From Geminocystis sp. M7585_C2015_104 (GTDB lineage: Bacteria > Cyanobacteriota > Cyanobacteriia > Cyanobacteriales > Cyanobacteriaceae), in the NCBI GenBank assembly GCA_015295805.1, contig DVEF01000001.1:1-64000 (forward strand): a stretch of 64,000 nucleotides of DNA, written 5' to 3'. The position numbers and the translations under genes were made by a program. Positions 1-64,000 of this stretch are shown piece by piece; the first letter of the stretch is position 1; each line of letters opens with the position of its first letter. The notes beneath the pieces are model-generated. The model did no database searches. It was not told the DNA's origin and was given only the letters and a program-made list of their open reading frames with translations.

Positions 1-250
1 CCCTCTCAGAAACCTACTCTTGTCGAGCCATAAAAATATTGAAATTATCAGGATTACGGGGAGGCGGAAGATAAATTACTCCCTGAAAGAGAAAAAATTA
101 TCTCCCAAAAGGGCAATTGTAATATATAAATTTAGATAATTTTGAAGCGAAGATAATGCATTTGAAATTTCGAAAAGAATATGACATTAATAACATAGTA
201 CTGGGTCCAGTGGAAGGTGGAAATTATTTGGAATAAGAACAACCTTATAG

Positions 251-1632
251 TGTAAGTGCTACCTTCACCTGGCAAGGGAAAAATATAATCTCTTTACCAT
301 ACCTGGCACTAATTGGGTAATTGTAGTAATTATAGTTACAAAATATTTTAAAAGAGCGGTACAACAACTACTAACACTCTTTTTGGCAGTGGCAATTATT
401 TTGGGTTTTGTGGCTATAGGAGTGATTTTTCTCCTTTCTCGTCAACTGTCTAAACCCATAAGAAAACTGGCAGAAACAGCCACAGAATTTGCCACAGGAA
501 ATATGGAAGTAAAAGCAGCAGAGGAAGGTAGTTGGGAAACTGTATATCTTGCCCAAAGTTTTAACCACCTGGTAGCAGAAGTTAAGAATTTACTAGCAGA
601 AAAACAAAAATCCCTAGAAGTAGCAGAAAACTTAGCACAGATGCTACAGAAACAAAAACAAAGAATTGGGAAAAATCTGTTTATTCTTCAAGGGGTAGTG
701 GAGGAAGCAGCAAAAGGTAACCTGACAGTAAACGCGCCTCTGTGTGAGGGGGAGGTGGGAATCGTCGCTGATTTCTTCAATAGTATCATTGAGAGTCTAA
801 GGGATATTGTCCTTGGTGTCAAGGAGAGTGCCATAAAGGTAACACAGTCTCCGACTAGACAGCAAGAAGAAATAAAAACCCTTGCCGCCGACGCCATCTA
901 TCAGTCAGAAAAGATTGAAGAGGTGTTTGAATTGGTGCAACAATTAAACCCTTCCATCCAAAAAATAGCGGAAAACACCACCCATGTGGCCAAGACAGCC
1001 TCTCATGCCGAGTTGCTAAAACCGGCGAAAAAGCCATTGAAGAGACAGTCCACGCCATTTTACATCTAAAAGATATCATAGAAAATACCGCAAAAAAGGT
1101 AAAACAACTGGGGGATTCTTCCCAGAAAATTACTAAGGCATTATCCCTCATTAACCAGATTGCCCTACAAACTAATATACTCGCTATTAACGCCAGTGTA
1201 GAAGCCGCTCGTGCCGGCGAAGAAGGAAGAGGCTTTGCCGTGGTAGCAGAAGAAATTGGGCAATTGGCTAACAAATCTGCCGCCGCTACCCGGGAAATTG
1301 AAGAAATTGTGCAGTTAATCCGCCAAGAGACTGCCGATGTGGTCACCGCCATGAGAAATGGCACTAATCAAGTTACTAAAAGCAACACAACAGTAACTCG
1401 GGCAAAAGAGAATTTTGAGGAAATTGTCAAGTTAATCAACCATAACCTCCAACCCATTGTCAGTGCCACTACTTCTCATACAGAGATAGCACAAAATCTT
1501 TTCCAGCTGACACAATCCCTTGCTTCTTTTTCTCAGGAGACTCTTTCCATTCCCCGTCAGGTTACGGCTTCCCTCGCAGATACCATCTCTCACACTATGC
1601 AATTAAAAGATTCTGTAGAAGTCTTCCCATGA
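251..1632 (+). pseudogene. Decayed methyl-accepting chemotaxis/phototaxis receptor (PilJ/PixJ-like)
   Basis: An open frame from about 251 gives the end of a sensor domain (IPGTNWVIVV), a transmembrane helix near 385-440 and a HAMP domain (SKPIRKLAETATEFATGN). Around 1019 the frame breaks. The signalling hairpin resumes in another frame up to the stop at 1632, with the conserved tip [20 protein letters not shown] and [15 protein letters not shown]. No intact N-terminal sensor half is visible upstream in 1-250, where stops interrupt every frame I followed. In this family the receptor passes signals through CheW to CheA for type IV pilus motility or phototaxis. It sits directly before CheA remnants in the same orientation, the usual order of cyanobacterial pil/pix chemotaxis operons. 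Which of the pil, pix or third (hik18/36-type) systems it came from cannot be decided here. Confidence 0.8.
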
Positions 1633-1659
1633 TGAATGACAGCCACAAACTGCAATGAC

Positions 1660-1997
1660 TTAGACTAGAATTTCTCCAAGAGGCTAAAAAATACATTGAG
1701 ACATTACATGCCACCCTTTTAGTCTCCCCACCAGATGTGGAAAAACTGTTACAAGTCACACACAAGGGGGGCGCCGCTATTGTTGAGTATACACATTTAA
1801 GTGATTTGGCTCATCAGCTGGAGGATTTTTTTTTAATTATCAAGGTGGGCAAAGTTAAAATCAATGAGGAGATAAAAAACCATTTGCTTTTAGCCGTTGA
1901 TTGTCTCAAAGAATTAGTTAATTTATCCTCACAGCCACAAGAAATTCCCCCAATGGTTGCAGACAATATTATAGCAAATATTTACTATTTTTCCTAA
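1660..1997 (+). pseudogene. CheA remnant: Hpt (P1) domain
   Basis: The translation from about 1660 (FLQEAKKYIETLHATLLVSP) runs into VTHKGGAAIVEY and LSDLAHQLEDFF, the recognisable core of a histidine phosphotransfer domain of cyanobacterial hybrid CheA kinases. The usual motif is HTLKGGAA; here the two residues between the phosphorylated histidine and KGGAA are missing. The only ATG lies at 1737, inside the domain, and no ribosome binding site precedes it. The frame ends at 1997 far short of the rest of the kinase. I read it as part of one broken cheA gene with the pieces at 2144, 2656 and 3500. Confidence 0.7.
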
Positions 1998-2143
1998 ATT
2001 AATTAGCATTTTGGCTACGAGTAATACGAGGTTTTTATAGGAGTAAAAGTATAATTATATTTTTGAAGATTAACCGAAAACATTTCTACAACAAATCAGA
2101 ATAATTAGCAAGGCAAAACAGCAAACAATACCCTTCAGAGTTA

Positions 2144-2596
2144 GTGGATTGTTTGGAACATTTAACTGGGGTTGCCTTCATGTTATACTTACCGTATTTT
2201 GCTGATTTTTGCTCCTCTTTAAAAAGCCATATTTATGTTAATTTGTTAGGGCATAATGACTATATACTAAAGAATCTAGGGAACATTCAGGCGTTGGTTT
2301 TATCCGGGCAAGCACAACTTATTCCTTCCACTTTTGTCGAACTCCCAACACCAAAAGAATCAAAGTATCCCTGGAAAATAACACCAATTCCTCTCCCACT
2401 ACCGGAATTAAACTGGCTGGTATTCCGGCTAACCATAGATAGAAACCGACTAAATTTGCTTTTGACGAAACTCCACTCCCTCAAAGATAATGAAGACTTG
2501 GCATTGAAGGAAAATTTTACCATATGCCTGGAAGAAGAATTCGAGAAAATACTGCGATATTTAACAGTTACTAATAGACTCATTAATCGTATATAA
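2144..2596 (+). pseudogene. Probable central fragment of the broken cheA
   Basis: An open frame of 150 residues without a convincing start or ribosome binding site, lying between the Hpt fragment and the kinase core in the same orientation. The sequence has no motif that I can assign with confidence; it has helical, charged stretches (DRNRLNLLLTKLHSLKDNED) that would fit the linker or dimerisation part of a large hybrid CheA. Its assignment rests on position only. It could instead be an unrelated small gene, though lack of translation signals argues against this. Confidence 0.35.
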
Positions 2597-2655
2597 AAAT
2601 AGGAATAAGACTATTTTAAAATATAATAATGACCTGAAAAAAGGGAGGGAATCAG

Positions 2656-3480
2656 ATAGCTAAAATTCAGTGTAAAGATGTTTTCTTAGAAGTAAAAGGG
2701 AAAAATGGATTAATAGAAAGGAACATTTTGGAGAGACTAAAAGAGCCAATAACACACCTATTTCGGAATGCCATTGCCCATGAAATTGAAAACCCATCCG
2801 AGCGCAAATTAAAGGGAAAACCGCCCTAAGGATTAATTTCCATAAAGGCTGTTAGCCAAGGCAATGAAATAATTATAACGGCGGCTGATGATGGCAGAGG
2901 GATAGACATAGAAAAAATAAGATTAAAGGGAGAAAAAATGGGGTTACAAAGAGAAAAATTAAAGAGGATGACAGAAGAAGAATTGATAAAACTAATTTTC
3001 ACGCCGGGTTTCACCACAGCCAGTCAGGTAACATCCTTGGCGGGGAGGGGGGTAGGATTGGATGTGGTAAGGGAGGCAGTGGAGGCAATGGGGGGAAGAG
3101 TGGAAGTAAAAACAGAGTTGAATGTAGGCACTAGGTTTACCCCCTTATCCGTGTCTGTAATGAGGGTTTTGTTGGTAGGGGTGAGAGGTTTTTTATTGGC
3201 TTTTGCCACCAATTCTATCGGGGAAGTTAAACTCTTTTTCCCGGATATAGGCAATAAGATAAAACTAGTCTTCCTATCGGATTGGCTGCAATTTCACTAT
3301 GCCTCGCCAATAAGGGAGAAAATGCCGAGGGTTTGGATGCCCCTAGTGGTGATAACGGGGGAGAATGGAAATGAGGTAGGATTTGTGGTGGATAGCTATT
3401 GGGGGAAAAAGAGGCAGTGAATATGGCGTTGTCTTAGCAGATGGATGGCAGTATAGCAGTGTTAGTAGAGTCAAAATCCT
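2656..3480 (+). pseudogene. CheA remnant: histidine kinase ATPase core and CheW-like domain
   Basis: The translation shows the N box HLFRNAIAHEIENP at about 2755-2800, the G1 box ADDGRGID near 2885, the F box PGFTTAS near 3005 and the G2 box GRGVGLDVVREAVEAMGG near 3045. These are followed by the CheW-like P5 domain (SVMRVLLVGVRGFLLAFATNSIGEV). A stop codon near 2827 splits the N box from G1, and the P5 domain runs into a stop at 3420 and continues out of frame. CheA kinases phosphorylate response regulators in answer to chemoreceptors. The interrupted frame means that no working kinase can be made from this copy. Confidence 0.8.
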
Positions 3481-3499
3481 TAATCCAATGGCTGGAAAA

Positions 3500-3809
3500 A
3501 ACCCCTAGAAGATACAAAAGAATTCCGACTGTAGACGACTCAGCCAATGTCAGAAAGATGTTAGCCTGGACTTTAGAAAATGCCAATTACCCGGCGAGGC
3601 AAAAGACGGGAAAAACGCTGTAATTTCCGACTTAGAAATGCCAAAGAAAGATGGTTTTGGGTTATTGGCAAGTATAAAAAAACATTCCCATTGGCGACAA
3701 ATTCCTGTGATTATTCTAACCTCCAGGACTATCGTCTGCCGATGATTTTTTGGCTAAACCCTTTTCGGCAACAGAATTACTCCACACCCTCTCCCGCACT
3801 AACCTATGA
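3500..3809 (+). pseudogene. Receiver domain remnant fused to the broken cheA
   Basis: Three pieces of one receiver domain appear in different frames: IPTVDDSANVRKMLAWTLENA at about 3523-3590, then AVISDLEMPKKDGFGLLASI with the phospho-acceptor Asp near 3620-3680 followed by PVIILTS, and DDFLAKPFSATELLHTLSRTN ending at the stop 3807-3809. These match beta1, beta3, beta4 and beta5 of a CheY-like receiver with the conserved lysine. At least two frameshifts and a small deletion separate them. Receivers at the C-terminus are normal in cyanobacterial hybrid CheA proteins such as PixL, so this is the tail of the same dead gene. Confidence 0.75.
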
Positions 3810-4017
3810 TTATAAACCCCACGGCCTATCGTCTCATAATACATTACGCTCAACGTTAAAACTGTCTGCCAATGCTATTATAAACAGTGATCTTTTAAAA
3901 TACAAAAGTAAACTTTAAATACATTAATATTACAAAGTTAGGAGCGCAGGGGGAGAATTTCCACATCACTGGGGGTGGGGCGTGTAGGCCCTCAGGGGCA
4001 TTAAACACATAAGTGTC

Positions 4018-4245
4018 TTACATGACAGTTGCGCCAATTGAAACCATACCAAACCAGGAAAAGTCGGCGAGGGGACAGTCTTTGGCTTTCGTAGCTAAGG
4101 GGCTTCCGTCGGCTAATACCTCTGCCGGCTTCCAATCAAGGGCGCCGATGCCCACGTTCACCCCCAATTTTGTATTATTATATTTCCCTTGGCGGGTGGC
4201 GTGGGGGTTTGCCTTTGATATATAGCCCCTGAAGACAGCAAACAC
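4018..4245 (-). other. Orphan short ORF, origin unknown
   Basis: A 75-residue reading frame starting MFAVFRGYISKANPHATR, with an overlapping frame of 70 residues on the opposite strand (4013-4225). Neither has a clear ribosome binding site. The minus-strand translation carries LDWKPAEVLADGSPLATK, which reminds me of the variable C-terminal tails of IS200/IS605-type TnpB proteins; the resemblance is too weak to call. The local base composition is richer in G and C than the pseudogene tract before it. It may be a leftover of a mobile element or a non-coding stretch. Confidence 0.2.
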
Positions 4246-4364
4246 CGGCCATCAAACAGTAGTGGTAGCTACCAACAGAGCTTTTTTCTCCTCATATATT
4301 CCCCGCCCCCGGCACTTGCAACCACTATGCCAGATTCCCCTTCTTGATGGGGACAGGCTAAACC

Positions 4365-5096
4365 CTACATCTCATCCTTCAATCTACCATCCTCCATCAT
4401 GATGATACGGTCTGCTACATCCAAAATACGGTCATCATGGGTAACTATAAGGATAGTACAACCTTGTTCTCGTGCCAGTCTTTCCATGATGTCTACCACA
4501 TCCCGCCCGGCTTTACTGTCTAGGGCGGCGGTAGGCTCATCTGCCAAAACCAACTGGGGATGGGGTGCTAATGCCCGGGCTATTGCCACTCTTTGTTTTT
4601 GCCCTCCAGATAGGTTTTCCGGATAGTAGTTTATTCTTTCCCCCAACCCTACCGCCTCTAATATTTCCCTTGATTTTTTCTCTATCTCCCTATCAGTATA
4701 TTCTGGATGTAGTTCCAAGGACATTTTTACATTTTGTTGGGCGGTAAGGGAGTTTAATAAATTATGAGCCTGGAATATGTAGCCTATTTTTCTCCTAGTT
4801 TGAATCAGTAGCTTTTCTGGGGCATTTACTAACTCTTGCCCGAACACTTTTAAACTTCCGTGGTGGGCAGTGCGGAGGGCGCCAATGAGGGTGAGAAGGG
4901 TAGTTTTGCCCGAGCCGGAAGGCCCTTTCATTATCACAATTTCTCCTTTCTTTAGGGTGAGATTAATGTCAAACAGTATTTGTTTTCGCATTGCCCCTTT
5001 GCCGTAGAAGAAGTCTAGATTTCGAATTTCTACCACCTTTTCCGTCTCTTGGTTTTCTTGTTGCTTGCTCAGAGAATTTGTTTCTAAAAAAAACAT
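4365..5096 (-). CDS. DevA-type ABC transporter ATP-binding protein
   Basis: A complete ABC ATPase of 243 residues. Walker A is GPSGSGKTTLL (about residue 58), the Q loop is YIFQAHNLL, the signature is LSGGQKQRVAIARAL (about 163), Walker B is LVLADEPTAALD and the H loop is IVTHDD. The pattern matches the DevA/LolD/MacB branch, whose members power MacB-like permeases (DevC) with a membrane-fusion partner (DevB) in exporting lipids, glycolipids or peptides. No DevB or DevC gene lies in this window. It is transcribed in the same direction as the PBP gene upstream with a 63 bp gap. The first 20 residues are not conserved, so an internal start is possible. Confidence 0.85.
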   Translation of the reverse strand: MFFLETNSLSKQQENQETEKVVEIRNLDFFYGKGAMRKQILFDINLTLKKGEIVIMKGPSGSGKTTLLTLIGALRTAHHGSLKVFGQELVNAPEKLLIQTRRKIGYIFQAHNLLNSLTAQQNVKMSLELHPEYTDREIEKKSREILEAVGLGERINYYPENLSGGQKQRVAIARALAPHPQLVLADEPTAALDSKAGRDVVDIMERLAREQGCTILIVTHDDRILDVADRIIMMEDGRLKDEM

Positions 5097-5159
5097 AGCC
5101 TCTCCCCCTTCTATTTCCTATTTTTATTGTAGCTTAAAGTGTTCAATTTTTTACAGAGA

Positions 5160-7409
5160 TTAAAGAGTTTTTTTCATAAATTTTCCCCATAAAAGGGCCG
5201 CCTGTTTACTGCTACTGTGGGTGGGGGAATTGTCATCATTTCCTAACCAAATACCGGTAATAAGATTGTTTTTGGGAAGATAGCCGATAAACCACAAATC
5301 TACCCCCTTGTTAGTAGTGCCCGTCTTACCGGCTTCATCATATCCCAAACGGGCTGCCCCGCCTGTGCCTGAAGTGATTACCTTTTGTAACATGCGGTGC
5401 ATGGTCTGGGCGGTTTGGGGTTTAATTACCTGTTTCTGCTCGTCCCCATTTTCGTTAAACTGATATACTATCCTACATGTTTTGTGATTTTGGGAGTCCT
5501 CACAGTCTCGGCCATCCCGTATCACTTTGATAGCGTGGGGGCGTGACCAAATGCCGTTGTTGGCAAAGGGGGTATAGGCGCCAGTGATTTCCAACACGTT
5601 GACTTCGCTTTGCCCCAACACCAACCCTGGTACCGCCTGTAAGGGGGATTGGATACCCATTTTATGAGCAGTAGCCACCACCGTGTCTAAGCCCACATCC
5701 TGGGCCACCCTCAGGGCAACAGCATTCTCCGACTGTGCCAAGGCTATTTCCATGTTAGCCGCACCCCCCACCCTCTCGCAAGCCCTATACAAAAATCCCC
5801 GCCAACGCAAAGGGGCACAAGAGTATACTTTAGTGGGGGGAATACCCTTCTCTAGGGCTGCTGTATAGGCGAATACCTTAAAAGTTGACCCAGGTTGCCT
5901 TTGGGCTTGGGTGGCGCGGTTGAATTGGCTTTCTTGGAAGTCTTTACCCCCCACCATGGCTACTATCTCCCCGGTTTTACTGTTGAGGGTGACGAGGGCT
6001 CCTTGACTGAAGTTGTTTTGTTTACCATTGGTTGCAAGATGCTCCTTTAAACTCTCCTCCGCCAGTTTCTGGATTTTGGGATTAAGTCCAGTTTCGATGA
6101 TAAAATCCCCCTCTTTCGTCAAATCCTCCCCCAACAACTCCCTCATTTCCCTAAAAACATGACTGTAGTAGTATGGGGCAATCACCCGGGAAAAGGCATC
6201 CCTGGCTTGAGGACTAATTTCAATTCTAGACCTTCTGGCCTCTGCCGCCTCCTCCTGGCTAATCATCCCCAAACTCAACATCCTGGAAATCACCCGGTTG
6301 CGCAAATTTACAGCCGCATCGTAATTCTGTACCGGGTTATAAGCGTTGGGAGCCGGTAAAATGGCCACTAGAGTGGCAGCTTCGTTTAAAGTTAACTCCT
6401 TGGCAGGCTTGTTGAAGTAGAAATGGGCTGCATCCTCGAATCCATATAGGTTGAAGCCTAGATAAACCCGGTTTAGATAAGTCTTGAGGATAGTATCCTT
6501 GCTGTATAATGCCTCTAGTTTCAAGGCTACCATCATCTCCCGCCATTTACGGGCAAGACTGTTTTCCCTTCCTACTGCTGGATATATACTACGGGCCAAC
6601 TGTTGAGTAATTGTACTGGCCCCCTGTCTGATTTCCCCCTCCCTATTAACCAGGAAAGCACGAATTATGCCAATAGGATCAACTCCAAAATGCCAATAAA
6701 AACGGCTGTCTTCCGAGGCTATGAGGGCTTTTGGGATTAAGCCAAAGTCTGAAAGGCTTTCCAATTCTCGGTGGGTTGAGTCAATCCGAGGCGCCAGTAG
6801 AGTCTTGCCATCATTGGCATATACCACTGTTTGCCCCCCCACATGGTCCGGAATTGGATATACTTGGTATTTACTCCACTCCCAACCAATAAAACTTAGT
6901 CCTAGCAGTAAACCAAAGCCAGTGGTAAAAACGCCATGACGCAGAAGATATGTCCAATTGCTTAAACCCTTGTCAAAACGGATTTCTATTCCCTCCGCTA
7001 ATTCCGGAGGACCTAGGGTTACTACATCGTTATGATAAAGAGTAAGAGAATCACACCTCTTTTCCCCATAGTAAACCCCATTGGTAGAGTTTAAATCCCT
7101 TATGACAAACCGCCTTGGGTTTTTCTCATCCCTTTCTACTACACAGTGAATCTGGCTTACAATTGGACTACGGATAACTATATCACAGTTCTTGCTACTA
7201 CGCCCGATTACATAACGATCTCCCAGAAGAGGATAACGGTAGTGGGATTGTCCACAACGAATATACAAGGAGGGAACTGGACGATTAGACTTCAAAGGGG
7301 GAAGATATACCCTGGATTGGACCGTATTCCAAATGTCACTAACAGTACGACTGACAGCGGTCATAAAAGAATTGTTGCTATTATGACCATTAGACTTGTT
7401 GTCCATCAT
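5160..7409 (-). CDS. FHA-domain class A penicillin-binding protein (bifunctional PBP1)
   Basis: A 749-residue bifunctional peptidoglycan synthase. Residues about 45-145 form a forkhead-associated domain (RYVIGRSSKNCDIVIRSPIVSQIHC, then STNGVYY). A membrane helix follows near 160-178. The glycosyltransferase-51 domain has EDSRFYWHFGVDPIGIIRA and QGASTITQQLAR (about 235-290). The transpeptidase has the serine motif GSTFK, SEN and KTGTTN (about 695). It polymerises lipid II and crosslinks stem peptides at the outer face of the membrane. The FHA domain binds phosphothreonine and is on the cytoplasmic side, suggesting control by a Ser/Thr kinase (inference). It diverges from the SEDS gene, with 66 bp between the starts. 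Confidence 0.93.
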   Translation of the reverse strand: MMDNKSNGHNSNNSFMTAVSRTVSDIWNTVQSRVYLPPLKSNRPVPSLYIRCGQSHYRYPLLGDRYVIGRSSKNCDIVIRSPIVSQIHCVVERDEKNPRRFVIRDLNSTNGVYYGEKRCDSLTLYHNDVVTLGPPELAEGIEIRFDKGLSNWTYLLRHGVFTTGFGLLLGLSFIGWEWSKYQVYPIPDHVGGQTVVYANDGKTLLAPRIDSTHRELESLSDFGLIPKALIASEDSRFYWHFGVDPIGIIRAFLVNREGEIRQGASTITQQLARSIYPAVGRENSLARKWREMMVALKLEALYSKDTILKTYLNRVYLGFNLYGFEDAAHFYFNKPAKELTLNEAATLVAILPAPNAYNPVQNYDAAVNLRNRVISRMLSLGMISQEEAAEARRSRIEISPQARDAFSRVIAPYYYSHVFREMRELLGEDLTKEGDFIIETGLNPKIQKLAEESLKEHLATNGKQNNFSQGALVTLNSKTGEIVAMVGGKDFQESQFNRATQAQRQPGSTFKVFAYTAALEKGIPPTKVYSCAPLRWRGFLYRACERVGGAANMEIALAQSENAVALRVAQDVGLDTVVATAHKMGIQSPLQAVPGLVLGQSEVNVLEITGAYTPFANNGIWSRPHAIKVIRDGRDCEDSQNHKTCRIVYQFNENGDEQKQVIKPQTAQTMHRMLQKVITSGTGGAARLGYDEAGKTGTTNKGVDLWFIGYLPKNNLITGIWLGNDDNSPTHSSSKQAALLWGKFMKKTL

Positions 7410-7475
7410 CTTTATCTCACCCTCACTGTGGCAGAAAGGTTACAATTATAAGGTCTTATCACCCATTCATGGCTG

Positions 7476-8723
7476 ATGAATGACAACTCCAAGCAAAATC
7501 ATTTAGACTGGCTATTAATCGTCCTGATTATTGGTTTGAGTTTATTTGGCACTATAGTTATCTATAGTACTCAAGCCTATAAACAAGGCACTGACTGGCA
7601 ACAACAGTTAATCATAGTGTTGATAGGCAGCATTATTATGATGCGCCTGTCCTATTTCTCCTATGAAAGACTATTACAACTACACTGGTGGATTTATTGG
7701 TTTAGCAATTCCCTCCTGGTATTAGTATTGTTCATAGGCCAAACCATAAATGGTGCCCAGAGTTGGATTAACATTGCCGGCTTCAACTTTCAACCCTCCG
7801 AATTGTCCAAAGTCGCCCTAATTATCAGTTTAGCCGCCATTTTGGCTCAAAAGGACGCCTCTCATATTTCCCGTCTCCTTCCCATAGCTCTTCTGGTAGC
7901 AGTACCTTGGACTTTGATAATGTTACAACCGGATCTGGGCACAGGGTTAGTATTTGGCGCCATAGCCCTCACCATGATATACTGGGCCAATGCCAGTCTG
8001 GGATGGATACTGTTAATCCTCTCACCCCTCATCTCCGCCTTCTTGTACAACATTGTCTTCCCCATCTGGCTAGTTTTTTTAATTGGCATGATTTTCATAG
8101 CCTGGTTTACCCTCCCACAGGCAATCCGCAGTTTATGGGCTTTGGTAACCCTCGTAATAAACTATGGTGCCGGCCAGTTAGGACATATTCTCTGGGATTT
8201 GCTCAAACCCTATCAAAAAGCCCGTCTTACCCTTTTCCTCAATCCTGAACAAGATCCCCTTGGTGGCGGTTATCATTTAATTCAGTCTAAAATTGCCATA
8301 GGCTCGGGTGGTTTATGGGGCAATGGTTTTCTCAAAGGCACTCAAACCTATCTTAACTTTGTCCCTGAACAACATACAGACTTTATCTTTAGTGCCATTG
8401 GCGACCAATTTGGCTTTGTAGGTTGTCTGATTATTTTAGTAATATACTGGTTGATATGTTGGCGGCTTGTATTGATTGCCCTACAAGCAAGAGACAATTT
8501 TGGTTCCCTTATTGCCATTGGCGTTTTGGGCATGACTGCCTTCCAGGCCATTCTCAACATCTCCATGACTATTGGTTTAGCACCCATTACTGGTATCCCT
8601 TTACCACTCCTCAGTTACGGCCGTTCATATCTCCTCAGCAATTTTATCGCCTTTGGTATAGTAGAATCTGTAGCAAACAATAGGGTAGTCCTTCCTAAAC
8701 CAAAAAGGGTTAAATACCGCTAA
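7476..8723 (+). CDS. rodA: SEDS peptidoglycan polymerase, RodA/FtsW family
   Basis: A polytopic membrane protein of 415 residues with about ten hydrophobic segments. Family marks include GAQSWINIAGFNFQPSELSK, the LQPDLGTGLVF motif with its catalytic Asp, and the C-terminal NISMTIGLAPITGIPLPLLSYG. SEDS proteins are lipid II glycan polymerases that work with a penicillin-binding protein. The length and sequence suit RodA (elongation) more than FtsW. Reading LLSYGRS where SYGGS is usual is a small deviation. It faces the PBP gene across a short divergent promoter region, so the two may be expressed together. Confidence 0.88.
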   Translation: MNDNSKQNHLDWLLIVLIIGLSLFGTIVIYSTQAYKQGTDWQQQLIIVLIGSIIMMRLSYFSYERLLQLHWWIYWFSNSLLVLVLFIGQTINGAQSWINIAGFNFQPSELSKVALIISLAAILAQKDASHISRLLPIALLVAVPWTLIMLQPDLGTGLVFGAIALTMIYWANASLGWILLILSPLISAFLYNIVFPIWLVFLIGMIFIAWFTLPQAIRSLWALVTLVINYGAGQLGHILWDLLKPYQKARLTLFLNPEQDPLGGGYHLIQSKIAIGSGGLWGNGFLKGTQTYLNFVPEQHTDFIFSAIGDQFGFVGCLIILVIYWLICWRLVLIALQARDNFGSLIAIGVLGMTAFQAILNISMTIGLAPITGIPLPLLSYGRSYLLSNFIAFGIVESVANNRVVLPKPKRVKYR

Positions 8724-8769
8724 TATTCCTTTATGTCTTCTAGAATTCCCCCGCACATCTAGAGGAAAA

Positions 8770-9510
8770 ATGAGTATAAAGGCAGTGCTTTTTGACTTCA
8801 ATGGCATTATTATCAAAGACGAGGAGATCCATCAGCAGTTAATAGATGAGCTCCTTTTGGAGGAAAATTTACAGCCTTCTCGACCGGGAGAATATCAAAG
8901 ATACTGTCTGGGGAGAAACGACTATTCTGCTATTAAAAATATTCTAGAAGCCCGTGGCAGATTTGTCCAAAATGAATACCTGGATAAACTGGTCAAAAAA
9001 AAAGGAAAACTCTACCTACAAATCCTATCAACCATGGAGACAATACCCATTTTTGAAGGGGTAAGAGAATTTATCCAATCCCTCCAGACAAGAAATCTCC
9101 CTCTGGCAATAGTTAGTGGCGCCCTACGACAAGATATAGAATATGTCCTAGAAAAAACTAACCTGAAACAACACTTTCCTGTTGTAGTAGCCGGGGATGA
9201 AATCAAAGCCAGTAAACCCTCCCCAGAAGCCTATCTCTTGGCATTAACAAAATTAAATCAAATATCCCCCCTTTTAGATATAAAACCCCAACACTGTCTG
9301 GTAATCGAAGACACACTAGTAGGCATCGCTAGTGGCAAAAACGCCGGTATGACTGTGGTAGCCGTAGCCAACACCTACCCCCTCCACATACTCCAACGGC
9401 ACGCTAACTGGTGCGTTGACCGTCTCTCCCAAATCGACCTGGACTGGATTAATCAGGTGCTGGCCAAAAAAACAACAGAATCTGCTATAATGGAACAACA
9501 GATGGAATAA
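8770..9510 (+). CDS. HAD-superfamily hydrolase, beta-phosphoglucomutase-like
   Basis: A 246-residue haloacid dehalogenase-type phosphatase. Motif I is FDFNGIIIKDEE, where the first Asp is the nucleophile and the usual second Asp (DxD) is replaced by Asn. Motif II is IVSGA (about 115), the motif III lysine lies in ASKPSPEAYL (about 155), and motif IV is CLVIEDTLVGIASGKNAG (about 178). The helical cap after motif I places it with beta-phosphoglucomutase and phosphoglycolate phosphatase relatives. The Asn in motif I could weaken general acid catalysis. An AGAGGAAAA element sits before the ATG. The stop is only 3 bases from tRNA-Ala on the same strand, so the two may share a transcript. The substrate is unknown. 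Confidence 0.85.
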   Translation: MSIKAVLFDFNGIIIKDEEIHQQLIDELLLEENLQPSRPGEYQRYCLGRNDYSAIKNILEARGRFVQNEYLDKLVKKKGKLYLQILSTMETIPIFEGVREFIQSLQTRNLPLAIVSGALRQDIEYVLEKTNLKQHFPVVVAGDEIKASKPSPEAYLLALTKLNQISPLLDIKPQHCLVIEDTLVGIASGKNAGMTVVAVANTYPLHILQRHANWCVDRLSQIDLDWINQVLAKKTTESAIMEQQME

Positions 9511-9513
9511 CCT

Positions 9514-9586
9514 GGGGCATTAGCTCAGCTGGTAGAGCGCTGCGATCGCACCGCAGAGGTCAGGGATTCGAGTTCCCTATGCTCCA
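9514..9586 (+). tRNA. tRNA-Ala (anticodon CGC)
   Basis: A complete cloverleaf: acceptor GGGGCAT pairs with ATGCTCC, the D stem is GCTC/GAGC, the anticodon stem is CTGCG/CGCAG around loop ATCGCAC (anticodon CGC), and the T arm is AGGGA-TTCGAGT-TCCCT. The discriminator is A and the CCA end is not encoded. The anticodon stem and loop contain the octamer GCGATCGC, identical to the HIP1 core that is very common in many cyanobacterial genomes. Confidence 0.95.
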
Positions 9587-9634
9587 TTTCGACTACAAGG
9601 GCCCATTAGAAAACCCCCCACCACCCACGCCCCA

Positions 9635-11719
9635 TTACCAGTTGTCGTCGTCATCCCAATCGTTTTCGTAAGGGATGGAAAGGTTTTTCTTGCCAACCCG
9701 ATAACCCCCCTCGGGTTTATAGCGGGGAGGATTGGCGGCAGGATAACTGTTACTATTGTCACTAGGGGGGTATTTGCTAGGATAGTCCCTATTGCCGTAA
9801 CGAGGATTTGACTGCCGCTGCCGTCTCCAGTCATACTCCTCCTCGTCATCCCCCATAAAGGTTTTCTTGATGGACTCAAAAAAGCCCTCTCCTTCTTCCT
9901 GTTTATACTGGAGACGCACCTCTCGGTTGAGTTCGTATAAAACGTCCTCCAAATCCGCTATACTCTTGTCCAAACGGCGATCATCTTGTTTCTCCAGGGC
10001 GTCCAGAATCTCTTTACATATATTGTCAATGTCCTGACGATAGCGATTGGCAAACTGGGTGCCAAAGTCTAAGGCCACTTCCCTCAGTCTCCTCTGGGCT
10101 TGATCGGCTAAAGCCCTGGCCCGATTGCGTTTTTCTACCCTCTCCCGTCTCTGCCTGTCTAACTGGGCAAATTCCTCCGCCTCCCTGATCATCCTTTCTA
10201 TTTCAGACTGAGGTAAGTTGGAAGCCCCTTGGATTACAATACTTTGTTCTCTGCCAGTGGTTTTATCCCTGGCAATAACCTGTAAGATGCCATTGGCGTC
10301 AATGTCAAAAGAAACCTGAATTTGAGGCACACCTCTGGGGGCGGGGGGTATCCCCGTCAGCTTAAATCTGCCTAGGGATTTGTTGTCCGCCGCCATCTCC
10401 CTTTCCCCCTGCACCACGTGAATTTCCACCATCGTCTGATTATTCTCCGAAGTGGAGAATATCTCTGACCTTCTTACCGGTATCGTTGTATTTCTAGGTA
10501 CTACTTTCTTGGTGAGGCCACCAACAGTCTCAACCCCAATAGACAGAGGCGTAACATCCAGTAGCAGAATGTCCTTCACCTCGCCGGCAAGAATACCCGC
10601 CTGGATAGCAGCACCCATAGCCACTACCTCGTCAGGGTTAATATTCTGATTGGGCTCCAAATCGATAAAACTGCGCACTAAATCCTGTACCATGGGAATA
10701 CGGGTGCTTCCCCCCACCAGGATTACCTCGTCAATGTCAAAAGGCGTCATGCCGGCATCTTTCAATGCCCTTTGCAAAGGACGTCTTAGTCTGGACACTA
10801 AATCCCCACACAATTCCTCAAATTGTGCCCTAGTAAGGGTGGCCTCTAGATGTTTTGGCCCATCTTCAGTGGCGGTGATGAAGGGTAAATTAATCTCAGA
10901 TACACTTACCCCAGACAACTCTATTTTCGCCTTTTCCGCTGCCTCTGTTAGTCTTTGTAACGCCTGGCGATCTTTCCTTAAGTCTACTCCCTCTTCCTCT
11001 AAAAACCTGTCTGCCAACCAGTCTACAATTTTCTTGTCAAAGTCATTGCCTCCTAACTGGGTATCCCCACTAGTAGCCTTCACCTCAAATACCCCATCCC
11101 CCACTTCTAGTATGGACACATCAAAAGTGCCCCCCCCCAAGTCAAACACCAGGATTCTCTCATTCTTTCTCTTGTCTAACCCGTAGGCCAATGCTGCTGC
11201 CGTCGGCTCGTTAATAATTCTTAACACCTCCAGACCAGCTATCCGGCCTGCATCTCTGGTGGCCTGTCTTTGGCTATCATTAAAATAAGCGGGTACGGTG
11301 ATGACTGCCCCTGTCACCTCCTCTCCCAGATACCTCTCTGCTTCCTCTGCTAGTCGTCGCAGTATCATCGCAGAAATTTCCTCTGGGGCGAATTCTTTTT
11401 TCAAACGAGGGCAACGGATTTTTATATTATCTAGTTCATCCCGGCGAATAGTATAGGGCACCCGTTTACTTGCCTCACTTAACTCACTATATTTGCGCCC
11501 CATGAAGCGTTTAATGCCATAATAGGTATTCTGGGGGTTCAACACCGCCTGTCTTCTCGCCATCTGTCCCACTAACAATTCCCCCTCCTTGTTAAAAGCC
11601 ACCACAGAGGGGGTAATGCGACTACCTTCTGAATTGGGTATTACTACAGGTCTACCCCCCTCCATTACCGCTATTACCGAGTTAGTTGTGCCTAAGTCTA
11701 TCCCTACTACTCTTCCCAT
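9635..11719 (-). CDS. dnaK1: Hsp70 chaperone, DnaK1 type
   Basis: A 694-residue Hsp70. The ATPase domain begins [17 protein letters not shown], with [14 protein letters not shown] (about 193) and the adenosine motif [12 protein letters not shown] (about 335). The substrate domain and helical lid follow to about 610. The tail is unusual for the major DnaK: an Arg/Tyr/Asn/Pro-rich stretch ending in DWDDDDNW, not EEVD-like. This length and acidic Trp end fit the cyanobacterial DnaK1 paralogue, whose exact role is unsettled, rather than the essential DnaK2 or the thylakoid DnaK3. No dnaJ or grpE lies beside it. Confidence 0.93.
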
Positions 11720-11805
11720 TGTTTCTGTTTTTCTCCAGTTGTTTTATTTCTACGCCCTCGTCAGGAATACTACCAGTCAGTCTCTATTGTAACGAATCGT
11801 CATTA

Positions 11806-12837
11806 TCATCGTTCCCTTGACAGGGTAAAAACGGTAATTTCCGGCCTACAATTGAAACGCATAAGGGGATATGACATTCCTAACCCTCTATTAGTGTACA
11901 GCCTGAAATCACCGAATTTATACAACCCCGCCGGGTATAATTTGCCATAAGGTGGTAAAAACCCCCCCTTTTTGAAGGGTATTCTCACCTGTCCTCCGTG
12001 GGAATGTCCTGACAACTGTAATTGAAAACCATGAGTCCCCCACACCTTGGTTGCAAAATCTGGCTCGTGCACTAGGGCAATATTAGTTCCTTTTTTGGGC
12101 AAATTGGACAATACTAAATCCAAATCGCCCCTGCCGAACATTATATCATCTATCCCTGCAATGTTCAAATAATTTTTGTTTTTCCTAATAGTATAGACCT
12201 CGTTTTTAAGCACAACAATTCCACTCTCTTTTAGGGCTTCCTCTACCAGGAGATAGTTAGTAGAATAATCATGATTTCCTAACACCGCAAAACTCTTATA
12301 TTTCGGTTTCAGTCTCTTCAAACATTCCCCTAGAGTTTCCTTATCTTTCTCATAATCCCTCCCTTCATACAACTCAGACTCTATTTTACCCAACCTCAAA
12401 AAAATCTTCCTAAACAGTCTTCTGCCCCTAGTCTTGCGGGGCAGTCGTGGTACAATCTCATTGCGCAACCTCTCTGCATACCCAGTCTTTGAAGTAAAAA
12501 AATCCCCCGTTAAAACTACAATATCTCCTCCCTGTTTATTCACTAAATCTACTATCCTCTTCAGTCTCCCTCCTGTCATCCACTCGTTGATATGTATATC
12601 ACTTATCTGCACTATTTTCCACCCCTCAAATTCCTCCCCCAACCCCTTTAATTTCAAATCAATGTGTTTTACTTCCACCCACCCTGGTTCAATTTCATAG
12701 CTATAATATATAACTCCTAGTGATGTGACAAAAAACAATATCAGCAACCAGACTATTGTGCTGCAAATCCTTAATGCCCCTCTGCGTAAAACCTTAAACA
12801 TCTCGTGCTCTTTGAAATAGCTTACCCCACCATCCAA
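11806..12837 (-). CDS. Membrane-anchored metallophosphoesterase
   Basis: A 343-residue protein with an N-terminal membrane anchor (about 20-45) followed by a calcineurin-like phosphoesterase domain. Metal-binding motifs are visible in order: QISDIHIN (DxH), VLTGDFF (GDxx), VLGNHDYS (GNHD), ALVHEPDF and QLSGHSHGGQVRIP (GHxH). The arrangement matches the YaeI/YkuE branch, which in other bacteria hydrolyses phosphodiesters of lipids such as UDP-2,3-diacylglucosamine. The natural substrate here is not known. Two starts are possible; Met at residue 13 (MFKVLRRG, 12801) would place the hydrophobic anchor closer to the N-terminus. Confidence 0.85.
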   Translation of the reverse strand: MDGGVSYFKEHEMFKVLRRGALRICSTIVWLLILFFVTSLGVIYYSYEIEPGWVEVKHIDLKLKGLGEEFEGWKIVQISDIHINEWMTGGRLKRIVDLVNKQGGDIVVLTGDFFTSKTGYAERLRNEIVPRLPRKTRGRRLFRKIFLRLGKIESELYEGRDYEKDKETLGECLKRLKPKYKSFAVLGNHDYSTNYLLVEEALKESGIVVLKNEVYTIRKNKNYLNIAGIDDIMFGRGDLDLVLSNLPKKGTNIALVHEPDFATKVWGTHGFQLQLSGHSHGGQVRIPFKKGGFLPPYGKLYPAGLYKFGDFRLYTNRGLGMSYPLMRFNCRPEITVFTLSRER

Positions 12838-12983
12838 GGGACTTTTGCCATACTCTCCCTAATTATTCCTTGGTGTTATTATAATTATTCTGCTAAATTA
12901 TTGGAACATGTTTTACGATTTACCTGCTCATGATATAATTATAAAACAAGAAAAAATCGCTTATAATCTAAAATTTTTAATCC

Positions 12984-13448
12984 ATGACCCCGGGTGGTGT
13001 AGAAATAAAACCTCTAACGGAAAAGGAATTATCACAAGCACTGGAATTAGACGATATTTGTTTCGGAGGGCTTTGGAGTCTTGAAGGCTACAGAAGAGAA
13101 ATAGAAAGCCCCAACAGTTGTCTGTTAACAGTTAGCCTCAATCTAGGAGGAACTAAAAAAGTAATTGGTTTGGGCTGTTTTTGGGCAGTTTTAGAAGAAG
13201 CCCACATCACAATTCTCGCCATCCACCCAGATTACCAAGGCAGAGGATTGGGGAGTTTACTTCTAAAAAATCTCCTAGAAGAAGCCTACAACAGAGGACT
13301 AGAAAGAGCAACTTTGGAAGTAGCACAAAGCAACAAAAAAGCCATTAACCTCTACAAAAAATTTGGATTTAAAGAAGCCGGTAGACGCAAAAAATACTAC
13401 CAAAAAACAGGCGAAGACGCCCTTATACTCTGGAAATATCTACCATGA
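12984..13448 (+). CDS. rimI: Ribosomal protein S18-alanine N-acetyltransferase (RimI-like GNAT)
   Basis: A 154-residue GNAT acetyltransferase. The acetyl-CoA binding motif A is ILAIHPDYQGRGLGSLLLKNLL (split here as HPDYQGRGLGS, about residue 88-98), followed by LEVAQSNKKAINLYKKFGFKEAGRRKKYY, the RimI-type motif B with ASN-like and Tyr residues. RimI acetylates the N-terminal alanine of S18 using acetyl-CoA. The call rests on close agreement with the RimI subfamily; other GNATs of this size exist. An AT-rich promoter region of about 145 bp separates it from the divergent phosphoesterase. Confidence 0.82.
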   Translation: MTPGGVEIKPLTEKELSQALELDDICFGGLWSLEGYRREIESPNSCLLTVSLNLGGTKKVIGLGCFWAVLEEAHITILAIHPDYQGRGLGSLLLKNLLEEAYNRGLERATLEVAQSNKKAINLYKKFGFKEAGRRKKYYQKTGEDALILWKYLP

Positions 13449-13541
13449 ACCCTCCCACATCAACAAAAATTAATTTCTATAACCCCACCTCCCCAGTAAG
13501 ATGAAAACATATGCTTCCGTAAGTTCCCATAAAAAGAGGCT

Positions 13542-13889
13542 ATGGATATCGATTTGAAACTAATAGGACTACACCACTTTATGTGGTGCATAAAACTAAA
13601 CCAATACGTAAATGGTAACACGGAAACACCACCAGCCCCCTCCCACACCCAGTGTGAGTTGGGCAAATGGATATACTCCGAGGGCCAGTCTAAGTATGGT
13701 ACAATGCCCGAATTTGTGAGTCTAGAACGAGAACATCAGCAATTACATAAGGTAGCACAAGAAATCATCTTTTTAAGAAGTGGGGGAAATATACCAGAAG
13801 CTAAAAAACTACTCCATAAACTGGAAGAAAAAAGCAATGTAGTGGTGAGTCTGATCAAGCAACTGGATAGCAAAATCAATCAAAAATGA
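13542..13889 (+). CDS. Stand-alone CZB (chemoreceptor zinc-binding) domain protein
   Basis: A 115-residue protein made of a single CZB domain. The pattern of the family is present: [10 protein letters not shown] near the start, the [19 protein letters not shown] motif (about 38-56) with the Cys ligand, and [13 protein letters not shown] (about 65-78) with the paired histidines. CZB domains bind zinc through three His and one Cys and report zinc or hypochlorous acid to chemoreceptors or diguanylate cyclases. Here the domain has no fused partner. Its 3' end overlaps that of proB by 14 bases, tail to tail. A link to the broken chemotaxis operon at the window's left end is speculative. Confidence 0.85.
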
Positions 13890-14985
13890 CTAGATTATCC
13901 CGGTGTATTACCGTCTGGGGGGCCTGATAACCTAAGATACGCCCAATATGAGCTGATTTCTTACCCTTAATCTGCAGCAACTCGTGATGACTATAATTGC
14001 TAATCCCCTTGCCAATTATCCTCCCCTCAGAGTCAACCAAATCCACCGCCTCGGAAGAGTTGAATTTACCCTCCACCGCTACTACCCCCGCCGGCAAAAG
14101 AGACTTCCCCTGTCGACAAATGGCTTCCACCGCCCCTTCGTCTATGTATATCCTCCCCATGGAAATCAAACCGTTGGCAATCCACCGCTTACGCGCATTC
14201 TCCGTCTTAGGCAAGGCAGTAAACCGAGTGCCAATCTCCTCCCCCTGTAAAATTCTAACAATATTTTCCGGATTCTTACCATGGGTTATTACCGTTGTAA
14301 CACCCGCACTCGCCGCTATTTTCACCGCTTTGAGTTTGGTTTTCATCCCCCCTGTGCCCCAACCGGTGCCACTATCCCCCGCCTCTATTTCTAGCTCATC
14401 CACCTGCTCAATGTCCACCACGTCAATGGGTTTGGCCCATGGCACTAACCGTGGATCTGCCGAATATAATCCATCTATGTCCGTCAATAAAAACAACCAA
14501 TCCGCCTCCACCAGACTGGCCACCAGTGCCGAAAGAGTGTCGTTATCCCCAAACTTCAATTCGTCTGTCGCGGTTGTATCATTCTCGTTTACTATCGGTA
14601 TCACCCCCATTTCCAATAGGGTATTGAGGGTATTAAAGGCGTTTACGTAAGAGTTACGGTCGACAAAATCCCGGCGGGTAAGCAAAATCTGGGCAATGGA
14701 CTGTCCTAGTTGGCTAAACAAGTCATCATACACCCTGATTAGTCTACCCTGTCCTACCGCCGCAATGGCCTGTTTTAAGTGTAGATTACGAGGGCGCTCC
14801 CTTATGCCTAGTCTAGCACAACCTATCCCTACTGCACCAGAGGATACCAGTATCACCCTATTGCCTTCCCTCCTCAAATAAGTCAATGTCTCCACCAGGG
14901 ATGCTATGGTGGAAAGGGCTAGGTTTCCCGTTTTACTATCTGTTAACGTTGAAGTCCCAATTTTCACAACAATAGTCTGCCCCAT
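13876..14985 (-). CDS. proB: Glutamate 5-kinase
   Basis: A 369-residue enzyme that phosphorylates glutamate with ATP, the first step of proline synthesis. The amino acid kinase fold starts [14 protein letters not shown], continues with [11 protein letters not shown]-type sequence [14 protein letters not shown] (about 49), the glutamate loop [17 protein letters not shown] (about 139) and [15 protein letters not shown] (about 208). A C-terminal PUA domain occupies about 275-365. Length and both domains are normal for ProB. proA is not adjacent. Feedback inhibition by proline is typical of the family. Confidence 0.96.
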
Positions 14986-15095
14986 AAGTCTACATCCCTT
15001 TTAGGATTTCTCTCCAGCAATCCCCCTTCTCTTGGAAAAGGATCAAATTCCGTTACAATTGAGAGTTGTTAAAAATTGTATATGATTAAGTTACT

Positions 15096-15296
15096 ATGGA
15101 AATTGGACAAAAGGTTAGAATTTGTCGTCTCAGGGAAAAAGTCCCAGCTGACATCATAAAAAAGGCCCAACAAGGACAAATAGGCGTCATCAAATCCTTT
15201 AAAATGACAGACGGCAGTGGAATCGGCGTCTTTGTGGAATTTCCCGACTCCACCACTAGTTGGTTTTTTGAAGACGAAGTGGAAGTAGTAGAATAA
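15096..15296 (+). CDS. petP: PetP, small regulatory subunit of cytochrome b6f (DUF2862)
   Basis: A 66-residue SH3-like protein, MEIGQKVRICRLREKVPADI to the end FFEDEVEVVE. The sequence agrees with the cyanobacterial PetP/DUF2862 family, which associates with cytochrome b6f and affects electron flow in Synechocystis. Key family features are the GQKVR start, the central KMTDGSGIGVFVEF strand and the WFFEDE end. It is well spaced from proB on the other strand. A strong hairpin follows it at 15314-15347. Confidence 0.88.
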   Translation: MEIGQKVRICRLREKVPADIIKKAQQGQIGVIKSFKMTDGSGIGVFVEFPDSTTSWFFEDEVEVVE

Positions 15297-15313
15297 CAAG
15301 CCTTATCATGATT

Positions 15314-15347
15314 ATACACCCCCGGCCCCCTGCCGGTGAGGGTGTAT
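15314..15347 (+). terminator. Hairpin after petP
   Basis: ATACACCC at 15314-15321 pairs perfectly with GGGTGTAT at 15340-15347, and the loop region holds a further CCGG/CCGG pairing. No T-run follows, so it may be a weak or factor-assisted terminator, or an RNA-stabilising element between petP and the downstream ATPase gene. Confidence 0.45.
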
Positions 15348-15380
15348 CTATACCTGTCCCATTACTCCCCTTGAACTATT

Positions 15381-16514
15381 ATGACTTTTATCCTCACCTT
15401 CTTAGGTAAGGGCGGTGTCGGCTGCACCACCCTCGCCACTGCCGCCGCCCGTAAGTATGCCTCTGCCGGTAAAAAAGTCTTATTGGTAACCCGCGATTCA
15501 GTGGGAGTAGATGCTTGGGGGAATATTACCCCCCTCGGCAACAACCTCGACGCCATCCAACTGCAAACCAGTCAACTGCTAGAGACAATTTGGGAAAAAC
15601 TTAAACAATTAGAAGCCCAATACCTCCGCTCTCCCCTATTAAAACACATCTATGGCCAGGAATTGTCTATTATCCCCGGCATGGATGACGCCCTTGCCCT
15701 ATACTTCTTACGAGAACAATACCAATCCGGTAACTATGATATTATCATCTACGATGGTCACAGCAGCCTCAATACCCTTAGAATGTTTGGCCTCCCCGAT
15801 ACCCTCAGTTGGTATCTCCGCCGTTTCCAAAATCTGTTAGAAAACTCTGACATTGTAAAGGCCTTATCCCCCTTTGTTCAACCCGTCAGTAGTGCCATCC
15901 TCAATGTCACCCTTACTCCCGAAAATATCACTCCTCAACCCGTCCAAGATTTCAGTCATATCCTAGAAGAAGGAAAACAGGCTATTGCTGATTCTACCCG
16001 TGTTTGTGCCTTCCTTGTCACCGACGCCAGTGTTAATGCCATTGCCGCCGCTAAGTATTGCTGGGGTGGCGCGCAACAGGTTAACCTCAGTGTCGGCGGT
16101 GTTTTATTGAATGAAGGGGAAAAAGAATCCTCTAGTCTCGTCGCCAAGATAGCCGGTTTTGTAGCTGGTAACTATGACCGTGATAATACACTAGAACAAC
16201 TCCGCAATGAGTTTAAACCCCTGCCAGTCTGTCTTATTAGGCGCAACAGGGAAACTATTATTGAAGACTTGCCTGACTTCCAAATCCTTGCAGCCGACGC
16301 GCCAAAACCCCTTACTATTAATCCTGTTCAACGGGAAATTAGAGTCTTTTTGCCAGGATTCAGTAAAAAAGAGGTGAAACTTAGTCAGTCCGGCCCTGAA
16401 ATTACTATATCAGCCGGTGACCAACGACGCAATATCTTTTTGCCCCCTCCTCTCAAAGGCCAACCCGTTAAAAGTGCCAAATTCCAGGACAATTATCTCA
16501 TAATTACCCTCTAG
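15381..16514 (+). CDS. Get3d-like ArsA/GET3 family ATPase with C-terminal alpha-crystallin domain
   Basis: A 377-residue protein. It opens with a deviant Walker A, LGKGGVGCTTLATAAA, in which the early signature lysine is kept but the main P-loop lysine is a cysteine. The switch region reads IIYDGHSSLNTLRMFGLPDTLSWY. Residues about 305-377 look like a small-heat-shock-type fold (LTINPVQREIRVFLPGFSKKEVKLS). The pairing of a GET3-like ATPase with an alpha-crystallin-like tail matches the Get3d group of cyanobacteria and chloroplasts, whose client is unknown. Eukaryotic Get3 targets tail-anchored membrane proteins; the Met-rich, zinc-binding parts of Get3 are not seen. Whether this copy hydrolyses ATP is doubtful given the cysteine. 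Confidence 0.8.
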   Translation: MTFILTFLGKGGVGCTTLATAAARKYASAGKKVLLVTRDSVGVDAWGNITPLGNNLDAIQLQTSQLLETIWEKLKQLEAQYLRSPLLKHIYGQELSIIPGMDDALALYFLREQYQSGNYDIIIYDGHSSLNTLRMFGLPDTLSWYLRRFQNLLENSDIVKALSPFVQPVSSAILNVTLTPENITPQPVQDFSHILEEGKQAIADSTRVCAFLVTDASVNAIAAAKYCWGGAQQVNLSVGGVLLNEGEKESSSLVAKIAGFVAGNYDRDNTLEQLRNEFKPLPVCLIRRNRETIIEDLPDFQILAADAPKPLTINPVQREIRVFLPGFSKKEVKLSQSGPEITISAGDQRRNIFLPPPLKGQPVKSAKFQDNYLIITL

Positions 16515-16578
16515 AAATATCCCTTCTAATCCCCCTCTCCCTTATCCTCTGATACAGGGAAAAATACGATACTTCCGA

Positions 16579-16604
16579 ATCCCCAGGAGTGGGGATTTTT
16601 TTCT
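16579..16604 (+). terminator. Rho-independent terminator of the Get3d-like gene
   Basis: AATCCCC at 16579-16585 and GGGGATT at 16592-16598 form a seven-pair stem with a six-base loop, followed directly by a run of T. It lies 65 bases after the stop codon. Confidence 0.8.
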
Positions 16605-18058
16605 GTTTTCTTTTCTTCTCATTCTTCCTCCTTCCCCCTCTATTCCCTTTCCATAGTTTTCTCCTACAATGCCAATCTTTTCTGTCCCCAAAAGCCGTTA
16701 TTAATGGCTTTGCCTTTGTCTGATTTTATATGTTTTTACAGGATATTTTTCTCTTACCTTACCTCTGGTATAGCACTACTTATAATCCAGTCGATATCTT
16801 GCTTTTTTGACAATAAAATTCCCCCCCCAACTTTCCTTCCCCCTCCGGGTGAGTTAAGTTATATTGACCATTATTGGCACCCATTTTACCATGACTATTG
16901 CATCAATATCACTAACTGTTTTGTCGCCCACGCCCTAGCCCTAAGACATTGTCTCGAAAAGTTATTTCTAACTGTCGCACTAATTATAGCCATTCTGTCC
17001 TAATTAATATTAATACCACTAGCACTCCCTACCAATGGCTTGCATTTCGTGCCCTAATTTGTTTTCTTTTCCACCGAATAATTCTAGAGGGGTTCTTTTA
17101 TTCCCCTTTTTATCTCTTTTCTTTTCCCCAGAAAGGGCAACATTCTACGTCACTTTCTCTACTTTTCTCTTTTCCACCATCACAATTATATACTGTTTGG
17201 TTACTAGCCTGGCTCAATAGAAAATGATGCCATCTCGGGGTACAATAGCCAGTACAATGAGTCATCCCGGCTATTATTCAAAAAGTTAATTGTACGAGTT
17301 TATGACCACCATCTTTCCCTCTGTTTGGCTACAAATACGTCATACAATCTGAATTTTTTCTCTTGAGCATTTATAACTGATTACTAAAAACAATAACCAT
17401 TCATTTATGGCTATTATCCTAGAATATATTTAGTTGGTTACTTTAGTACTTTTTCGCTCCTCCTTTCCCCCAAAATTCAGATACAATTACTATATTAACA
17501 CAAACTAATAGTCTACTGAACAACTATAACATAAAAACTGGCCCAGCTGTCCCTTCGAGTTTGTTGGTGGCCTACTTATTTGTCATACCAGACAGAATAA
17601 GACTAAAAAGACAGGGTGTTGGCATCTTCATATGGTTGAGTATTCTAACCGTGTTTTATACTGCCGTTTTTAACTACACAAAACCCCCCAGCAATGGCAC
17701 AGTTAAATGCCTACAATTGACCCAATTCCATCAAAACAAAAAGCCCTCGCAGTATTTGTATTACTATTTTTTGTATTGCTATTTTCACGAAGATTTATTG
17801 TCGTCTAAATCAACACCCCTTTGCCAATATTCTAATACAACACACATCCCCAAACTGGTTGCCCTAGTCGCCAATTACGGTGCCTGGGTTTAACCCCACT
17901 CACTGTATAACCCTCAGCTAAAAATAACTCTCTTCAGCCACTAAGACAGCAAACTCAAGGGAAAAAATATCAATTCCCCCTCCATGTGGATTGTGCCTTC
18001 CTAGGGGAGATGGCTAACCTTCACCCCAACAAAGACATCCCCCCATAAAGTTGTCTAC
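16605..18058 (+). other. Gene-poor region between convergent genes; one possible relic frame
   Basis: About 1.45 kb between two genes that end toward each other. The plus strand is markedly pyrimidine-rich. No reading frame has both a ribosome binding site and a familiar domain. The longest frame, 17561-17893 (110 residues), begins with the hydrophobic LVAYLFVIPDRIRLKRQGVG followed by IFIWLSILTVFYTAVF. This could be the remnant of a small membrane protein, after which the sequence becomes low-complexity. Frames at 16704 and 16949 are rich in F, S, P and look accidental. No tRNA or known RNA is recognised. Confidence 0.5.
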
Positions 18059-18379
18059 CTATGGGGAAGAAGAATTAGTATTCACTTGTTGTTGTCGTTG
18101 TCTTTCCAGAATCAACCTTTGTTGTTGTCTCTTGAAATCCTCCGCAGCCTTGCTAATACCATTAGCACTATCTTCCACAAATTCCGACATTCCTCGCAGA
18201 TTGCCAAAATTAGCATTGTGAATAATATCCAGAGGGTTAATCCCCTCACCACTGAGAGGATTCATTTCATTCCTCTGAAAAGGCTGATTCAGTTGTCTCT
18301 GATAAACAGTTTGGGCATTTGCGGGAAGAATCAGTAGTCCAGAAATAACCAAACCTATACCAGTTGCCACCTTCCTCAT
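18059..18379 (-). CDS. Small secreted protein of unknown function
   Basis: A 106-residue protein with a clear signal peptide (MRKVATGIGLVISGLLILPA then NAQ cleavage site around residue 22). The mature part is polar, with NPLDIIHNANFGNLRGMSEF and a Gln/Arg-rich helix toward the end (FKRQQQRLILERQRQQQ). Such short periplasmic proteins are common in cyanobacteria and have no assigned role. It lies 94 bp downstream of the ABC-2 permease gene on the same strand and may be on its transcript. I recognise no named family. Confidence 0.7.
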   Translation of the reverse strand: MRKVATGIGLVISGLLILPANAQTVYQRQLNQPFQRNEMNPLSGEGINPLDIIHNANFGNLRGMSEFVEDSANGISKAAEDFKRQQQRLILERQRQQQVNTNSSSP

Positions 18380-18473
18380 TATAACACCTCCAGTAGTTCA
18401 ACAACAGCCCTTCCACCACTTAAGAGACAGCAAAGGGGGGTGGGAAGGTTTCCCCCACTCCAATCCCCTACTT

Positions 18474-19334
18474 CTAGGCTAAACGACGATTCAGTAAAGG
18501 TCTAATTGCTAGTAAGACTACCACATCTAGCAGCAGAAGAATGACAAAAACCTGAGTTAAGGTAAGACTTCCCCAGGCCGTAGTCATTACCTGACTTGCA
18601 AAACTCCAGTCCTCATGTTGGTAAATATAACGTATTGGCTCAATGGCGATGGTTAGGGGATTAACACTGGCAACTATTTGTAACCAACCCGCCATAAATG
18701 ATAACGGCGCCAAGGCCGTGCTGGCGAAGAATAAGGGCAAATTAATCACAAATATAACAGCCAGCAACTCAATATGCCCAGGCAAGGCAAAGACTAAACC
18801 CAAACTCAACCCTGTTATCCCCATAACTATCAGGAAAATTATCAGCCCAATTACAACTATTCCTGTAATATCTGGTATTCCTGCTCCCAAAAGGGCACTT
18901 GCCACCATAATCACTGCCGTTTGAATGAAACTGTAAGTGACAATGTAGATTACCGAAGCTGCTACGATGGAAAAACGAGAAACCAGGGGCGCCACCAACA
19001 AACGATTCAAAAAGCCAAACTCCCTATCAAACATCACCGGCAAACCCCCATTTAAGGCACTGGAAAATGCGGTAAACACAATTATTCCCGGCGCCAGAAA
19101 CTGGGCATAACTCCCCTTTTCGCCAAACAACTCCGCCGGCGCCCTTTCAAACAACGCTCCAAACAAAATCAACCAAATAAACGGTTGTATTATCCCTGCC
19201 ATCAAGGTTGAGGGCCTTCTCTGTAATTGTATAAATAGCCTCCTGGTCAATGCCATCGTCTCCTGCCACCATTTTTCCATCTCTCTATTACTCTTTGTTA
19301 ATTCTGTAATCCTCAACTTTTCTGCTATGGTCAT
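18474..19334 (-). CDS. ABC-2 type transporter permease
   Basis: A 286-residue permease of the ABC-2/DrrB type with six hydrophobic segments. Family features are LFIQLQRRPSTLMAGIIQPFIW, the FLAPGIIVFTAFSSALNGG segment and the late VNPLTIAIEPIRYIY motif. The reading frame is open further upstream to 19502, but I chose ATG at 19334 because GAGGAGGAA stands seven bases before it and the upstream part is low-complexity. These permeases export drugs, lipids or polysaccharide and need a separate ATPase; none is adjacent in this window. Confidence 0.87.
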   Translation of the reverse strand: MTIAEKLRITELTKSNREMEKWWQETMALTRRLFIQLQRRPSTLMAGIIQPFIWLILFGALFERAPAELFGEKGSYAQFLAPGIIVFTAFSSALNGGLPVMFDREFGFLNRLLVAPLVSRFSIVAASVIYIVTYSFIQTAVIMVASALLGAGIPDITGIVVIGLIIFLIVMGITGLSLGLVFALPGHIELLAVIFVINLPLFFASTALAPLSFMAGWLQIVASVNPLTIAIEPIRYIYQHEDWSFASQVMTTAWGSLTLTQVFVILLLLDVVVLLAIRPLLNRRLA

Positions 19335-19502
19335 ATCTTCCTCCTCATTAGTACTATTCCCATTATATTTTCCCCCTTTCCGGTTTTCCCCTACCCCTTG
19401 ACAGAGGGGGGGTGTTTGTGATAAAATAGGGTTGTTGGCGGTAGGCGAAGGTACTACCAAGGCGTCGGTGATGTGCATTTTTTTAATAAAAAAAATTCGC
19501 AA

Positions 19503-19647
19503 CTATTTAGATGGAGGATAGAAGGAAAGGAAGTGTGGGGGGTACCAGGAGGAGAAGGGCAAGGCGATGGGCGTAAAGGGGAAGAAAAAAGAAGAAGAGA
19601 AGTGAGGAGAAGATAAGATTAGGATGGGAGAAAAAAGGAGAAAAGAT
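19503..19647 (+). other. Polypurine 5' leader of the glycosyltransferase gene
   Basis: Nearly all bases from about 19508 to the start codon at 19648 are A or G on the plus strand, with repeated GGAGAA/GAAGAA elements and several Shine-Dalgarno-like sites. The last, AAAGGAG, stands seven bases before the chosen ATG. The stretch could form triplex DNA or act as an unstructured, ribosome-loading leader. Confidence 0.6.
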
Positions 19648-21924
19648 ATGAAAAAAGAAAACAAAATAGCGCTGATAGGGACATACCCACCAAGAGCATG
19701 TGGAATAGCAACCTTTACGGCGGACCTAAGACAGGCATTAAGGAAAAACAATCAAAAGTCGATGGTAATAGCAATAACCAATGAGGCAGACTCCCTGGAC
19801 TACCCGGAAGAGGTAGTATTTGAAATAAAGCAAAATAGGATAGACGACTACAGGCTAGCAGCAGAATATATAAACTTTTCAGGGGTGGACCTAGTGTGCG
19901 TCCAACACGAATTTGGCATATTCGGCGGAAATTATGGGCGCTACGTGACAGAATTACTTCTAAACCTTCAAAAACCAGTAGTTACAACCCTGCATACTGT
20001 ATTACAAGAGCCGACACCAGCACTGCGAGAAACCCTACTAAGAATAGCAGATGCGTCAGAATACCTGGTAGTACTCAGCAAAAAAGCCATTGCCATCCTA
20101 AAAGAGGTATACGGCATTCCAGAAGGTAAAATCGCCATGATCCACCATGGAGTGCCGGATACAGCCTTTATAGATCCCAACTTCTACAAGGACAAATTTA
20201 AAGTAGAAGGCCGTTTCGTCATCCTCACCTTCGGTTTGATTAGCAGAAACAAAGGCATAGAATTCATGTTAGAGGCCCTACCCCCCGTGGTCAAGGCTCA
20301 CCCAGAAGTAGTATATATCATCCTTGGAGCCACGCACCCTGAAGTCAAAAGAAGAGAGGGGGAAGAATACCGTGTATGGCTTAAACGACGCGTGCGAGAA
20401 TTGAATCTGGAAAACAATGTCCTCTTCTTCGACAGATATGTAGACTTTGAACAACTCTGCGAATTCATAGGCGCCGCCGACATATATGTGACTCCCTATA
20501 GGTCAAAAGAACAAATAGTCAGTGGCACACTGGCATACGCCATTGGCATGGGTAAGGCTATCGTCTCCACTCCCTACTTCTACGCAGAAGAAATGCTGGC
20601 CGACGGCAGGGGTAGACTAGTCAACTTCCAAGATGTAGAAGCCCTTTCCAATACCCTCCTCGAACTGATAGAAGATGAAGCGGGCCGTCACAGAATGCGT
20701 AAGCTGGCCTACCAATTCGGCCGTCAGATGGTGTGGCAAAATGTAGGTAAATCCTATGCCCTCCTCTTTGACAAGATTATCTCCGGACAGAAAAAGACCA
20801 TCGCCTTGTTGCAAACTAGAGGCAAGACCGTCTTTGTGGGGGAAATGGCTGAAGCTCGTCTGGAACACATCATCCACCTCACCGATGACACGGGCATATT
20901 TCAACATGCCATCTACAGTGTTCCCGATAGACGACACGGCTACTGCACCGACGATGTAGCCCGCGCTCTTGTAGCTGTTTTGAACTACTATCAGCAATAT
21001 AAAGAGCCCCGCGCCCTCGACTTGGCCAGATGCTATCTTAGTTTTATCCACTATGCCCAGATGCCCGATGGCAGATTCCACAATTTTATGAACTATTCCA
21101 GGCAGTTTATTGACCAATGTGGCAGTGAAGACACCATTGGGCGTGCCTTGTGGGGTTTAGGCGTTACAGTCTCCACCTCCCCCGACGACAAGATGCAGAT
21201 GCTGGCAAAAAACATCTTTGAGCGCACCATCGAAACCCTTTCCCTCCAATACCCCCGTGCCATAGCCTATGCCATTTGTGGCCTGTCTAGCTTTTTGGAA
21301 AGATACGAAGGGGCCGTAGCCGTCCGTCGTCTTCTCACAGAAATGGCCGAACAATTAGCCTCCCTCTACCACTCCAGCTGCAGTGAAGACTGGCTATGGT
21401 TTGGCGATGAACTCACCTACGCCAATGCTAAACTCCCTCAGGCTATGCTTTTAGCTTATCAGGTCACTGGCGAACAATCATACAAGAAAATAGGACTCCA
21501 ATCCCTCGACTTTCTGTTAGAACAAACCTATCGCAACGGCTACTTTGACTTCATTGGCAATCAAGGCTGGTATATCCGTGGTCAACAACGAGCCATTTTT
21601 GGACAGCAACCCATCGAGGCCGGCTATACCATTGAAACCTGTTGTCTTGCTTATGAAATTACCGGAAACCCCTTCTACCTAGACATGGCCAGAGCCGCAG
21701 TAGAATGGTTTTTGGGCAGAAATCGGCTAGGGGTAAGGCTATATGACTTCACCACCGGCGCTTGTTGTGACGGCATTGACCCTCAAGGCGTTAACATGAA
21801 TCAAGGAGCGGAATCCACCATCTGTTGTCTGTTAGGGCTTCTAGCCGCCTCCCGTCAAAGGGAAAGACAAACAGACTCCACTCCCACTCCCACCACCACT
21901 GCTACCACCAGCGTCGCCTCCTAA
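19648..21924 (+). CDS. Two-domain family-4 glycosyltransferase with C-terminal alpha-helical barrel
   Basis: About 758 residues. The first half is a GT-B glycosyltransferase: IGTYPPRACGIATFTADLRQ at the start, VVTTLHTVL, MIHHGVPDTAF, FGLISRNKGIEFMLEAL and the nucleotide-sugar motif SGTLAYAIGMGKAIVSTPY. From about residue 400 (ARLEHIIHLTDDTGIFQHA) a second domain with repeated helical elements (YCTDDVARALVAVLNYY, RALWGLGV, YEITGNPFYLDMARAAVEWF) looks like an (alpha/alpha)6 barrel. Such fusions are usually annotated as mannosyltransferase-related; the substrate is unknown, probably exopolysaccharide or glycolipid. The start at 19648 is preferred over 19624 because of the AAAGGAG site. The last four bases overlap the GIY-YIG gene's end. 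Confidence 0.85.
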   Translation: MKKENKIALIGTYPPRACGIATFTADLRQALRKNNQKSMVIAITNEADSLDYPEEVVFEIKQNRIDDYRLAAEYINFSGVDLVCVQHEFGIFGGNYGRYVTELLLNLQKPVVTTLHTVLQEPTPALRETLLRIADASEYLVVLSKKAIAILKEVYGIPEGKIAMIHHGVPDTAFIDPNFYKDKFKVEGRFVILTFGLISRNKGIEFMLEALPPVVKAHPEVVYIILGATHPEVKRREGEEYRVWLKRRVRELNLENNVLFFDRYVDFEQLCEFIGAADIYVTPYRSKEQIVSGTLAYAIGMGKAIVSTPYFYAEEMLADGRGRLVNFQDVEALSNTLLELIEDEAGRHRMRKLAYQFGRQMVWQNVGKSYALLFDKIISGQKKTIALLQTRGKTVFVGEMAEARLEHIIHLTDDTGIFQHAIYSVPDRRHGYCTDDVARALVAVLNYYQQYKEPRALDLARCYLSFIHYAQMPDGRFHNFMNYSRQFIDQCGSEDTIGRALWGLGVTVSTSPDDKMQMLAKNIFERTIETLSLQYPRAIAYAICGLSSFLERYEGAVAVRRLLTEMAEQLASLYHSSCSEDWLWFGDELTYANAKLPQAMLLAYQVTGEQSYKKIGLQSLDFLLEQTYRNGYFDFIGNQGWYIRGQQRAIFGQQPIEAGYTIETCCLAYEITGNPFYLDMARAAVEWFLGRNRLGVRLYDFTTGACCDGIDPQGVNMNQGAESTICCLLGLLAASRQRERQTDSTPTPTTTATTSVAS

Positions 21925-22928
21925 TCTCCACTTCTACTACCAAACCCCCTTTTCCCCTCCTGATACTCCCTTTTTATCCTTATCATTTTTCCCCTCAGAT
22001 TCTCCTCTTCCAACTCCTCCTGAAACACACTGGGTATACAATTGCCACTATAGGGTTGAATCCTCATAGCCAGTCTTCTTGCTATTTTTTTTCGGGATTC
22101 TCCTTCCCCCCCGTCTGTTAGAAAAAACCCAAAGGGATTTCTGACGCCAAAATTATTTAACCTCCTTACCCACTCCGGCGTCATCACCCTTACCCACTCC
22201 GAAGTCAGTCTATCCCTATAAGTTTCAAATTCTTGGAAATTGATTATACTCACCTCCACCCCATAACCATTCACCAACAGTCTAGCCGCGCCACATAATG
22301 GAATATAAGGGTTTTTTGGTGTAAACCCCTCCCATTTGTGAGCATACCCCCTCCTGCTTTTGAAGATACTATTTAAAATCCCTAGGGCAACTTCCTCTCC
22401 CCCCGCAAATTTCAACAACTCATACCAGTCTACCCCTATATGCACCACCTCTAAACCCACTATCTTATTCAAAACCCACCATCTTTCCCCCCAATTTTCA
22501 CACCAAGTCAACAACTCCTTGTCATGTATCCGTGGCGACTCCCTGCCAATCACTACTAAATAATCCCCCAACGATATTATAGTCTCCCTCAACAGACTCT
22601 CACTTGGCCTTATCCTTTTCCTTTTTGCCTCCCCATCGTTTAAAGTGGGATTGTACTTAGCAATCGCCTTCCTCTCCCACTCATCTAAATCTCCCTCTCC
22701 CACCAACTGGTAGTAAATAATAAACTCCTTCTTCTTCTGAGTCATTAGTTGATATATCCGGTGATGGCTTTTCCCCTGCCAACGTTTCTTCAGATTTTTC
22801 GCCTTGCCGATATACCATACAACTTTCTTTCCATCCACCACATAGTATATCCCCGGCCATGGGGGCAGCAAATCCCTCTCTTTCAACTCCACCCTTGGCA
22901 GCCCCAATATTTCCCCATCCGCATACAT
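21921..22928 (-). CDS. GIY-YIG nuclease-domain protein
   Basis: A 335-residue protein whose N-terminal 100 residues carry a GIY-YIG fold: GIYYVVDGKKVVWYIGKAKN with the downstream Arg in LKKRWQGKSHHR and the Glu in EWERKAIAKYNPTLN that would coordinate the metal. The remaining 230 residues do not match any domain I know. GIY-YIG enzymes cut DNA in repair, homing or restriction. No intron or restriction-modification context is visible, so a cellular nuclease of unknown role is the best reading. It converges with the glycosyltransferase gene, with a four-base overlap. Confidence 0.8.
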   Translation of the reverse strand: MYADGEILGLPRVELKERDLLPPWPGIYYVVDGKKVVWYIGKAKNLKKRWQGKSHHRIYQLMTQKKKEFIIYYQLVGEGDLDEWERKAIAKYNPTLNDGEAKRKRIRPSESLLRETIISLGDYLVVIGRESPRIHDKELLTWCENWGERWWVLNKIVGLEVVHIGVDWYELLKFAGGEEVALGILNSIFKSRRGYAHKWEGFTPKNPYIPLCGAARLLVNGYGVEVSIINFQEFETYRDRLTSEWVRVMTPEWVRRLNNFGVRNPFGFFLTDGGEGESRKKIARRLAMRIQPYSGNCIPSVFQEELEEENLRGKMIRIKREYQEGKRGFGSRSGD

Positions 22929-22979
22929 TTTTACCCTTTCCTCAAACTTATCAACAACTACATTTATATCTTAGGCTCT

Positions 22980-23227
22980 TTTAGCCTTGACAAGAGAAGG
23001 GGGAGGGGGCTAGGATAGAGAGAGTAAAAGAGTGGGGCAATGTAGGGTAAATTGCTCAAACAGCTGTGCTGCAAATAATTTAAATAAGAAAGGATATCAA
23101 CAAAGGGGAAGAAAAAAAGCAAAAGGAAGCACATAAAGAGGAGCTAGTAAACGTAAAATAAAAAGGACCTATGATGATAAGCTAGGGGCATATAGAAATA
23201 GGCTCCCCAAGGAGAAAGGGAAAGGAT
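22980..23227 (+). other. Long purine-rich leader of ileS
   Basis: The 299 bases between the divergent GIY-YIG start and ileS hold no gene. From about 22990 the plus strand is strongly enriched in A and G with a few pyrimidine interruptions, ending in AAGGAGAAAGGGAAAGGAT just before the ATG at 23228. I looked for a T-box (specifier and TGG-containing antiterminator) and did not see one. It resembles the leader of the glycosyltransferase gene. Confidence 0.5.
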
Positions 23228-26119
23228 ATGGAAGAGAAGAGTTACAAAGACACAGTAAATCTGCCGAAAACAAAGTTTGAAATGCGGGCAAATGCGGCAA
23301 AGAGAGAACCAGAAATCCAAAAGTTTTGGCGGGAAAACAGAATATATGAAGAATTAGCAGCAAAAAACCCAAAAGAAGTATTCGTGTTGCATGATGGCCC
23401 CCCCTATGCCAATGGCAGCCTCCACATGGGACATGCCCTCAACAAAATCCTCAAAGATATTATCAACAAGTACAAGATCTTACAAGGATATAAAGTTCGT
23501 TATGTGCCAGGATGGGACTGTCACGGACTGCCCATAGAACTAAAAGTACTACAGGGGATGTCAGGGAAAGAAAGAGAAAGTCTAACACCCCTGGAACTGA
23601 GGAGAAAAGCAAAGGAATTCGCCCTTAAAACCCAAAAAGAACAGTCAGAAGGATTCCAACGTTATGGAGTCTGGGGCGACTGGGATAATCCCTACTTGAC
23701 CCTACAACCAGAATATGAAGCAGCACAAATAGAAGTATTCGGACAAATGGCTCTCAAGGGCTATATATACAGAGGCCTAAAACCCGTACACTGGAGTCCA
23801 AGTTCCCAAACAGCCCTCGCTGAAGCCGAATTGGAATACCCCGAAGGACATGTCTCTCGAAGCATCTATGCCACCTTCCCCCTTCTCAGGCTAAATGATA
23901 AACTTTCTCATCTATCCCCCTTCATGCCAGACTTGGCAGTGGCCATCTGGACAACCACACCCTGGACAATCCCAGGAAATCTAGCGGTGGCAGTCAATGG
24001 CGATTTGACCTATGCCGTGGTGGAAGTAGAGGGCAACTGGCAAGGGGCAAAATACCTTATCGTCGCCCTAGACCTAGTGCAAAAACTTAGAGATACCCTC
24101 GGACTACAATTAACCGTTAAAACCACCGTCAAAGGGGCAGACCTGGAATACTGTTTTTACCGTCACCCCCTCTTTGACCGGGAAAGTCCTGTAGTTATTG
24201 GCGGTGACTATATTACTACAGAATCAGGGACAGGGCTGGTACACACAGCACCAGGCCATGGCCTTGAGGACTTCATGACGGGCCAGAAGTACAATTTGCC
24301 CGTCCTATCCCCAGTAGATGAAAAGGGCTATTTTACCGAGGAAGCCGGAGAATTTGCAGGTCTGAACGTCCTAAAAGACGCTAATGGCGCCATTATCGCC
24401 GCCTTGGCCGCCAAAAACTGTCTTTTGAAGGAAGAAGACTATGTCCACAAATACCCCTATGACTGGCGTACCAAAAAACCTACCATCTTCCGCGCCACTG
24501 AACAATGGTTTGCCTCTATAGACGGTTTCCGAGAAGCAGCCCTAAAAGCCATCAAAACCGTCACCTGGATTCCTCCCCAAGGAGAAAACCGCATTACCCC
24601 CATGGTAAGTGAACGAGGTGACTGGTGTATTTCCCGTCAGAGAAGTTGGGGAGTGCCTATCCCTGTATTCTACGACGAGGAAACCAATGAACCCCTTTTA
24701 AATGAAGAAACCATTAACCATGTCCGGGACATTATAAGACAAAAAGGCTCCGATGCCTGGTGGGAATTGTCAGTGGAAGAATTGTTGCCGGAAAAATACC
24801 GCAAAAACGGCAGAAAATACCGCAAAGGCACCGATACCATGGATGTTTGGTTCGATTCCGGTACCTCCTGGGCGGCAGTAGTCAAACAACGACCAGAATT
24901 GAAATACCCCGCAGACATGTATTTAGAGGGATCTGACCAACACCGCGGCTGGTTTCAGTCTAGTCTTCTCACCAGTGTAGCAGTTAACGGCATTGCCCCC
25001 TACAAAACCGTTATAACCCATGGTTTTGTCCTGGATGAAAAGGGCAATAAAATGAGCAAATCCCTCGGCAATGTGGTAGATCCTAATGTTATCATTAACG
25101 GCGGCAAAAACCAAAAAGAACAACCTCCCTATGGGGCAGACGTTTTACGCCTCTGGGTTTCCTCCGCCGACTACTCCACCGATGTCCGCATTGGCGATAA
25201 CATCATCAAACAACTAGCCGATGTCTACCGCAAGATTCGTAACACCGCCCGCTTTCTCCTCGGCAACCTCCACGATTTTGAACCAGAAAAACACTCCGTA
25301 CCCTACGAAGAATTACCTCAGCTCGACCAATACATTCTCCACGAAACCTATAAAGTTTTTAGCGAAATCACCGATGCTTTTGAAAACTACCAGTTCTTTA
25401 AATTCTTCCAAAAAATACAGAATTACTGTGTAGTAGACCTCTCTAACTTCTACCTAGATATAGCCAAAGACCGTCTTTACATCTCCCACGCCAACTCAAA
25501 ACGCCGTCGTAGCTGTCAGACAGTAATGGCCATTATCCTAGAAAACCTCACTAAGGCCATTGCTCCTGTATTATGTCACATGGCAGAAGATATATGGCAA
25601 AATCTCCCCTACCCCAAATCCCATCTATCCGTATTTCAGGCCGGTTGGGTCAAATTAGAACCTAAATGGGTGTTAAGCCCCGTTGAGGAGGCAAAATGGA
25701 CCGATTTACGCAAAATCCGCACAGGGGTGAACAAGGTATTAGAAGAAGCCAGAAATGGCAAACTAATAGGGGCATCTCTAGAAGCCAAAATATTGATACA
25801 TGACACCACCGGCAACTGGCTGGAAACCCTCCATAGCCTCAACCCCGTCGAAGAGGTAAATGAGGGCAATAGGGTAGACGAATTACGTTATCTTCTACTT
25901 GTATCCCAGGTAGAATTAGTCACAGAACAATCCTCCCTACAAGCCAGTGAATACAAGGGCGAAATACCCCTCACTGATACCCTTTTGAAAGTGGCGGTAG
26001 TCAAGGCTGATGGGCAAAAATGCCATCGTTGTTGGAACTATTCCACCACTGTGGGCAGTTTTGAGGATGAGCCCCTAATTTGCGCCCGTTGTAAAAACGC
26101 CCTAGCTGGCAAATTCTAG
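23228..26119 (+). CDS. ileS: Isoleucyl-tRNA synthetase
   Basis: A 963-residue class I synthetase that charges tRNA-Ile. The HIGH-type motif is GPPYANGSLHMGHALNKILK (about residue 58) and the KMSKS motif is GNKMSKSLGN (about 607). The editing domain includes TTTPWTIPGN and GTGLVHTAPGHG. The tRNA-contacting C-terminus ends with a zinc ribbon, KCHRCWNY and LICARCKNAL. The length is typical of bacterial IleRS. A strong AAGGAGAAAGG ribosome binding region precedes the start. Confidence 0.98.
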   Translation: MEEKSYKDTVNLPKTKFEMRANAAKREPEIQKFWRENRIYEELAAKNPKEVFVLHDGPPYANGSLHMGHALNKILKDIINKYKILQGYKVRYVPGWDCHGLPIELKVLQGMSGKERESLTPLELRRKAKEFALKTQKEQSEGFQRYGVWGDWDNPYLTLQPEYEAAQIEVFGQMALKGYIYRGLKPVHWSPSSQTALAEAELEYPEGHVSRSIYATFPLLRLNDKLSHLSPFMPDLAVAIWTTTPWTIPGNLAVAVNGDLTYAVVEVEGNWQGAKYLIVALDLVQKLRDTLGLQLTVKTTVKGADLEYCFYRHPLFDRESPVVIGGDYITTESGTGLVHTAPGHGLEDFMTGQKYNLPVLSPVDEKGYFTEEAGEFAGLNVLKDANGAIIAALAAKNCLLKEEDYVHKYPYDWRTKKPTIFRATEQWFASIDGFREAALKAIKTVTWIPPQGENRITPMVSERGDWCISRQRSWGVPIPVFYDEETNEPLLNEETINHVRDIIRQKGSDAWWELSVEELLPEKYRKNGRKYRKGTDTMDVWFDSGTSWAAVVKQRPELKYPADMYLEGSDQHRGWFQSSLLTSVAVNGIAPYKTVITHGFVLDEKGNKMSKSLGNVVDPNVIINGGKNQKEQPPYGADVLRLWVSSADYSTDVRIGDNIIKQLADVYRKIRNTARFLLGNLHDFEPEKHSVPYEELPQLDQYILHETYKVFSEITDAFENYQFFKFFQKIQNYCVVDLSNFYLDIAKDRLYISHANSKRRRSCQTVMAIILENLTKAIAPVLCHMAEDIWQNLPYPKSHLSVFQAGWVKLEPKWVLSPVEEAKWTDLRKIRTGVNKVLEEARNGKLIGASLEAKILIHDTTGNWLETLHSLNPVEEVNEGNRVDELRYLLLVSQVELVTEQSSLQASEYKGEIPLTDTLLKVAVVKADGQKCHRCWNYSTTVGSFEDEPLICARCKNALAGKF

Positions 26120-26225
26120 CCAATTCATTCATGTCAGGTAATTGGGGGGAATTGTCCGCACCCCCCGTTGAGGATAACCTAGAAATAAGAGATAATTGAA
26201 AAACCCCCATTGATGGTGGAAAGAC

Positions 26226-27446
26226 ATGTCTGAAAGGATGCAATGGGTAAATGCCCTCTCTACTAAACCCTCCCTCGAAGAAGCAGTGGCGGAAGTGGTA
26301 GAAATAATCAAAACCCAGCTAACCTCCACCCCAGACTTAGGTATAATCTTTGCCTCTGTCACCTATGCCAATGACTACTCCCGCCTCATGCCACTGTTGC
26401 AGAAACAATTACCCATTCCCTGTGTAATCGGTTGTGGCGCCGTCGGCGTCATCGGCATGAAAAACGCCAATCAACCAGTGGAGATGGAGGGGAAATGCGG
26501 TTTAAGTCTGACAGTAGCAACTTTGAGCGGGGCAAAGGTAACTCCATTCCACATCCTCTCTGAAAATCTCCCCGATTTAGACAGTCCCCCCTCCGCCTGG
26601 TATGATTTGATAGGGGTAGACGCCCAAGAAAAACCCAATTTCATCCTCCTGGCAGAGTCCTTTTTTGCCAGTAGAATCAACGAATTGTTAGAAGGACTAG
26701 ATTACGCCTATCCCAAAACAGTGAAAATCGGAGGCCTAGCCAGCACCAGTGCCCTATTCTATTATGACGGCGGTAATTCCAAACGGCAACTCCTCACCAG
26801 GGGCGCCATCGGCGTGGCCATATCAGGGGTGGCAGTGGACGCCATTGTTGCCCAGGGTTGTCGCCCCGTAGGCCAGATTTATCAGGTCACCAAAGCCGAA
26901 AAAAATATTATCCTAGAAATGTCTGACAGCAGTGGCAATAGCGACACCGCCCTAAACTGTTTACGCCGCCTCATCGCCACCCTTTCCCCAACAGAACAAA
27001 AATTGGCAACACATTCCCTTTTCATCGGTATTGCTAAGGACGAATTCCAATTAGAATTAGGAGCAGGCGACTTTCTTATCCGTAACCTCATTGGAGTAGA
27101 ACCCAAATACGGAGCCCTTGCCCTAGGAAATAGAATTAGGCCAGGACAGAGAGTACAATTTCACCTTAGAGACGCCAAAGCCTCAGCTGACGAACTGGAA
27201 ACACTACTGGTCAACTACAGCTACCGTCAATCCTCCCACCCCTTGGGCGCACTCATGTTTTCCTGTTTGGGGCGTGGCGAAGGCTTATATAAACAACCCA
27301 ACTTCGATTCCCAGTTATTTTCCGACTATTTCCCCGGCATCCCCCTAGGCGGCTTTTTCTGTAATGGTGAGATTGGCCCCCTCGGCAGTAGTACTTTTTT
27401 GCACGGATACACCTCAGTCTTCGGCATCTTTTACCCCACACAATAA
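26226..27446 (+). CDS. FIST-domain protein (putative small-ligand sensor)
   Basis: A 406-residue protein with FIST_N (about 40-240) followed by FIST_C (about 250-395). Typical elements are CVIGCGAVGVIG, KIGGLASTSA, RGAIGVAISG and the C-terminal GALMFSCLGRGEGLY with GGFFCNGEIGPLG. FIST domains are thought to bind small molecules, perhaps amino acids, and often lie with signalling proteins. This one has no fused output domain and no obvious signalling partner beside it. A purine stretch with GGTGGAAAG precedes the ATG at short distance. Confidence 0.87.
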   Translation: MSERMQWVNALSTKPSLEEAVAEVVEIIKTQLTSTPDLGIIFASVTYANDYSRLMPLLQKQLPIPCVIGCGAVGVIGMKNANQPVEMEGKCGLSLTVATLSGAKVTPFHILSENLPDLDSPPSAWYDLIGVDAQEKPNFILLAESFFASRINELLEGLDYAYPKTVKIGGLASTSALFYYDGGNSKRQLLTRGAIGVAISGVAVDAIVAQGCRPVGQIYQVTKAEKNIILEMSDSSGNSDTALNCLRRLIATLSPTEQKLATHSLFIGIAKDEFQLELGAGDFLIRNLIGVEPKYGALALGNRIRPGQRVQFHLRDAKASADELETLLVNYSYRQSSHPLGALMFSCLGRGEGLYKQPNFDSQLFSDYFPGIPLGGFFCNGEIGPLGSSTFLHGYTSVFGIFYPTQ

Positions 27447-27477
27447 CACCCCCCTAGGCTGCCGAAGGGAAGAGGCA

Positions 27478-27669
27478 TTATGCCTTTTCCAGCCACTCAT
27501 AGATTTTGTTTAATTGTTCGATATTCACCAGGCCATATTGCCACAATACTACCGGCATCAGGCCCAAATTTTCTTCCACCGTCTTTTGTGCCATGGCAAT
27601 GGAGTCCTGAGATAGATTTATTTCCTCTTGAAGGAATTGGATGAAACGCTGATAGGTCTTGCTAGGCAT
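27478..27669 (-). CDS. DUF2949 family small protein
   Basis: A 63-residue protein, MPSKTYQRFIQFLQEEINLS to IYEWLEKA. The core WQYGLVNIEQLNKIYEWLE agrees with DUF2949, a family found mostly in cyanobacteria with no known function. The frame extends to 27699, but the ATG at 27669 is preceded by GGAGAGGAT, and family members start with this Met-x-x-x-Thr-Tyr pattern. Confidence 0.8.
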   Translation of the reverse strand: MPSKTYQRFIQFLQEEINLSQDSIAMAQKTVEENLGLMPVVLWQYGLVNIEQLNKIYEWLEKA

Positions 27670-27699
27670 ATCCTCTCCATGAACTTCAAAATAGTACAA

Positions 27700-28160
27700 G
27701 GTTTAAAAATCATAATCATAAGCACTCCTCTCCACCCGTTAATATTCTTAAATTTGTTTTAAATTTGTTTAACTTTTTCCCCCCATTCGGTGGCTTATTG
27801 TAGGAAAATTAGCCCTATTTTTCACTATTCTGTTAGAAAATTATCTTAGGGCAAAAAAAAAATTTATTTCCTAAAAAATTTCTAAAAAATCAACTGGCAA
27901 AAAAGGTTACCACCACCCGGTGGCGAGTGGACTACTATGGTTTGTCTACCCTTTTAGTTTTTGATTATGTATGTATTTTGTTGTACTAGATTTTAAGCTT
28001 TACCCCACCGACGCGGCTGGAGGATAGTCACCCAGACTCTGTTTCTTTAACAAACAGTATTGCTGAGTCAGTCACAGCCGTATGTATAGGGGTGATGGGA
28101 AAGGAGTGACCTTTTAGAACCCGGGGGGGGTATTATACATCATTATTTCCTATTTTGCCA
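27700..28160. other. Intergenic region containing a possible structured element
   Basis: About 460 bases without a gene. The first 200 are very AT-rich. Between 28011 and 28085 nested inverted repeats occur: outer CGGCTG with CAGCCG, then ACTC with GAGT, then CTGTTT with AAACAG around a seven-base loop. A poly-G run follows near 28123-28131. No known riboswitch is recognised. Confidence 0.35.
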
Positions 28161-28673
28161 TTAATTTTCAGATTGTGCAGGGGAAGATAGCATTTTTATC
28201 GTCAATTTATCTCCCCGGCGGATATTCAACTGTTGTGCCCTACCCCCCGCCAATTCAATGACGTAGTCGACAGGGGTGTCAGAGTGATAAAGAGGACAAG
28301 GTTCTCTGTAGCACGGCGGTAAGGAGTGATATATCTGGACAACAGTGCCATCAGCCACAAAAATCATATCCAGAGGGATAAGGACATTTTTCATCCAAAA
28401 AGTCACAAGACTAGCCGGTTGAAAGGGAAATAGCATCCCCCGGTTAGGAGGAAGAAAGGGGCGAAACATCAATCCCAGTTGTTGTTGTTGGGGCGTTTTT
28501 GCCACCTCCAACTCGATTTGCTTCCCCCCCACCAGCAGCATTGCCTCCACCGGCAACTTTTGCGGCATCCCTGTTATCTCCTTCTCTTGTGCATTAAGCC
28601 GGTAAGAGACACCATACCCAGTTACCCCCACCATTAGAGTAAGAAAACAAAGGAATAAAGGTGGCACTTTCAT
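28161..28673 (-). CDS. DUF192 family secreted protein
   Basis: A 170-residue protein with an N-terminal hydrophobic segment (PPLFLCFLTLMVGVTGYGVS) that could be a signal peptide or anchor. The rest is a DUF192 domain: VGGKQIELEVAKTPQQQQLGLMFR, then MLFPFQPASLVTFWMKNVLIPLDMIFV and a C-terminal VIELAGG with a beta-rich end. The FWMKN motif is diagnostic. The domain fold is known but its function is not. It diverges from the lytic transglycosylase gene, with 95 bp between starts. Confidence 0.88.
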   Translation of the reverse strand: MKVPPLFLCFLTLMVGVTGYGVSYRLNAQEKEITGMPQKLPVEAMLLVGGKQIELEVAKTPQQQQLGLMFRPFLPPNRGMLFPFQPASLVTFWMKNVLIPLDMIFVADGTVVQIYHSLPPCYREPCPLYHSDTPVDYVIELAGGRAQQLNIRRGDKLTIKMLSSPAQSEN

Positions 28674-28768
28674 GGTTATAAGAGAAAATGGTACTAATGA
28701 ATATGGATTTTCTCAGACAGTATACCAGTATTATCAAGCAATAAAACCAATCAGACACTCAGCTTACA

Positions 28769-30910
28769 ATGGCGAAAAAAAAGAAGACGTGGCCCATTGG
28801 TGCAATTTTACTAATTCTAATGAGTATAGCCGGTGCAACTGCTTTGACGCCAGAATTACTACGAATGTTTGAGCAAATAGTCGCCTCCCGCTATAGTGAT
28901 AAAACCCAGTATACCCTCACCTCCTCCTCCAGAGTTTTACCCCTCGTTGACTTACCCCCCCAGCAGAGGAGAGAAAAACTCCTAGCCATTGCCAACGAAA
29001 AAAAAATCTCCCTCGACAGAAGTAGGGCAAGATACCTCCTGGCACTGGATATAATCAGAGGAGAATTAGACGGTGGCAAGGCCCTACCCCTTTTGCAAAA
29101 TCTAGAAAAAGAATACCACATTCTCGCCCCCTATATCATTCTCCTACAAGGAAGAGCCCATGAATTAACCAACGATACAGAAAAGGCTATTAAAACCTGG
29201 GAAAAATTAATATCCCAATACCCCACAAATCCCATCCTCGCCGAAACCTATTACAAGTTAGGCAAATATCAACCCGAATACTGGGAAAAGGCTATTACAG
29301 AATTCCCCCAACACCCCCGCAGTCACCAAATAGCTAAGCAACTCTTAGAAACTAACCCCCAACGGAAGGAATTATATCTAGTACTGGCCAAATACCAAAT
29401 TATCCCCGAAAATAAGAGTATAGTGGATAGACTGGTGCAAAATTTCGCCCCCCAACTGTCTACCGAAGACTGGGATGTCATTGGCAACTTCTACTGGCAG
29501 ACAGGGAATTATCTCGCCGCCGCTACAGCCTATCAAAAAGCAGGCAAAACCCCAGAAAACCTATATCGCATTGCCCGTAGTTATCAGTTGGCAAACAGAC
29601 AAAGAGAAGCAAAAACCGCCTATTTACAACTAGTTAAACAGTTTCCCTCCTCCCCTAACGCCGGCTTAGCCTACAGACGTCTTGCAAGCCTCACCAGTGG
29701 CGATGAAGCCCTTTCCTATCTTAACAAAGTAGATAAAAAATTCCCAGAAGAAATCCCCGCCGCCCTGAAACAAAAATTTACTATCCTCACCCGCCTTAAA
29801 CGCTACTCCGATGCCACTGCCACAAGAGATAGACTCCTTAAAGAATTCCCTAACAGTGAAGAAGCCGCCCACTTTCGCTGGCAAATCGCCCAGGAATATG
29901 CCAACAAAGGAGATTATACCTCCGCCTGGCAGTGGGCAAGACAAATTAGTGTCTACAACCCTGACAGTATTTTAGCCCCCAGGGCCGCATTCTGGGTAGG
30001 CAAATGGGCAGAAAAACTGGGGCAGCAGCAGGAAGCCATCAAAGCATATGAATACGTCCTACAAAACTACCCCTATTCCTATTATGCCTGGCGTTCCGCA
30101 GTAAAACTGGGCAAAAAAGAAGCTGGTGACTTCCACAATCTCCGCTACCTCACCTTTAACCTTTCTTTCCCCTCCACTCGTCCCATTTTACCAGCCGGAT
30201 CCCCCCAATTCAAGGAATTATTCCTGTTGGGAGAAGACTCTACCGCCATTGACTTATTCCAGGCGGAAATAGCCGACAAAAAGGAACTCAGTGTTTCTGA
30301 GCAATTTGTCCTGGGTGTCCTTAAACAAATTCAGGGTAAATACTTAGAGGGAATCAATGATATTTTAAATCTAAGAAACCGCACTAAGCCAGAAGACTAT
30401 GAACAATGGCGGCTGTTGCGAGAAAGTCCAGAATATTGGTATGCCCTATTCCCCTTCCCCTATAAGGATATAATCCTAAAGTGGTCGGAGAAAAGAAAAA
30501 TAAACCCCCTCCTGGTAATAGCCTTAATCCGTCAGGAATCCCGCTTCGAGAAGGATATTAAATCCCCCGCCGGCGCCATCGGCTTGATGCAAATAATGCC
30601 CGCCACCGCCCAGTGGATTGCACCGCAAATCAAACTACAACAATACTCCCTCACCCGCCCCGAAGACAATATTCAGATGGGCACATGGTATTTGGCCTAT
30701 ACCCATGATACCTTTAATAATAACTCCCTTTTAGCCATAGCCAGTTATAATGCTGGACCTGGTAATGTTAGTAATTGGATTAGTCGTTATTCCCTTGCCG
30801 ACTTAGACGAATTCGTGGAAAACATCCCCTTCCCCGAAACCAAAAACTACGTAGAAACCGTCTTTGGCAACTACTGGAATTATTTTCGTCTCTTTCGTGC
30901 TACAAATTAG
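28769..30910 (+). CDS. slt: Soluble lytic murein transglycosylase (Slt70-like)
   Basis: A 713-residue periplasmic enzyme. An N-terminal hydrophobic segment (WPIGAILLILMSIAGATAL) exports or anchors it. Residues about 80-510 are a TPR-like alpha-superhelix (repeated patterns such as AAATAYQKAGKTPENLYRIA and SYYAWRSAVKLG). The C-terminal goose-lysozyme-type domain has ALIRQESRFEKDIKSPAGAIGLMQIMP with the catalytic Glu, then IASYNAGPGNVSNW. It cleaves glycan strands to give 1,6-anhydro ends. The fold order and size match Slt70. tRNA-Arg faces its 3' end nine bases away. Confidence 0.92.
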   Translation: MAKKKKTWPIGAILLILMSIAGATALTPELLRMFEQIVASRYSDKTQYTLTSSSRVLPLVDLPPQQRREKLLAIANEKKISLDRSRARYLLALDIIRGELDGGKALPLLQNLEKEYHILAPYIILLQGRAHELTNDTEKAIKTWEKLISQYPTNPILAETYYKLGKYQPEYWEKAITEFPQHPRSHQIAKQLLETNPQRKELYLVLAKYQIIPENKSIVDRLVQNFAPQLSTEDWDVIGNFYWQTGNYLAAATAYQKAGKTPENLYRIARSYQLANRQREAKTAYLQLVKQFPSSPNAGLAYRRLASLTSGDEALSYLNKVDKKFPEEIPAALKQKFTILTRLKRYSDATATRDRLLKEFPNSEEAAHFRWQIAQEYANKGDYTSAWQWARQISVYNPDSILAPRAAFWVGKWAEKLGQQQEAIKAYEYVLQNYPYSYYAWRSAVKLGKKEAGDFHNLRYLTFNLSFPSTRPILPAGSPQFKELFLLGEDSTAIDLFQAEIADKKELSVSEQFVLGVLKQIQGKYLEGINDILNLRNRTKPEDYEQWRLLRESPEYWYALFPFPYKDIILKWSEKRKINPLLVIALIRQESRFEKDIKSPAGAIGLMQIMPATAQWIAPQIKLQQYSLTRPEDNIQMGTWYLAYTHDTFNNNSLLAIASYNAGPGNVSNWISRYSLADLDEFVENIPFPETKNYVETVFGNYWNYFRLFRATN

Positions 30911-30918
30911 TAAAGACA

Positions 30919-30992
30919 CGGGACCGGGCAGAATCGAACTGCCGGCACAGCGCTTAGGAGGCGCTTGCTCTATCCTACTGAGCTACGGCCCC
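30919..30992 (-). tRNA. tRNA-Arg (anticodon CCT)
   Basis: Read on the minus strand: acceptor GGGGCCG pairs with CGGTCCC with one G-U, D stem GCTC/GAGC, anticodon stem AGCGC/GCGCT around loop CTCCTAA (anticodon CCT) and T arm GGCAG-TTCGATT-CTGCC. The discriminator is G and no CCA is encoded. Confidence 0.94.
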
Positions 30993-31083
30993 AAAAGCAA
31001 GTTAAGTTTTGTAAACTAATAAATAGTTTATCGAATTTTTGGCGATTTTGCCATACTGTCTGGGTAAATCTGATAAAAGCATC

Positions 31084-32400
31084 ATGAAACCTGCCGTCAT
31101 CAGTCGTGTTATCCCCAACTCCATTGCCGCCGAAATTGGTTTTGAGGTGGGAGACAAGATTGTCAGTATTAATGGCGTTAAGCCAAGGGATTTGATTGAC
31201 TACCAATTTTTATGTGCTGACGAATACTTGCAGTTAGAAGTCATAGACAGATGGGGTAACACTCACTTTATAGAGATAGAAAAAGACTATGATGAGGATT
31301 TGGGGCTAGAGTTTGAAACGGCGCTTTTTGATGGTTTAATTCAGTGTAATAATAAGTGTCCTTTTTGTTTTATTGACCAGCAGCCGCCTGGCAAAAGGAA
31401 AACACTCTATCTCAAGGATGATGATTATCGTCTTAGTTTTCTCTATGGTAGCTACTTGACTTTGACCAATTTGACCCCAAAAGAGTGGGAAAGAATTGAG
31501 AAAATGCGTCTTTCTCCTCTTTATGTATCTGTTCATGCTACAGAGCCTGATATAAGGATAAGATTGTTAAAAAATCCTCGGGCAGGAGAGATAAAAAAAC
31601 AAATAGCCTGGTTCGAAGAAAGACGACTACAAATTCACGCCCAAGTCGTAGTTTGTCCTAATATTAATGACGGGCAACACTTAACCACTACTTTGTTAGA
31701 TTTGTTTTCTTTCCACAAAGGAGAAATACCCGCAGTAATTAGTGTAGCAGTTGTGCCGGTGGGGTTGACCAAATTTCGGCCACCAGGAGATGAATTAATA
31801 CCTGTTACCAGGGAAAAAGCAAGGGAAGTCATCCAGCAGGTGCAACAATTACAGATAGAATTTAAGAGAAAATGTGGTTCTAATTTTGCTTGGTTAGCTG
31901 ATGAATGGTTTTTAATTGCCCAAGAAGAATTGCCCCCAGAATCCCATTATGAAGACTATCCGCAAATCGGCAATGGTGTTGGCTCAATTCGACTTTTCCT
32001 CAGGGAGTTTGAAACCATTGCTCGGAAAAGATTGCCCACAAAAATTCCTCAAAAGAAAGAGTTTTTTTGGGTTGTGGGCAATGCAGTAGAAAAGGCCTTC
32101 CAACCCCTGGTAGAAATGTTGAATCGAGTAGAAAATCTACAGGTAGAATTAGTGGCTTTGAATAGCATTTATTGGGGTCAAAAAATTACAGTCACAGGAT
32201 TGCTTACCGGCGAGGATTTATTATTTCATCTGCAGAAGCGTCAGCCTCTAAAAGAGATTATTCTACCCGCAATTATGTTGAAACACGACGAGGATAAATT
32301 CCTGGATGACATGACACTAGGAGAATTACAATCTCGCCTGGGGGTTAAAATTCACCCTGTCAGAGACGTCAATCAGTTTTTTGACGTTTGTCTTGGCTGA
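31084..32400 (+). CDS. PDZ-DUF512 iron-sulphur protein
   Basis: A protein of about 438 residues. It starts with a PDZ-like domain (ISRVIPNSIAAEIGFEVGDKIVSING), then a cysteine cluster CNNKCPFCFIDQQP (C-x3-C-x2-C) like that of radical SAM enzymes, with RKTLYLKDDDYRLSFLYGSY after it, and a DUF512 domain to the end. The family is conserved in cyanobacteria and clostridia; its reaction is unknown, though an iron-sulphur cluster is likely. An in-frame ATG at 31039 would add 15 residues with no family similarity, so 31084 is preferred; no good ribosome binding site supports either. Confidence 0.87.
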   Translation: MKPAVISRVIPNSIAAEIGFEVGDKIVSINGVKPRDLIDYQFLCADEYLQLEVIDRWGNTHFIEIEKDYDEDLGLEFETALFDGLIQCNNKCPFCFIDQQPPGKRKTLYLKDDDYRLSFLYGSYLTLTNLTPKEWERIEKMRLSPLYVSVHATEPDIRIRLLKNPRAGEIKKQIAWFEERRLQIHAQVVVCPNINDGQHLTTTLLDLFSFHKGEIPAVISVAVVPVGLTKFRPPGDELIPVTREKAREVIQQVQQLQIEFKRKCGSNFAWLADEWFLIAQEELPPESHYEDYPQIGNGVGSIRLFLREFETIARKRLPTKIPQKKEFFWVVGNAVEKAFQPLVEMLNRVENLQVELVALNSIYWGQKITVTGLLTGEDLLFHLQKRQPLKEIILPAIMLKHDEDKFLDDMTLGELQSRLGVKIHPVRDVNQFFDVCLG

Positions 32401-32499
32401 CAATCACTTTTACTTTTTCAGACTAGTCATGTTATTTGTCAGCAATTCCGCCTCGCCACTTGGCTTGGTTGATATTGTTTTTTGGCAATTTTGTCTTTT

Positions 32500-35420
32500 C
32501 TGGCGCCGGCTGTTTTTAAACAAGGAAAAAAACCCCCCACCCCTAGACACCCTCCACTAGACACTTTTAGACGTCTCCCAATACACACTACTTAAATTAA
32601 TTCACTTTCCCAGTTGATATCCCCCTGCAACTGTTTCCATTTGCTTCTGGCTTTATATTATGTTTTTCCCCAGTCTAATTTCTCTCTCCTGCTATTTGTT
32701 ATTGTCTACCATTACAAAAAGCTAAAAATCCCCCCCATTATTTTTTCAATTCTACCCCCTTATGATTGCAATGAGCCCTTCACCTACTAGTCTAAATGCC
32801 TTTGTCTGCCGTTTTATTTGTTTTATTCAGACAGGCAAAAAACCACCACCCCGCGGGCGTTTTTCACTGGAGACTTTTAGATACTCTTCATTAGCCCCAT
32901 TGGACATTTTAACTAATTGAACTAATCAGTTTGCCGAGGTGGTAAATTTTGACAACTGTCTCTACCTTCTCCCCCTTACACTATTTTTTTTTTACCCCAT
33001 TACTTCCCTTGTCTTGCCAGTGGTTGCAGGAAAACAAAAAGAAATCCCCCCTGAAAACTCCCTTTATCCATTTTTATGAGTAATAAGGCAAAAACACTAG
33101 TGGAAATAATAATCGGGTTTCGATACTTGTCTTAACTATCAGCAATAATACCCCGATATCCCTTTTGGGCGAGTTATATTGGTTAGTGGTTTTTTCCCTT
33201 GTCTGCCATTGGTAAAAAGGCAAAAAAACACCCCACACCTACCCCAACAACTATTCCAGTTAGGAGTTGGCATTTTAGTTTTACCATGTCTGTATCACCT
33301 GATAATTACTCTTGTTCAGGTTTCTTAAGGTTTATTATGGATTTAGTATGCCACTTCGAGGTGGGCATTGTGGTTTCCTGATGTCTCTGTTGGCTTATGG
33401 CTACTACCAGAGAGGCATTACAGTTACTTTCCCCTGTTGGAAATGAAAAGGCGAAAGACATCCCCTCTCCTCAGCCTTTCCTTGTCTGCTGTTAGTCTGA
33501 TTATCATATTTGCCTTGCCAATATAATTCCTCTCGTCTTTTTAAATCTCTTTTAAACTTTTAAACTAGTAAGAAACACTCCCCATTCGGCAGACATTTTA
33601 ATCGGCATGGCATCTAGTAGAAGTATGGATTAATTGTTTGACGTTGGTATCAATCACCAGTGAAAATGTTTTTTACTACTTATCCCATTCTCCCACACTG
33701 CCCGATTATACCTCTTGTCCTTGTCGGCTGTTGTCGGCTGTGGCAAGCCAACAAAAATTCTCACCTACCTGCTACACATCCTCTAATGGATACTTTTAGA
33801 CATTTCGCCTATGCTTTCTCCAGGCTTTATGCTATTTTTTCGCCGGTTTGATTTCTCTTGCTTTTATGAAATTTTCCTAACCTCCTGACGACTATAATCT
33901 TTCCCAATTCCCTCACCAGACACCTGTCACTAAACAATTTTAGATATTCCCCAAGACAGTTTAATGGGTTTCCCAGTTGCTACCCTCAACAGCCACCCCA
34001 TCCTCCTCAAGCTTTGCTAATACTGTTTTTTCCCTTCTTGCTGTTATTGTCTAACTTTACAAAAAAAGCAAAAAATCCACCCCCTATAAGTCTGCCAACC
34101 TGCTTTTTTTGAAAAATCTCACCAGTCTGATTATAATTTCCCCCATCTGCCTTTTTGGACAGATAAAAACACTGTCCTTTCTTTGTAGATATTTTAGTCA
34201 GTATCACAGTCAAGCCATCTTCTAACAACTGCCTCTATTTCCTTCAGGCATACTATATGTGGTTTCTATTTTCATGACTTCCCCCTGCAGCTAGACAGCC
34301 AGTAGACACTTTTTTTATACTCACATACTCTTATATACTCTAGCGGCTACTTTCCAGTGTCTCTATTGCTTTCAGGTATCAGTCTGACTTTTCCCTGCCT
34401 ACTGTTACTGTCTGCCGTCACAAAAAGGCAAAAAACACACCCAACTCCTTGACAAACGCTATTAGGCAGACTAGAATGGGTCCCCATCTCCCCACCAGCC
34501 GTTGCAGACGAGTAAAAAGACATCACATCCTCCACCATTCGGCAGAAACTCTAGTCAGCATAGCAGGTGAGTGGTGGAGTATGAATCAGCCACTTGACGT
34601 CTGTTTCCACTGTCTGTTAGCTAGTCTTGACTGGGAGTATAACTTTCCTTGTCGGCTTTTGTCAGCCAAAATGTCCCTAATAACTGTTTCCAGTTTGAGG
34701 CTGATTATTCCATGGAAAATCGTATTGCTGGTAAAAATATTTCCCGCAACTGTTTCTCTATTTCGGGAATTTAACTTTCCCTACCACCCGTAGGTAGGAG
34801 AAGTGTCTTTAACAATAATTTCTGGTTTTGGATGATTAGACTATGTTTTTCACCAGTTTAACTGCCTTTGTCTGCCGTCGCCTCCTGGGGGGTGAAGGCT
34901 ATATGGTGTCCGTGTAAGCCTATAGTAAAATTTTTCTAGCAACTTCTACATTTTTCTTGCCAGTTTGACTGCTTCTATCTCCATCTCGGGTGAGAATATT
35001 TCTTACAACCCCTTCTCTGTTTCCATAATTCAACTTCCCCTGCCAACCAATATCGGGATATCTCCTACAACTGTTTCTCTGTTTCGGGAATTTAACCCTC
35101 CTTGCCAGCAGTGGGAATCTATCTGACAACTGTTTCTCTAGGCTGGGTTTCTTTAGGCTGGTTAGACTACGTTTCGTATGTTTTCTTTAGTAGTTTAATC
35201 CTCTTTTCCAGTTTTCAGCTGTCGCCATTGCAGGAAAACAAAGGGAAATATCACCTACCCATCTACCATTTTAAACAAGTCAAAGCCCTCTCACACTTCC
35301 CAACAGGGATGTCTATTTCAACCATCGTGTATCGAATAGTGTCTTTTTTTTAGGCTAGTTGTCTTAGAAGTTAGTGATTTTATACCCCCTGCTAGCTATC
35401 TGTAAAAAGGCAAATTAGTT
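32500..35420 (-). repeat. Tract of degenerate repeats related to the 3' end of the phosphorylase gene
   Basis: About 3 kb without an intact gene, filled with diverged copies of one unit. Block A, read on the minus strand, encodes variants of G-G-x-F-F-A-F followed by a polar stretch. Copies lie near 32500, 32703, 32804, 33011, 33197, 33428, 33719, 34036, 34398, 34496, 34871, 35211 and 35386, with another at 35555 in the partial gene copy. The same signature (GVRMFFAFLRQPV) is near the C-terminus of the intact phosphorylase at 35806-36516. Block B, CATTCGGCAGA...TTTTAGTCAGCATAGCA in type, is clearest at 33584-33660 and 34537-34615. Spacing ranges from about 100 to 375 bases and stops interrupt every copy. 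Confidence 0.65.
34738..35165 (-). repeat. Short-period (about 60 bp) subrepeats within the degenerate tract
   Basis: Units beginning CAACTGTTTCTCTGTTTCGG-like occur near 34747, 34935, 35001, 35067 and 35125; the last four are spaced about 60-65 bases. On the minus strand they translate as variants of K-x-N-x-x-x-R-K-I-L, similar to KNSLISLRKLEAVVRKL at the end of the intact phosphorylase. The units are diverged from each other. Confidence 0.6.
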
Positions 35421-35473
35421 TCTTGATATAGCCTCTCTTGACAACTGCCACCCAACACCCCAGCTTGTTTTAC

Positions 35474-35800
35474 CTAATTTTCACCAGGGATATCTCCTAA
35501 ACATGCTTCTAGTTTTTCCAAGGTGATTAGACTATTCTCTTGGAGAATGTCTCTTGCCGGCAGTAACGGGAAAAACGGGAAAGCAAAAAACACACCCCCA
35601 ATCAATATCCCTCTACCATTACTAGGAAGATTATATGCCAGTAAAATTTCGTCAGGCATCTGTGGGGATAAGCATATGTTAGAATAGTCACCCCAGTGTC
35701 TTACCAGGACAAATTCTCTTGCCAGGTGTTGTAGATTGTTGTAAATTGGAGTGGGAGTCATTTGTCTGATGTTCGTCTCAATCAGTAAAAATGTCGCCAA
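35474..35800 (-). pseudogene. Partial, diverged copy of the phosphorylase 3' end
   Basis: A 108-residue frame whose last 60 residues, GGVFFAFPFFPLLPARDI and NSLITLEKLEACLGDI, parallel the final part of the phosphorylase directly upstream (VRMFFAFLRQPV, NSLISLRKLEAVVRKL). The catalytic half of the enzyme is absent. It is best read as the most recent and least decayed of the copies in the tract at 32.5-35.4 kb. It has no clear ribosome binding site and is unlikely to be translated usefully. Confidence 0.55.
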
Positions 35801-35805
35801 TACCC

Positions 35806-36516
35806 CTATCCCCCATCCCCCAACTTTCTTACAACCGCTTCTAGTTTTCTCAGGCTGATTAGACTGTTTTTGACAAGTTTAATTCCCCTTACTGGCTGTC
35901 GTAAGAAGGCAAAAAACATTCTGACACCATCCAATTCTCCAGTAGGGGTGATAGCCTGATTTAACTGGGGGAGATTGTCATCCACTCCATCACTAACAAC
36001 CCTAACAACCGCTGCAGTGGCAAAATAACTCAAAATGGCAAAACTTTCCATATCCACCACCATAGCCTGAGACTGTTGGAATAGTCTCTTTTTCTGGCTA
36101 GACTCCCACAGTAAAATATCACTAGTAATCCCCCCGACTGTAGAAGCATTTAGTCGTTTAACAAGATAGTTTTTTAGCATCCCATTACAGGGTTTAGTCA
36201 GTAACTTTCCTTTTTCCAAATAACAACAACTGTCATAAACCACTACATCTCCCACTGAGTATTCCTTAGACAAACTTCCCGCCAATCCCAGCAATATAAC
36301 TGGTGTGTTTTTGTCTATATTTGATGTCTCCAAAAAGCGGTATACTGCCTGGATACCTATGGGTATAGGGATGATTCTGTCAGACAGACTCGTATCCCTC
36401 AAACCACGTTTTACCGTCTTATATTCTGCTCCATTACAAACTAGAATTATAAAGCTGTCTGTCACTAGCATTGAATAATCAAATGTGGAAATAAAAACAA
36501 GTATGCCGCTTTTCAT
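35806..36516 (-). CDS. Nucleoside phosphorylase-superfamily protein (MTA/SAH nucleosidase or HpnG-like)
   Basis: A protein of 221-236 residues in the PNP_UDP fold. Recognisable parts are the base-binding VILLGLAGSLSKEYSVGDVVVYD, the MVVDMESFAI motif with the ribose-contacting Met-Glu, and VVRVVSDGVDDNLP with the catalytic Asp. This pattern also fits the HpnG adenosylhopane phosphorylase of hopanoid synthesis, which is common in cyanobacteria; I cannot separate the two. The start is uncertain: ATG at 36516 or at 36471 (MLVTDSFIILV), the latter closer to family length. It is third in an operon behind the alpha/beta hydrolase and DALR protein. Its 3' end is the source-like sequence for the adjoining repeat tract. 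Confidence 0.75.
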   Translation of the reverse strand: MKSGILVFISTFDYSMLVTDSFIILVCNGAEYKTVKRGLRDTSLSDRIIPIPIGIQAVYRFLETSNIDKNTPVILLGLAGSLSKEYSVGDVVVYDSCCYLEKGKLLTKPCNGMLKNYLVKRLNASTVGGITSDILLWESSQKKRLFQQSQAMVVDMESFAILSYFATAAVVRVVSDGVDDNLPQLNQAITPTGELDGVRMFFAFLRQPVRGIKLVKNSLISLRKLEAVVRKLGDGG

Positions 36517-36607
36517 TTATTATCACTTTCCTCATCTTGTCACCTCCCAATAACATCCTTCAGGCAACATAGACACAAACAGACAAAAAAACCCTCAAAA
36601 CAAATCT

Positions 36608-37456
36608 TCAAATCTCAGAGGGCAATTGGGCATGGTAGTGGTGATAGACTAGAAACTGATAGAATTTAAGGCCAATCACAAACAATCCCAGTCTGGCAAG
36701 AGATAAATTCTTGTGTTTTCTGAGAGTTTCTCCCCAAATCCGACCATGACATTCTACATCTAAAATAGCCTTCCCCAGATTGTCAACGGCGGCGAGGGAA
36801 AAATTCTTTTGCCTATATATCATTTCACAGATTATAACTATTTGCCTTACCAAGGAAGCCTCATGGGAGTTGGATAAATCCAGACAGGTGTAGTCGATGA
36901 AGGAGGGGTTTAACAGTTGCCACTGATTTAGCCGGAAATCCAAATTATCCAAAGCAATTATCTGTTGTAAATGAGCATCCCTTAGTATAGAACAACAACG
37001 AGCATGGGTATAATAGTGGATAAACCGCAATTGTTTCTGTCTACTAACTGTGGCCTTGGCTATGGCAGCAGGGGTGTAGTAATCGGTTATTGCGGAGAGT
37101 GAGGTGAGAGTATTCAGCCATTGACTTATAACAGGGGGGTGTAAGGTAAACTTCAACCACCTGTCATTAGACAAAGTAGCCTCTATGTGGAATAGATTAT
37201 AGTGTTGTTGGCAGAAAAGACAAATTTCCTGGAGGGAAGATAACGGCAAAAAATTACCCAGGGGGGTGTTATAGGTGAAAGAAGTTGTATCCCGGGATAA
37301 ACAGAGAGAAAAATTAGAGGGAATGTTGGCAGAGGGGAAACACTGGTGAATCAAATCGTAAATAATCCCACTCAAACAGTAGCAGCAGAAGGAATTGGCA
37401 ACAGTATTAGACATTTCTTGAAGGATACCAGCATTGGCGGCATCACATAGACTCAT
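36608..37456 (-). CDS. DALR anticodon-binding domain protein (ArgS C-terminus-like)
   Basis: A 282-residue protein with no synthetase catalytic domain. The central FIHYYTHARCCSILRDA resembles the DALR anticodon-binding helix of arginyl-tRNA synthetase (compare the YAHAR-type motif), and the protein continues with helical sequence to ILDVECHGRIWGETLRKH. The first 100 residues are cysteine-rich (FCCYCLSG) and unrelated to the ArgRS N-domain by eye. Stand-alone DALR proteins are found in cyanobacteria with unknown function; tRNA or RNA binding is a reasonable guess. Its start overlaps the end of the upstream alpha/beta hydrolase gene by four bases, which indicates coupled translation. Met at residue 15 (MSNTVANS) is an alternative start. 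Confidence 0.7.
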   Translation of the reverse strand: MSLCDAANAGILQEMSNTVANSFCCYCLSGIIYDLIHQCFPSANIPSNFSLCLSRDTTSFTYNTPLGNFLPLSSLQEICLFCQQHYNLFHIEATLSNDRWLKFTLHPPVISQWLNTLTSLSAITDYYTPAAIAKATVSRQKQLRFIHYYTHARCCSILRDAHLQQIIALDNLDFRLNQWQLLNPSFIDYTCLDLSNSHEASLVRQIVIICEMIYRQKNFSLAAVDNLGKAILDVECHGRIWGETLRKHKNLSLARLGLFVIGLKFYQFLVYHHYHAQLPSEI

Positions 37457-38328
37457 GATGGCGAGGCGTTGAGGAAGTTTTCGACTACATCAAGGTATTG
37501 ATTTGGCGCCTCTAACATGGGAAAATGTCCAGTATTAGGTATTTCGTGATAGACAATATTCTTCTTGTTTAAAGCCACTGCCTTTTTGGCAAGAGAGGCG
37601 GGTATTATTCTGTCTTTTTCTCCAGAAATCATTAAAGTGGGGATAGAAATCTGGGCAAAACGACGAGGCATTATCTCCACATTTTTCTGATTAACAGAAG
37701 AAAAAATAGTGTTAATAGCAGCCTTCTCTTCTGCTAAGAGAAAGTCCTCAAGGAAGCATGAATACATGGGTTTTGGTATAGGCTTATGGAGGAATCTAGA
37801 CATGAAAATTCTATCAGCAAAAGGGATTTTAAGAAGCCACTGCCCCCTGGATTTTATCACAGAAATACTGGCCCTGTAAAAGAGATTAAAAGTAAGAGGA
37901 TTATAGGTATAAACACCATTGCAAACTAGAATGGCCTTTTGTACCCTTTCTGGGACAATAGTAAGAAATGTTAGGGCAATAGAAGCTCCCATGGAATGGG
38001 CATGAAGATAAACCTTGTCTAAATTAAATGCCTCCAATAGCAAATATAAATCCTCAGCATAATCCTCCAACTCGTAGCCAATAGCAACCCTGTTATTCTC
38101 CCTGGAGCGACCAAAACCCCTTAGATCGTATAGTAGACAGTCATAGTCGGGGGCTAATAATTCGGCAATGCTACGCCAGTAACGACAGGAACCTCCCCAA
38201 CCGTGGAGAAAAACCATCACCGGCTTGGAGGGGAAAGAGTCAGAATAGCCAACCCACTCGTAATAATGATTAACCCCCCGCAGATTAACTAAACCCTTTT
38301 GGGATGAAAATGACATGACCCCTTTCAC
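37453..38328 (-). CDS. Alpha/beta-fold hydrolase
   Basis: A 291-residue hydrolase with the oxyanion motif FLHGWGGSCRYW, the nucleophile elbow HSMGASIAL (Ser about 115), the acidic residue in ISGEKDRIIP (Asp about 242) and the catalytic His in NTGHFPMLEAP (about 269). All members of the triad are present, so the protein should be active on an ester, amide or similar bond. It is first in the operon with the DALR protein and the phosphorylase. The substrate cannot be inferred from sequence alone. Confidence 0.85.
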   Translation of the reverse strand: MKGVMSFSSQKGLVNLRGVNHYYEWVGYSDSFPSKPVMVFLHGWGGSCRYWRSIAELLAPDYDCLLYDLRGFGRSRENNRVAIGYELEDYAEDLYLLLEAFNLDKVYLHAHSMGASIALTFLTIVPERVQKAILVCNGVYTYNPLTFNLFYRASISVIKSRGQWLLKIPFADRIFMSRFLHKPIPKPMYSCFLEDFLLAEEKAAINTIFSSVNQKNVEIMPRRFAQISIPTLMISGEKDRIIPASLAKKAVALNKKNIVYHEIPNTGHFPMLEAPNQYLDVVENFLNASPS

Positions 38329-38499
38329 ATCACCTTGTCTACCATCCAGCTTACCGTGTATGGAGGAGGAAAATGTTTAATAGAGCTGGGGGAAAAGGGG
38401 AGGAAAGGGGCTACAATAGAATTGGGTGAATCTATAAAAGGTTTTGTTGGGGGTAGGGAGAGTGAGAGAAAATATCCCACCCCTTTTTCGGGGGGTTTC

Positions 38500-38667
38500 T
38501 TAGACATTTTTGAGAATTTGCCTGATTAGATTGTCCTTTACCATCATTTGGCGGAAAAGCTCAATCAGATACTCTTGTGCTTCCTCTTTACTCAGTTTTT
38601 TCACTTGCTCCTTCAAAACCTGTAACTTAAACTGTTGTTCTAGGGTAAGATTCCCTGATAGTTCCAT
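38500..38667 (-). CDS. nblA: Phycobilisome degradation protein NblA
   Basis: A 55-residue protein, beginning MELSGNLTLEQQFKLQVLKE and ending RQMMVKDNLIRQILKNV. The NblA pattern is clear: LTLEQ-x-F-x-L near the start, then LSKEEAQEYLIELFRQMM. NblA binds phycobiliproteins and the Clp protease and directs phycobilisome breakdown in nutrient stress. GGAGG lies eight bases before the ATG, confirming the start. A TTGACA element lies on the minus strand about 50-60 bases further upstream. It lies 171 bp downstream of the alpha/beta hydrolase start and on the same strand, so it is probably its own transcription unit. Confidence 0.9.
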   Translation of the reverse strand: MELSGNLTLEQQFKLQVLKEQVKKLSKEEAQEYLIELFRQMMVKDNLIRQILKNV

Positions 38668-38848
38668 ATGCTATACCTCCATTGAGCCCGTTATTTTTAA
38701 GCTAACACATGGATATTAAAACGTCAACTTTGTCAAGTCTTCTGTTCCCTATTTTACATTTTTTAATATTTATTTTACCAAATTTAACAAAAGGGCCAAA
38801 AAAAAAGAAACCACCAGGCGTATAATATGCCCCGGGGAGAAGACTGCC

Positions 38849-39694
38849 CTACTTACGGGCTCGTAGAGAGCGGGTGCGAAAACGATAATAATTTTCGTCT
38901 AAACCGTCTCCCTGATAGGCAAGCAGGGGGGGGATTTTTTGCGCCAAAGCCTTTGCCCTTTCTACGGCAGCGGGGTGTGTGCTAAGCCAACTGGGGAAAT
39001 TATTTTTACCTCGCTGAGCCAACTTATTCATGAAATCAACCATAGCACCAGGGGCATAACCGGCAGCCTGTAGCATTTCCAAACCCAGGCTATCGGCTTC
39101 CATTTCGTCTTTGCGGCTATAGGGAAGACTTACGGCAAGAGTGACCCCCAATTGTACCAGTTTGGACTGTTCCAGACCAGCCGCTGTTAACAATCCTTGA
39201 GTAATTGCCTGTTGTTGTAGTTTTTTCTGTGAGTGGCGTGCTACTATATGTCCTATTTCATGAGCGATTACACTAGCCAATTGGGCCTCATTGTCTGCGG
39301 CAGCAATCAATCCCGTATTGAGGTAGACAAACCCCCCCATGGTGGCAAAGGCGTTGATTTGGGAGTCATCCACCACTTCAAAACTATAGGGCAGGTTTGG
39401 TCTTTTACTTACCTTTGCCAGTCGCCAACCTATTTCCCTCACATAGGCATTTAGTTCCGGCTCCTGGTATAATACTATCTTACCCTGGGATAATAGTCCT
39501 TCCCGGATGCGACTGCCTATTTCCACCTCTTGTTTCTCGCTGAGGTTGCTGATTTGGATAAACTGAATTCCCCTCAGTATTAACTCTCCCCAGGGTATTG
39601 CCCCACTTACTTGAAGGTTAGTGACGACAATACTGACGGCTATGGTGAGAGAGAGGAGACAGTAAAGTAGTCTTCTCCGACACTTTTTCCCCAT
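38849..39694 (-). CDS. M48 family metalloprotease (BepA/HtpX-like), secreted
   Basis: A 281-residue protein. The first 32 residues form a signal peptide or anchor (RLLYCLLSLTIAVSIVVTNL). The zinc motif is VIAHEIGHIVARHS (HExxH, about residue 144), with the downstream Glu ligand in RKDEMEADSLGLEML (about 199). THPAAVERAKAL near the C-terminus is typical of periplasmic M48B/C proteases such as BepA, but the TPR repeats of BepA are missing. It probably degrades misfolded envelope proteins. Confidence 0.9.
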   Translation of the reverse strand: MGKKCRRRLLYCLLSLTIAVSIVVTNLQVSGAIPWGELILRGIQFIQISNLSEKQEVEIGSRIREGLLSQGKIVLYQEPELNAYVREIGWRLAKVSKRPNLPYSFEVVDDSQINAFATMGGFVYLNTGLIAAADNEAQLASVIAHEIGHIVARHSQKKLQQQAITQGLLTAAGLEQSKLVQLGVTLAVSLPYSRKDEMEADSLGLEMLQAAGYAPGAMVDFMNKLAQRGKNNFPSWLSTHPAAVERAKALAQKIPPLLAYQGDGLDENYYRFRTRSLRARK

Positions 39695-39758
39695 GGGATT
39701 TCCCCCTAAATTTTGGCTTAGCCGACGGATTGTTGACAGTAAAAGTTCCTTTTTTTGC

Positions 39759-40037
39759 CTATTTTTTATTCATGTACTCATCTACAATCTGGTCTGACCT
39801 TTTGTTATTATATTTTGTATTCCTCAAACCCTCTAAATTCACAGAGCCTATCAGGACACTGTTGATGGTGGTTCTAGTATTATAACTCCACTGTTTGAGG
39901 GGAGAGGGCAAAAATTTATCCCCATAGGCTATGAAAATAAGGAAATAAACGGGGCCAAATTTCATCAAAGCCACACCTAGGGCCCGCATCAAACTCCCAA
40001 AGCCGTTTAAAAAGGATAAATTCAAACCTTGTCTCAT
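39759..40037 (-). CDS. Small membrane protein of unknown function
   Basis: A 92-residue protein, MRQGLNLSFLNGFGSLMRAL and on, with one hydrophobic segment (MKFGPVYFLIFIAYG, about 22-36) and a polar basic C-terminus ending DQIVDEYMNKK. The frame extends upstream to 40133, but GGGGAGAAAAAG lies just before the ATG at 40037. No known family is recognised. It is followed by the M48 protease gene on the same strand, 64 bp away. Confidence 0.55.
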   Translation of the reverse strand: MRQGLNLSFLNGFGSLMRALGVALMKFGPVYFLIFIAYGDKFLPSPLKQWSYNTRTTINSVLIGSVNLEGLRNTKYNNKRSDQIVDEYMNKK

Positions 40038-40263
40038 CTCTTTTTCTCCCCAAAATCTCTGTCTAATAGGATAACAAAAATTTCTGTTAATTTTCTTAAA
40101 ATATAATCCCAGCAGGCAGTATGACGAGGGCATAATACGGAGCTAGGAATTAGACTATAGTACTGGTAGTTAACCGCTCCCATTAGGGTATATAATTGTC
40201 TGTCAGGAGCGACTGTGGGATGATTTTGTTTTTATACTCTCTCCGCAAAGGTGATGCCTTTCC

Positions 40264-42279
40264 ATGTCTAAACCCAGTGGGAGAAAAAATGTAATCCTGA
40301 TTGCCGACGACGAGTCTACCAGTAGAAAATACCTCAGTAGGATTCTGAGAAAAGACGGCTATGAGGTGATAGAGGCGGAAAACGGCAAAGAATGCCTAGA
40401 CTTATCCTCTCATGTAAAGGCGGACATGGTATTGTTGGACGCCCTGATGCCGGTGATGGATGGATTTGAGTGTTGTCGCAGTTTGAGACAATCCCCCTAC
40501 TATCGAGACATCCCCATTCTAATGATAACAGGATTAGACGACTTTGAATCAGTAAATCAGGCCTATGAGGTAGGCGCCACCGATTTTCTTACTAAACCCA
40601 TCAATCCCGCAGTACTATGTCGTCGTCTCCGCTATCTGTTAGAAGTGAAAAAGGCAGAAAAAGCCTTAAAAGAAAGTGAGGAAAAGTATCGTCTTTTAGT
40701 AGAAAATCTTAAGGAGGTAATATTCTACGCCGACAGAGAGGGGAATTTAACATTTCTCAATCCTGCCTGGGAAGAATTAACTAGTCTACCTCCAGAATCT
40801 TGTCTGGGTAAACCCCTTTTGATTTATATTTACCCCGAGGATCAAAAAATCTATAAAAACTATTGGAAATGCCTCCTTCAAGCCGAGGAAAACACCCCCC
40901 CAAAAAGATGCCAAGTGCGGTATGTAAAACCCAATGGCAATTTTGGCTGGATGCGCATTTCTGCCTCTCCTATTATCACTAACGGGGAAATTGTCGGTAT
41001 TTCTGGGACAATTAATGACATCACTGACAGAAAAAGAATTGAACTATATCAGGCTGTTGAAAGGGATGTAATTAAAATCCTTGCCGAGGCGGAAACCCAG
41101 GAGGAAGGAATCGAAAAAATTTTGGAAAATCTGGCCGAAAATATAGGAGCAGAAATCGCTGATTATTGGGAATTAAAACCAGAGGCTAATCTAATATATC
41201 CGCAGAATCTCTGGCACATTAATGAGCCAGAAATATTAGAGGTGGTAAAAAAAAGAGAGGAAGAAGTAAAGCCAATCCCCTGGGAAAAATGGGATTTAAA
41301 TTACGATGAAAGGGAACTAGATGAGCAAAAATTGTTGTGTTATCCCAACTGTAAGAAGATAAGACTGGTGTTTCTATTTACCGTTAAAAGTGGGGAAGAA
41401 AATATAGGATTAATGGCGTTTTACTCCCGCAGACCCATAGAATATGACTACGAACTGTTGAAGGACATAGCTAAACTTGGGAATCAAATTGGACAGTTTG
41501 TCAAAAGAAAACGGGCAGAAGAAGAACTAAAGGCTACTAATTTGTTATTACAATCGGAACTACAAATTGCCTCAGAGTATGTGTTGTCACTACTACCATC
41601 TCCGGAAAAACAGGGCATTAGGGTGGAACAAAAATTTATCCCCTGTGCTAAACTGGGGGGGGACATTTTCGACTATTATTGGTTGGACGAGGAAACATTT
41701 GTAGTTTACTTGTTAGATGTGGCAGGACATGGGATTCATTCCGCCTTGTTGTCCGTGTCCGTGTTAAACTTAGTACGAAACAACTCACTGTATAATACAG
41801 ATCCCTATCTGCCCTGGACGATTTTAGAGGAATTGAATAGACTCTTCCAAATAGACGGAGAACGCCCCAACTATTTTACCATATGGTATGGAGTCTATAA
41901 TGTCAACACCAGGGAGTTGGCCTATGCCTCTGCGGGACACCCCCCCGCAGTGTTAATCTATAAGGAGGGGCAACAGTGGCAATACAAGACATTACACACT
42001 CCAGGTTTACCCATTGGCATGATTGAAGATGTCCAATTTGAGGAAAGGGTGTGTCAGATTCCTACAAATAGTTTTTTATACGTTTTCAGTGATGGCATTT
42101 ATGAAATTCCTCAGGAAAACGGCACCGTTTTTGGCTTGACTAATTTTCTTCATCTTTTACTAGAAAATCATGGCAAACACCGGGGAAACCTAGAAAGAAT
42201 AATAGAACAGGTTAAAGCTATCAATAGGTCCCCCAATTTTAATGATGATTTATCCATCCTAAAACTAATTTTGGACTGA
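40264..42279 (+). CDS. Response regulator REC-PAS-PP2C serine phosphatase
   Basis: A 671-residue regulator. The receiver (1-125) has ADDESTSRKYL, the phosphorylated Asp in VLLDALMPVMDGFE (about 58), and the Lys in DFLTKPIN. A PAS domain follows (about 145-265, ending ITDRKRIELYQ). Residues 270-430 look GAF-like. A coiled segment leads to a SpoIIE/RsbU-type PP2C phosphatase (about 470-671) with AKLGGDIFDYYWLDE, DVAGHGIHSALLS and YVFSDGIYEIPQE. It would dephosphorylate an anti-sigma antagonist or similar protein in response to a histidine kinase. The partner kinase is not adjacent. Its stop overlaps the convergent gene's stop by 15 bases. Confidence 0.9.
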   Translation: MSKPSGRKNVILIADDESTSRKYLSRILRKDGYEVIEAENGKECLDLSSHVKADMVLLDALMPVMDGFECCRSLRQSPYYRDIPILMITGLDDFESVNQAYEVGATDFLTKPINPAVLCRRLRYLLEVKKAEKALKESEEKYRLLVENLKEVIFYADREGNLTFLNPAWEELTSLPPESCLGKPLLIYIYPEDQKIYKNYWKCLLQAEENTPPKRCQVRYVKPNGNFGWMRISASPIITNGEIVGISGTINDITDRKRIELYQAVERDVIKILAEAETQEEGIEKILENLAENIGAEIADYWELKPEANLIYPQNLWHINEPEILEVVKKREEEVKPIPWEKWDLNYDERELDEQKLLCYPNCKKIRLVFLFTVKSGEENIGLMAFYSRRPIEYDYELLKDIAKLGNQIGQFVKRKRAEEELKATNLLLQSELQIASEYVLSLLPSPEKQGIRVEQKFIPCAKLGGDIFDYYWLDEETFVVYLLDVAGHGIHSALLSVSVLNLVRNNSLYNTDPYLPWTILEELNRLFQIDGERPNYFTIWYGVYNVNTRELAYASAGHPPAVLIYKEGQQWQYKTLHTPGLPIGMIEDVQFEERVCQIPTNSFLYVFSDGIYEIPQENGTVFGLTNFLHLLLENHGKHRGNLERIIEQVKAINRSPNFNDDLSILKLILD

Positions 42280-42852
42280 AAAAATCCTCTGCCTCAGAGG
42301 CGACAAAACTCGTTCATCTCTAGAATTAGAAGAAGTCGGGGAGAGTAATTCTATGGGATTGAGGTGCAAATTGTGGGCAATCCAAAAAAAACTACCAGTA
42401 AACACCACCACTGTAGTTATAAGGGTGCCAGTCAAAAACTGTACTTTCTGACGGAGGGACTTGATTTCCTGTAGGTTTTTCTCTAGAATAACCGATGAGT
42501 CTGTGGCTAGCACTTGGGAGTTGGCATGCTGCGGCGGCTGAGGAGGAAATTCTACTAGAGAATAAAGCCAATCTGTTATTAGTTTAGGGCACTTTGGTTG
42601 TAGATACAATTTTACCCCCAACCACTGGGCAACGGGACGGGGAAAACGAGTAAGATATTTAACAGTAGGATTAATTCCCCAAAAAGGTATGTATTTGTTA
42701 ATAAGATTGATGGTAGCAATATCGTATAGACAACCAACAATCGCTTTGGCTGTAACCTCTTCCCTTTTAAATAATTGTTCTAAAAGCAGGTGTATTTGTT
42801 TTAGTCTTTCCTCCTCAATGGCGATTTCCTGATTTGTCTTTTTTCTGGCCAT
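42265..42852 (-). CDS. Conserved single-pass membrane protein of unknown function
   Basis: A 195-residue protein with a charged N-terminus (MARKKTNQEIAIEEERLKQ), a middle part with KYIPFWGINPTVKYLTRFPR and a transmembrane helix near 138-158 (FLTGTLITTVVVFTGSFFWI). A short coiled-coil precedes the helix. I recognise no named domain; proteins of this type recur in cyanobacteria. The start is well placed (ATG at 42852, gggAGTATATGG context without a strong Shine-Dalgarno). It converges on the phosphatase gene with a 15-base overlap. Confidence 0.6.
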   Translation of the reverse strand: MARKKTNQEIAIEEERLKQIHLLLEQLFKREEVTAKAIVGCLYDIATINLINKYIPFWGINPTVKYLTRFPRPVAQWLGVKLYLQPKCPKLITDWLYSLVEFPPQPPQHANSQVLATDSSVILEKNLQEIKSLRQKVQFLTGTLITTVVVFTGSFFWIAHNLHLNPIELLSPTSSNSRDERVLSPLRQRIFSVQN

Positions 42853-43056
42853 ATACTCCCCATTACTACTCTATGTTATGATACAATGTTCCAGGGGAAA
42901 ATTCAATTATACTCTCAAAAAATGCAAAAAAAAGTAACAATAAATAAACTAGGTATAACCAGGTGACCTTGGTAGTTTTAGTTGCTATTCTGACCACAAG
43001 AGAGGAAAAATAGTACGTCTATCCCCTTGGAGAAAATAAAATAAAAAAGGAGAAGT

Positions 43057-44658
43057 ATGTCTGCCACACCAGAAGAGAAATTAAAACAAGAGATTAGCAG
43101 GAGAAGAAATTTTGCCATCATCTCCCACCCAGATGCTGGGAAAACAACCCTTACAGAAAAACTACTGCTGTATGGGGGCGCAATCCAAGAAGCTGGCGCC
43201 GTAAAGGCTAGACGTGAACAAAAAAAGGTCACTTCCGACTGGATGGAGTTGGAAAGACAACGGGGGATTTCCATCACCTCCACCGTGTTACAATTTGAGT
43301 ATAAACATTATTGTATTAACCTGTTAGACACTCCAGGACACCAAGACTTCAGTGAGGATACCTATCGCACCCTAGCAGCGGCAGACAATGCGGTAATGTT
43401 AATCGATGCCGCCAAGGGGTTAGAGCCTCAAACCCGTAAGCTTTTTGAAGTATGCAAGATGAGGTCTATACCTATATTTACATTTGTAAACAAGATGGAT
43501 AGACCGGGAAGGGAACCCCTGGAGTTGTTGGATGAGATTGAAAAAGAATTGGGGTTGAAAACCTATCCGGTAAACTACCCCATAGGCAGTGGAGACACCT
43601 TTAGAGGGGTATTTTGTCGTCTATCCCGTAATTATTATCTGTTTGAAAGAGTAGCCCATGGAAGCAAACAGGCAGAAGAGATTGTCATTGCAGAAGGGGA
43701 TTTGCGGATAAAAGACTACATCGAGCCGGATTTATACTGTAAACTGCGAGAGGAGTTGGAAATACTAGATGAGGTGGGATGCCCCTTCAATCTAGAAGAG
43801 GTTCATGCCGGCAAGATGACACCAGTATTCTTCGGCAGTGCCATGACTAATTTCGGGGTGCGTCTGTTTTTGGAAACCTTTTTGGACTATGCCTTGCCCC
43901 CTACCCCCCGCAAGTGTAACATGGGACAATTAGAGCCCACCCATCCCTATTTTTCCGGTTTTGTATTTAAACTACAGGCTAACATGGATCCCAAACATCG
44001 GGATAGAGTGGCCTTTGTGAGGGTATGTACTGGTAAGTTTGAAAAAGATATGACAGTCAACCATGCCCGCCTGGGAAGGACAATACGACTGTCACATCCC
44101 CAGAAGCTATTTGGCCAAGAAAGGAAATCCATAGAAGAGGCCTATCCCGGTGATATAATTGGCTTAAACAATCCGGGGATATTTGCCATAGGGGACACCA
44201 TCTACTTAGGACAGAAGATAGAATATGAGGGGATACCCTCCTTTTCTCCGGAATTGTTTGCCTACATAAAAAACCCTAACCCCTCCAAATTCAAACAATT
44301 CCAAAAAGGCATTGCCCAACTACAAGAGGAGGGGGCTATCCAAATAATGTATGCTGTGGACGAGTTTATCAGAGATCCCATTCTCGCCGCTGTAGGACAA
44401 CTGCAGTTCGAAGTTGTACAATATCGTTTGTCTAGTGAGTACAATGTAGAAACAAATCTTGAGCCCCTCCCCTTCACCGTCGCTCGTTGGGTAGTAGACG
44501 GTTGGGAAGCCCTGAAAAAGGTTGGGCGTCTGTTTAACACTCTTATTGTGAAAGACTCTCGTAATAGACCAGTAATATTATTCCGGAATACCTGGAATCT
44601 GAATCAAATTCAGGAAGACTACCCAGACTTGAAACTCAGCCCCATTGCCAATCCCTAG
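43057..44658 (+). CDS. prfC: Peptide chain release factor 3
   Basis: A 533-residue translational GTPase that recycles RF1/RF2 after termination. G1 is [16 protein letters not shown]2 is [13 protein letters not shown]3 is [14 protein letters not shown] and G4 is [12 protein letters not shown]. The order and the [11 protein letters not shown] motif distinguish RF3 from EF-G. Length is normal. AAAAGGAGAAGT directly precedes the ATG. Confidence 0.97.
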
Positions 44659-45881
44659 TCCAAAATGGCCTTTAGAGCAGCCCTGAGGGCGATAGACACA
44701 TGGGTCCAATGGGTGCCCCCCTGACAGAATACTATATAGGGAGGGCGCAAGGGACCATCAGCTGAGAATTCGGATGTACTACCATCAATAAAAGTACCCC
44801 CAGCCATCACCAAATCACTCTCATACCCTGGCATTTGGGCTGGCACTGGGTCTAGATAAGCCCCTACGGGGGAATTACGTTGTATGGCACGGCAAAAGGC
44901 AATCAACTTTTCGGGGGTGCCCAGCTTAACAGCTTGGATAATATCACGACGGGGAGCAAAGGGGAGAGGATTAACCTCATAACCTAGACGGGAGAAGACA
45001 TAGGCAATAAGATGCCCCCCTTTCATCGCCTCTGCCACCATCTGGGGTGCCAGGAAAAGCCCCTGAAACAGAAGACGATTTTGGTCAAAGGTAGCCCCAC
45101 CACTACTGCCAATCCCCGGGGCCGTCAGACGACAACAAGCCTTTTCTACTAAGTCTGCCCTCCCTGCCACGTATCCCCCCGCAGTAACAATTGTACCCCC
45201 CGGATTTTTGATGAGGGATCCTGCTATCAAATCCGCCCCCACTGCCGTCGGCTCATATTTTTCGATGAATTCCCCATAACAGTTGTCCACCATGCAGACG
45301 GTGTTAGGATTTTGTTGTTTTACTATCTTGACAATTTGTTCAATATCTGCCACAGACAAACTTTGTCGCCAAGAATAACCGCAGGATCTTTGGATGAAAA
45401 CGAGTTTTGTTCCCGGGGTAACGGCGGTGGATAGGGCTTTCCAGTCTATAATACCTTCTGGTGTCAGAGACAGTTGTCTGTATTTGACCCCCCATTCCCT
45501 TAGACTACCTTGACCTTCGCCCCTTATGCCTATTACCTCTTCCAAGGTGTCATAGGGCGGGCCTGCCACTGCCAACATTTCGTCACCTGGTCGCAGTATG
45601 CCGTATAGACAACAGGCTATGGCATGGGTGCCAGAGACAAATTGGACTCTCACCGCCGCCGAATCCGCACCAAACACCTGGGCAAACACCCTGTCTAAAA
45701 CTTCTCTCCCCAAGTCGTTATGCCCATAGCCGCTGACACTGGCAAAATGGTGTACCCCCACCCCATTGTCTCGGAAGGCACTTAAAATCCTTTCCAGATG
45801 GTATTTCACTTGTTGATCTATCTGGGCAAAAGTAGGCCATAATTCCCTCTCCGCCTCGTCCACCAGTGCATCTATATTCAT
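44655..45881 (-). CDS. PLP-dependent lyase, methionine gamma-lyase family (aluminium resistance protein type)
   Basis: A 408-residue fold-type I PLP enzyme. The PLP lysine lies in [10 protein letters not shown] (about residue 230), with [11 protein letters not shown] holding the Asp that contacts the cofactor, and [14 protein letters not shown] at the cofactor pocket. The family (YnbB, DUF1200/aluminium resistance) is named after a genetic association; its true reaction is not established. I chose ATG at 45881 ([16 protein letters not shown]) since the 16 residues upstream are not conserved-looking. Its stop overlaps that of prfC by four bases. Confidence 0.85.
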
Positions 45882-45929
45882 ATTTATTTTTACTTGTCTG
45901 GCCAATGGACAATATATAGTGTAAAACAA

Positions 45930-46287
45930 TACCTCATGCAGAAAGATGGCAGACTGGAGCCTTTAAGCCCCTCTACAAAGGCTAAGACTCCCTGCAAACT
46001 CATGGCAAACACCCCTAAACACATCTTTATCCACTTTTTGGGCTCAGGACTTTTTGGCGATGAGTACACAAGGCTTATACCAGGTTCCTCAGCCTTCTTT
46101 TTAACCCCCTGATGCCCCTTATAGCTCTCTTATTCTCATTGGCAAGCCTGATTTCTCATCAATAAGCCTGTATTTGTCCATATTCTTCTATCTTTCCAAA
46201 AGACCGTACCCTTTAAGTATTAGCCCTTTTCTGAGAATCTGTCCCATGGAGAAGGCCTCCATCCCGGGAATAAGGGGATTAGAGGCC
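45930..46287. other. Intergenic region without recognised gene
   Basis: About 360 bases between the lyase start and the transporter stop. The only open frame (45894-46112, plus strand) starts inside the lyase gene and has no ribosome binding site or known motif. No hairpin with a T-run is evident. Confidence 0.5.
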
Positions 46288-47736
46288 CTAGTTATCCCCA
46301 GCAGGAGGGGAAGAGGGGGAAGAGAAATCAACCTCCACCAAGACTTCTGGTAAGATTTGACCCCCCAGTACCTCGCCGGGGGTATGATGTTCGTAAATTT
46401 CGGAAGGCGGTAGGTTTTCGGGATGGGATGTTCGTTGAATATCGCCGGCAGGAAGAAAGTTAATTAGGGGTAGAGGTAAAAGGGTGGACAGGTTAGTAAT
46501 TACCAGCAGCAACCAGAGATTGTCAAAATTGTTCTCCGTAACCCCCAACAGATGGGTTAATAATGCCCCTCCTTCGTGAGAAATCAAACCTGCTAGATTA
46601 TAAATGGACATCAATAGGGCAAAGAAACTAGCCTCAATGCCCTCTGGACAAAGACGAGCAGATAGCACTAAAACGGGCATAAAGGCAATTTGTCCCACCA
46701 CTGTTAAAATTAGACTGTCCCCCAAACTAAACCAATGATCGTCTATCCCTAATTTGCGATTGAGATGGGTAACCAGAATCAGGGTTGTCATGCCCAATAG
46801 GGAGGATAAAACTACCCCACTGCCTAACACTACCCTGAAGGAAAGCTGTTTTAGCCATTTCTGATAACACCATATCCCTAATAAGGAGGCAATGCTGGTA
46901 ACTAGTCTCACCCTGCCCAGAAATTCCGAAGAGAAACCCAATTCATTGGTGCTGAAAAAGAAAAAGGCAGAATCAGCACTAGGAGTAGCCTGCCACAGAA
47001 AAATAAAAGCTACAGGCGCAAGAATGGATTTTTGCCGAAAAGTATCCCATAATTGCCTAATTTGCCAAGAAAAGTCTACTGGTTGGCTTACGGGTTTTTC
47101 CACAATTAACCAGGCCACTGCCACCACCAGAAGGGGAAAACAGGCGGTTATCAGAAATACCTGTCTATTGCTAAGGTATTCCAACAATAAACCACTGAAA
47201 TAAGCAGTTATAATCCCCCCTAAGGCAGAAAACCCCCATGTCAGTGACTGTAGTGAGCCGGCTTTCGCTAATGATTCAGACTTAGCCCTTTCAACCACCA
47301 CTGAGTCTACTATTACATCACTCATTGCCACTGATAAGGAGGTGCCTAAAATGGCTATTATTGCCCCTATCAAATCATTCACTATAGTGGCTAAACTCAA
47401 CCACGCCAATGCCCCCAAAAAACCTGATAATACAATATAACTACGACGACGATACCCAAAAATGGGTCTGCCGTCACTGAAAAAGCCAATAAGGGGTTTT
47501 GTTACCCAAGGAAGGGCGGCTATACCCATCAGAAGAGAAACCTGGGCCGGTGACAAGTGTAAATCGTCCTTTAGGAAGAAACTAACTGCCAGTCTTGCCA
47601 ATCCTAAAATCCCCTGGACAAAATAAACCGTTAGGATGGCCACTAATTCCGGCGTTAGTCTATTCCCAAACAACAGTTTCTCTTCTATTATTTGTTTCAG
47701 CTTTTTTGACAGACTAATATTGACAAACATTAACAA
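46288..47736 (-). CDS. Folate/biopterin (BT1) family transporter
   Basis: A 482-residue MFS-like membrane protein with about twelve hydrophobic segments. It shows LTPELVAILTVYFVQGILGLARLA, ALPWVTKPLIGFFSDGRPIFGYRRRSY (split in two here: KPLIGFFSDGRPI, GYRRRSY) and the DVIVDSVVVERAK motif. These match the BT1/FBT family, where plant and cyanobacterial members import folates and pterins. The C-terminal 60 residues are hydrophilic and unstructured. The gene diverges from the peptide-binding lipoprotein gene. Confidence 0.9.
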   Translation of the reverse strand: MLMFVNISLSKKLKQIIEEKLLFGNRLTPELVAILTVYFVQGILGLARLAVSFFLKDDLHLSPAQVSLLMGIAALPWVTKPLIGFFSDGRPIFGYRRRSYIVLSGFLGALAWLSLATIVNDLIGAIIAILGTSLSVAMSDVIVDSVVVERAKSESLAKAGSLQSLTWGFSALGGIITAYFSGLLLEYLSNRQVFLITACFPLLVVAVAWLIVEKPVSQPVDFSWQIRQLWDTFRQKSILAPVAFIFLWQATPSADSAFFFFSTNELGFSSEFLGRVRLVTSIASLLGIWCYQKWLKQLSFRVVLGSGVVLSSLLGMTTLILVTHLNRKLGIDDHWFSLGDSLILTVVGQIAFMPVLVLSARLCPEGIEASFFALLMSIYNLAGLISHEGGALLTHLLGVTENNFDNLWLLLVITNLSTLLPLPLINFLPAGDIQRTSHPENLPPSEIYEHHTPGEVLGGQILPEVLVEVDFSSPSSPPAGDN

Positions 47737-47886
47737 TCTTTATAACTTCTTAACATTTGTTCATCATCTCTTTTTAGGGTAACAAATTTTGAAAAGGGGC
47801 GCGAAGGCAAAAGGGAAATAAAACCCCTTGTTATCCCCCTTATGTCAAAATTTAACAAGGCTATAGATGTGTTTGAGACAGTGCCC

Positions 47887-49533
47887 ATGAAACCCCTTAG
47901 ACAAGTTTTAAAATATATTACCTTGGCCCTCCTCTGCTTCTCCCTGATTGTGGCCTGTAATGGCAACAGGCAACAGAATCCCAGCACCAGTAACACTAAT
48001 AGTCCCCCCAGAAATGGTAGAATCGTAATTGGCACTACCCTGAAGCCTAGAACATTAGATCCAGCCGATAGCTACGAAGCAGCAGGGTTGAACATAATCT
48101 ACAATGTGGCAGAAAGTCTTTACACCTACAAAGTGGGCACAACTGAATTAATTCCCCTGCTAGCAGAGGCAATGCCCAAAATAAGTGATGACGGTTTGGT
48201 TTACACAATACCCCTACGTAAAGGGGTAAAATTCCATGATGGCACCCCCTTCAACGCCGAGGCAATGAAATTCTCCCTAGATAGATTTATTCAAAACGGG
48301 GGCAAGCCATCCTTCCTCCTCAGTGATATCGTCAAAGATATTAAAGTTTCAGGGGAATACCAGTTAACCATCACCCTGAAAAAACCCTTTGCCGCCTTTA
48401 CCTCCCTTTTAGCCTTCCCCGGAGCCTGTGCCGTCTCCCCCAAAAGTTATACTATAGGCGAGGGACAGTTTAAACCCAATGAGCTTGTGGGTACAGGGCC
48501 CTACAAACTGGTTTCTTTTGACGGAGATTCCATCTCCCTTACCCCCTTTTCTGACTACTGGGGAGAAAAACCAGCTAACCAAGGAATTGATATTCAAATC
48601 TACGCCGGCAACTCCGCCAACCTCTACAACAGCTTCCTCACTGGTGCTATTGATGTAGCCTATCAGACTTTCGCCCCCCCCCAAATCACTAGTCTCCTCC
48701 AACAGGCCAAAAATGGCTCTTTTCAAGTACTTCAAGGCAAGGGCACCGTTATCAGCTACCTGGTGCTAAATCGCAATCAACCCCCCCTTGACAAACCAGA
48801 AGTCAGAAAAGCCATCGCCTCCCTCATACAGCGCAGTCTGTTTATAGAAAGAGTACTACAAGGTCAAGCTGAACCTCTATACAGTCTAATCCCCACCGTA
48901 TTTGACGTCTCCCTGCCAGTATTCCAACAGGGGGAAGGGGATATAGAATTAGCTAAAAAACTCTTGACAAAAGCGGGATTTTCTGCCAGCAATCCAGCAG
49001 TGGTGGAAATATGGTACCCCTCAGCCTCAAAAGTGCGTAGTGGTGTTGCCTCCACCCTCAGGGCCTTGGCAGAAGAGAAGTTAGGCGGTATAATCCAATT
49101 TGTGCCCTCAGGGGTAGAAAGCGCCACCGCCTTTAGTAACCTGGGCAAGGGAGTTTATGCCTCTTTCCTGGGAGACTGGTATCCCGACTTCCTCGATGCA
49201 GACAATTACATTCAACCCTTCTTACAATGCACCCGTGGCGACGAGAAACAGGGTTGTGTAGAAGGGGGGGCACAAACTCAGGGCTCCTTCTACTACAATG
49301 GTACCGTCAACCAATTAATTGACCAACAAAGACAAGAAAAACAAGAGGCAAAACGAAAAGCTATATTTGCCCAAATCCAGAAAATTCTGGCGGAGGATGT
49401 GCCCTATATCCCCCTATGGCAAAACAAAGACTATGTCTTCTTCCAAAACTCCATTGAAGGGGTGTATCTCAACCCTAGTCAACAGTTGCCCTTCTGGACT
49501 TTAAAGACTACCGACCAGACTACTAAGCAGTAA
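47887..49533 (+). CDS. ABC transporter solute-binding lipoprotein, family 5 (peptide/nickel type)
   Basis: About 548 residues. The start at 47887 (MKPLRQVLKYITLALLCFSL) gives a clean lipoprotein signal with lipobox LIVAC; an upstream ATG at 47842 would add 15 residues before it. The mature protein has the SBP_bac_5 marks GTTLKPRTLDPADSYEA, LRKGVKFHDGTPFNAEAMKFSLDR, and LNRNQPPLDKPEVRKAIA. It should capture peptides or similar ligands in the periplasm and deliver them to a DppBCDF-type permease, which is not in this window. Confidence 0.92.
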   Translation: MKPLRQVLKYITLALLCFSLIVACNGNRQQNPSTSNTNSPPRNGRIVIGTTLKPRTLDPADSYEAAGLNIIYNVAESLYTYKVGTTELIPLLAEAMPKISDDGLVYTIPLRKGVKFHDGTPFNAEAMKFSLDRFIQNGGKPSFLLSDIVKDIKVSGEYQLTITLKKPFAAFTSLLAFPGACAVSPKSYTIGEGQFKPNELVGTGPYKLVSFDGDSISLTPFSDYWGEKPANQGIDIQIYAGNSANLYNSFLTGAIDVAYQTFAPPQITSLLQQAKNGSFQVLQGKGTVISYLVLNRNQPPLDKPEVRKAIASLIQRSLFIERVLQGQAEPLYSLIPTVFDVSLPVFQQGEGDIELAKKLLTKAGFSASNPAVVEIWYPSASKVRSGVASTLRALAEEKLGGIIQFVPSGVESATAFSNLGKGVYASFLGDWYPDFLDADNYIQPFLQCTRGDEKQGCVEGGAQTQGSFYYNGTVNQLIDQQRQEKQEAKRKAIFAQIQKILAEDVPYIPLWQNKDYVFFQNSIEGVYLNPSQQLPFWTLKTTDQTTKQ

Positions 49534-49546
49534 CACCCAATAATAA

Positions 49547-50605
49547 TTATATCCCCGCTAGTTCCAGCTGGGGCGAGTCTAACCATACTCTGCCATCCAA
49601 GGCTAACTGTTCAATGTAACTGGCCAACCGTAGAGCTTTCAAGGCTTGTTCGCCTCCCACAGACGGGGGTTTGCCTCCCCTCACACAACTTACAAAGTGT
49701 TCTAATTCTGCGTGTAAAGGCTCGATATTACTTGTGTATACCTTTTCGATCAAACCGTCTTGACGATAGAGAATTTGACCATAGTCGGTAGTACAATTGG
49801 CAGTAGTCTGACGGTGAATAAGAATCTCATTGTTGAGGAAATCAGCCTCTGTCAAACTATTACGACAATGGGCCACAAGACGACGAATTTTGCGGTGGGT
49901 AACCTTACTAGCCGTTACAGTGGCAACAATGCCATTGGCGAAATTTAAAGTGGCAGTGACATAATCAAGATAGGGGGATTCTGGCGCACGACTCCCACTG
50001 GCACTAAGTCTTGTAACAGGCGCCCCCGCCAATTCCATCAATAGATCCAAATCGTGTATCATTAAGTCTAGCACCACTGACACGTCATTGGCCCTTTGGG
50101 AATAAGGGCTCAAACGGTGCGCTTCCAATGCTAAAATGTGTTCCGTCTTCAATACCTTACTCAACTCCTGAAACGCCGGGTTGAATCTCTCTATATGCCC
50201 CACCTGTAAAATACAATTGTTGTCTGCCGCCGCATTCACCAACGACTCCGCCTCCTCTATACTGGCAGCAATGGGCTTTTCTATCAATACATGTATCCCC
50301 GCCTTGAGACAGTCTAACCCAACCTTGTAATGCAGCCTGGTGGGCACGGCAATACACACCGCCTCCACATGAGGCAACAAATCCAAGTAGTTTTCAAAAA
50401 AATGTACCCTGTATTTACTCGCCACATCTAAACCCCTTTCCACATTCACATCGGCAACCCCCACTAACTCCACATCCTTTAGTAAACTTAATACCCGCGT
50501 GTGGTGTTGCCCCATATTTCCCACTCCTATTACCCCCACCCTTAAAGGTTTTTCGTAGTTTTTATGTATTATCAAATGTTCAGAAGAAAGTCTTTGATTC
50601 TTCAT
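49547..50605 (-). CDS. Gfo/Idh/MocA-family NAD(P)-dependent oxidoreductase
   Basis: A 352-residue protein with a Rossmann domain (RVGVIGVGNMGQHHTRVLSL, the GxGxxG motif) and the family motif VLIEKPIAASIEEAE with the Lys-Pro dyad (about residue 110). The C-terminal domain contains LMIHDLDLLMELAG, which has the His-Asp-Leu-Asp of the active site. Family members reduce or oxidise sugars such as UDP-GlcNAc derivatives or inositol. The substrate is unknown. The start is at 50605, divergent from petH with 215 bp between. Confidence 0.9.
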   Translation of the reverse strand: MKNQRLSSEHLIIHKNYEKPLRVGVIGVGNMGQHHTRVLSLLKDVELVGVADVNVERGLDVASKYRVHFFENYLDLLPHVEAVCIAVPTRLHYKVGLDCLKAGIHVLIEKPIAASIEEAESLVNAAADNNCILQVGHIERFNPAFQELSKVLKTEHILALEAHRLSPYSQRANDVSVVLDLMIHDLDLLMELAGAPVTRLSASGSRAPESPYLDYVTATLNFANGIVATVTASKVTHRKIRRLVAHCRNSLTEADFLNNEILIHRQTTANCTTDYGQILYRQDGLIEKVYTSNIEPLHAELEHFVSCVRGGKPPSVGGEQALKALRLASYIEQLALDGRVWLDSPQLELAGI

Positions 50606-50717
50606 CGGTTAAACACTCCTCAACACAAAATAATTTCCCACTTCATGGACTAAACTAACTCAGATACTATCACAGTTTTAATTGTATTTGGTCCGCAGTT
50701 GAGGTAAGATAAACACT

Positions 50718-50739
50718 GACGTCGTCTATATGACGTCAT
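50718..50739. promoter_or_regulatory. Repeated TGACGTC sites in the petH upstream region
   Basis: TGACGTC occurs at 50718 and TGACGTCA at 50732, each containing the palindrome GACGTC, 14 bases apart (about 1.3 helical turns). A related TTGACATCAT follows at about 50751. They lie about 80-100 bases before petH and about 115 bases from the oxidoreductase start. They could be an operator for either gene; no regulator is known to me for this site. Confidence 0.35.
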
Positions 50740-50820
50740 GTAGGCCTGCGTTGACATCATCATTAATTTAAGACAAACTTTAACTAAATTTCTAAAAATC
50801 AGGAGTATATTAAGAGTTAA

Positions 50821-52011
<1,191 letters not shown>

Positions 52012-52046
52012 GGACTAGGGATTAGGATGTAGGGGTTTGTTATGAT

Positions 52047-52097
52047 AAAGGGGCGGCATTGCAATACAAAACTCATATTGCAGTACGCCCTTTTTTA
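52047..52097 (+). terminator. Bidirectional terminator between petH and the DUF4335 gene
   Basis: AAAGGGGCG at about 52047-52055 pairs with CGCCCCTTT at about 52086-52094, with an inner ATTGCAAT/ATTGCAGT pairing. A T-run follows on the plus strand and an A-run precedes it, giving a T-run on the minus strand. The position between two convergent genes agrees with use from both sides. Confidence 0.85.
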
Positions 52098-52766
52098 TTG
52101 CCCCGGTTTTGGTGTTTCTAGGGGTATCGGCGCCACAGGCTGACTGGTTTCGTTTCTGGGAGGCCTTGGTTCTTGATTTGGGTCTTTTATTGTGCTAGGA
52201 TGGGGCATTAAGAAAAGAACAACCGCCGCCGCCGCAAAGAACACAAATCCCAAGGCAGCCGGTGCACTCTGTTCTACTGGGTTTTTCTCCCCTCTTTTAT
52301 AATGTCTTGGTAAGGGCTTGACTTCGTCCCTTAATTGTGGTAGAGTGTAGGGGTCTACTATTAACTGGTCTAAAGTGTCCAACAAGTCGAAAAGCTGAAC
52401 TGTAGTTAATTCTATTTGCCACTGTTTCTCTATATTGTCCTTTTCAGGTTGCCAGGTCAGCAGGTGTCTTTTTCTTTCTGGGATAAAACTAAAAGAGATA
52501 TGGTGGTGATTGTCAGCAAATTCCACAGGGTGTGGTAAGCCGCTTAAGAATTGTTGACAGTAGGCACTAGTTGCCCTTAATAAGTGTTCTAAGAAGACTA
52601 ACCCCCCCTGTAAAGTTAAAGGATGGCCCACTATTTGCAAGTTAACTAGACTCACCACTGACATGGTGGGTAGAGGGGTTTGATTGTTTTTCTCCTCTTG
52701 GGCAAAACCCTGTAAAGAGAGAATACAATTGGGAGAGGTGTATACTCGTTCCACAAGCTGACTCAT
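52095..52766 (-). CDS. DUF4335 family membrane protein
   Basis: A 223-residue protein with the N-terminal globular part typical of DUF4335 (SPNCILSLQGF, LTTVQLFDLLDTLDQLIVD, a pattern of cyanobacterial proteins), then a hydrophobic segment (APAALGFVFFAAAAVVLFLM, about 170-190) and a Pro-rich tail (PRPPRNETSQPVAPIPLETP). Function is unknown. The stop lies inside the shared terminator hairpin with petH. Confidence 0.75.
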   Translation of the reverse strand: MSQLVERVYTSPNCILSLQGFAQEEKNNQTPLPTMSVVSLVNLQIVGHPLTLQGGLVFLEHLLRATSAYCQQFLSGLPHPVEFADNHHHISFSFIPERKRHLLTWQPEKDNIEKQWQIELTTVQLFDLLDTLDQLIVDPYTLPQLRDEVKPLPRHYKRGEKNPVEQSAPAALGFVFFAAAAVVLFLMPHPSTIKDPNQEPRPPRNETSQPVAPIPLETPKPGQ

Positions 52767-52854
52767 ACTAGTAGAATAACACAGTTATTGTATTGGCCTA
52801 CAATTATAAACCCCCACCCCATACAGGTTTATGATTATAAATCCCTATACCCCC

Positions 52855-54618
52855 TCATGGAACAAAACCAAGCCATTGTCGCAGATTTTCCTTTTGTCGT
52901 TGACTAAGACGTTTGCGAATTCTCACTTGATAACTACCCAGGGGAGAAGCTAAACAGACTTTTACTGTTTTCAGAATATCCTTCTGGAAGACAGTCAACT
53001 CAATCCAGTCTCCCACTTGGTAGTCTTGCAGTCTATCTGAGAGGGTTTCCGCCGTTACCCTAAAACCATCTATAGCTAATAACTCATCCCCCGCACAAAT
53101 CCCCCCCTTCCCCGCCGGCGAGTTGGCATCCACAAAGGTAATTCTATCTACGTTTCCCTCCCTTTGCACATTTATCCCCAGATAGGGAGTATTATTTTCC
53201 TCTGCCTTGGGCTCTAAAATTAAACCAAATGGTTCAAAATATTTATTAAAGGGTAGTTCTGTTGTTGTCTCCAGACATAAATGTAAAAATTCTGATAAAT
53301 CCTGGTTGGCTACCTCCTCAATCACCCCCTGTAATTCCTCCGGGGTAAAGCCAATTTCCTCCCTCCCGAATCTTTGCCACATTATCCTCATCACATCATC
53401 AAAAGATTTACGGTTATCACTGTTATTCCTTATCAGTAAATCCAGCAACATTGTCACTAATTCTCCCTTGAGATAGTAAGATATTTGATTGTTTTTACTA
53501 TAGGCATCCTGTCTATATAACTTAATCCAGGCGTCAAAACTAGACTCAGATAAAGACTGAATCTTCCTTCCCGGAGTGTTGAAATACTGACTTATTTCCT
53601 TGCTTAGCAATTCCAGAAATCTTGAAACACCATATATCCCCGCCCGCAGGGGAATCAGTAAATCATAGTAACTGGTAGCCCCCTCACAAAACCACAACGA
53701 TGTGGTATAATTCTCCTGGTCGTAATCGAATTTTTCTAACTCCTTAGGACGAATTCTTTTCACATTCCAAAGGTGGAAAAACTCATGAGCCACTAACTGC
53801 ATAAATTGATAATATTTCTCTGGTTTCCGAAAGCCAAAACGATGGTAATTTAAAACACAACAATTTTTGTGCTCCAACCCGCCAAACCCCTCCCCCGACA
53901 GATGCAGGATGAATTTGTATTCTGAATAGGGGAGACTGCCAAAGATTTCCGCCGTGGTTTTTATGATTCTCTTGGTATCATAAATTACTCGGTCTATGTC
54001 TATATTTCCCCTCCCCCAAACAACCCACTGATGGGGCTTATCATCTACAGTGAAATCATACACCTCCTGGACACCTATTTCAAAGGGACTATCCACCAAG
54101 GTGTCAAAATTTTCTGCCAAAAATGTGTTCTTATTTTTAGTAGCAGGAAGAGGGGTAGATATCCGCCAATTATCGGGAGAAAAAATAGTCACCGTGATGG
54201 GATGAGCTTCATAGTTCGGTATATAAAAAAATAAAGCAGCGCCATTGAAAAAACCGTGAGTTGAATCCAGATGATTAGTCCTTACCGTCAACTCGTTGCT
54301 ATACACCTGATATTTTATCATAATATCATCGCAATCTTCTGTAAAGACTAGCCAATGATTCTTCCTCAATTTCCGCCATTGCAGGGGTTTTTTACTCCTA
54401 CCATAGGCCTGAAAATTTTGTACGTTTCTACTATATTCTCTTATTAAATATGAACCTGGAGTCCACACCGGCATCTTCAAATTCAACTGGTTTTCCCTCC
54501 AATTACTCACCCTCAATTCCACCTCAAATAAGTGAGATTCTGGTTGAGGCATTGCTACCCTATAACTGAGGCTTATTTCCTTCTCTTCCATTGCACTTTG
54601 CCATCTTATAACTCCCAT
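52855..54618 (-). CDS. M61 family aminopeptidase with C-terminal PDZ domain
   Basis: A 587-residue protein. The zinc motif LVAHEFFHLWNVKRIRP (HExxH with the family's HLWNVKRIRP extension) is at about 277. Upstream are GFGGLEHKN and the N-terminal beta domain (MPVWTPGSYLIREY). A PDZ-like domain occupies about 480-565 (AGKGGICAGDELLAIDGFRV). Related enzymes are glycyl aminopeptidases. No signal peptide is seen, so it is probably cytoplasmic. The length is normal. Confidence 0.9.
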   Translation of the reverse strand: MGVIRWQSAMEEKEISLSYRVAMPQPESHLFEVELRVSNWRENQLNLKMPVWTPGSYLIREYSRNVQNFQAYGRSKKPLQWRKLRKNHWLVFTEDCDDIMIKYQVYSNELTVRTNHLDSTHGFFNGAALFFYIPNYEAHPITVTIFSPDNWRISTPLPATKNKNTFLAENFDTLVDSPFEIGVQEVYDFTVDDKPHQWVVWGRGNIDIDRVIYDTKRIIKTTAEIFGSLPYSEYKFILHLSGEGFGGLEHKNCCVLNYHRFGFRKPEKYYQFMQLVAHEFFHLWNVKRIRPKELEKFDYDQENYTTSLWFCEGATSYYDLLIPLRAGIYGVSRFLELLSKEISQYFNTPGRKIQSLSESSFDAWIKLYRQDAYSKNNQISYYLKGELVTMLLDLLIRNNSDNRKSFDDVMRIMWQRFGREEIGFTPEELQGVIEEVANQDLSEFLHLCLETTTELPFNKYFEPFGLILEPKAEENNTPYLGINVQREGNVDRITFVDANSPAGKGGICAGDELLAIDGFRVTAETLSDRLQDYQVGDWIELTVFQKDILKTVKVCLASPLGSYQVRIRKRLSQRQKENLRQWLGFVP

Positions 54619-54811
54619 CTATTTTAACAAAACTTAGCAAATCATCCACTCAGTGGGGTAGCCTCTGCCAGTAAAAACCTTTAAGTATTTCTCGTAAGAG
54701 AAAATTTTTAATGGTAAAAAAAATAAAATACTCTGGACAAAAAAGCCACAAAAAATCTATAATTTACTCAGAGTAAAATTTACAGCATTAGCCGATACAA
54801 AGGAGAGGCAT

Positions 54812-55840
54812 ATGCTTAAAAAAATAGCTTCTTTCCTGCAAAAAGATGTGAGCGAGTTGGTAAAGGGAGGCCAACAAAAAAAAGAAGTACCAGAAAGTGG
54901 TGTTAGTTTACATAACCAATTTCTGGCAGAGATGAAAGTCTTAGCATCCATCGCCAAGACACTAGATAATCCCAATTTTAAAACCCCCGACTTCGGCTAC
55001 TATCTGGAAATAAAATCGCACTTCCTATCAAATGACAAGGGCTACGAGGGGTTGAATGAGATTGTGGAATTATTGTCTCTGGCAGTTTCTGCCCAAAGTA
55101 GTTTCCAACAAATGGCACAAATAGAATTGCGTTATTTGAGCAGTAAACAACAAGAGTATTATAATTTTGTTTTTCTCCTTTTGGAAGAAATGTTTGGCGA
55201 CGAGCCTCAAGGGAAAGAAAACCACAATAATCAGCCAAGAAAACGTTATGACAGGCAAGAATTTTTGCGGAAAATTCGGGAGAAATTAGAAGAGATTACA
55301 CCGGAGTTGAAGACAGAGGAAGGAAGACAAGCATTGGTAGAGTATAAAGACTGTCTAGAAAGTTTGGCTAGCGAAAGGGAATTCGGCTTGAAACTGTTAT
55401 ACCTCTTCAAAAGATACAACTTCACCGATTTTGCCACCCTACGAACTATATCTGACATGATGGCTTATTTGCAAGATAAAAATGTAAAAAATATGAAGGC
55501 GATGGAGGATTTGGTGGAGAAGAATCAACATATATTTGTTTCCTTGGGGAGGATAATTGGGTTGCCAAGAAACAGAGAAAATCCAGAAACCTACGGAAAA
55601 ATGTTACAATACCTGGTGCTGGAAAGCAAGCACAAAAACACCATACAACAGTTTATGAAATTAATGGAGGTAATGAATTCCTGGAAAGAATTCTATGGCA
55701 AACTCCTAGAAATTAGAAGTCAATATCCGGAAAATGAGTATCAACTCCCACCAGAATTCAAAAAAGAAATACCCGGCTTGTCTATCTACGAGAATTACGA
55801 AAAATACATCAGGCTTTTTGAGGAAAAAGTAAACAGTTAG
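54812..55840 (+). CDS. Uncharacterised helical protein, 342 residues
   Basis: A soluble, mostly helical and highly charged protein with no signal peptide or membrane segment and no motif I know. It has KTPDFGYYLEIKSHFLSNDK, a Lys/Glu-rich middle (REKLEEITPELKTEEGRQAL) and a C-terminal EFKKEIPGLSIYENYEKYI. AAAGGAGAGG stands just before the ATG, so it is a real gene. The stop overlaps the end of cobL by four bases. The upstream region is AT-rich with possible promoter elements. No function can be assigned. Confidence 0.7.
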   Translation: MLKKIASFLQKDVSELVKGGQQKKEVPESGVSLHNQFLAEMKVLASIAKTLDNPNFKTPDFGYYLEIKSHFLSNDKGYEGLNEIVELLSLAVSAQSSFQQMAQIELRYLSSKQQEYYNFVFLLLEEMFGDEPQGKENHNNQPRKRYDRQEFLRKIREKLEEITPELKTEEGRQALVEYKDCLESLASEREFGLKLLYLFKRYNFTDFATLRTISDMMAYLQDKNVKNMKAMEDLVEKNQHIFVSLGRIIGLPRNRENPETYGKMLQYLVLESKHKNTIQQFMKLMEVMNSWKEFYGKLLEIRSQYPENEYQLPPEFKKEIPGLSIYENYEKYIRLFEEKVNS

Positions 55841-57060
55841 GGTTTGACAACCACATACTGGGTGACAGGAGTCATTGGCTTCCAGGAGAAAAACTTGCCA
55901 AGAGGAGTAGCCTTTTGGATAGCCAGACGAATAAGATTCCCTCCCCACTTTCGGAGGCATCGGTATAATATCGCCTCACCCTCCACAGTGACAGTATTAG
56001 CCACCAGTTTGCCACCCGGTTTGAGAAACTGCCAACAGGTTTCTACCAGTTGTGGGGTAGTAATGCCGCCGCCTATGAATATGGCATCTGGGGAGGGAAG
56101 ATTATGTAGGGCTTCAGGCGCACTCCCTGCTATAATCTGCAAATGAGGAGTGCCCAAAGCAATAGCATTGTCGGCGATATACTGTAGACGCTGAGGGTGT
56201 TTCTCAATGGCAATAGCTTTACAACGAGAATCACTACGAAGCCATTCTATACTAATTGAACCACATCCTGCCCCCACATCCCAAAGAAGTTGATAGGGCA
56301 AAGGAGATAGAGTAGAGAGGGTTATAGCACGGATTTCCCTTTTTGTCAACTGTCCATCATTCAGATAAGCCTCGTCAGGCAACCCGGGAATACGGGGATT
56401 GAGAATAGGGGTAGCCGGAGAATCCGGATGACAGACAACAGCAATAGTATTCAAGTCAGCCAAGTCAGCGTGATGCCATTGACAAGCTATTCCCTTGACA
56501 ATTCTTTCCCTCTTACCACCGAGACATTCCAAAACCACCATTTCTGAGTTGCCATAACCCTTTTGTGTGAGGAGGGAAGCCACCTGTAGAGGAGTTTGCC
56601 CATTAGCGCTTAGAATTAATAAACGAGCCTGGGGGTATAAAAAGCGATGTAGTAAAGCAAAATTACGCCCACATAGACTAACAGTTTCCACCTCAGACAA
56701 CGACCAACCCAAACGAGCACAAGCTAAACTAAAAACAGAAGGGGAAGGAATAATAGTAATCTCCTGTAGAGGGAAACGACGGCAAAGAGTAACCCCAATA
56801 CCATACCACATAGGGTCACCACTAGCCAAGACACAAACTGCCTTGCCTCGGTATGTCTCTATTTCCTGGAGAGAGTTTTCCAAGGGGGATTGTAAAACAA
56901 TTTTTTTCCTGGTATCCTCAGGGGATAAAAACTCAAGGTGACGTCTACCACCAGCAATCACCTCCGCCTGTTGCAGTAGAAACCTAGCCACAGGGGAAAG
57001 AGACTCTAAACCCTCTTCGGTTATGCCTATAATAGACAACCACTTGCCATAATTAGTCAT
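55837..57060 (-). CDS. cobL: Precorrin-6Y C5,15-methyltransferase (decarboxylating), CbiE-CbiT fusion
   Basis: A 407-residue fused enzyme of corrin ring synthesis. The CbiE half (1-205) has LSIIGITEEGLESLSP and VCVLASGDPMWYGIGVTLCRRF. The CbiT half has the SAM site LLWDVGAGCGSISIEWLRS (about residue 260) and DAIFIGGGITTPQLVE. It methylates C5 and C15 of precorrin-6Y and decarboxylates the acetate side chain. The start is 32 bases from that of cobG on the other strand. Confidence 0.95.
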   Translation of the reverse strand: MTNYGKWLSIIGITEEGLESLSPVARFLLQQAEVIAGGRRHLEFLSPEDTRKKIVLQSPLENSLQEIETYRGKAVCVLASGDPMWYGIGVTLCRRFPLQEITIIPSPSVFSLACARLGWSLSEVETVSLCGRNFALLHRFLYPQARLLILSANGQTPLQVASLLTQKGYGNSEMVVLECLGGKRERIVKGIACQWHHADLADLNTIAVVCHPDSPATPILNPRIPGLPDEAYLNDGQLTKREIRAITLSTLSPLPYQLLWDVGAGCGSISIEWLRSDSRCKAIAIEKHPQRLQYIADNAIALGTPHLQIIAGSAPEALHNLPSPDAIFIGGGITTPQLVETCWQFLKPGGKLVANTVTVEGEAILYRCLRKWGGNLIRLAIQKATPLGKFFSWKPMTPVTQYVVVKP

Positions 57061-57092
57061 AATAGAGTCTGACTAGAAAGGGAGGAGAAAAA

Positions 57093-58457
57093 TTGAATTG
57101 GCCACTACCAGCAAAGAAATGCCCAGGATTATATTATGGCACGGAAGCAAAAGATGGATTTCTACTCAGAATAAGAGTTGCCGGGGGAATACTAACTCTG
57201 CCACAGATGGAAGCCATAGAATTACTATTAGACTGCTGTAAACAGGAGAAGATACAGGTTACCAATAGGGGAAACCTACAACTGAGGGGGTTAACACAGT
57301 CGCCTCCCAACTATATCTACCAGAAACTACAAGAAGTTGGTTTAGCCAGTCGTCAATTACAAATAGATCATCTGCGTAATATAATGATAAGCCCCACGGC
57401 AGGCATTGATGCAGAAGAATTGGTAGATACCCGTGTTTGGCTGAAACAGATAATCACCTACATGGAAGATAACCCCAACAAAATAGCAACCCTACCTGCT
57501 AAATTCAGTATTGGCATAGATGGAGGCGGTATTGTAGGTATTGGCAGTCGTCCTAGTGTTTTAGCATACCACCGCTATAACGAAATCCAGTTTACCGCCA
57601 CCAGGGTAAAAGAGAGAATACTATTTCACCTGGAGTTTGGGGGGAGAAAGACACTCATCCCCACCGGCATTCTTATACCCCCAGAATATCTAATAACCTG
57701 TTTGGATAGCCTGATAGAGATATATCGCCAGCATATAAACAGTAATATAGACAGTAAAAAGGTAGGGCATCGTTTACCAGACTTGATACAACAGTGGGGA
57801 GTGTCAGAATATTGGCGTCGGGTAACAGAGGTAAATAGTTTCCCTTACGAGACAAAAGAGGTGAAATTACCCCCCACCCCTTCTACAACCCACCTAGGAT
57901 TGTACAGACAAAAACAGGAGGGGTTATACTATTTGGGAGTAGCCCCATCCCTAGGCTATATTACTAAAAAACAATGGCGGGGGTTAATGCAGTTGGTAGA
58001 AAAAACCGGCTGTGGCGAAATACGTCTTACCCCCTGGCAGTCAATCATAATTCCCAACCTGTCTGATGACACCACAAAACAGACAACAGCATCCCTAGAA
58101 GAGTTAGGATTATCTGTAAGGGAAAACAACAGTAGAGGGAAAGTGGTAGCTTGCGTAGGGAAAACCGGTTGCAAGGCAGCAATAACAGAATCAGAAACCC
58201 ATGCCAGGGTGGCAATAGGGCATCTACAAGGGAGAAAACAAGACAAACACTCCTTCACCATCCATTTTAGCGGCTGCGGCAAGTGCTGCGCCCAAACCAC
58301 ACCAGCCACATTGAGTTTTATCGGCTGTTGGTTGTGGCGAGACGGCAAAGCAGTAGAAGGCTATAAAATCTACCACAAGGAGTCACTAATAGCATCGTTA
58401 GCCGCAGAAAAAGCCATATCTCTTCTCCCAGAATTGTTGAAAAGTCTAGACAGCTAG
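57093..58457 (+). CDS. cobG: Precorrin-3B synthase (CobG)
   Basis: A 454-residue member of the nitrite/sulphite reductase family. It has two ferredoxin-like domains (YYGTEAKDGFLLRIRVAGG; VTNRGNLQLRG) and the iron-sulphur/sirohaem cysteines ACVGKTGCKAAI and SGCGKCCAQ near residues 350-400. CobG needs oxygen and contracts the precorrin ring in aerobic cobalamin synthesis. Some cyanobacteria use the related but uncertain variant; the context with cobL supports the corrin role. GGGAGGAGAAAA precedes the start TTG/ATG region: the first ATG is at 57093. Confidence 0.87.
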   Translation: MNWPLPAKKCPGLYYGTEAKDGFLLRIRVAGGILTLPQMEAIELLLDCCKQEKIQVTNRGNLQLRGLTQSPPNYIYQKLQEVGLASRQLQIDHLRNIMISPTAGIDAEELVDTRVWLKQIITYMEDNPNKIATLPAKFSIGIDGGGIVGIGSRPSVLAYHRYNEIQFTATRVKERILFHLEFGGRKTLIPTGILIPPEYLITCLDSLIEIYRQHINSNIDSKKVGHRLPDLIQQWGVSEYWRRVTEVNSFPYETKEVKLPPTPSTTHLGLYRQKQEGLYYLGVAPSLGYITKKQWRGLMQLVEKTGCGEIRLTPWQSIIIPNLSDDTTKQTTASLEELGLSVRENNSRGKVVACVGKTGCKAAITESETHARVAIGHLQGRKQDKHSFTIHFSGCGKCCAQTTPATLSFIGCWLWRDGKAVEGYKIYHKESLIASLAAEKAISLLPELLKSLDS

Positions 58458-58508
58458 AAAAAAAAACAGCCGCGCCTAGGTAGGAAAACCAGTCTACCAC
58501 CACGGCTG
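58458..58508 (-). terminator. Terminator of the psbEFLJ operon
   Basis: Read on the minus strand: CAGCCG pairs with CGGCTG and an inner GGTAG with CTACC, followed by a run of about nine T. It lies between psbJ and the end of cobG and so can also stop cobG transcripts, weakly. Confidence 0.85.
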
Positions 58509-58545
58509 GCGCGAATCTAGAGGCATTATATTATCGTCATTTTTA

Positions 58546-58662
58546 TTATAGAGAAGAACCGAGACCGGAGTAGGCACCATAGAAGAAAATCCCCACCACC
58601 ACTAAAATCCCAGTCACAGCTATAGTGCCTACTATCCAGAGGGGGATTCTGGCTTCTCCCAT
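58546..58662 (-). CDS. psbJ: Photosystem II protein J
   Basis: A 38-residue single-helix thylakoid protein, [20 protein letters not shown] to YSGLGSSL. The end [10 protein letters not shown] is diagnostic. PsbJ takes part in plastoquinone exchange and electron flow from QA to QB. It is the fourth gene of the operon, 20 bases after psbL, with AAGGAGG before the ATG. Confidence 0.97.
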
Positions 58663-58682
58663 ACAAACCTCCTTATGCTATT

Positions 58683-58805
58683 CTAATTGAAAAAGTAACT
58701 AGAAAATAACAGACCCAATACAGAAATCAATAACAAACCCAAGTACAGCGAAGTACGGTTTAATTCAACCGGCATTCTGTTTGGGTTAGGATTTTTTTGA
58801 AGCAT
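58683..58805 (-). CDS. psbL: Photosystem II protein L
   Basis: A 40-residue single-helix protein. The conserved tail is [16 protein letters not shown] followed by LLFSSYFFN. The N-terminus, [15 protein letters not shown], is one residue longer than usual. PsbL stabilises the QA site and the dimer. It begins 16 bases after the end of psbF. Confidence 0.97.
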
Positions 58806-58821
58806 ACTTGTCACCCCTTTA

Positions 58822-58956
58822 TTATCTTTGGATAAACTGCATAGCAGTGATGGCGCCAATAAAGAAGACAGTAGGTACAGCTAACAGGTGTACGGCTAAC
58901 CATCTTACAGTAAAAATAGGATAAGATACTGGTTCGTTAGGATTCCGACTAGTCAT
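58822..58956 (-). CDS. psbF: Cytochrome b559 beta subunit
   Basis: A 44-residue protein with [20 protein letters not shown], where the His ligates haem b559 jointly with PsbE, and the end [10 protein letters not shown]. Start ATG at 58956 is seven bases after psbE, so translation is probably coupled. It is essential for assembly of the photosystem II reaction centre. Confidence 0.98.
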
Positions 58957-58963
58957 AGGCCCC

Positions 58964-59209
58964 CTATTTAGTAAACTCTTCTATTTGTTTGATAGCATTG
59001 TAACGGTCGGTTATAATAGGCAATTCCTGACGAGTTTCAGTGAAATACTCATCAGGACGAGGTGTACCGAATATATCATAAGCCAAACCGGTGCTGACAA
59101 ACAACCAGCCGGCAATGAATAACATAGGTATAGTAATACTGTGGATAACCCAGTAACGGACACTGGTAATAATATCAGAGAATGGGCGCTCACCGGTGCT
59201 ACCTGCCAT
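58964..59209 (-). CDS. psbE: Cytochrome b559 alpha subunit
   Basis: An 81-residue protein, [20 protein letters not shown] with the haem His in [19 protein letters not shown], and the lumenal part [12 protein letters not shown]. It is the first gene of psbE-F-L-J. AGGAGGA lies about 12 bases before the start. Upstream is ycf48 with a 77-base gap. Confidence 0.98.
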
Positions 59210-59286
59210 AATTAAACCTATCCTCCTACTACTATTCGTTAACTAATTTACAACATCTAGGGTAAAGCAGGAAGAGACAAAGGCCT

Positions 59287-60273
59287 CTAAGCCGACTTTT
59301 CTGTTTCATATTTTAACAGAACACCACGCTCCCCCAAAACAAAACCTTTATCGTCGGGGAAGAAAAGGATTTTATAGAAATTAGAGGGGATAGATTCCAC
59401 TTCTGTATCCTTCTGCCAAGTTTTGCCACCATCCCTACTCACCAACAAATCCCCACTGCCACCCGCCAACCAGATTTCCCCATCGTGAGTAGCTAAATCT
59501 AAGAAACCCCAACCTGCGCCCTTTTCCGGCGTTATCGCTTCCCCCCAGTCTTCTGGATTAGGGGTGGAGGTTAGCTGAATTTGCCCCCCCCTTGCAATCA
59601 ACCACATTCTCCCATCTTCAAAAAACCCCATATTCTGTAGACGACGAGAGGAAGTGCGTTGATGAGGAGTCCATTGTTTTTGTCCCGGTTCCCAGGTAGA
59701 ATAGAAATTACCACGGGAACTTACGGCTACATACTTCCCATCCGCTGAGCGGTTGATGTTACGGGCAACCCCCACAGCAGCCTCTACTAGGGCTTTCCAG
59801 GTTTTGCCCCCATCAGTAGTCTTGTAAATGGCACCCAGATTGGTTACCATTTCTGCAGTGCCCTCCCCTAGGGCTATTATATCATAGGGGCCCCCCGGTA
59901 ACTGGTCGCTCAGGGGTATTCTCTCCCAGTTATCCCCCCCATCTTTAGTATGTAACAACATAGAGGGTACACCTGTAATCCAGCCCTCCTGCCCACAAAA
60001 ACTAACACCAGTAAAATCCACCTTCTCGTCTTCTAACACAACAATCTTCTTCTGCCAGGTTTCCCCTCCATCCCTAGTCTCAAATAAAGCAGCTTTTGTG
60101 CCTACCAACCAACCTCTTTTACCATCATCGGTAAAGGCTAAGTCGGCAAAGGTAGCATCCGTATCCAACTGAATCAGTTTCCAGGGATTCTTCTCCAATG
60201 AGGGTATGGAAGCACACCCCAGACACAGATAACAAACTACTATAGACACTACAACGGTCCTTATTAGCCTCAT
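59287..60273 (-). CDS. ycf48: Photosystem II assembly factor Ycf48 (HCF136)
   Basis: A 328-residue lipoprotein with lipobox LCLGCAS (Cys about 20) and a seven-bladed propeller of repeats with D-G-G-x-T/N-W motifs (TRDGGETWQKK, TKDGGDNWERI, TTDGGKTWKAL, SRDGGKTWQKD). Ycf48 binds precursor D1 in the thylakoid lumen in early photosystem II assembly. Order rubA-ycf48-psbEFLJ is the standard one. Confidence 0.97.
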   Translation of the reverse strand: MRLIRTVVVSIVVCYLCLGCASIPSLEKNPWKLIQLDTDATFADLAFTDDGKRGWLVGTKAALFETRDGGETWQKKIVVLEDEKVDFTGVSFCGQEGWITGVPSMLLHTKDGGDNWERIPLSDQLPGGPYDIIALGEGTAEMVTNLGAIYKTTDGGKTWKALVEAAVGVARNINRSADGKYVAVSSRGNFYSTWEPGQKQWTPHQRTSSRRLQNMGFFEDGRMWLIARGGQIQLTSTPNPEDWGEAITPEKGAGWGFLDLATHDGEIWLAGGSGDLLVSRDGGKTWQKDTEVESIPSNFYKILFFPDDKGFVLGERGVLLKYETEKSA

Positions 60274-60300
60274 AAAACCACAATTCTGCTAGACTAATAT

Positions 60301-60648
60301 CTAATCTAAGGCATATAGGCTCATAAAGAAGAGAAATGCCAAGATTAAAGAGCCATAAATGAGAATACTCTTCTGTCTTGGCGTCAGACGATTCACCCCA
60401 AAACCATAGTCCAGATTTTCCGCAAACCCCGAGGGGGCATCACTGGCACCTATATTCACAAACGCACTTTTCCCGGCGCCACACACCGGGCAACGCCAGC
60501 TCCTCGGCAAATCCGCAAAAGCCGTCCCAGGTGCTATATTTCTTTTAGGATCCCCTTTTGCCGGAATATACCTGTAACCGCATAACCTACATTCGTAACT
60601 AGGTGAAGCTAGTTCAGCCAGGGTTTTCTCTTTGCCAGCCTCAGTCAT
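60301..60648 (-). CDS. rubA: Membrane-anchored rubredoxin RubA
   Basis: A 115-residue protein with the iron site [15 protein letters not shown] and [11 protein letters not shown], four Cys in two CxxC pairs, and a C-terminal transmembrane helix ([20 protein letters not shown]). It is needed for reaction-centre assembly in oxygenic phototrophs. The next gene, ycf48, begins 27 bases downstream. Confidence 0.97.
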
Positions 60649-60746
60649 CTCCTATTACCCCCAATCTGGTTTATTAAGAATTATTACATAAAACCCCTCC
60701 TTAGCGTAAGATGAAAAAATGTAACAATTCAGGAGGAAACAAGTCA

Positions 60747-61757
60747 ATGAACCTAAAACAATGGTCCTGGTTTAGGCCTATAATGCTAATCTCCCCCTTT
60801 TTCTTGTGGGGCACAGCCATGGTGGCAATGAAAAGTGTAATGCCTCAGACAACCCCCCTATTCCTAGCCGCAGTGCGAATTCTACCGGCCGGCTTATTGA
60901 TTTTGTTGGTAGCATTATTATCAGGACGGAGTTTTCAAACCAGTTGGCGGGGTTGGGGGTGGGTTATCCTCTTCACCCTAGTAGATGGCTGCATGTTTCA
61001 GGGGTTTTTAGGAGAGGGTTTAGCCCGTACTGGTGCCGGTTTAGGTTCTGTTATGATAGACTCCCAGCCATTAGCAGTGGCCATTTTTTCCCGTTGGCTA
61101 TTTCAGGAAGAGATTGGGGGATGGGGTTGGTTTGGTTTATTCATTGGTATAATTGGCATTAGTTTAATTGGACTGCCCGACCAGTGGATTTATAGTGCCC
61201 TAGGAGGCGATTTTTCCTTTTTTGTCACCTGGCAAACCCTTTTTAAAAATGGTGAATGGTTGATGTTGTTAGCCTCCTTGTCAATGGCTGTAGGCACTGT
61301 TATGATACCCTTTATTTCCCGTCATATAGACACAGTAGTTGCCACCGGTTGGCACCTATTTCTTGCCGGTTTAATTCTTCTTCTCCTCAGTCTTCAATTT
61401 GAGTCCTCCCAGTGGCTTAACTTAGATTTTTTTGCTTGGTTGTCCCTTTCCTATGCTGCTGTTTTTGGGAGTGCCATCGCCTATGGCACATTCTTCTTTT
61501 TGGCCTCTAGAGGCAATTTAACCAGTCTCAGTGCCCTCACCTTTTTGACACCCGTTTTCGCCCTTACCTTTGGTAATTTGCTGTTAGGAGAAAAACTATC
61601 CAACCTCCAATGGCAAGGGGTTTGTCTTACTCTTTTTAGCATCTATATAATCAACCAAAGGGAGAAAATTCCGCAAATTATTTCCGTAAAACTCCCACCT
61701 CCATTCCCCAGTCTCCTTCGGGGAAGATGGAGACTAGAAAAAGACTCAAATGAGTGA
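60747..61757 (+). CDS. EamA/DMT family permease
   Basis: A 336-residue membrane protein with ten hydrophobic segments forming two EamA repeats (about 10-145 and 165-305). Typical parts are PFFLWGTAMVAMKSVMPQT, RILPAGLLILLVALLSG and SALTFLTPVFALTFGNLLLGE. I chose ATG at 60747 because AGGAGG lies ten bases before it; the frame opens at 60711. Such proteins move small metabolites or amino acids across the cytoplasmic membrane. The substrate is not known. Confidence 0.9.
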   Translation: MNLKQWSWFRPIMLISPFFLWGTAMVAMKSVMPQTTPLFLAAVRILPAGLLILLVALLSGRSFQTSWRGWGWVILFTLVDGCMFQGFLGEGLARTGAGLGSVMIDSQPLAVAIFSRWLFQEEIGGWGWFGLFIGIIGISLIGLPDQWIYSALGGDFSFFVTWQTLFKNGEWLMLLASLSMAVGTVMIPFISRHIDTVVATGWHLFLAGLILLLLSLQFESSQWLNLDFFAWLSLSYAAVFGSAIAYGTFFFLASRGNLTSLSALTFLTPVFALTFGNLLLGEKLSNLQWQGVCLTLFSIYIINQREKIPQIISVKLPPPFPSLLRGRWRLEKDSNE

Positions 61758-61918
61758 CAAATAAAAAGGGATTTGTACGCCAATTCCATGGAGTAGAAAG
61801 AAATCAGCCCTATTCCCCTTGAGTGGAAACTTGAATTAAATAAGAATAAACAAGGCACCACAAGCATTAGTGGAGATGACAACATGGGAATAACTAGAAG
61901 GACATAACGAATAGCTTT

Positions 61919-62875
61919 ATGCGCCTGGAGGAGTTGCTGAAGTCCTATGAAAAGGGGGAAAGAAATTTCAGCGGGGGGGAATTCTCTTCAGAAGAGATAA
62001 TAGGCCTAAATTTGATAGAAATTGACCTAAGCCGGGCTAACTTACAGTGGGCAAATTTGAGTGGAAGTGACTTGAGTGGTAGCGAATTACTTCAGGCGGA
62101 TTTGAGTAACAGTCGTCTAATTGGCACCAAGATGATTGGGGCAAATTTGACAAATGCCAATATTACCAATTCAGACTTGAGCTGGGCAAATTTGAGCAGT
62201 GCAAACCTCTCAAGGGCAGACTTAAGTCACAGTAATTTAAACAATTCCTCCTTGATAAATAGCGATTTTAGTTATGCTAAATTGAAAAATTGCAGTTTTA
62301 AGAATGCAAATTTGAGTGGAGCAAATTTCACAAGAGCAGACTTGTCCGGCGCGAATTTAGAAGGGTTAGATTTAACAGGCGCAGACTTCACACAAGCAGA
62401 TTTATCTGGAGCAAATCTCCAAGGTTGCGATCTATCAGAAGCCAAATTAAACAGGGCGTGTTTGTCAAAGTGTCACCTAGAAAAGGCAGACTTGAGTCAG
62501 GCGACATTGCAGGGAGTAAACCTGGAAAAGGCTAACCTACAAGGGGCCGATTTTAGGGGAATAATCCTGAAAAATACATACCAGAGCGAAGTAAAAATTT
62601 CCAAAGTAACGGTGAAAATTAGCAAGAAAAAAATACTGTTTGTCGCAGCCCTAATGCAAGAAGTTAACCTGAAAAATTCCAAAATCAGAAATGGGATTTT
62701 CGACTTAACCAATCTGACACAGGCTAATCTGGAAGGGGCTATTTTGCAACAAGCAGACTTGACCAGCTCTGATTTATCCTATAGCATCCTTAAAGAGGCA
62801 AATTTCCGTAATAGTCTCCTCAAAGAAGTGGCTTTTGCCGGCGCAACCATGCCAGATGGCAGTGTCCACCCCTAA
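61919..62875 (+). CDS. Pentapeptide-repeat protein
   Basis: A 318-residue protein with about 35 copies of the A(D/N)LSx-type pentapeptide (LSRANLQWANLSGSDLSGSE and ANLSGANFTRADLSGANLEG). These fold into a right-handed square helix. An interruption near 215-245 (KNTYQSEVKISKVTVKIS) breaks the repeats before another run to the end. The first 35 residues are not repetitive. No catalytic domain is fused. Cyanobacteria carry many such proteins, usually of unknown role. Confidence 0.93.
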   Translation: MRLEELLKSYEKGERNFSGGEFSSEEIIGLNLIEIDLSRANLQWANLSGSDLSGSELLQADLSNSRLIGTKMIGANLTNANITNSDLSWANLSSANLSRADLSHSNLNNSSLINSDFSYAKLKNCSFKNANLSGANFTRADLSGANLEGLDLTGADFTQADLSGANLQGCDLSEAKLNRACLSKCHLEKADLSQATLQGVNLEKANLQGADFRGIILKNTYQSEVKISKVTVKISKKKILFVAALMQEVNLKNSKIRNGIFDLTNLTQANLEGAILQQADLTSSDLSYSILKEANFRNSLLKEVAFAGATMPDGSVHP

Positions 62876-63230
62876 AACCAGTAAAAATTCACCTTGGCGG
62901 CGATATTTAATTTAGAAACCGCCCCGGCATAGCTTCAACAGTAAAATGAAGGATAAACCTATGCCAAATACCAGAAAAATACCAAGACAAAATCAGGAAT
63001 AAAAAGAGGTGGCATTGTTGGAGAATAAAAAGAGCCATTTCTAGAGATAATAACAAACAATACCATCGGCATTTAAAGAAAAGTAAACACAAAATCAAAA
63101 CCCCCTATCGCCCCTTACCTTAGACAAAAATTTCCACAACTACTGGCAACAAATAAAAGAAAATCTCCCCACACCTCAGCCATAAATTAAGTTTCTTGTT
63201 TTCTCCCTAGCCCCTGACAAATTTTTCTAA
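62876..63230. other. Intergenic region without recognised gene
   Basis: About 350 bases after the pentapeptide gene. Small frames are present but none has a ribosome binding site plus a familiar sequence. AT content rises toward the promoters that follow. A TGACAAATTTTT element occurs twice (63215 and 63235) just before the first promoter. Confidence 0.4.
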
Positions 63231-63233
63231 CCC

Positions 63234-63262
63234 TTGACAAATTTTTTATTTTTATCTACAAT
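63234..63262 (+). promoter_or_regulatory. Consensus sigma70 promoter 1
   Basis: TTGACA at 63234-63239 and TACAAT at 63257-63262 with a 17-base spacer. This agrees closely with the sigma70 consensus. A preceding copy of TGACAAATTTTT lies about 18 bases upstream. No open reading frame follows. Confidence 0.6.
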
Positions 63263-63268
63263 GAGGTA

Positions 63269-63394
63269 GTAGAATGGGGCGTGGTGTGCGCATGTGAGTC
63301 GAGCCCTTAGGCAGACGGCGCAAATGGCGGCAAAGAAAAACAACTTCAACAGCCTCCTGGAACCGGGGTTGTAGGCCTTTCACGGGAGCTGCCC
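63269..63394 (+). ncRNA. Candidate small RNA, copy 1
   Basis: Downstream of promoter 1, GC-rich sequence in an AT-rich surrounding with TAGAATGGGGCGTGGTGTGC, then GGCGGCAAA and AACCGGGG. The same elements recur in the same order in copy 2, about 160 bases on. No coding frame or known RNA family is recognised. A classical terminator is not seen. Confidence 0.35.
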
Positions 63395-63423
63395 TTGACA
63401 CGGTCCTTGTTTTTGCTTATAAT
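63395..63423 (+). promoter_or_regulatory. Consensus sigma70 promoter 2
   Basis: TTGACA at 63395-63400 and TATAAT at 63418-63423 with a 17-base spacer, a perfect consensus in both boxes. It is 161 bases downstream of promoter 1 and followed by related sequence. Confidence 0.65.
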
Positions 63424-63429
63424 AGTAAT

Positions 63430-63600
63430 TAGAATGGGTGGGGGTGTGCCCATATAGGGTGGGTTCAAGGGGGTGGCGGCAAGACGGTTTCACTCGGCAG
63501 CTAAAAGTCTTAGAAAAGTAACCGGGGAATTCTGCCACTGTCGAAAGTATAACTTCCTTAACGGTTGAAGAGGATTTTCCCCCCCCGACGGTGAAACAGA
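63430..63600 (+). ncRNA. Candidate small RNA, copy 2
   Basis: Begins TAGAATGGGTGGGGGTGTGC, parallel to copy 1, and contains GGCGGCAAGACGG and AACCGGGG further on. The pairing of a perfect promoter with conserved downstream blocks argues for transcription. No reading frame with a ribosome binding site is present on the plus strand; a 94-residue frame on the minus strand (63380-63664) has no translation signals. The 3' end is uncertain. Confidence 0.35.
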
Positions 63601-63664
63601 AGAGGATTAACGGCCTCCTATCACAAGGCATTGGCATCCCAATTAATGGCGTAGTCAGTGGCAT

Positions 63665-64000
63665 TGCCAGCAGGGGAAAGGAGGGAAGGGGAAAGACTTT
63701 TGATTTGTCAAAAGCAGTAGGTATTCATGTTGACGGCTTGTTGGCAGGATAGTCAGGCGAAGACATTGTTTGAGATTTATGCAAGAGAATGTTTGCTAAC
63801 ACTGAATTATCTACTTGAGAGTATTCCACTAACTTGGAAAAGATACACCCATCGAGTTTTTAATTGGATGGGAGTATAGGGGGATTAGTGGTTTATACAG
63901 CGATACGACTGGTTGACTAATAACGGTTGTCTGGCAGGCTAGTTATACTGATGCTGTTGCCAACAACCAGCCGCGGGGGTAAAGAAAATAATACTGGTTT
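63665..64000. other. Right-end region without recognised gene
   Basis: About 335 bases. Short frames only. GTTGTCTGGCAGGCTAGTTATAC near 63926 faintly recalls elements of the repeat tract at 32.5-35.4 kb in the opposite orientation, but I do not consider the match proven. Confidence 0.3.

Follow-up and report, generated by a model that had tools for sequence, protein, structure and literature searches.

Stable RNA operons have tandem promoters, as in the P1/P2 pair of rRNA operons. Among cyanobacterial RNAs, the actuatons of Synechocystis 6803 and 6714 are sRNAs that also make up the 5′ portion of the mRNA of a gene lying downstream (PMC5386190), and Yfr1 and Yfr2 (Cyano-1) are short sRNAs with strong promoters, Yfr2 often being present in several copies (PMC5386190; PMC6778093). 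The locus considered here, near the end of a 64-kb window (the whole stretch of DNA that was analyzed), carries two promoter motifs in line that face a gene-free island (Table 1). We read them, at about even chances, as tandem SigA-type promoters of one transcription unit, whose long product would be either a non-coding RNA or a very long leader.

Table 1. Features of the twin-promoter locus and the linker repeat pair; positions are those of the window unless a locus is named.
Feature	Position	Strand	Basis or remark
Pentapeptide-repeat protein, 318 aa; final gene ahead of promoters	61919..62875	+	Pfam Pentapeptide, E 1.7e-68
20-bp direct repeat (CTAGCCCCTGACAAATTTTT / CTAACCCTTGACAAATTTTT)	63207..63246	+	Copy two contains the -35 box of promoter 1
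Promoter 1, TTGACA-N17-TACAAT	63234-63262	+	Motif match
Start-proximal element, copy 1 (TAGAATGGGGCGTGGTGTGCGCAT)	63270-63293	+	Repeat comparison; includes 7-codon frame 63274-63297
TGGCGGCAA, copy 1	63325-63333	+	Alignment of stretches after -10 boxes
Promoter 2, TTGACA-N17-TATAAT (both hexamers equal to consensus)	63395-63423	+	Motif match
Start of gene-free island	63424..64000 within the window; continues to contig end at 64840	+	ORF and island comparison
Start-proximal element, copy 2 (TAGAATGGGTGGGGGTGTGCCCAT)	63430-63453	+	Repeat comparison; best conserved copy in sister
TGGCGGCAA, copy 2	63474-63482	+	Alignment of stretches after -10 boxes
Third conserved islet (AACAGAAGAGGATTAACGGC / AACAGAARAGGATTAACGGC)	63595-63614	+	19/20 identical in sister
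Linker repeat pair, inverted	L082 1-280 and 4856-5135 (G000:C23)		Sequence comparison

The pattern TTGACA-N17-TAYAAT matches the 64-kb window at two places only, both strands counted, and these are promoters 1 and 2, which lie 161 bp apart from start to start; in 100 shuffles of the window the mean number of matches was 0.05, and none of the shuffles had two. The coordinates and the shuffle count thus confirm what the earlier note had described: two promoters with TTGACA, a 17-base spacer and TACAAT or TATAAT, 161 bases apart. Third among the window's promoter matches comes TTGACA-N17-TAGAAT at 34449, which has upstream of it 1.9 kb (32398-34343) with no ORF of 130 codons or more.

The genus is represented by two genomes, and conservation therefore rests on one comparison, with a MAG that we call the sister (G001; its contig agrees in position with JAUQQP010000043.1, from the MAG Cyanobacteriota bacterium SRBZ.bins.94.201705). 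The sister locus has the same EamA transporter and pentapeptide genes (88% and 94% protein identity), followed in the same place after the pentapeptide gene by TTGACA-N17-TATGCT and then TTGACA-N17-TAAAAT, 90 bp apart, so close that the first -10 box is separated from the second promoter by only about 60 nt. Promoter 1 agrees with its counterpart (L061 3107-3135) at 24 of 29 positions and promoter 2 with its own (L061 3197-3225) at 21 of 29; the former, whose -10 box is weaker in the sister, lies within the best conserved stretch of an interval with a mean identity of 50%. The second start region (AGAAWGGGTGGG..GTGTGCCC..GTGGCGGC) scores 46 against the sister versus 21 for shuffles, none of 500 equaling it, and the first shows a weaker likeness (5/500 as good). 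The 20-bp direct repeat was not seen at the sister locus, and the bodies of the putative RNAs are not conserved between the two genomes.

Beyond the genus no trace of the element was found in 38 other genomes: a 376-nt query returned chance-level matches only, and the promoter-plus-GAAWGGG pattern had no match elsewhere in the family. In the relatives examined, the pentapeptide gene is immediately followed by different genes. The five scattered matches to that pattern elsewhere in the order are about as many as a reversed control gave, and neither the IMG/VR pattern scan nor plasmid blastn found a match. Within its own genome the pattern has two more matches (G000:C15 and C61), both unlike the pair, and the whole element has no further copy.

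What the promoters face is DNA devoid of genes. The source genome has none after them as far as the contig end (at least 1.4 kb), and in the sister the 6.6 kb that remain before the contig ends are gene-free as well, 5.9 kb of them past the second promoter region. Tandem arrays (100 bp x 4 and 80 bp x 3) occur in the sister island along with many degenerate repeats. There is no period-3 coding signal in the island, and the minus strand of the sister island has 299 stop codons, versus 302 in shuffles; stop counts and absent period 3 together rule out coding on either island strand, save for a recent 298-codon frame, that of the inverted linker copy in contig C23. Minus-strand translations give fragments of the PDNKS/SGKTI type, broken across frames. 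On the plus strand no terminator-like site was found in 62000-64000 or 62870-64840, although a 3′ end could be Rho-like or processed, and the sole plus-strand site of this kind in the sister lies 5.5 kb downstream.

Comparable islands exist at other loci of both genomes. One (G000:C37:24019-30577; L131 11020-17578) is a 6.5-kb gene-free, purine-rich island with degenerate repeats beside a gene that we take, from its sequence, to be hypF-like; the sister has gene-free islands of 2.7 and 1.5 kb (G001:C11; L132 8701-11430 and 13262-14736) with 81-bp and 64/132-bp tandem arrays. At the edges of the G000:C37 and G001:C11 islands a strict scan for promoters detected no pair, and twin promoters are therefore not general to such islands.

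The final 358 nt of the promoters' contig (C1) overlap contig C23 at 98%; C23 begins with 191 nt that do not agree with C1. Followed in the promoters' direction, C23 holds further gene-free DNA and then a tamB-like gene, a name taken from the protein layout with no curated match behind it: the N part is DUF748-like, just below the Pfam cut-off, and the C part is at the end of contig C44. Outside the overlap, the end of C1, C23 and the sister island are alike on the same strand (z 7.5, 12.9 and 6.9, the last two being the likeness of the C1-end and C23 parts to the sister island), which supports the order pentapeptide gene, twin promoters, island, tamB. The island thus very probably leads via C23 to the tamB-like gene, in the same direction, and promoter 2 would stand about 3 kb from the start of that gene; this distance runs through the C1-C23 join, which we infer from an overlap of 98%, not 100%, plus the island similarity. 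Neither the N nor the C part of the tamB-like gene was found in the sister bin, which is rated 99% complete, and there the gene was presumably lost to repeat-broken assembly beside the island.

On the reading as one transcription unit, vegetative (SigA-type) promoters, whose activity we infer, would start transcripts near 63269 and 63430, and both starts would read into the several-kb gene-free island, very probably towards the tamB-like gene. The product, if it is as long as we suppose, would come with two alternative 5′ ends, be it a non-coding RNA or a very long leader; stable short 5′ fragments could arise from it, and the likeness between the start regions, 24 nt long, would reflect a duplicated promoter-plus-start region rather than a duplicated folded RNA gene. 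In favor of a long transcript, the promoters are kept at the orthologous site despite the change in spacing from 161 to 90 bp and surroundings that are only about 50% identical. Against it, a long RNA that is not translated usually ends early, through Rho-like or other termination; against read-through, and with it any presumed effect on tamB, the tamB-like gene may have its own promoter. What is observed is the promoters, their conservation in the sister, the gene-free island and the absence of terminators. A long transcript with tandem starts accounts more simply than two small-RNA genes would for conserved promoters with duplicated start regions, unlike bodies, and the lack of a terminator or Rfam family.

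Two tandem related small-RNA genes were what the earlier note had proposed, and we regard this as possible but doubtful. Each promoter would then drive its own RNA of about 100-130 nt, the two sharing 5′ AGAATGGG..GTGTGC and TGGCGGCAA. Each copy does have its own promoter motif, and consensus promoters are typical of abundant RNAs. The shared elements that had been claimed to follow both promoters in the same order are also there: the start-proximal copies are identical at 20 of 24 positions (83%), TGGCGGCAA is common to both, and AACCGGGG occurs twice (63361-63368 and 63520-63527). Aligned with each other, the sequences that follow the two -10 boxes score 36.5 (shuffle mean 22.6; 9/500 shuffles equal it); minus the first 24 nt, they score 19.0 (shuffle mean 19.9; 273/500). 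With the likeness falling to chance in this way, what is genuinely shared comes down to the first 24 nt and a single 9-mer (TGGCGGCAA), and the copies are not alike over their whole length, nor are the two bodies within the sister (413/500 shuffles as good). The start region of copy 2 is well kept in the sister, which speaks for an RNA gene, but no terminator follows either copy and neither folds better than dinucleotide shuffles (z for the window copies from +0.84 to -0.62, the sequences being too few for covariation). Rfam 15 covariance models recognized no known RNA family here: in the promoter region none reached the gathering score, and with E up to 10 allowed all matches were senseless; they had none in the fetched island DNA, and elsewhere in the window only a tRNA. 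The duplicated small-RNA gene is thus weakly supported: strong promoters with duplicated start regions stand, and unlike bodies with no terminator, no folding beyond that of shuffles, no Rfam family and no match in relatives count against it. Conservation in close relatives, on which the earlier note had made its proposal depend, is half there, since both promoters and the start regions (above all the second) are kept in the one sister.

Alternatively, the promoters could be those of a since-decayed gene, with the island as its debris and the promoters slowly disappearing, which we think unlikely. The island does read as broken minus-strand peptide fragments, rich in S/P/D/N and akin to the linker of the tamB-like protein, and the weaker -10 box of promoter 1 in the sister would fit slow loss. 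This debris, however, is on the strand opposite the promoters and therefore never was the promoters' gene, and decay leaves unexplained why the part of the interval that has changed least should be the one with promoter 1.

In relatives, the two parts of the tamB-like protein are separated by a hypervariable S/P/N/D-rich linker that in some is a near-perfect tandem repeat, as in G005 and G010 (L117 and L116; DNSKEKSTSPVVSISS and SNSQEKSVSSSPSL), in which the peptide unit and copy number vary between species. Upstream of the tamB-like gene, C23 carries an inverted copy of the linker's beginning that agrees with it at 74% over 286 bp and without a difference in the last 106 nt. On the strand opposite the promoters this copy has an open frame of 298 codons, which runs off the contig. 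Taken with the broken minus-strand fragments, this gives the islands, in part at least, the look of inverted linker repeats that have decayed. The identical 106 nt suggest, if only weakly, a recent exchange between linker and inverted copy: they lie at the contig end, and an assembly broken by a repeat always stops in sequence that is shared. A diversity-generating retroelement, considered because of the repeat pair, seems unlikely, as A positions hold no excess of the substitutions between the copies.

An island that stores inverted linker cassettes and exchanges them with the tamB-like gene by gene conversion, twin-promoter transcription either aiding the exchange or yielding RNA complementary to the linker mRNA, seems to us improbable. 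The inverted copy, its retained open frame and the hypervariable linker all argue for such exchange, whereas most of the island is out of frame, the shared 106 nt are what a broken assembly would leave, and no tamB-like gene was found in the sister bin; tamB, moreover, is not known as one of the genes that such variation usually affects. Fainter still is the chance that all of this belongs together, a strong promoter pair transcribing a multi-kb, fast-evolving island that exchanges inverted linker cassettes with the tamB-like gene, as an unrecognized cassette/antisense-RNA system for an envelope protein.

The statement in the earlier note that no reading frame is present holds for anything long and fails for short frames: each copy has a 7-codon ATG frame, 4 nt into the repeat (MGRGVRM then stop in the first; MGGGVPI then stop in the second, at 63434-63457), directly after both expected transcription starts and not retained in the sister. 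That these frames are translated leader peptides of an attenuation-type device is hardly credible: ATGGG stands a few nt past the expected start in both copies and in sister copy 1, but ATG has become AAG in sister copy 2, the frame of sister copy 1 has a different length, and there is neither a Shine-Dalgarno sequence nor a terminator hairpin after them.

If the promoters are active, this cyanobacterium devotes strong transcription to kilobases of non-coding DNA whose sequence is hardly recognizable from one sister species to the next, while the promoters are kept. Such a locus would offer a clean test case for long bacterial non-coding transcription as an act (read-through, opening of the locus) versus as a source of an RNA product, and the inverted linker copy beside the hypervariable tamB-like gene gives a testable lead on linker diversification.

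Of the systems described at the outset, the rRNA P1/P2 arrangement resembles this locus in having two consensus promoters in line, here with the start region duplicated; unlike there, nothing downstream of the twin promoters is an rRNA, a tRNA or another RNA of known kind. Yfr2 (Cyano-1) and Yfr1 differ in another way, as this locus has no Rfam match at gathering score and no meaningful one at E up to 10. The nearest described arrangement appears to be the actuaton of Synechocystis. Actuatons are defined by RNA evidence (a discrete abundant sRNA together with a read-through mRNA, for a gene with no start of its own). The gene here would lie some 3 kb off, past the putative contig join, and could be served by a separate promoter; the locus would share with actuatons a strong promoter, a non-coding first part and a sense gene further down, with no terminator between.
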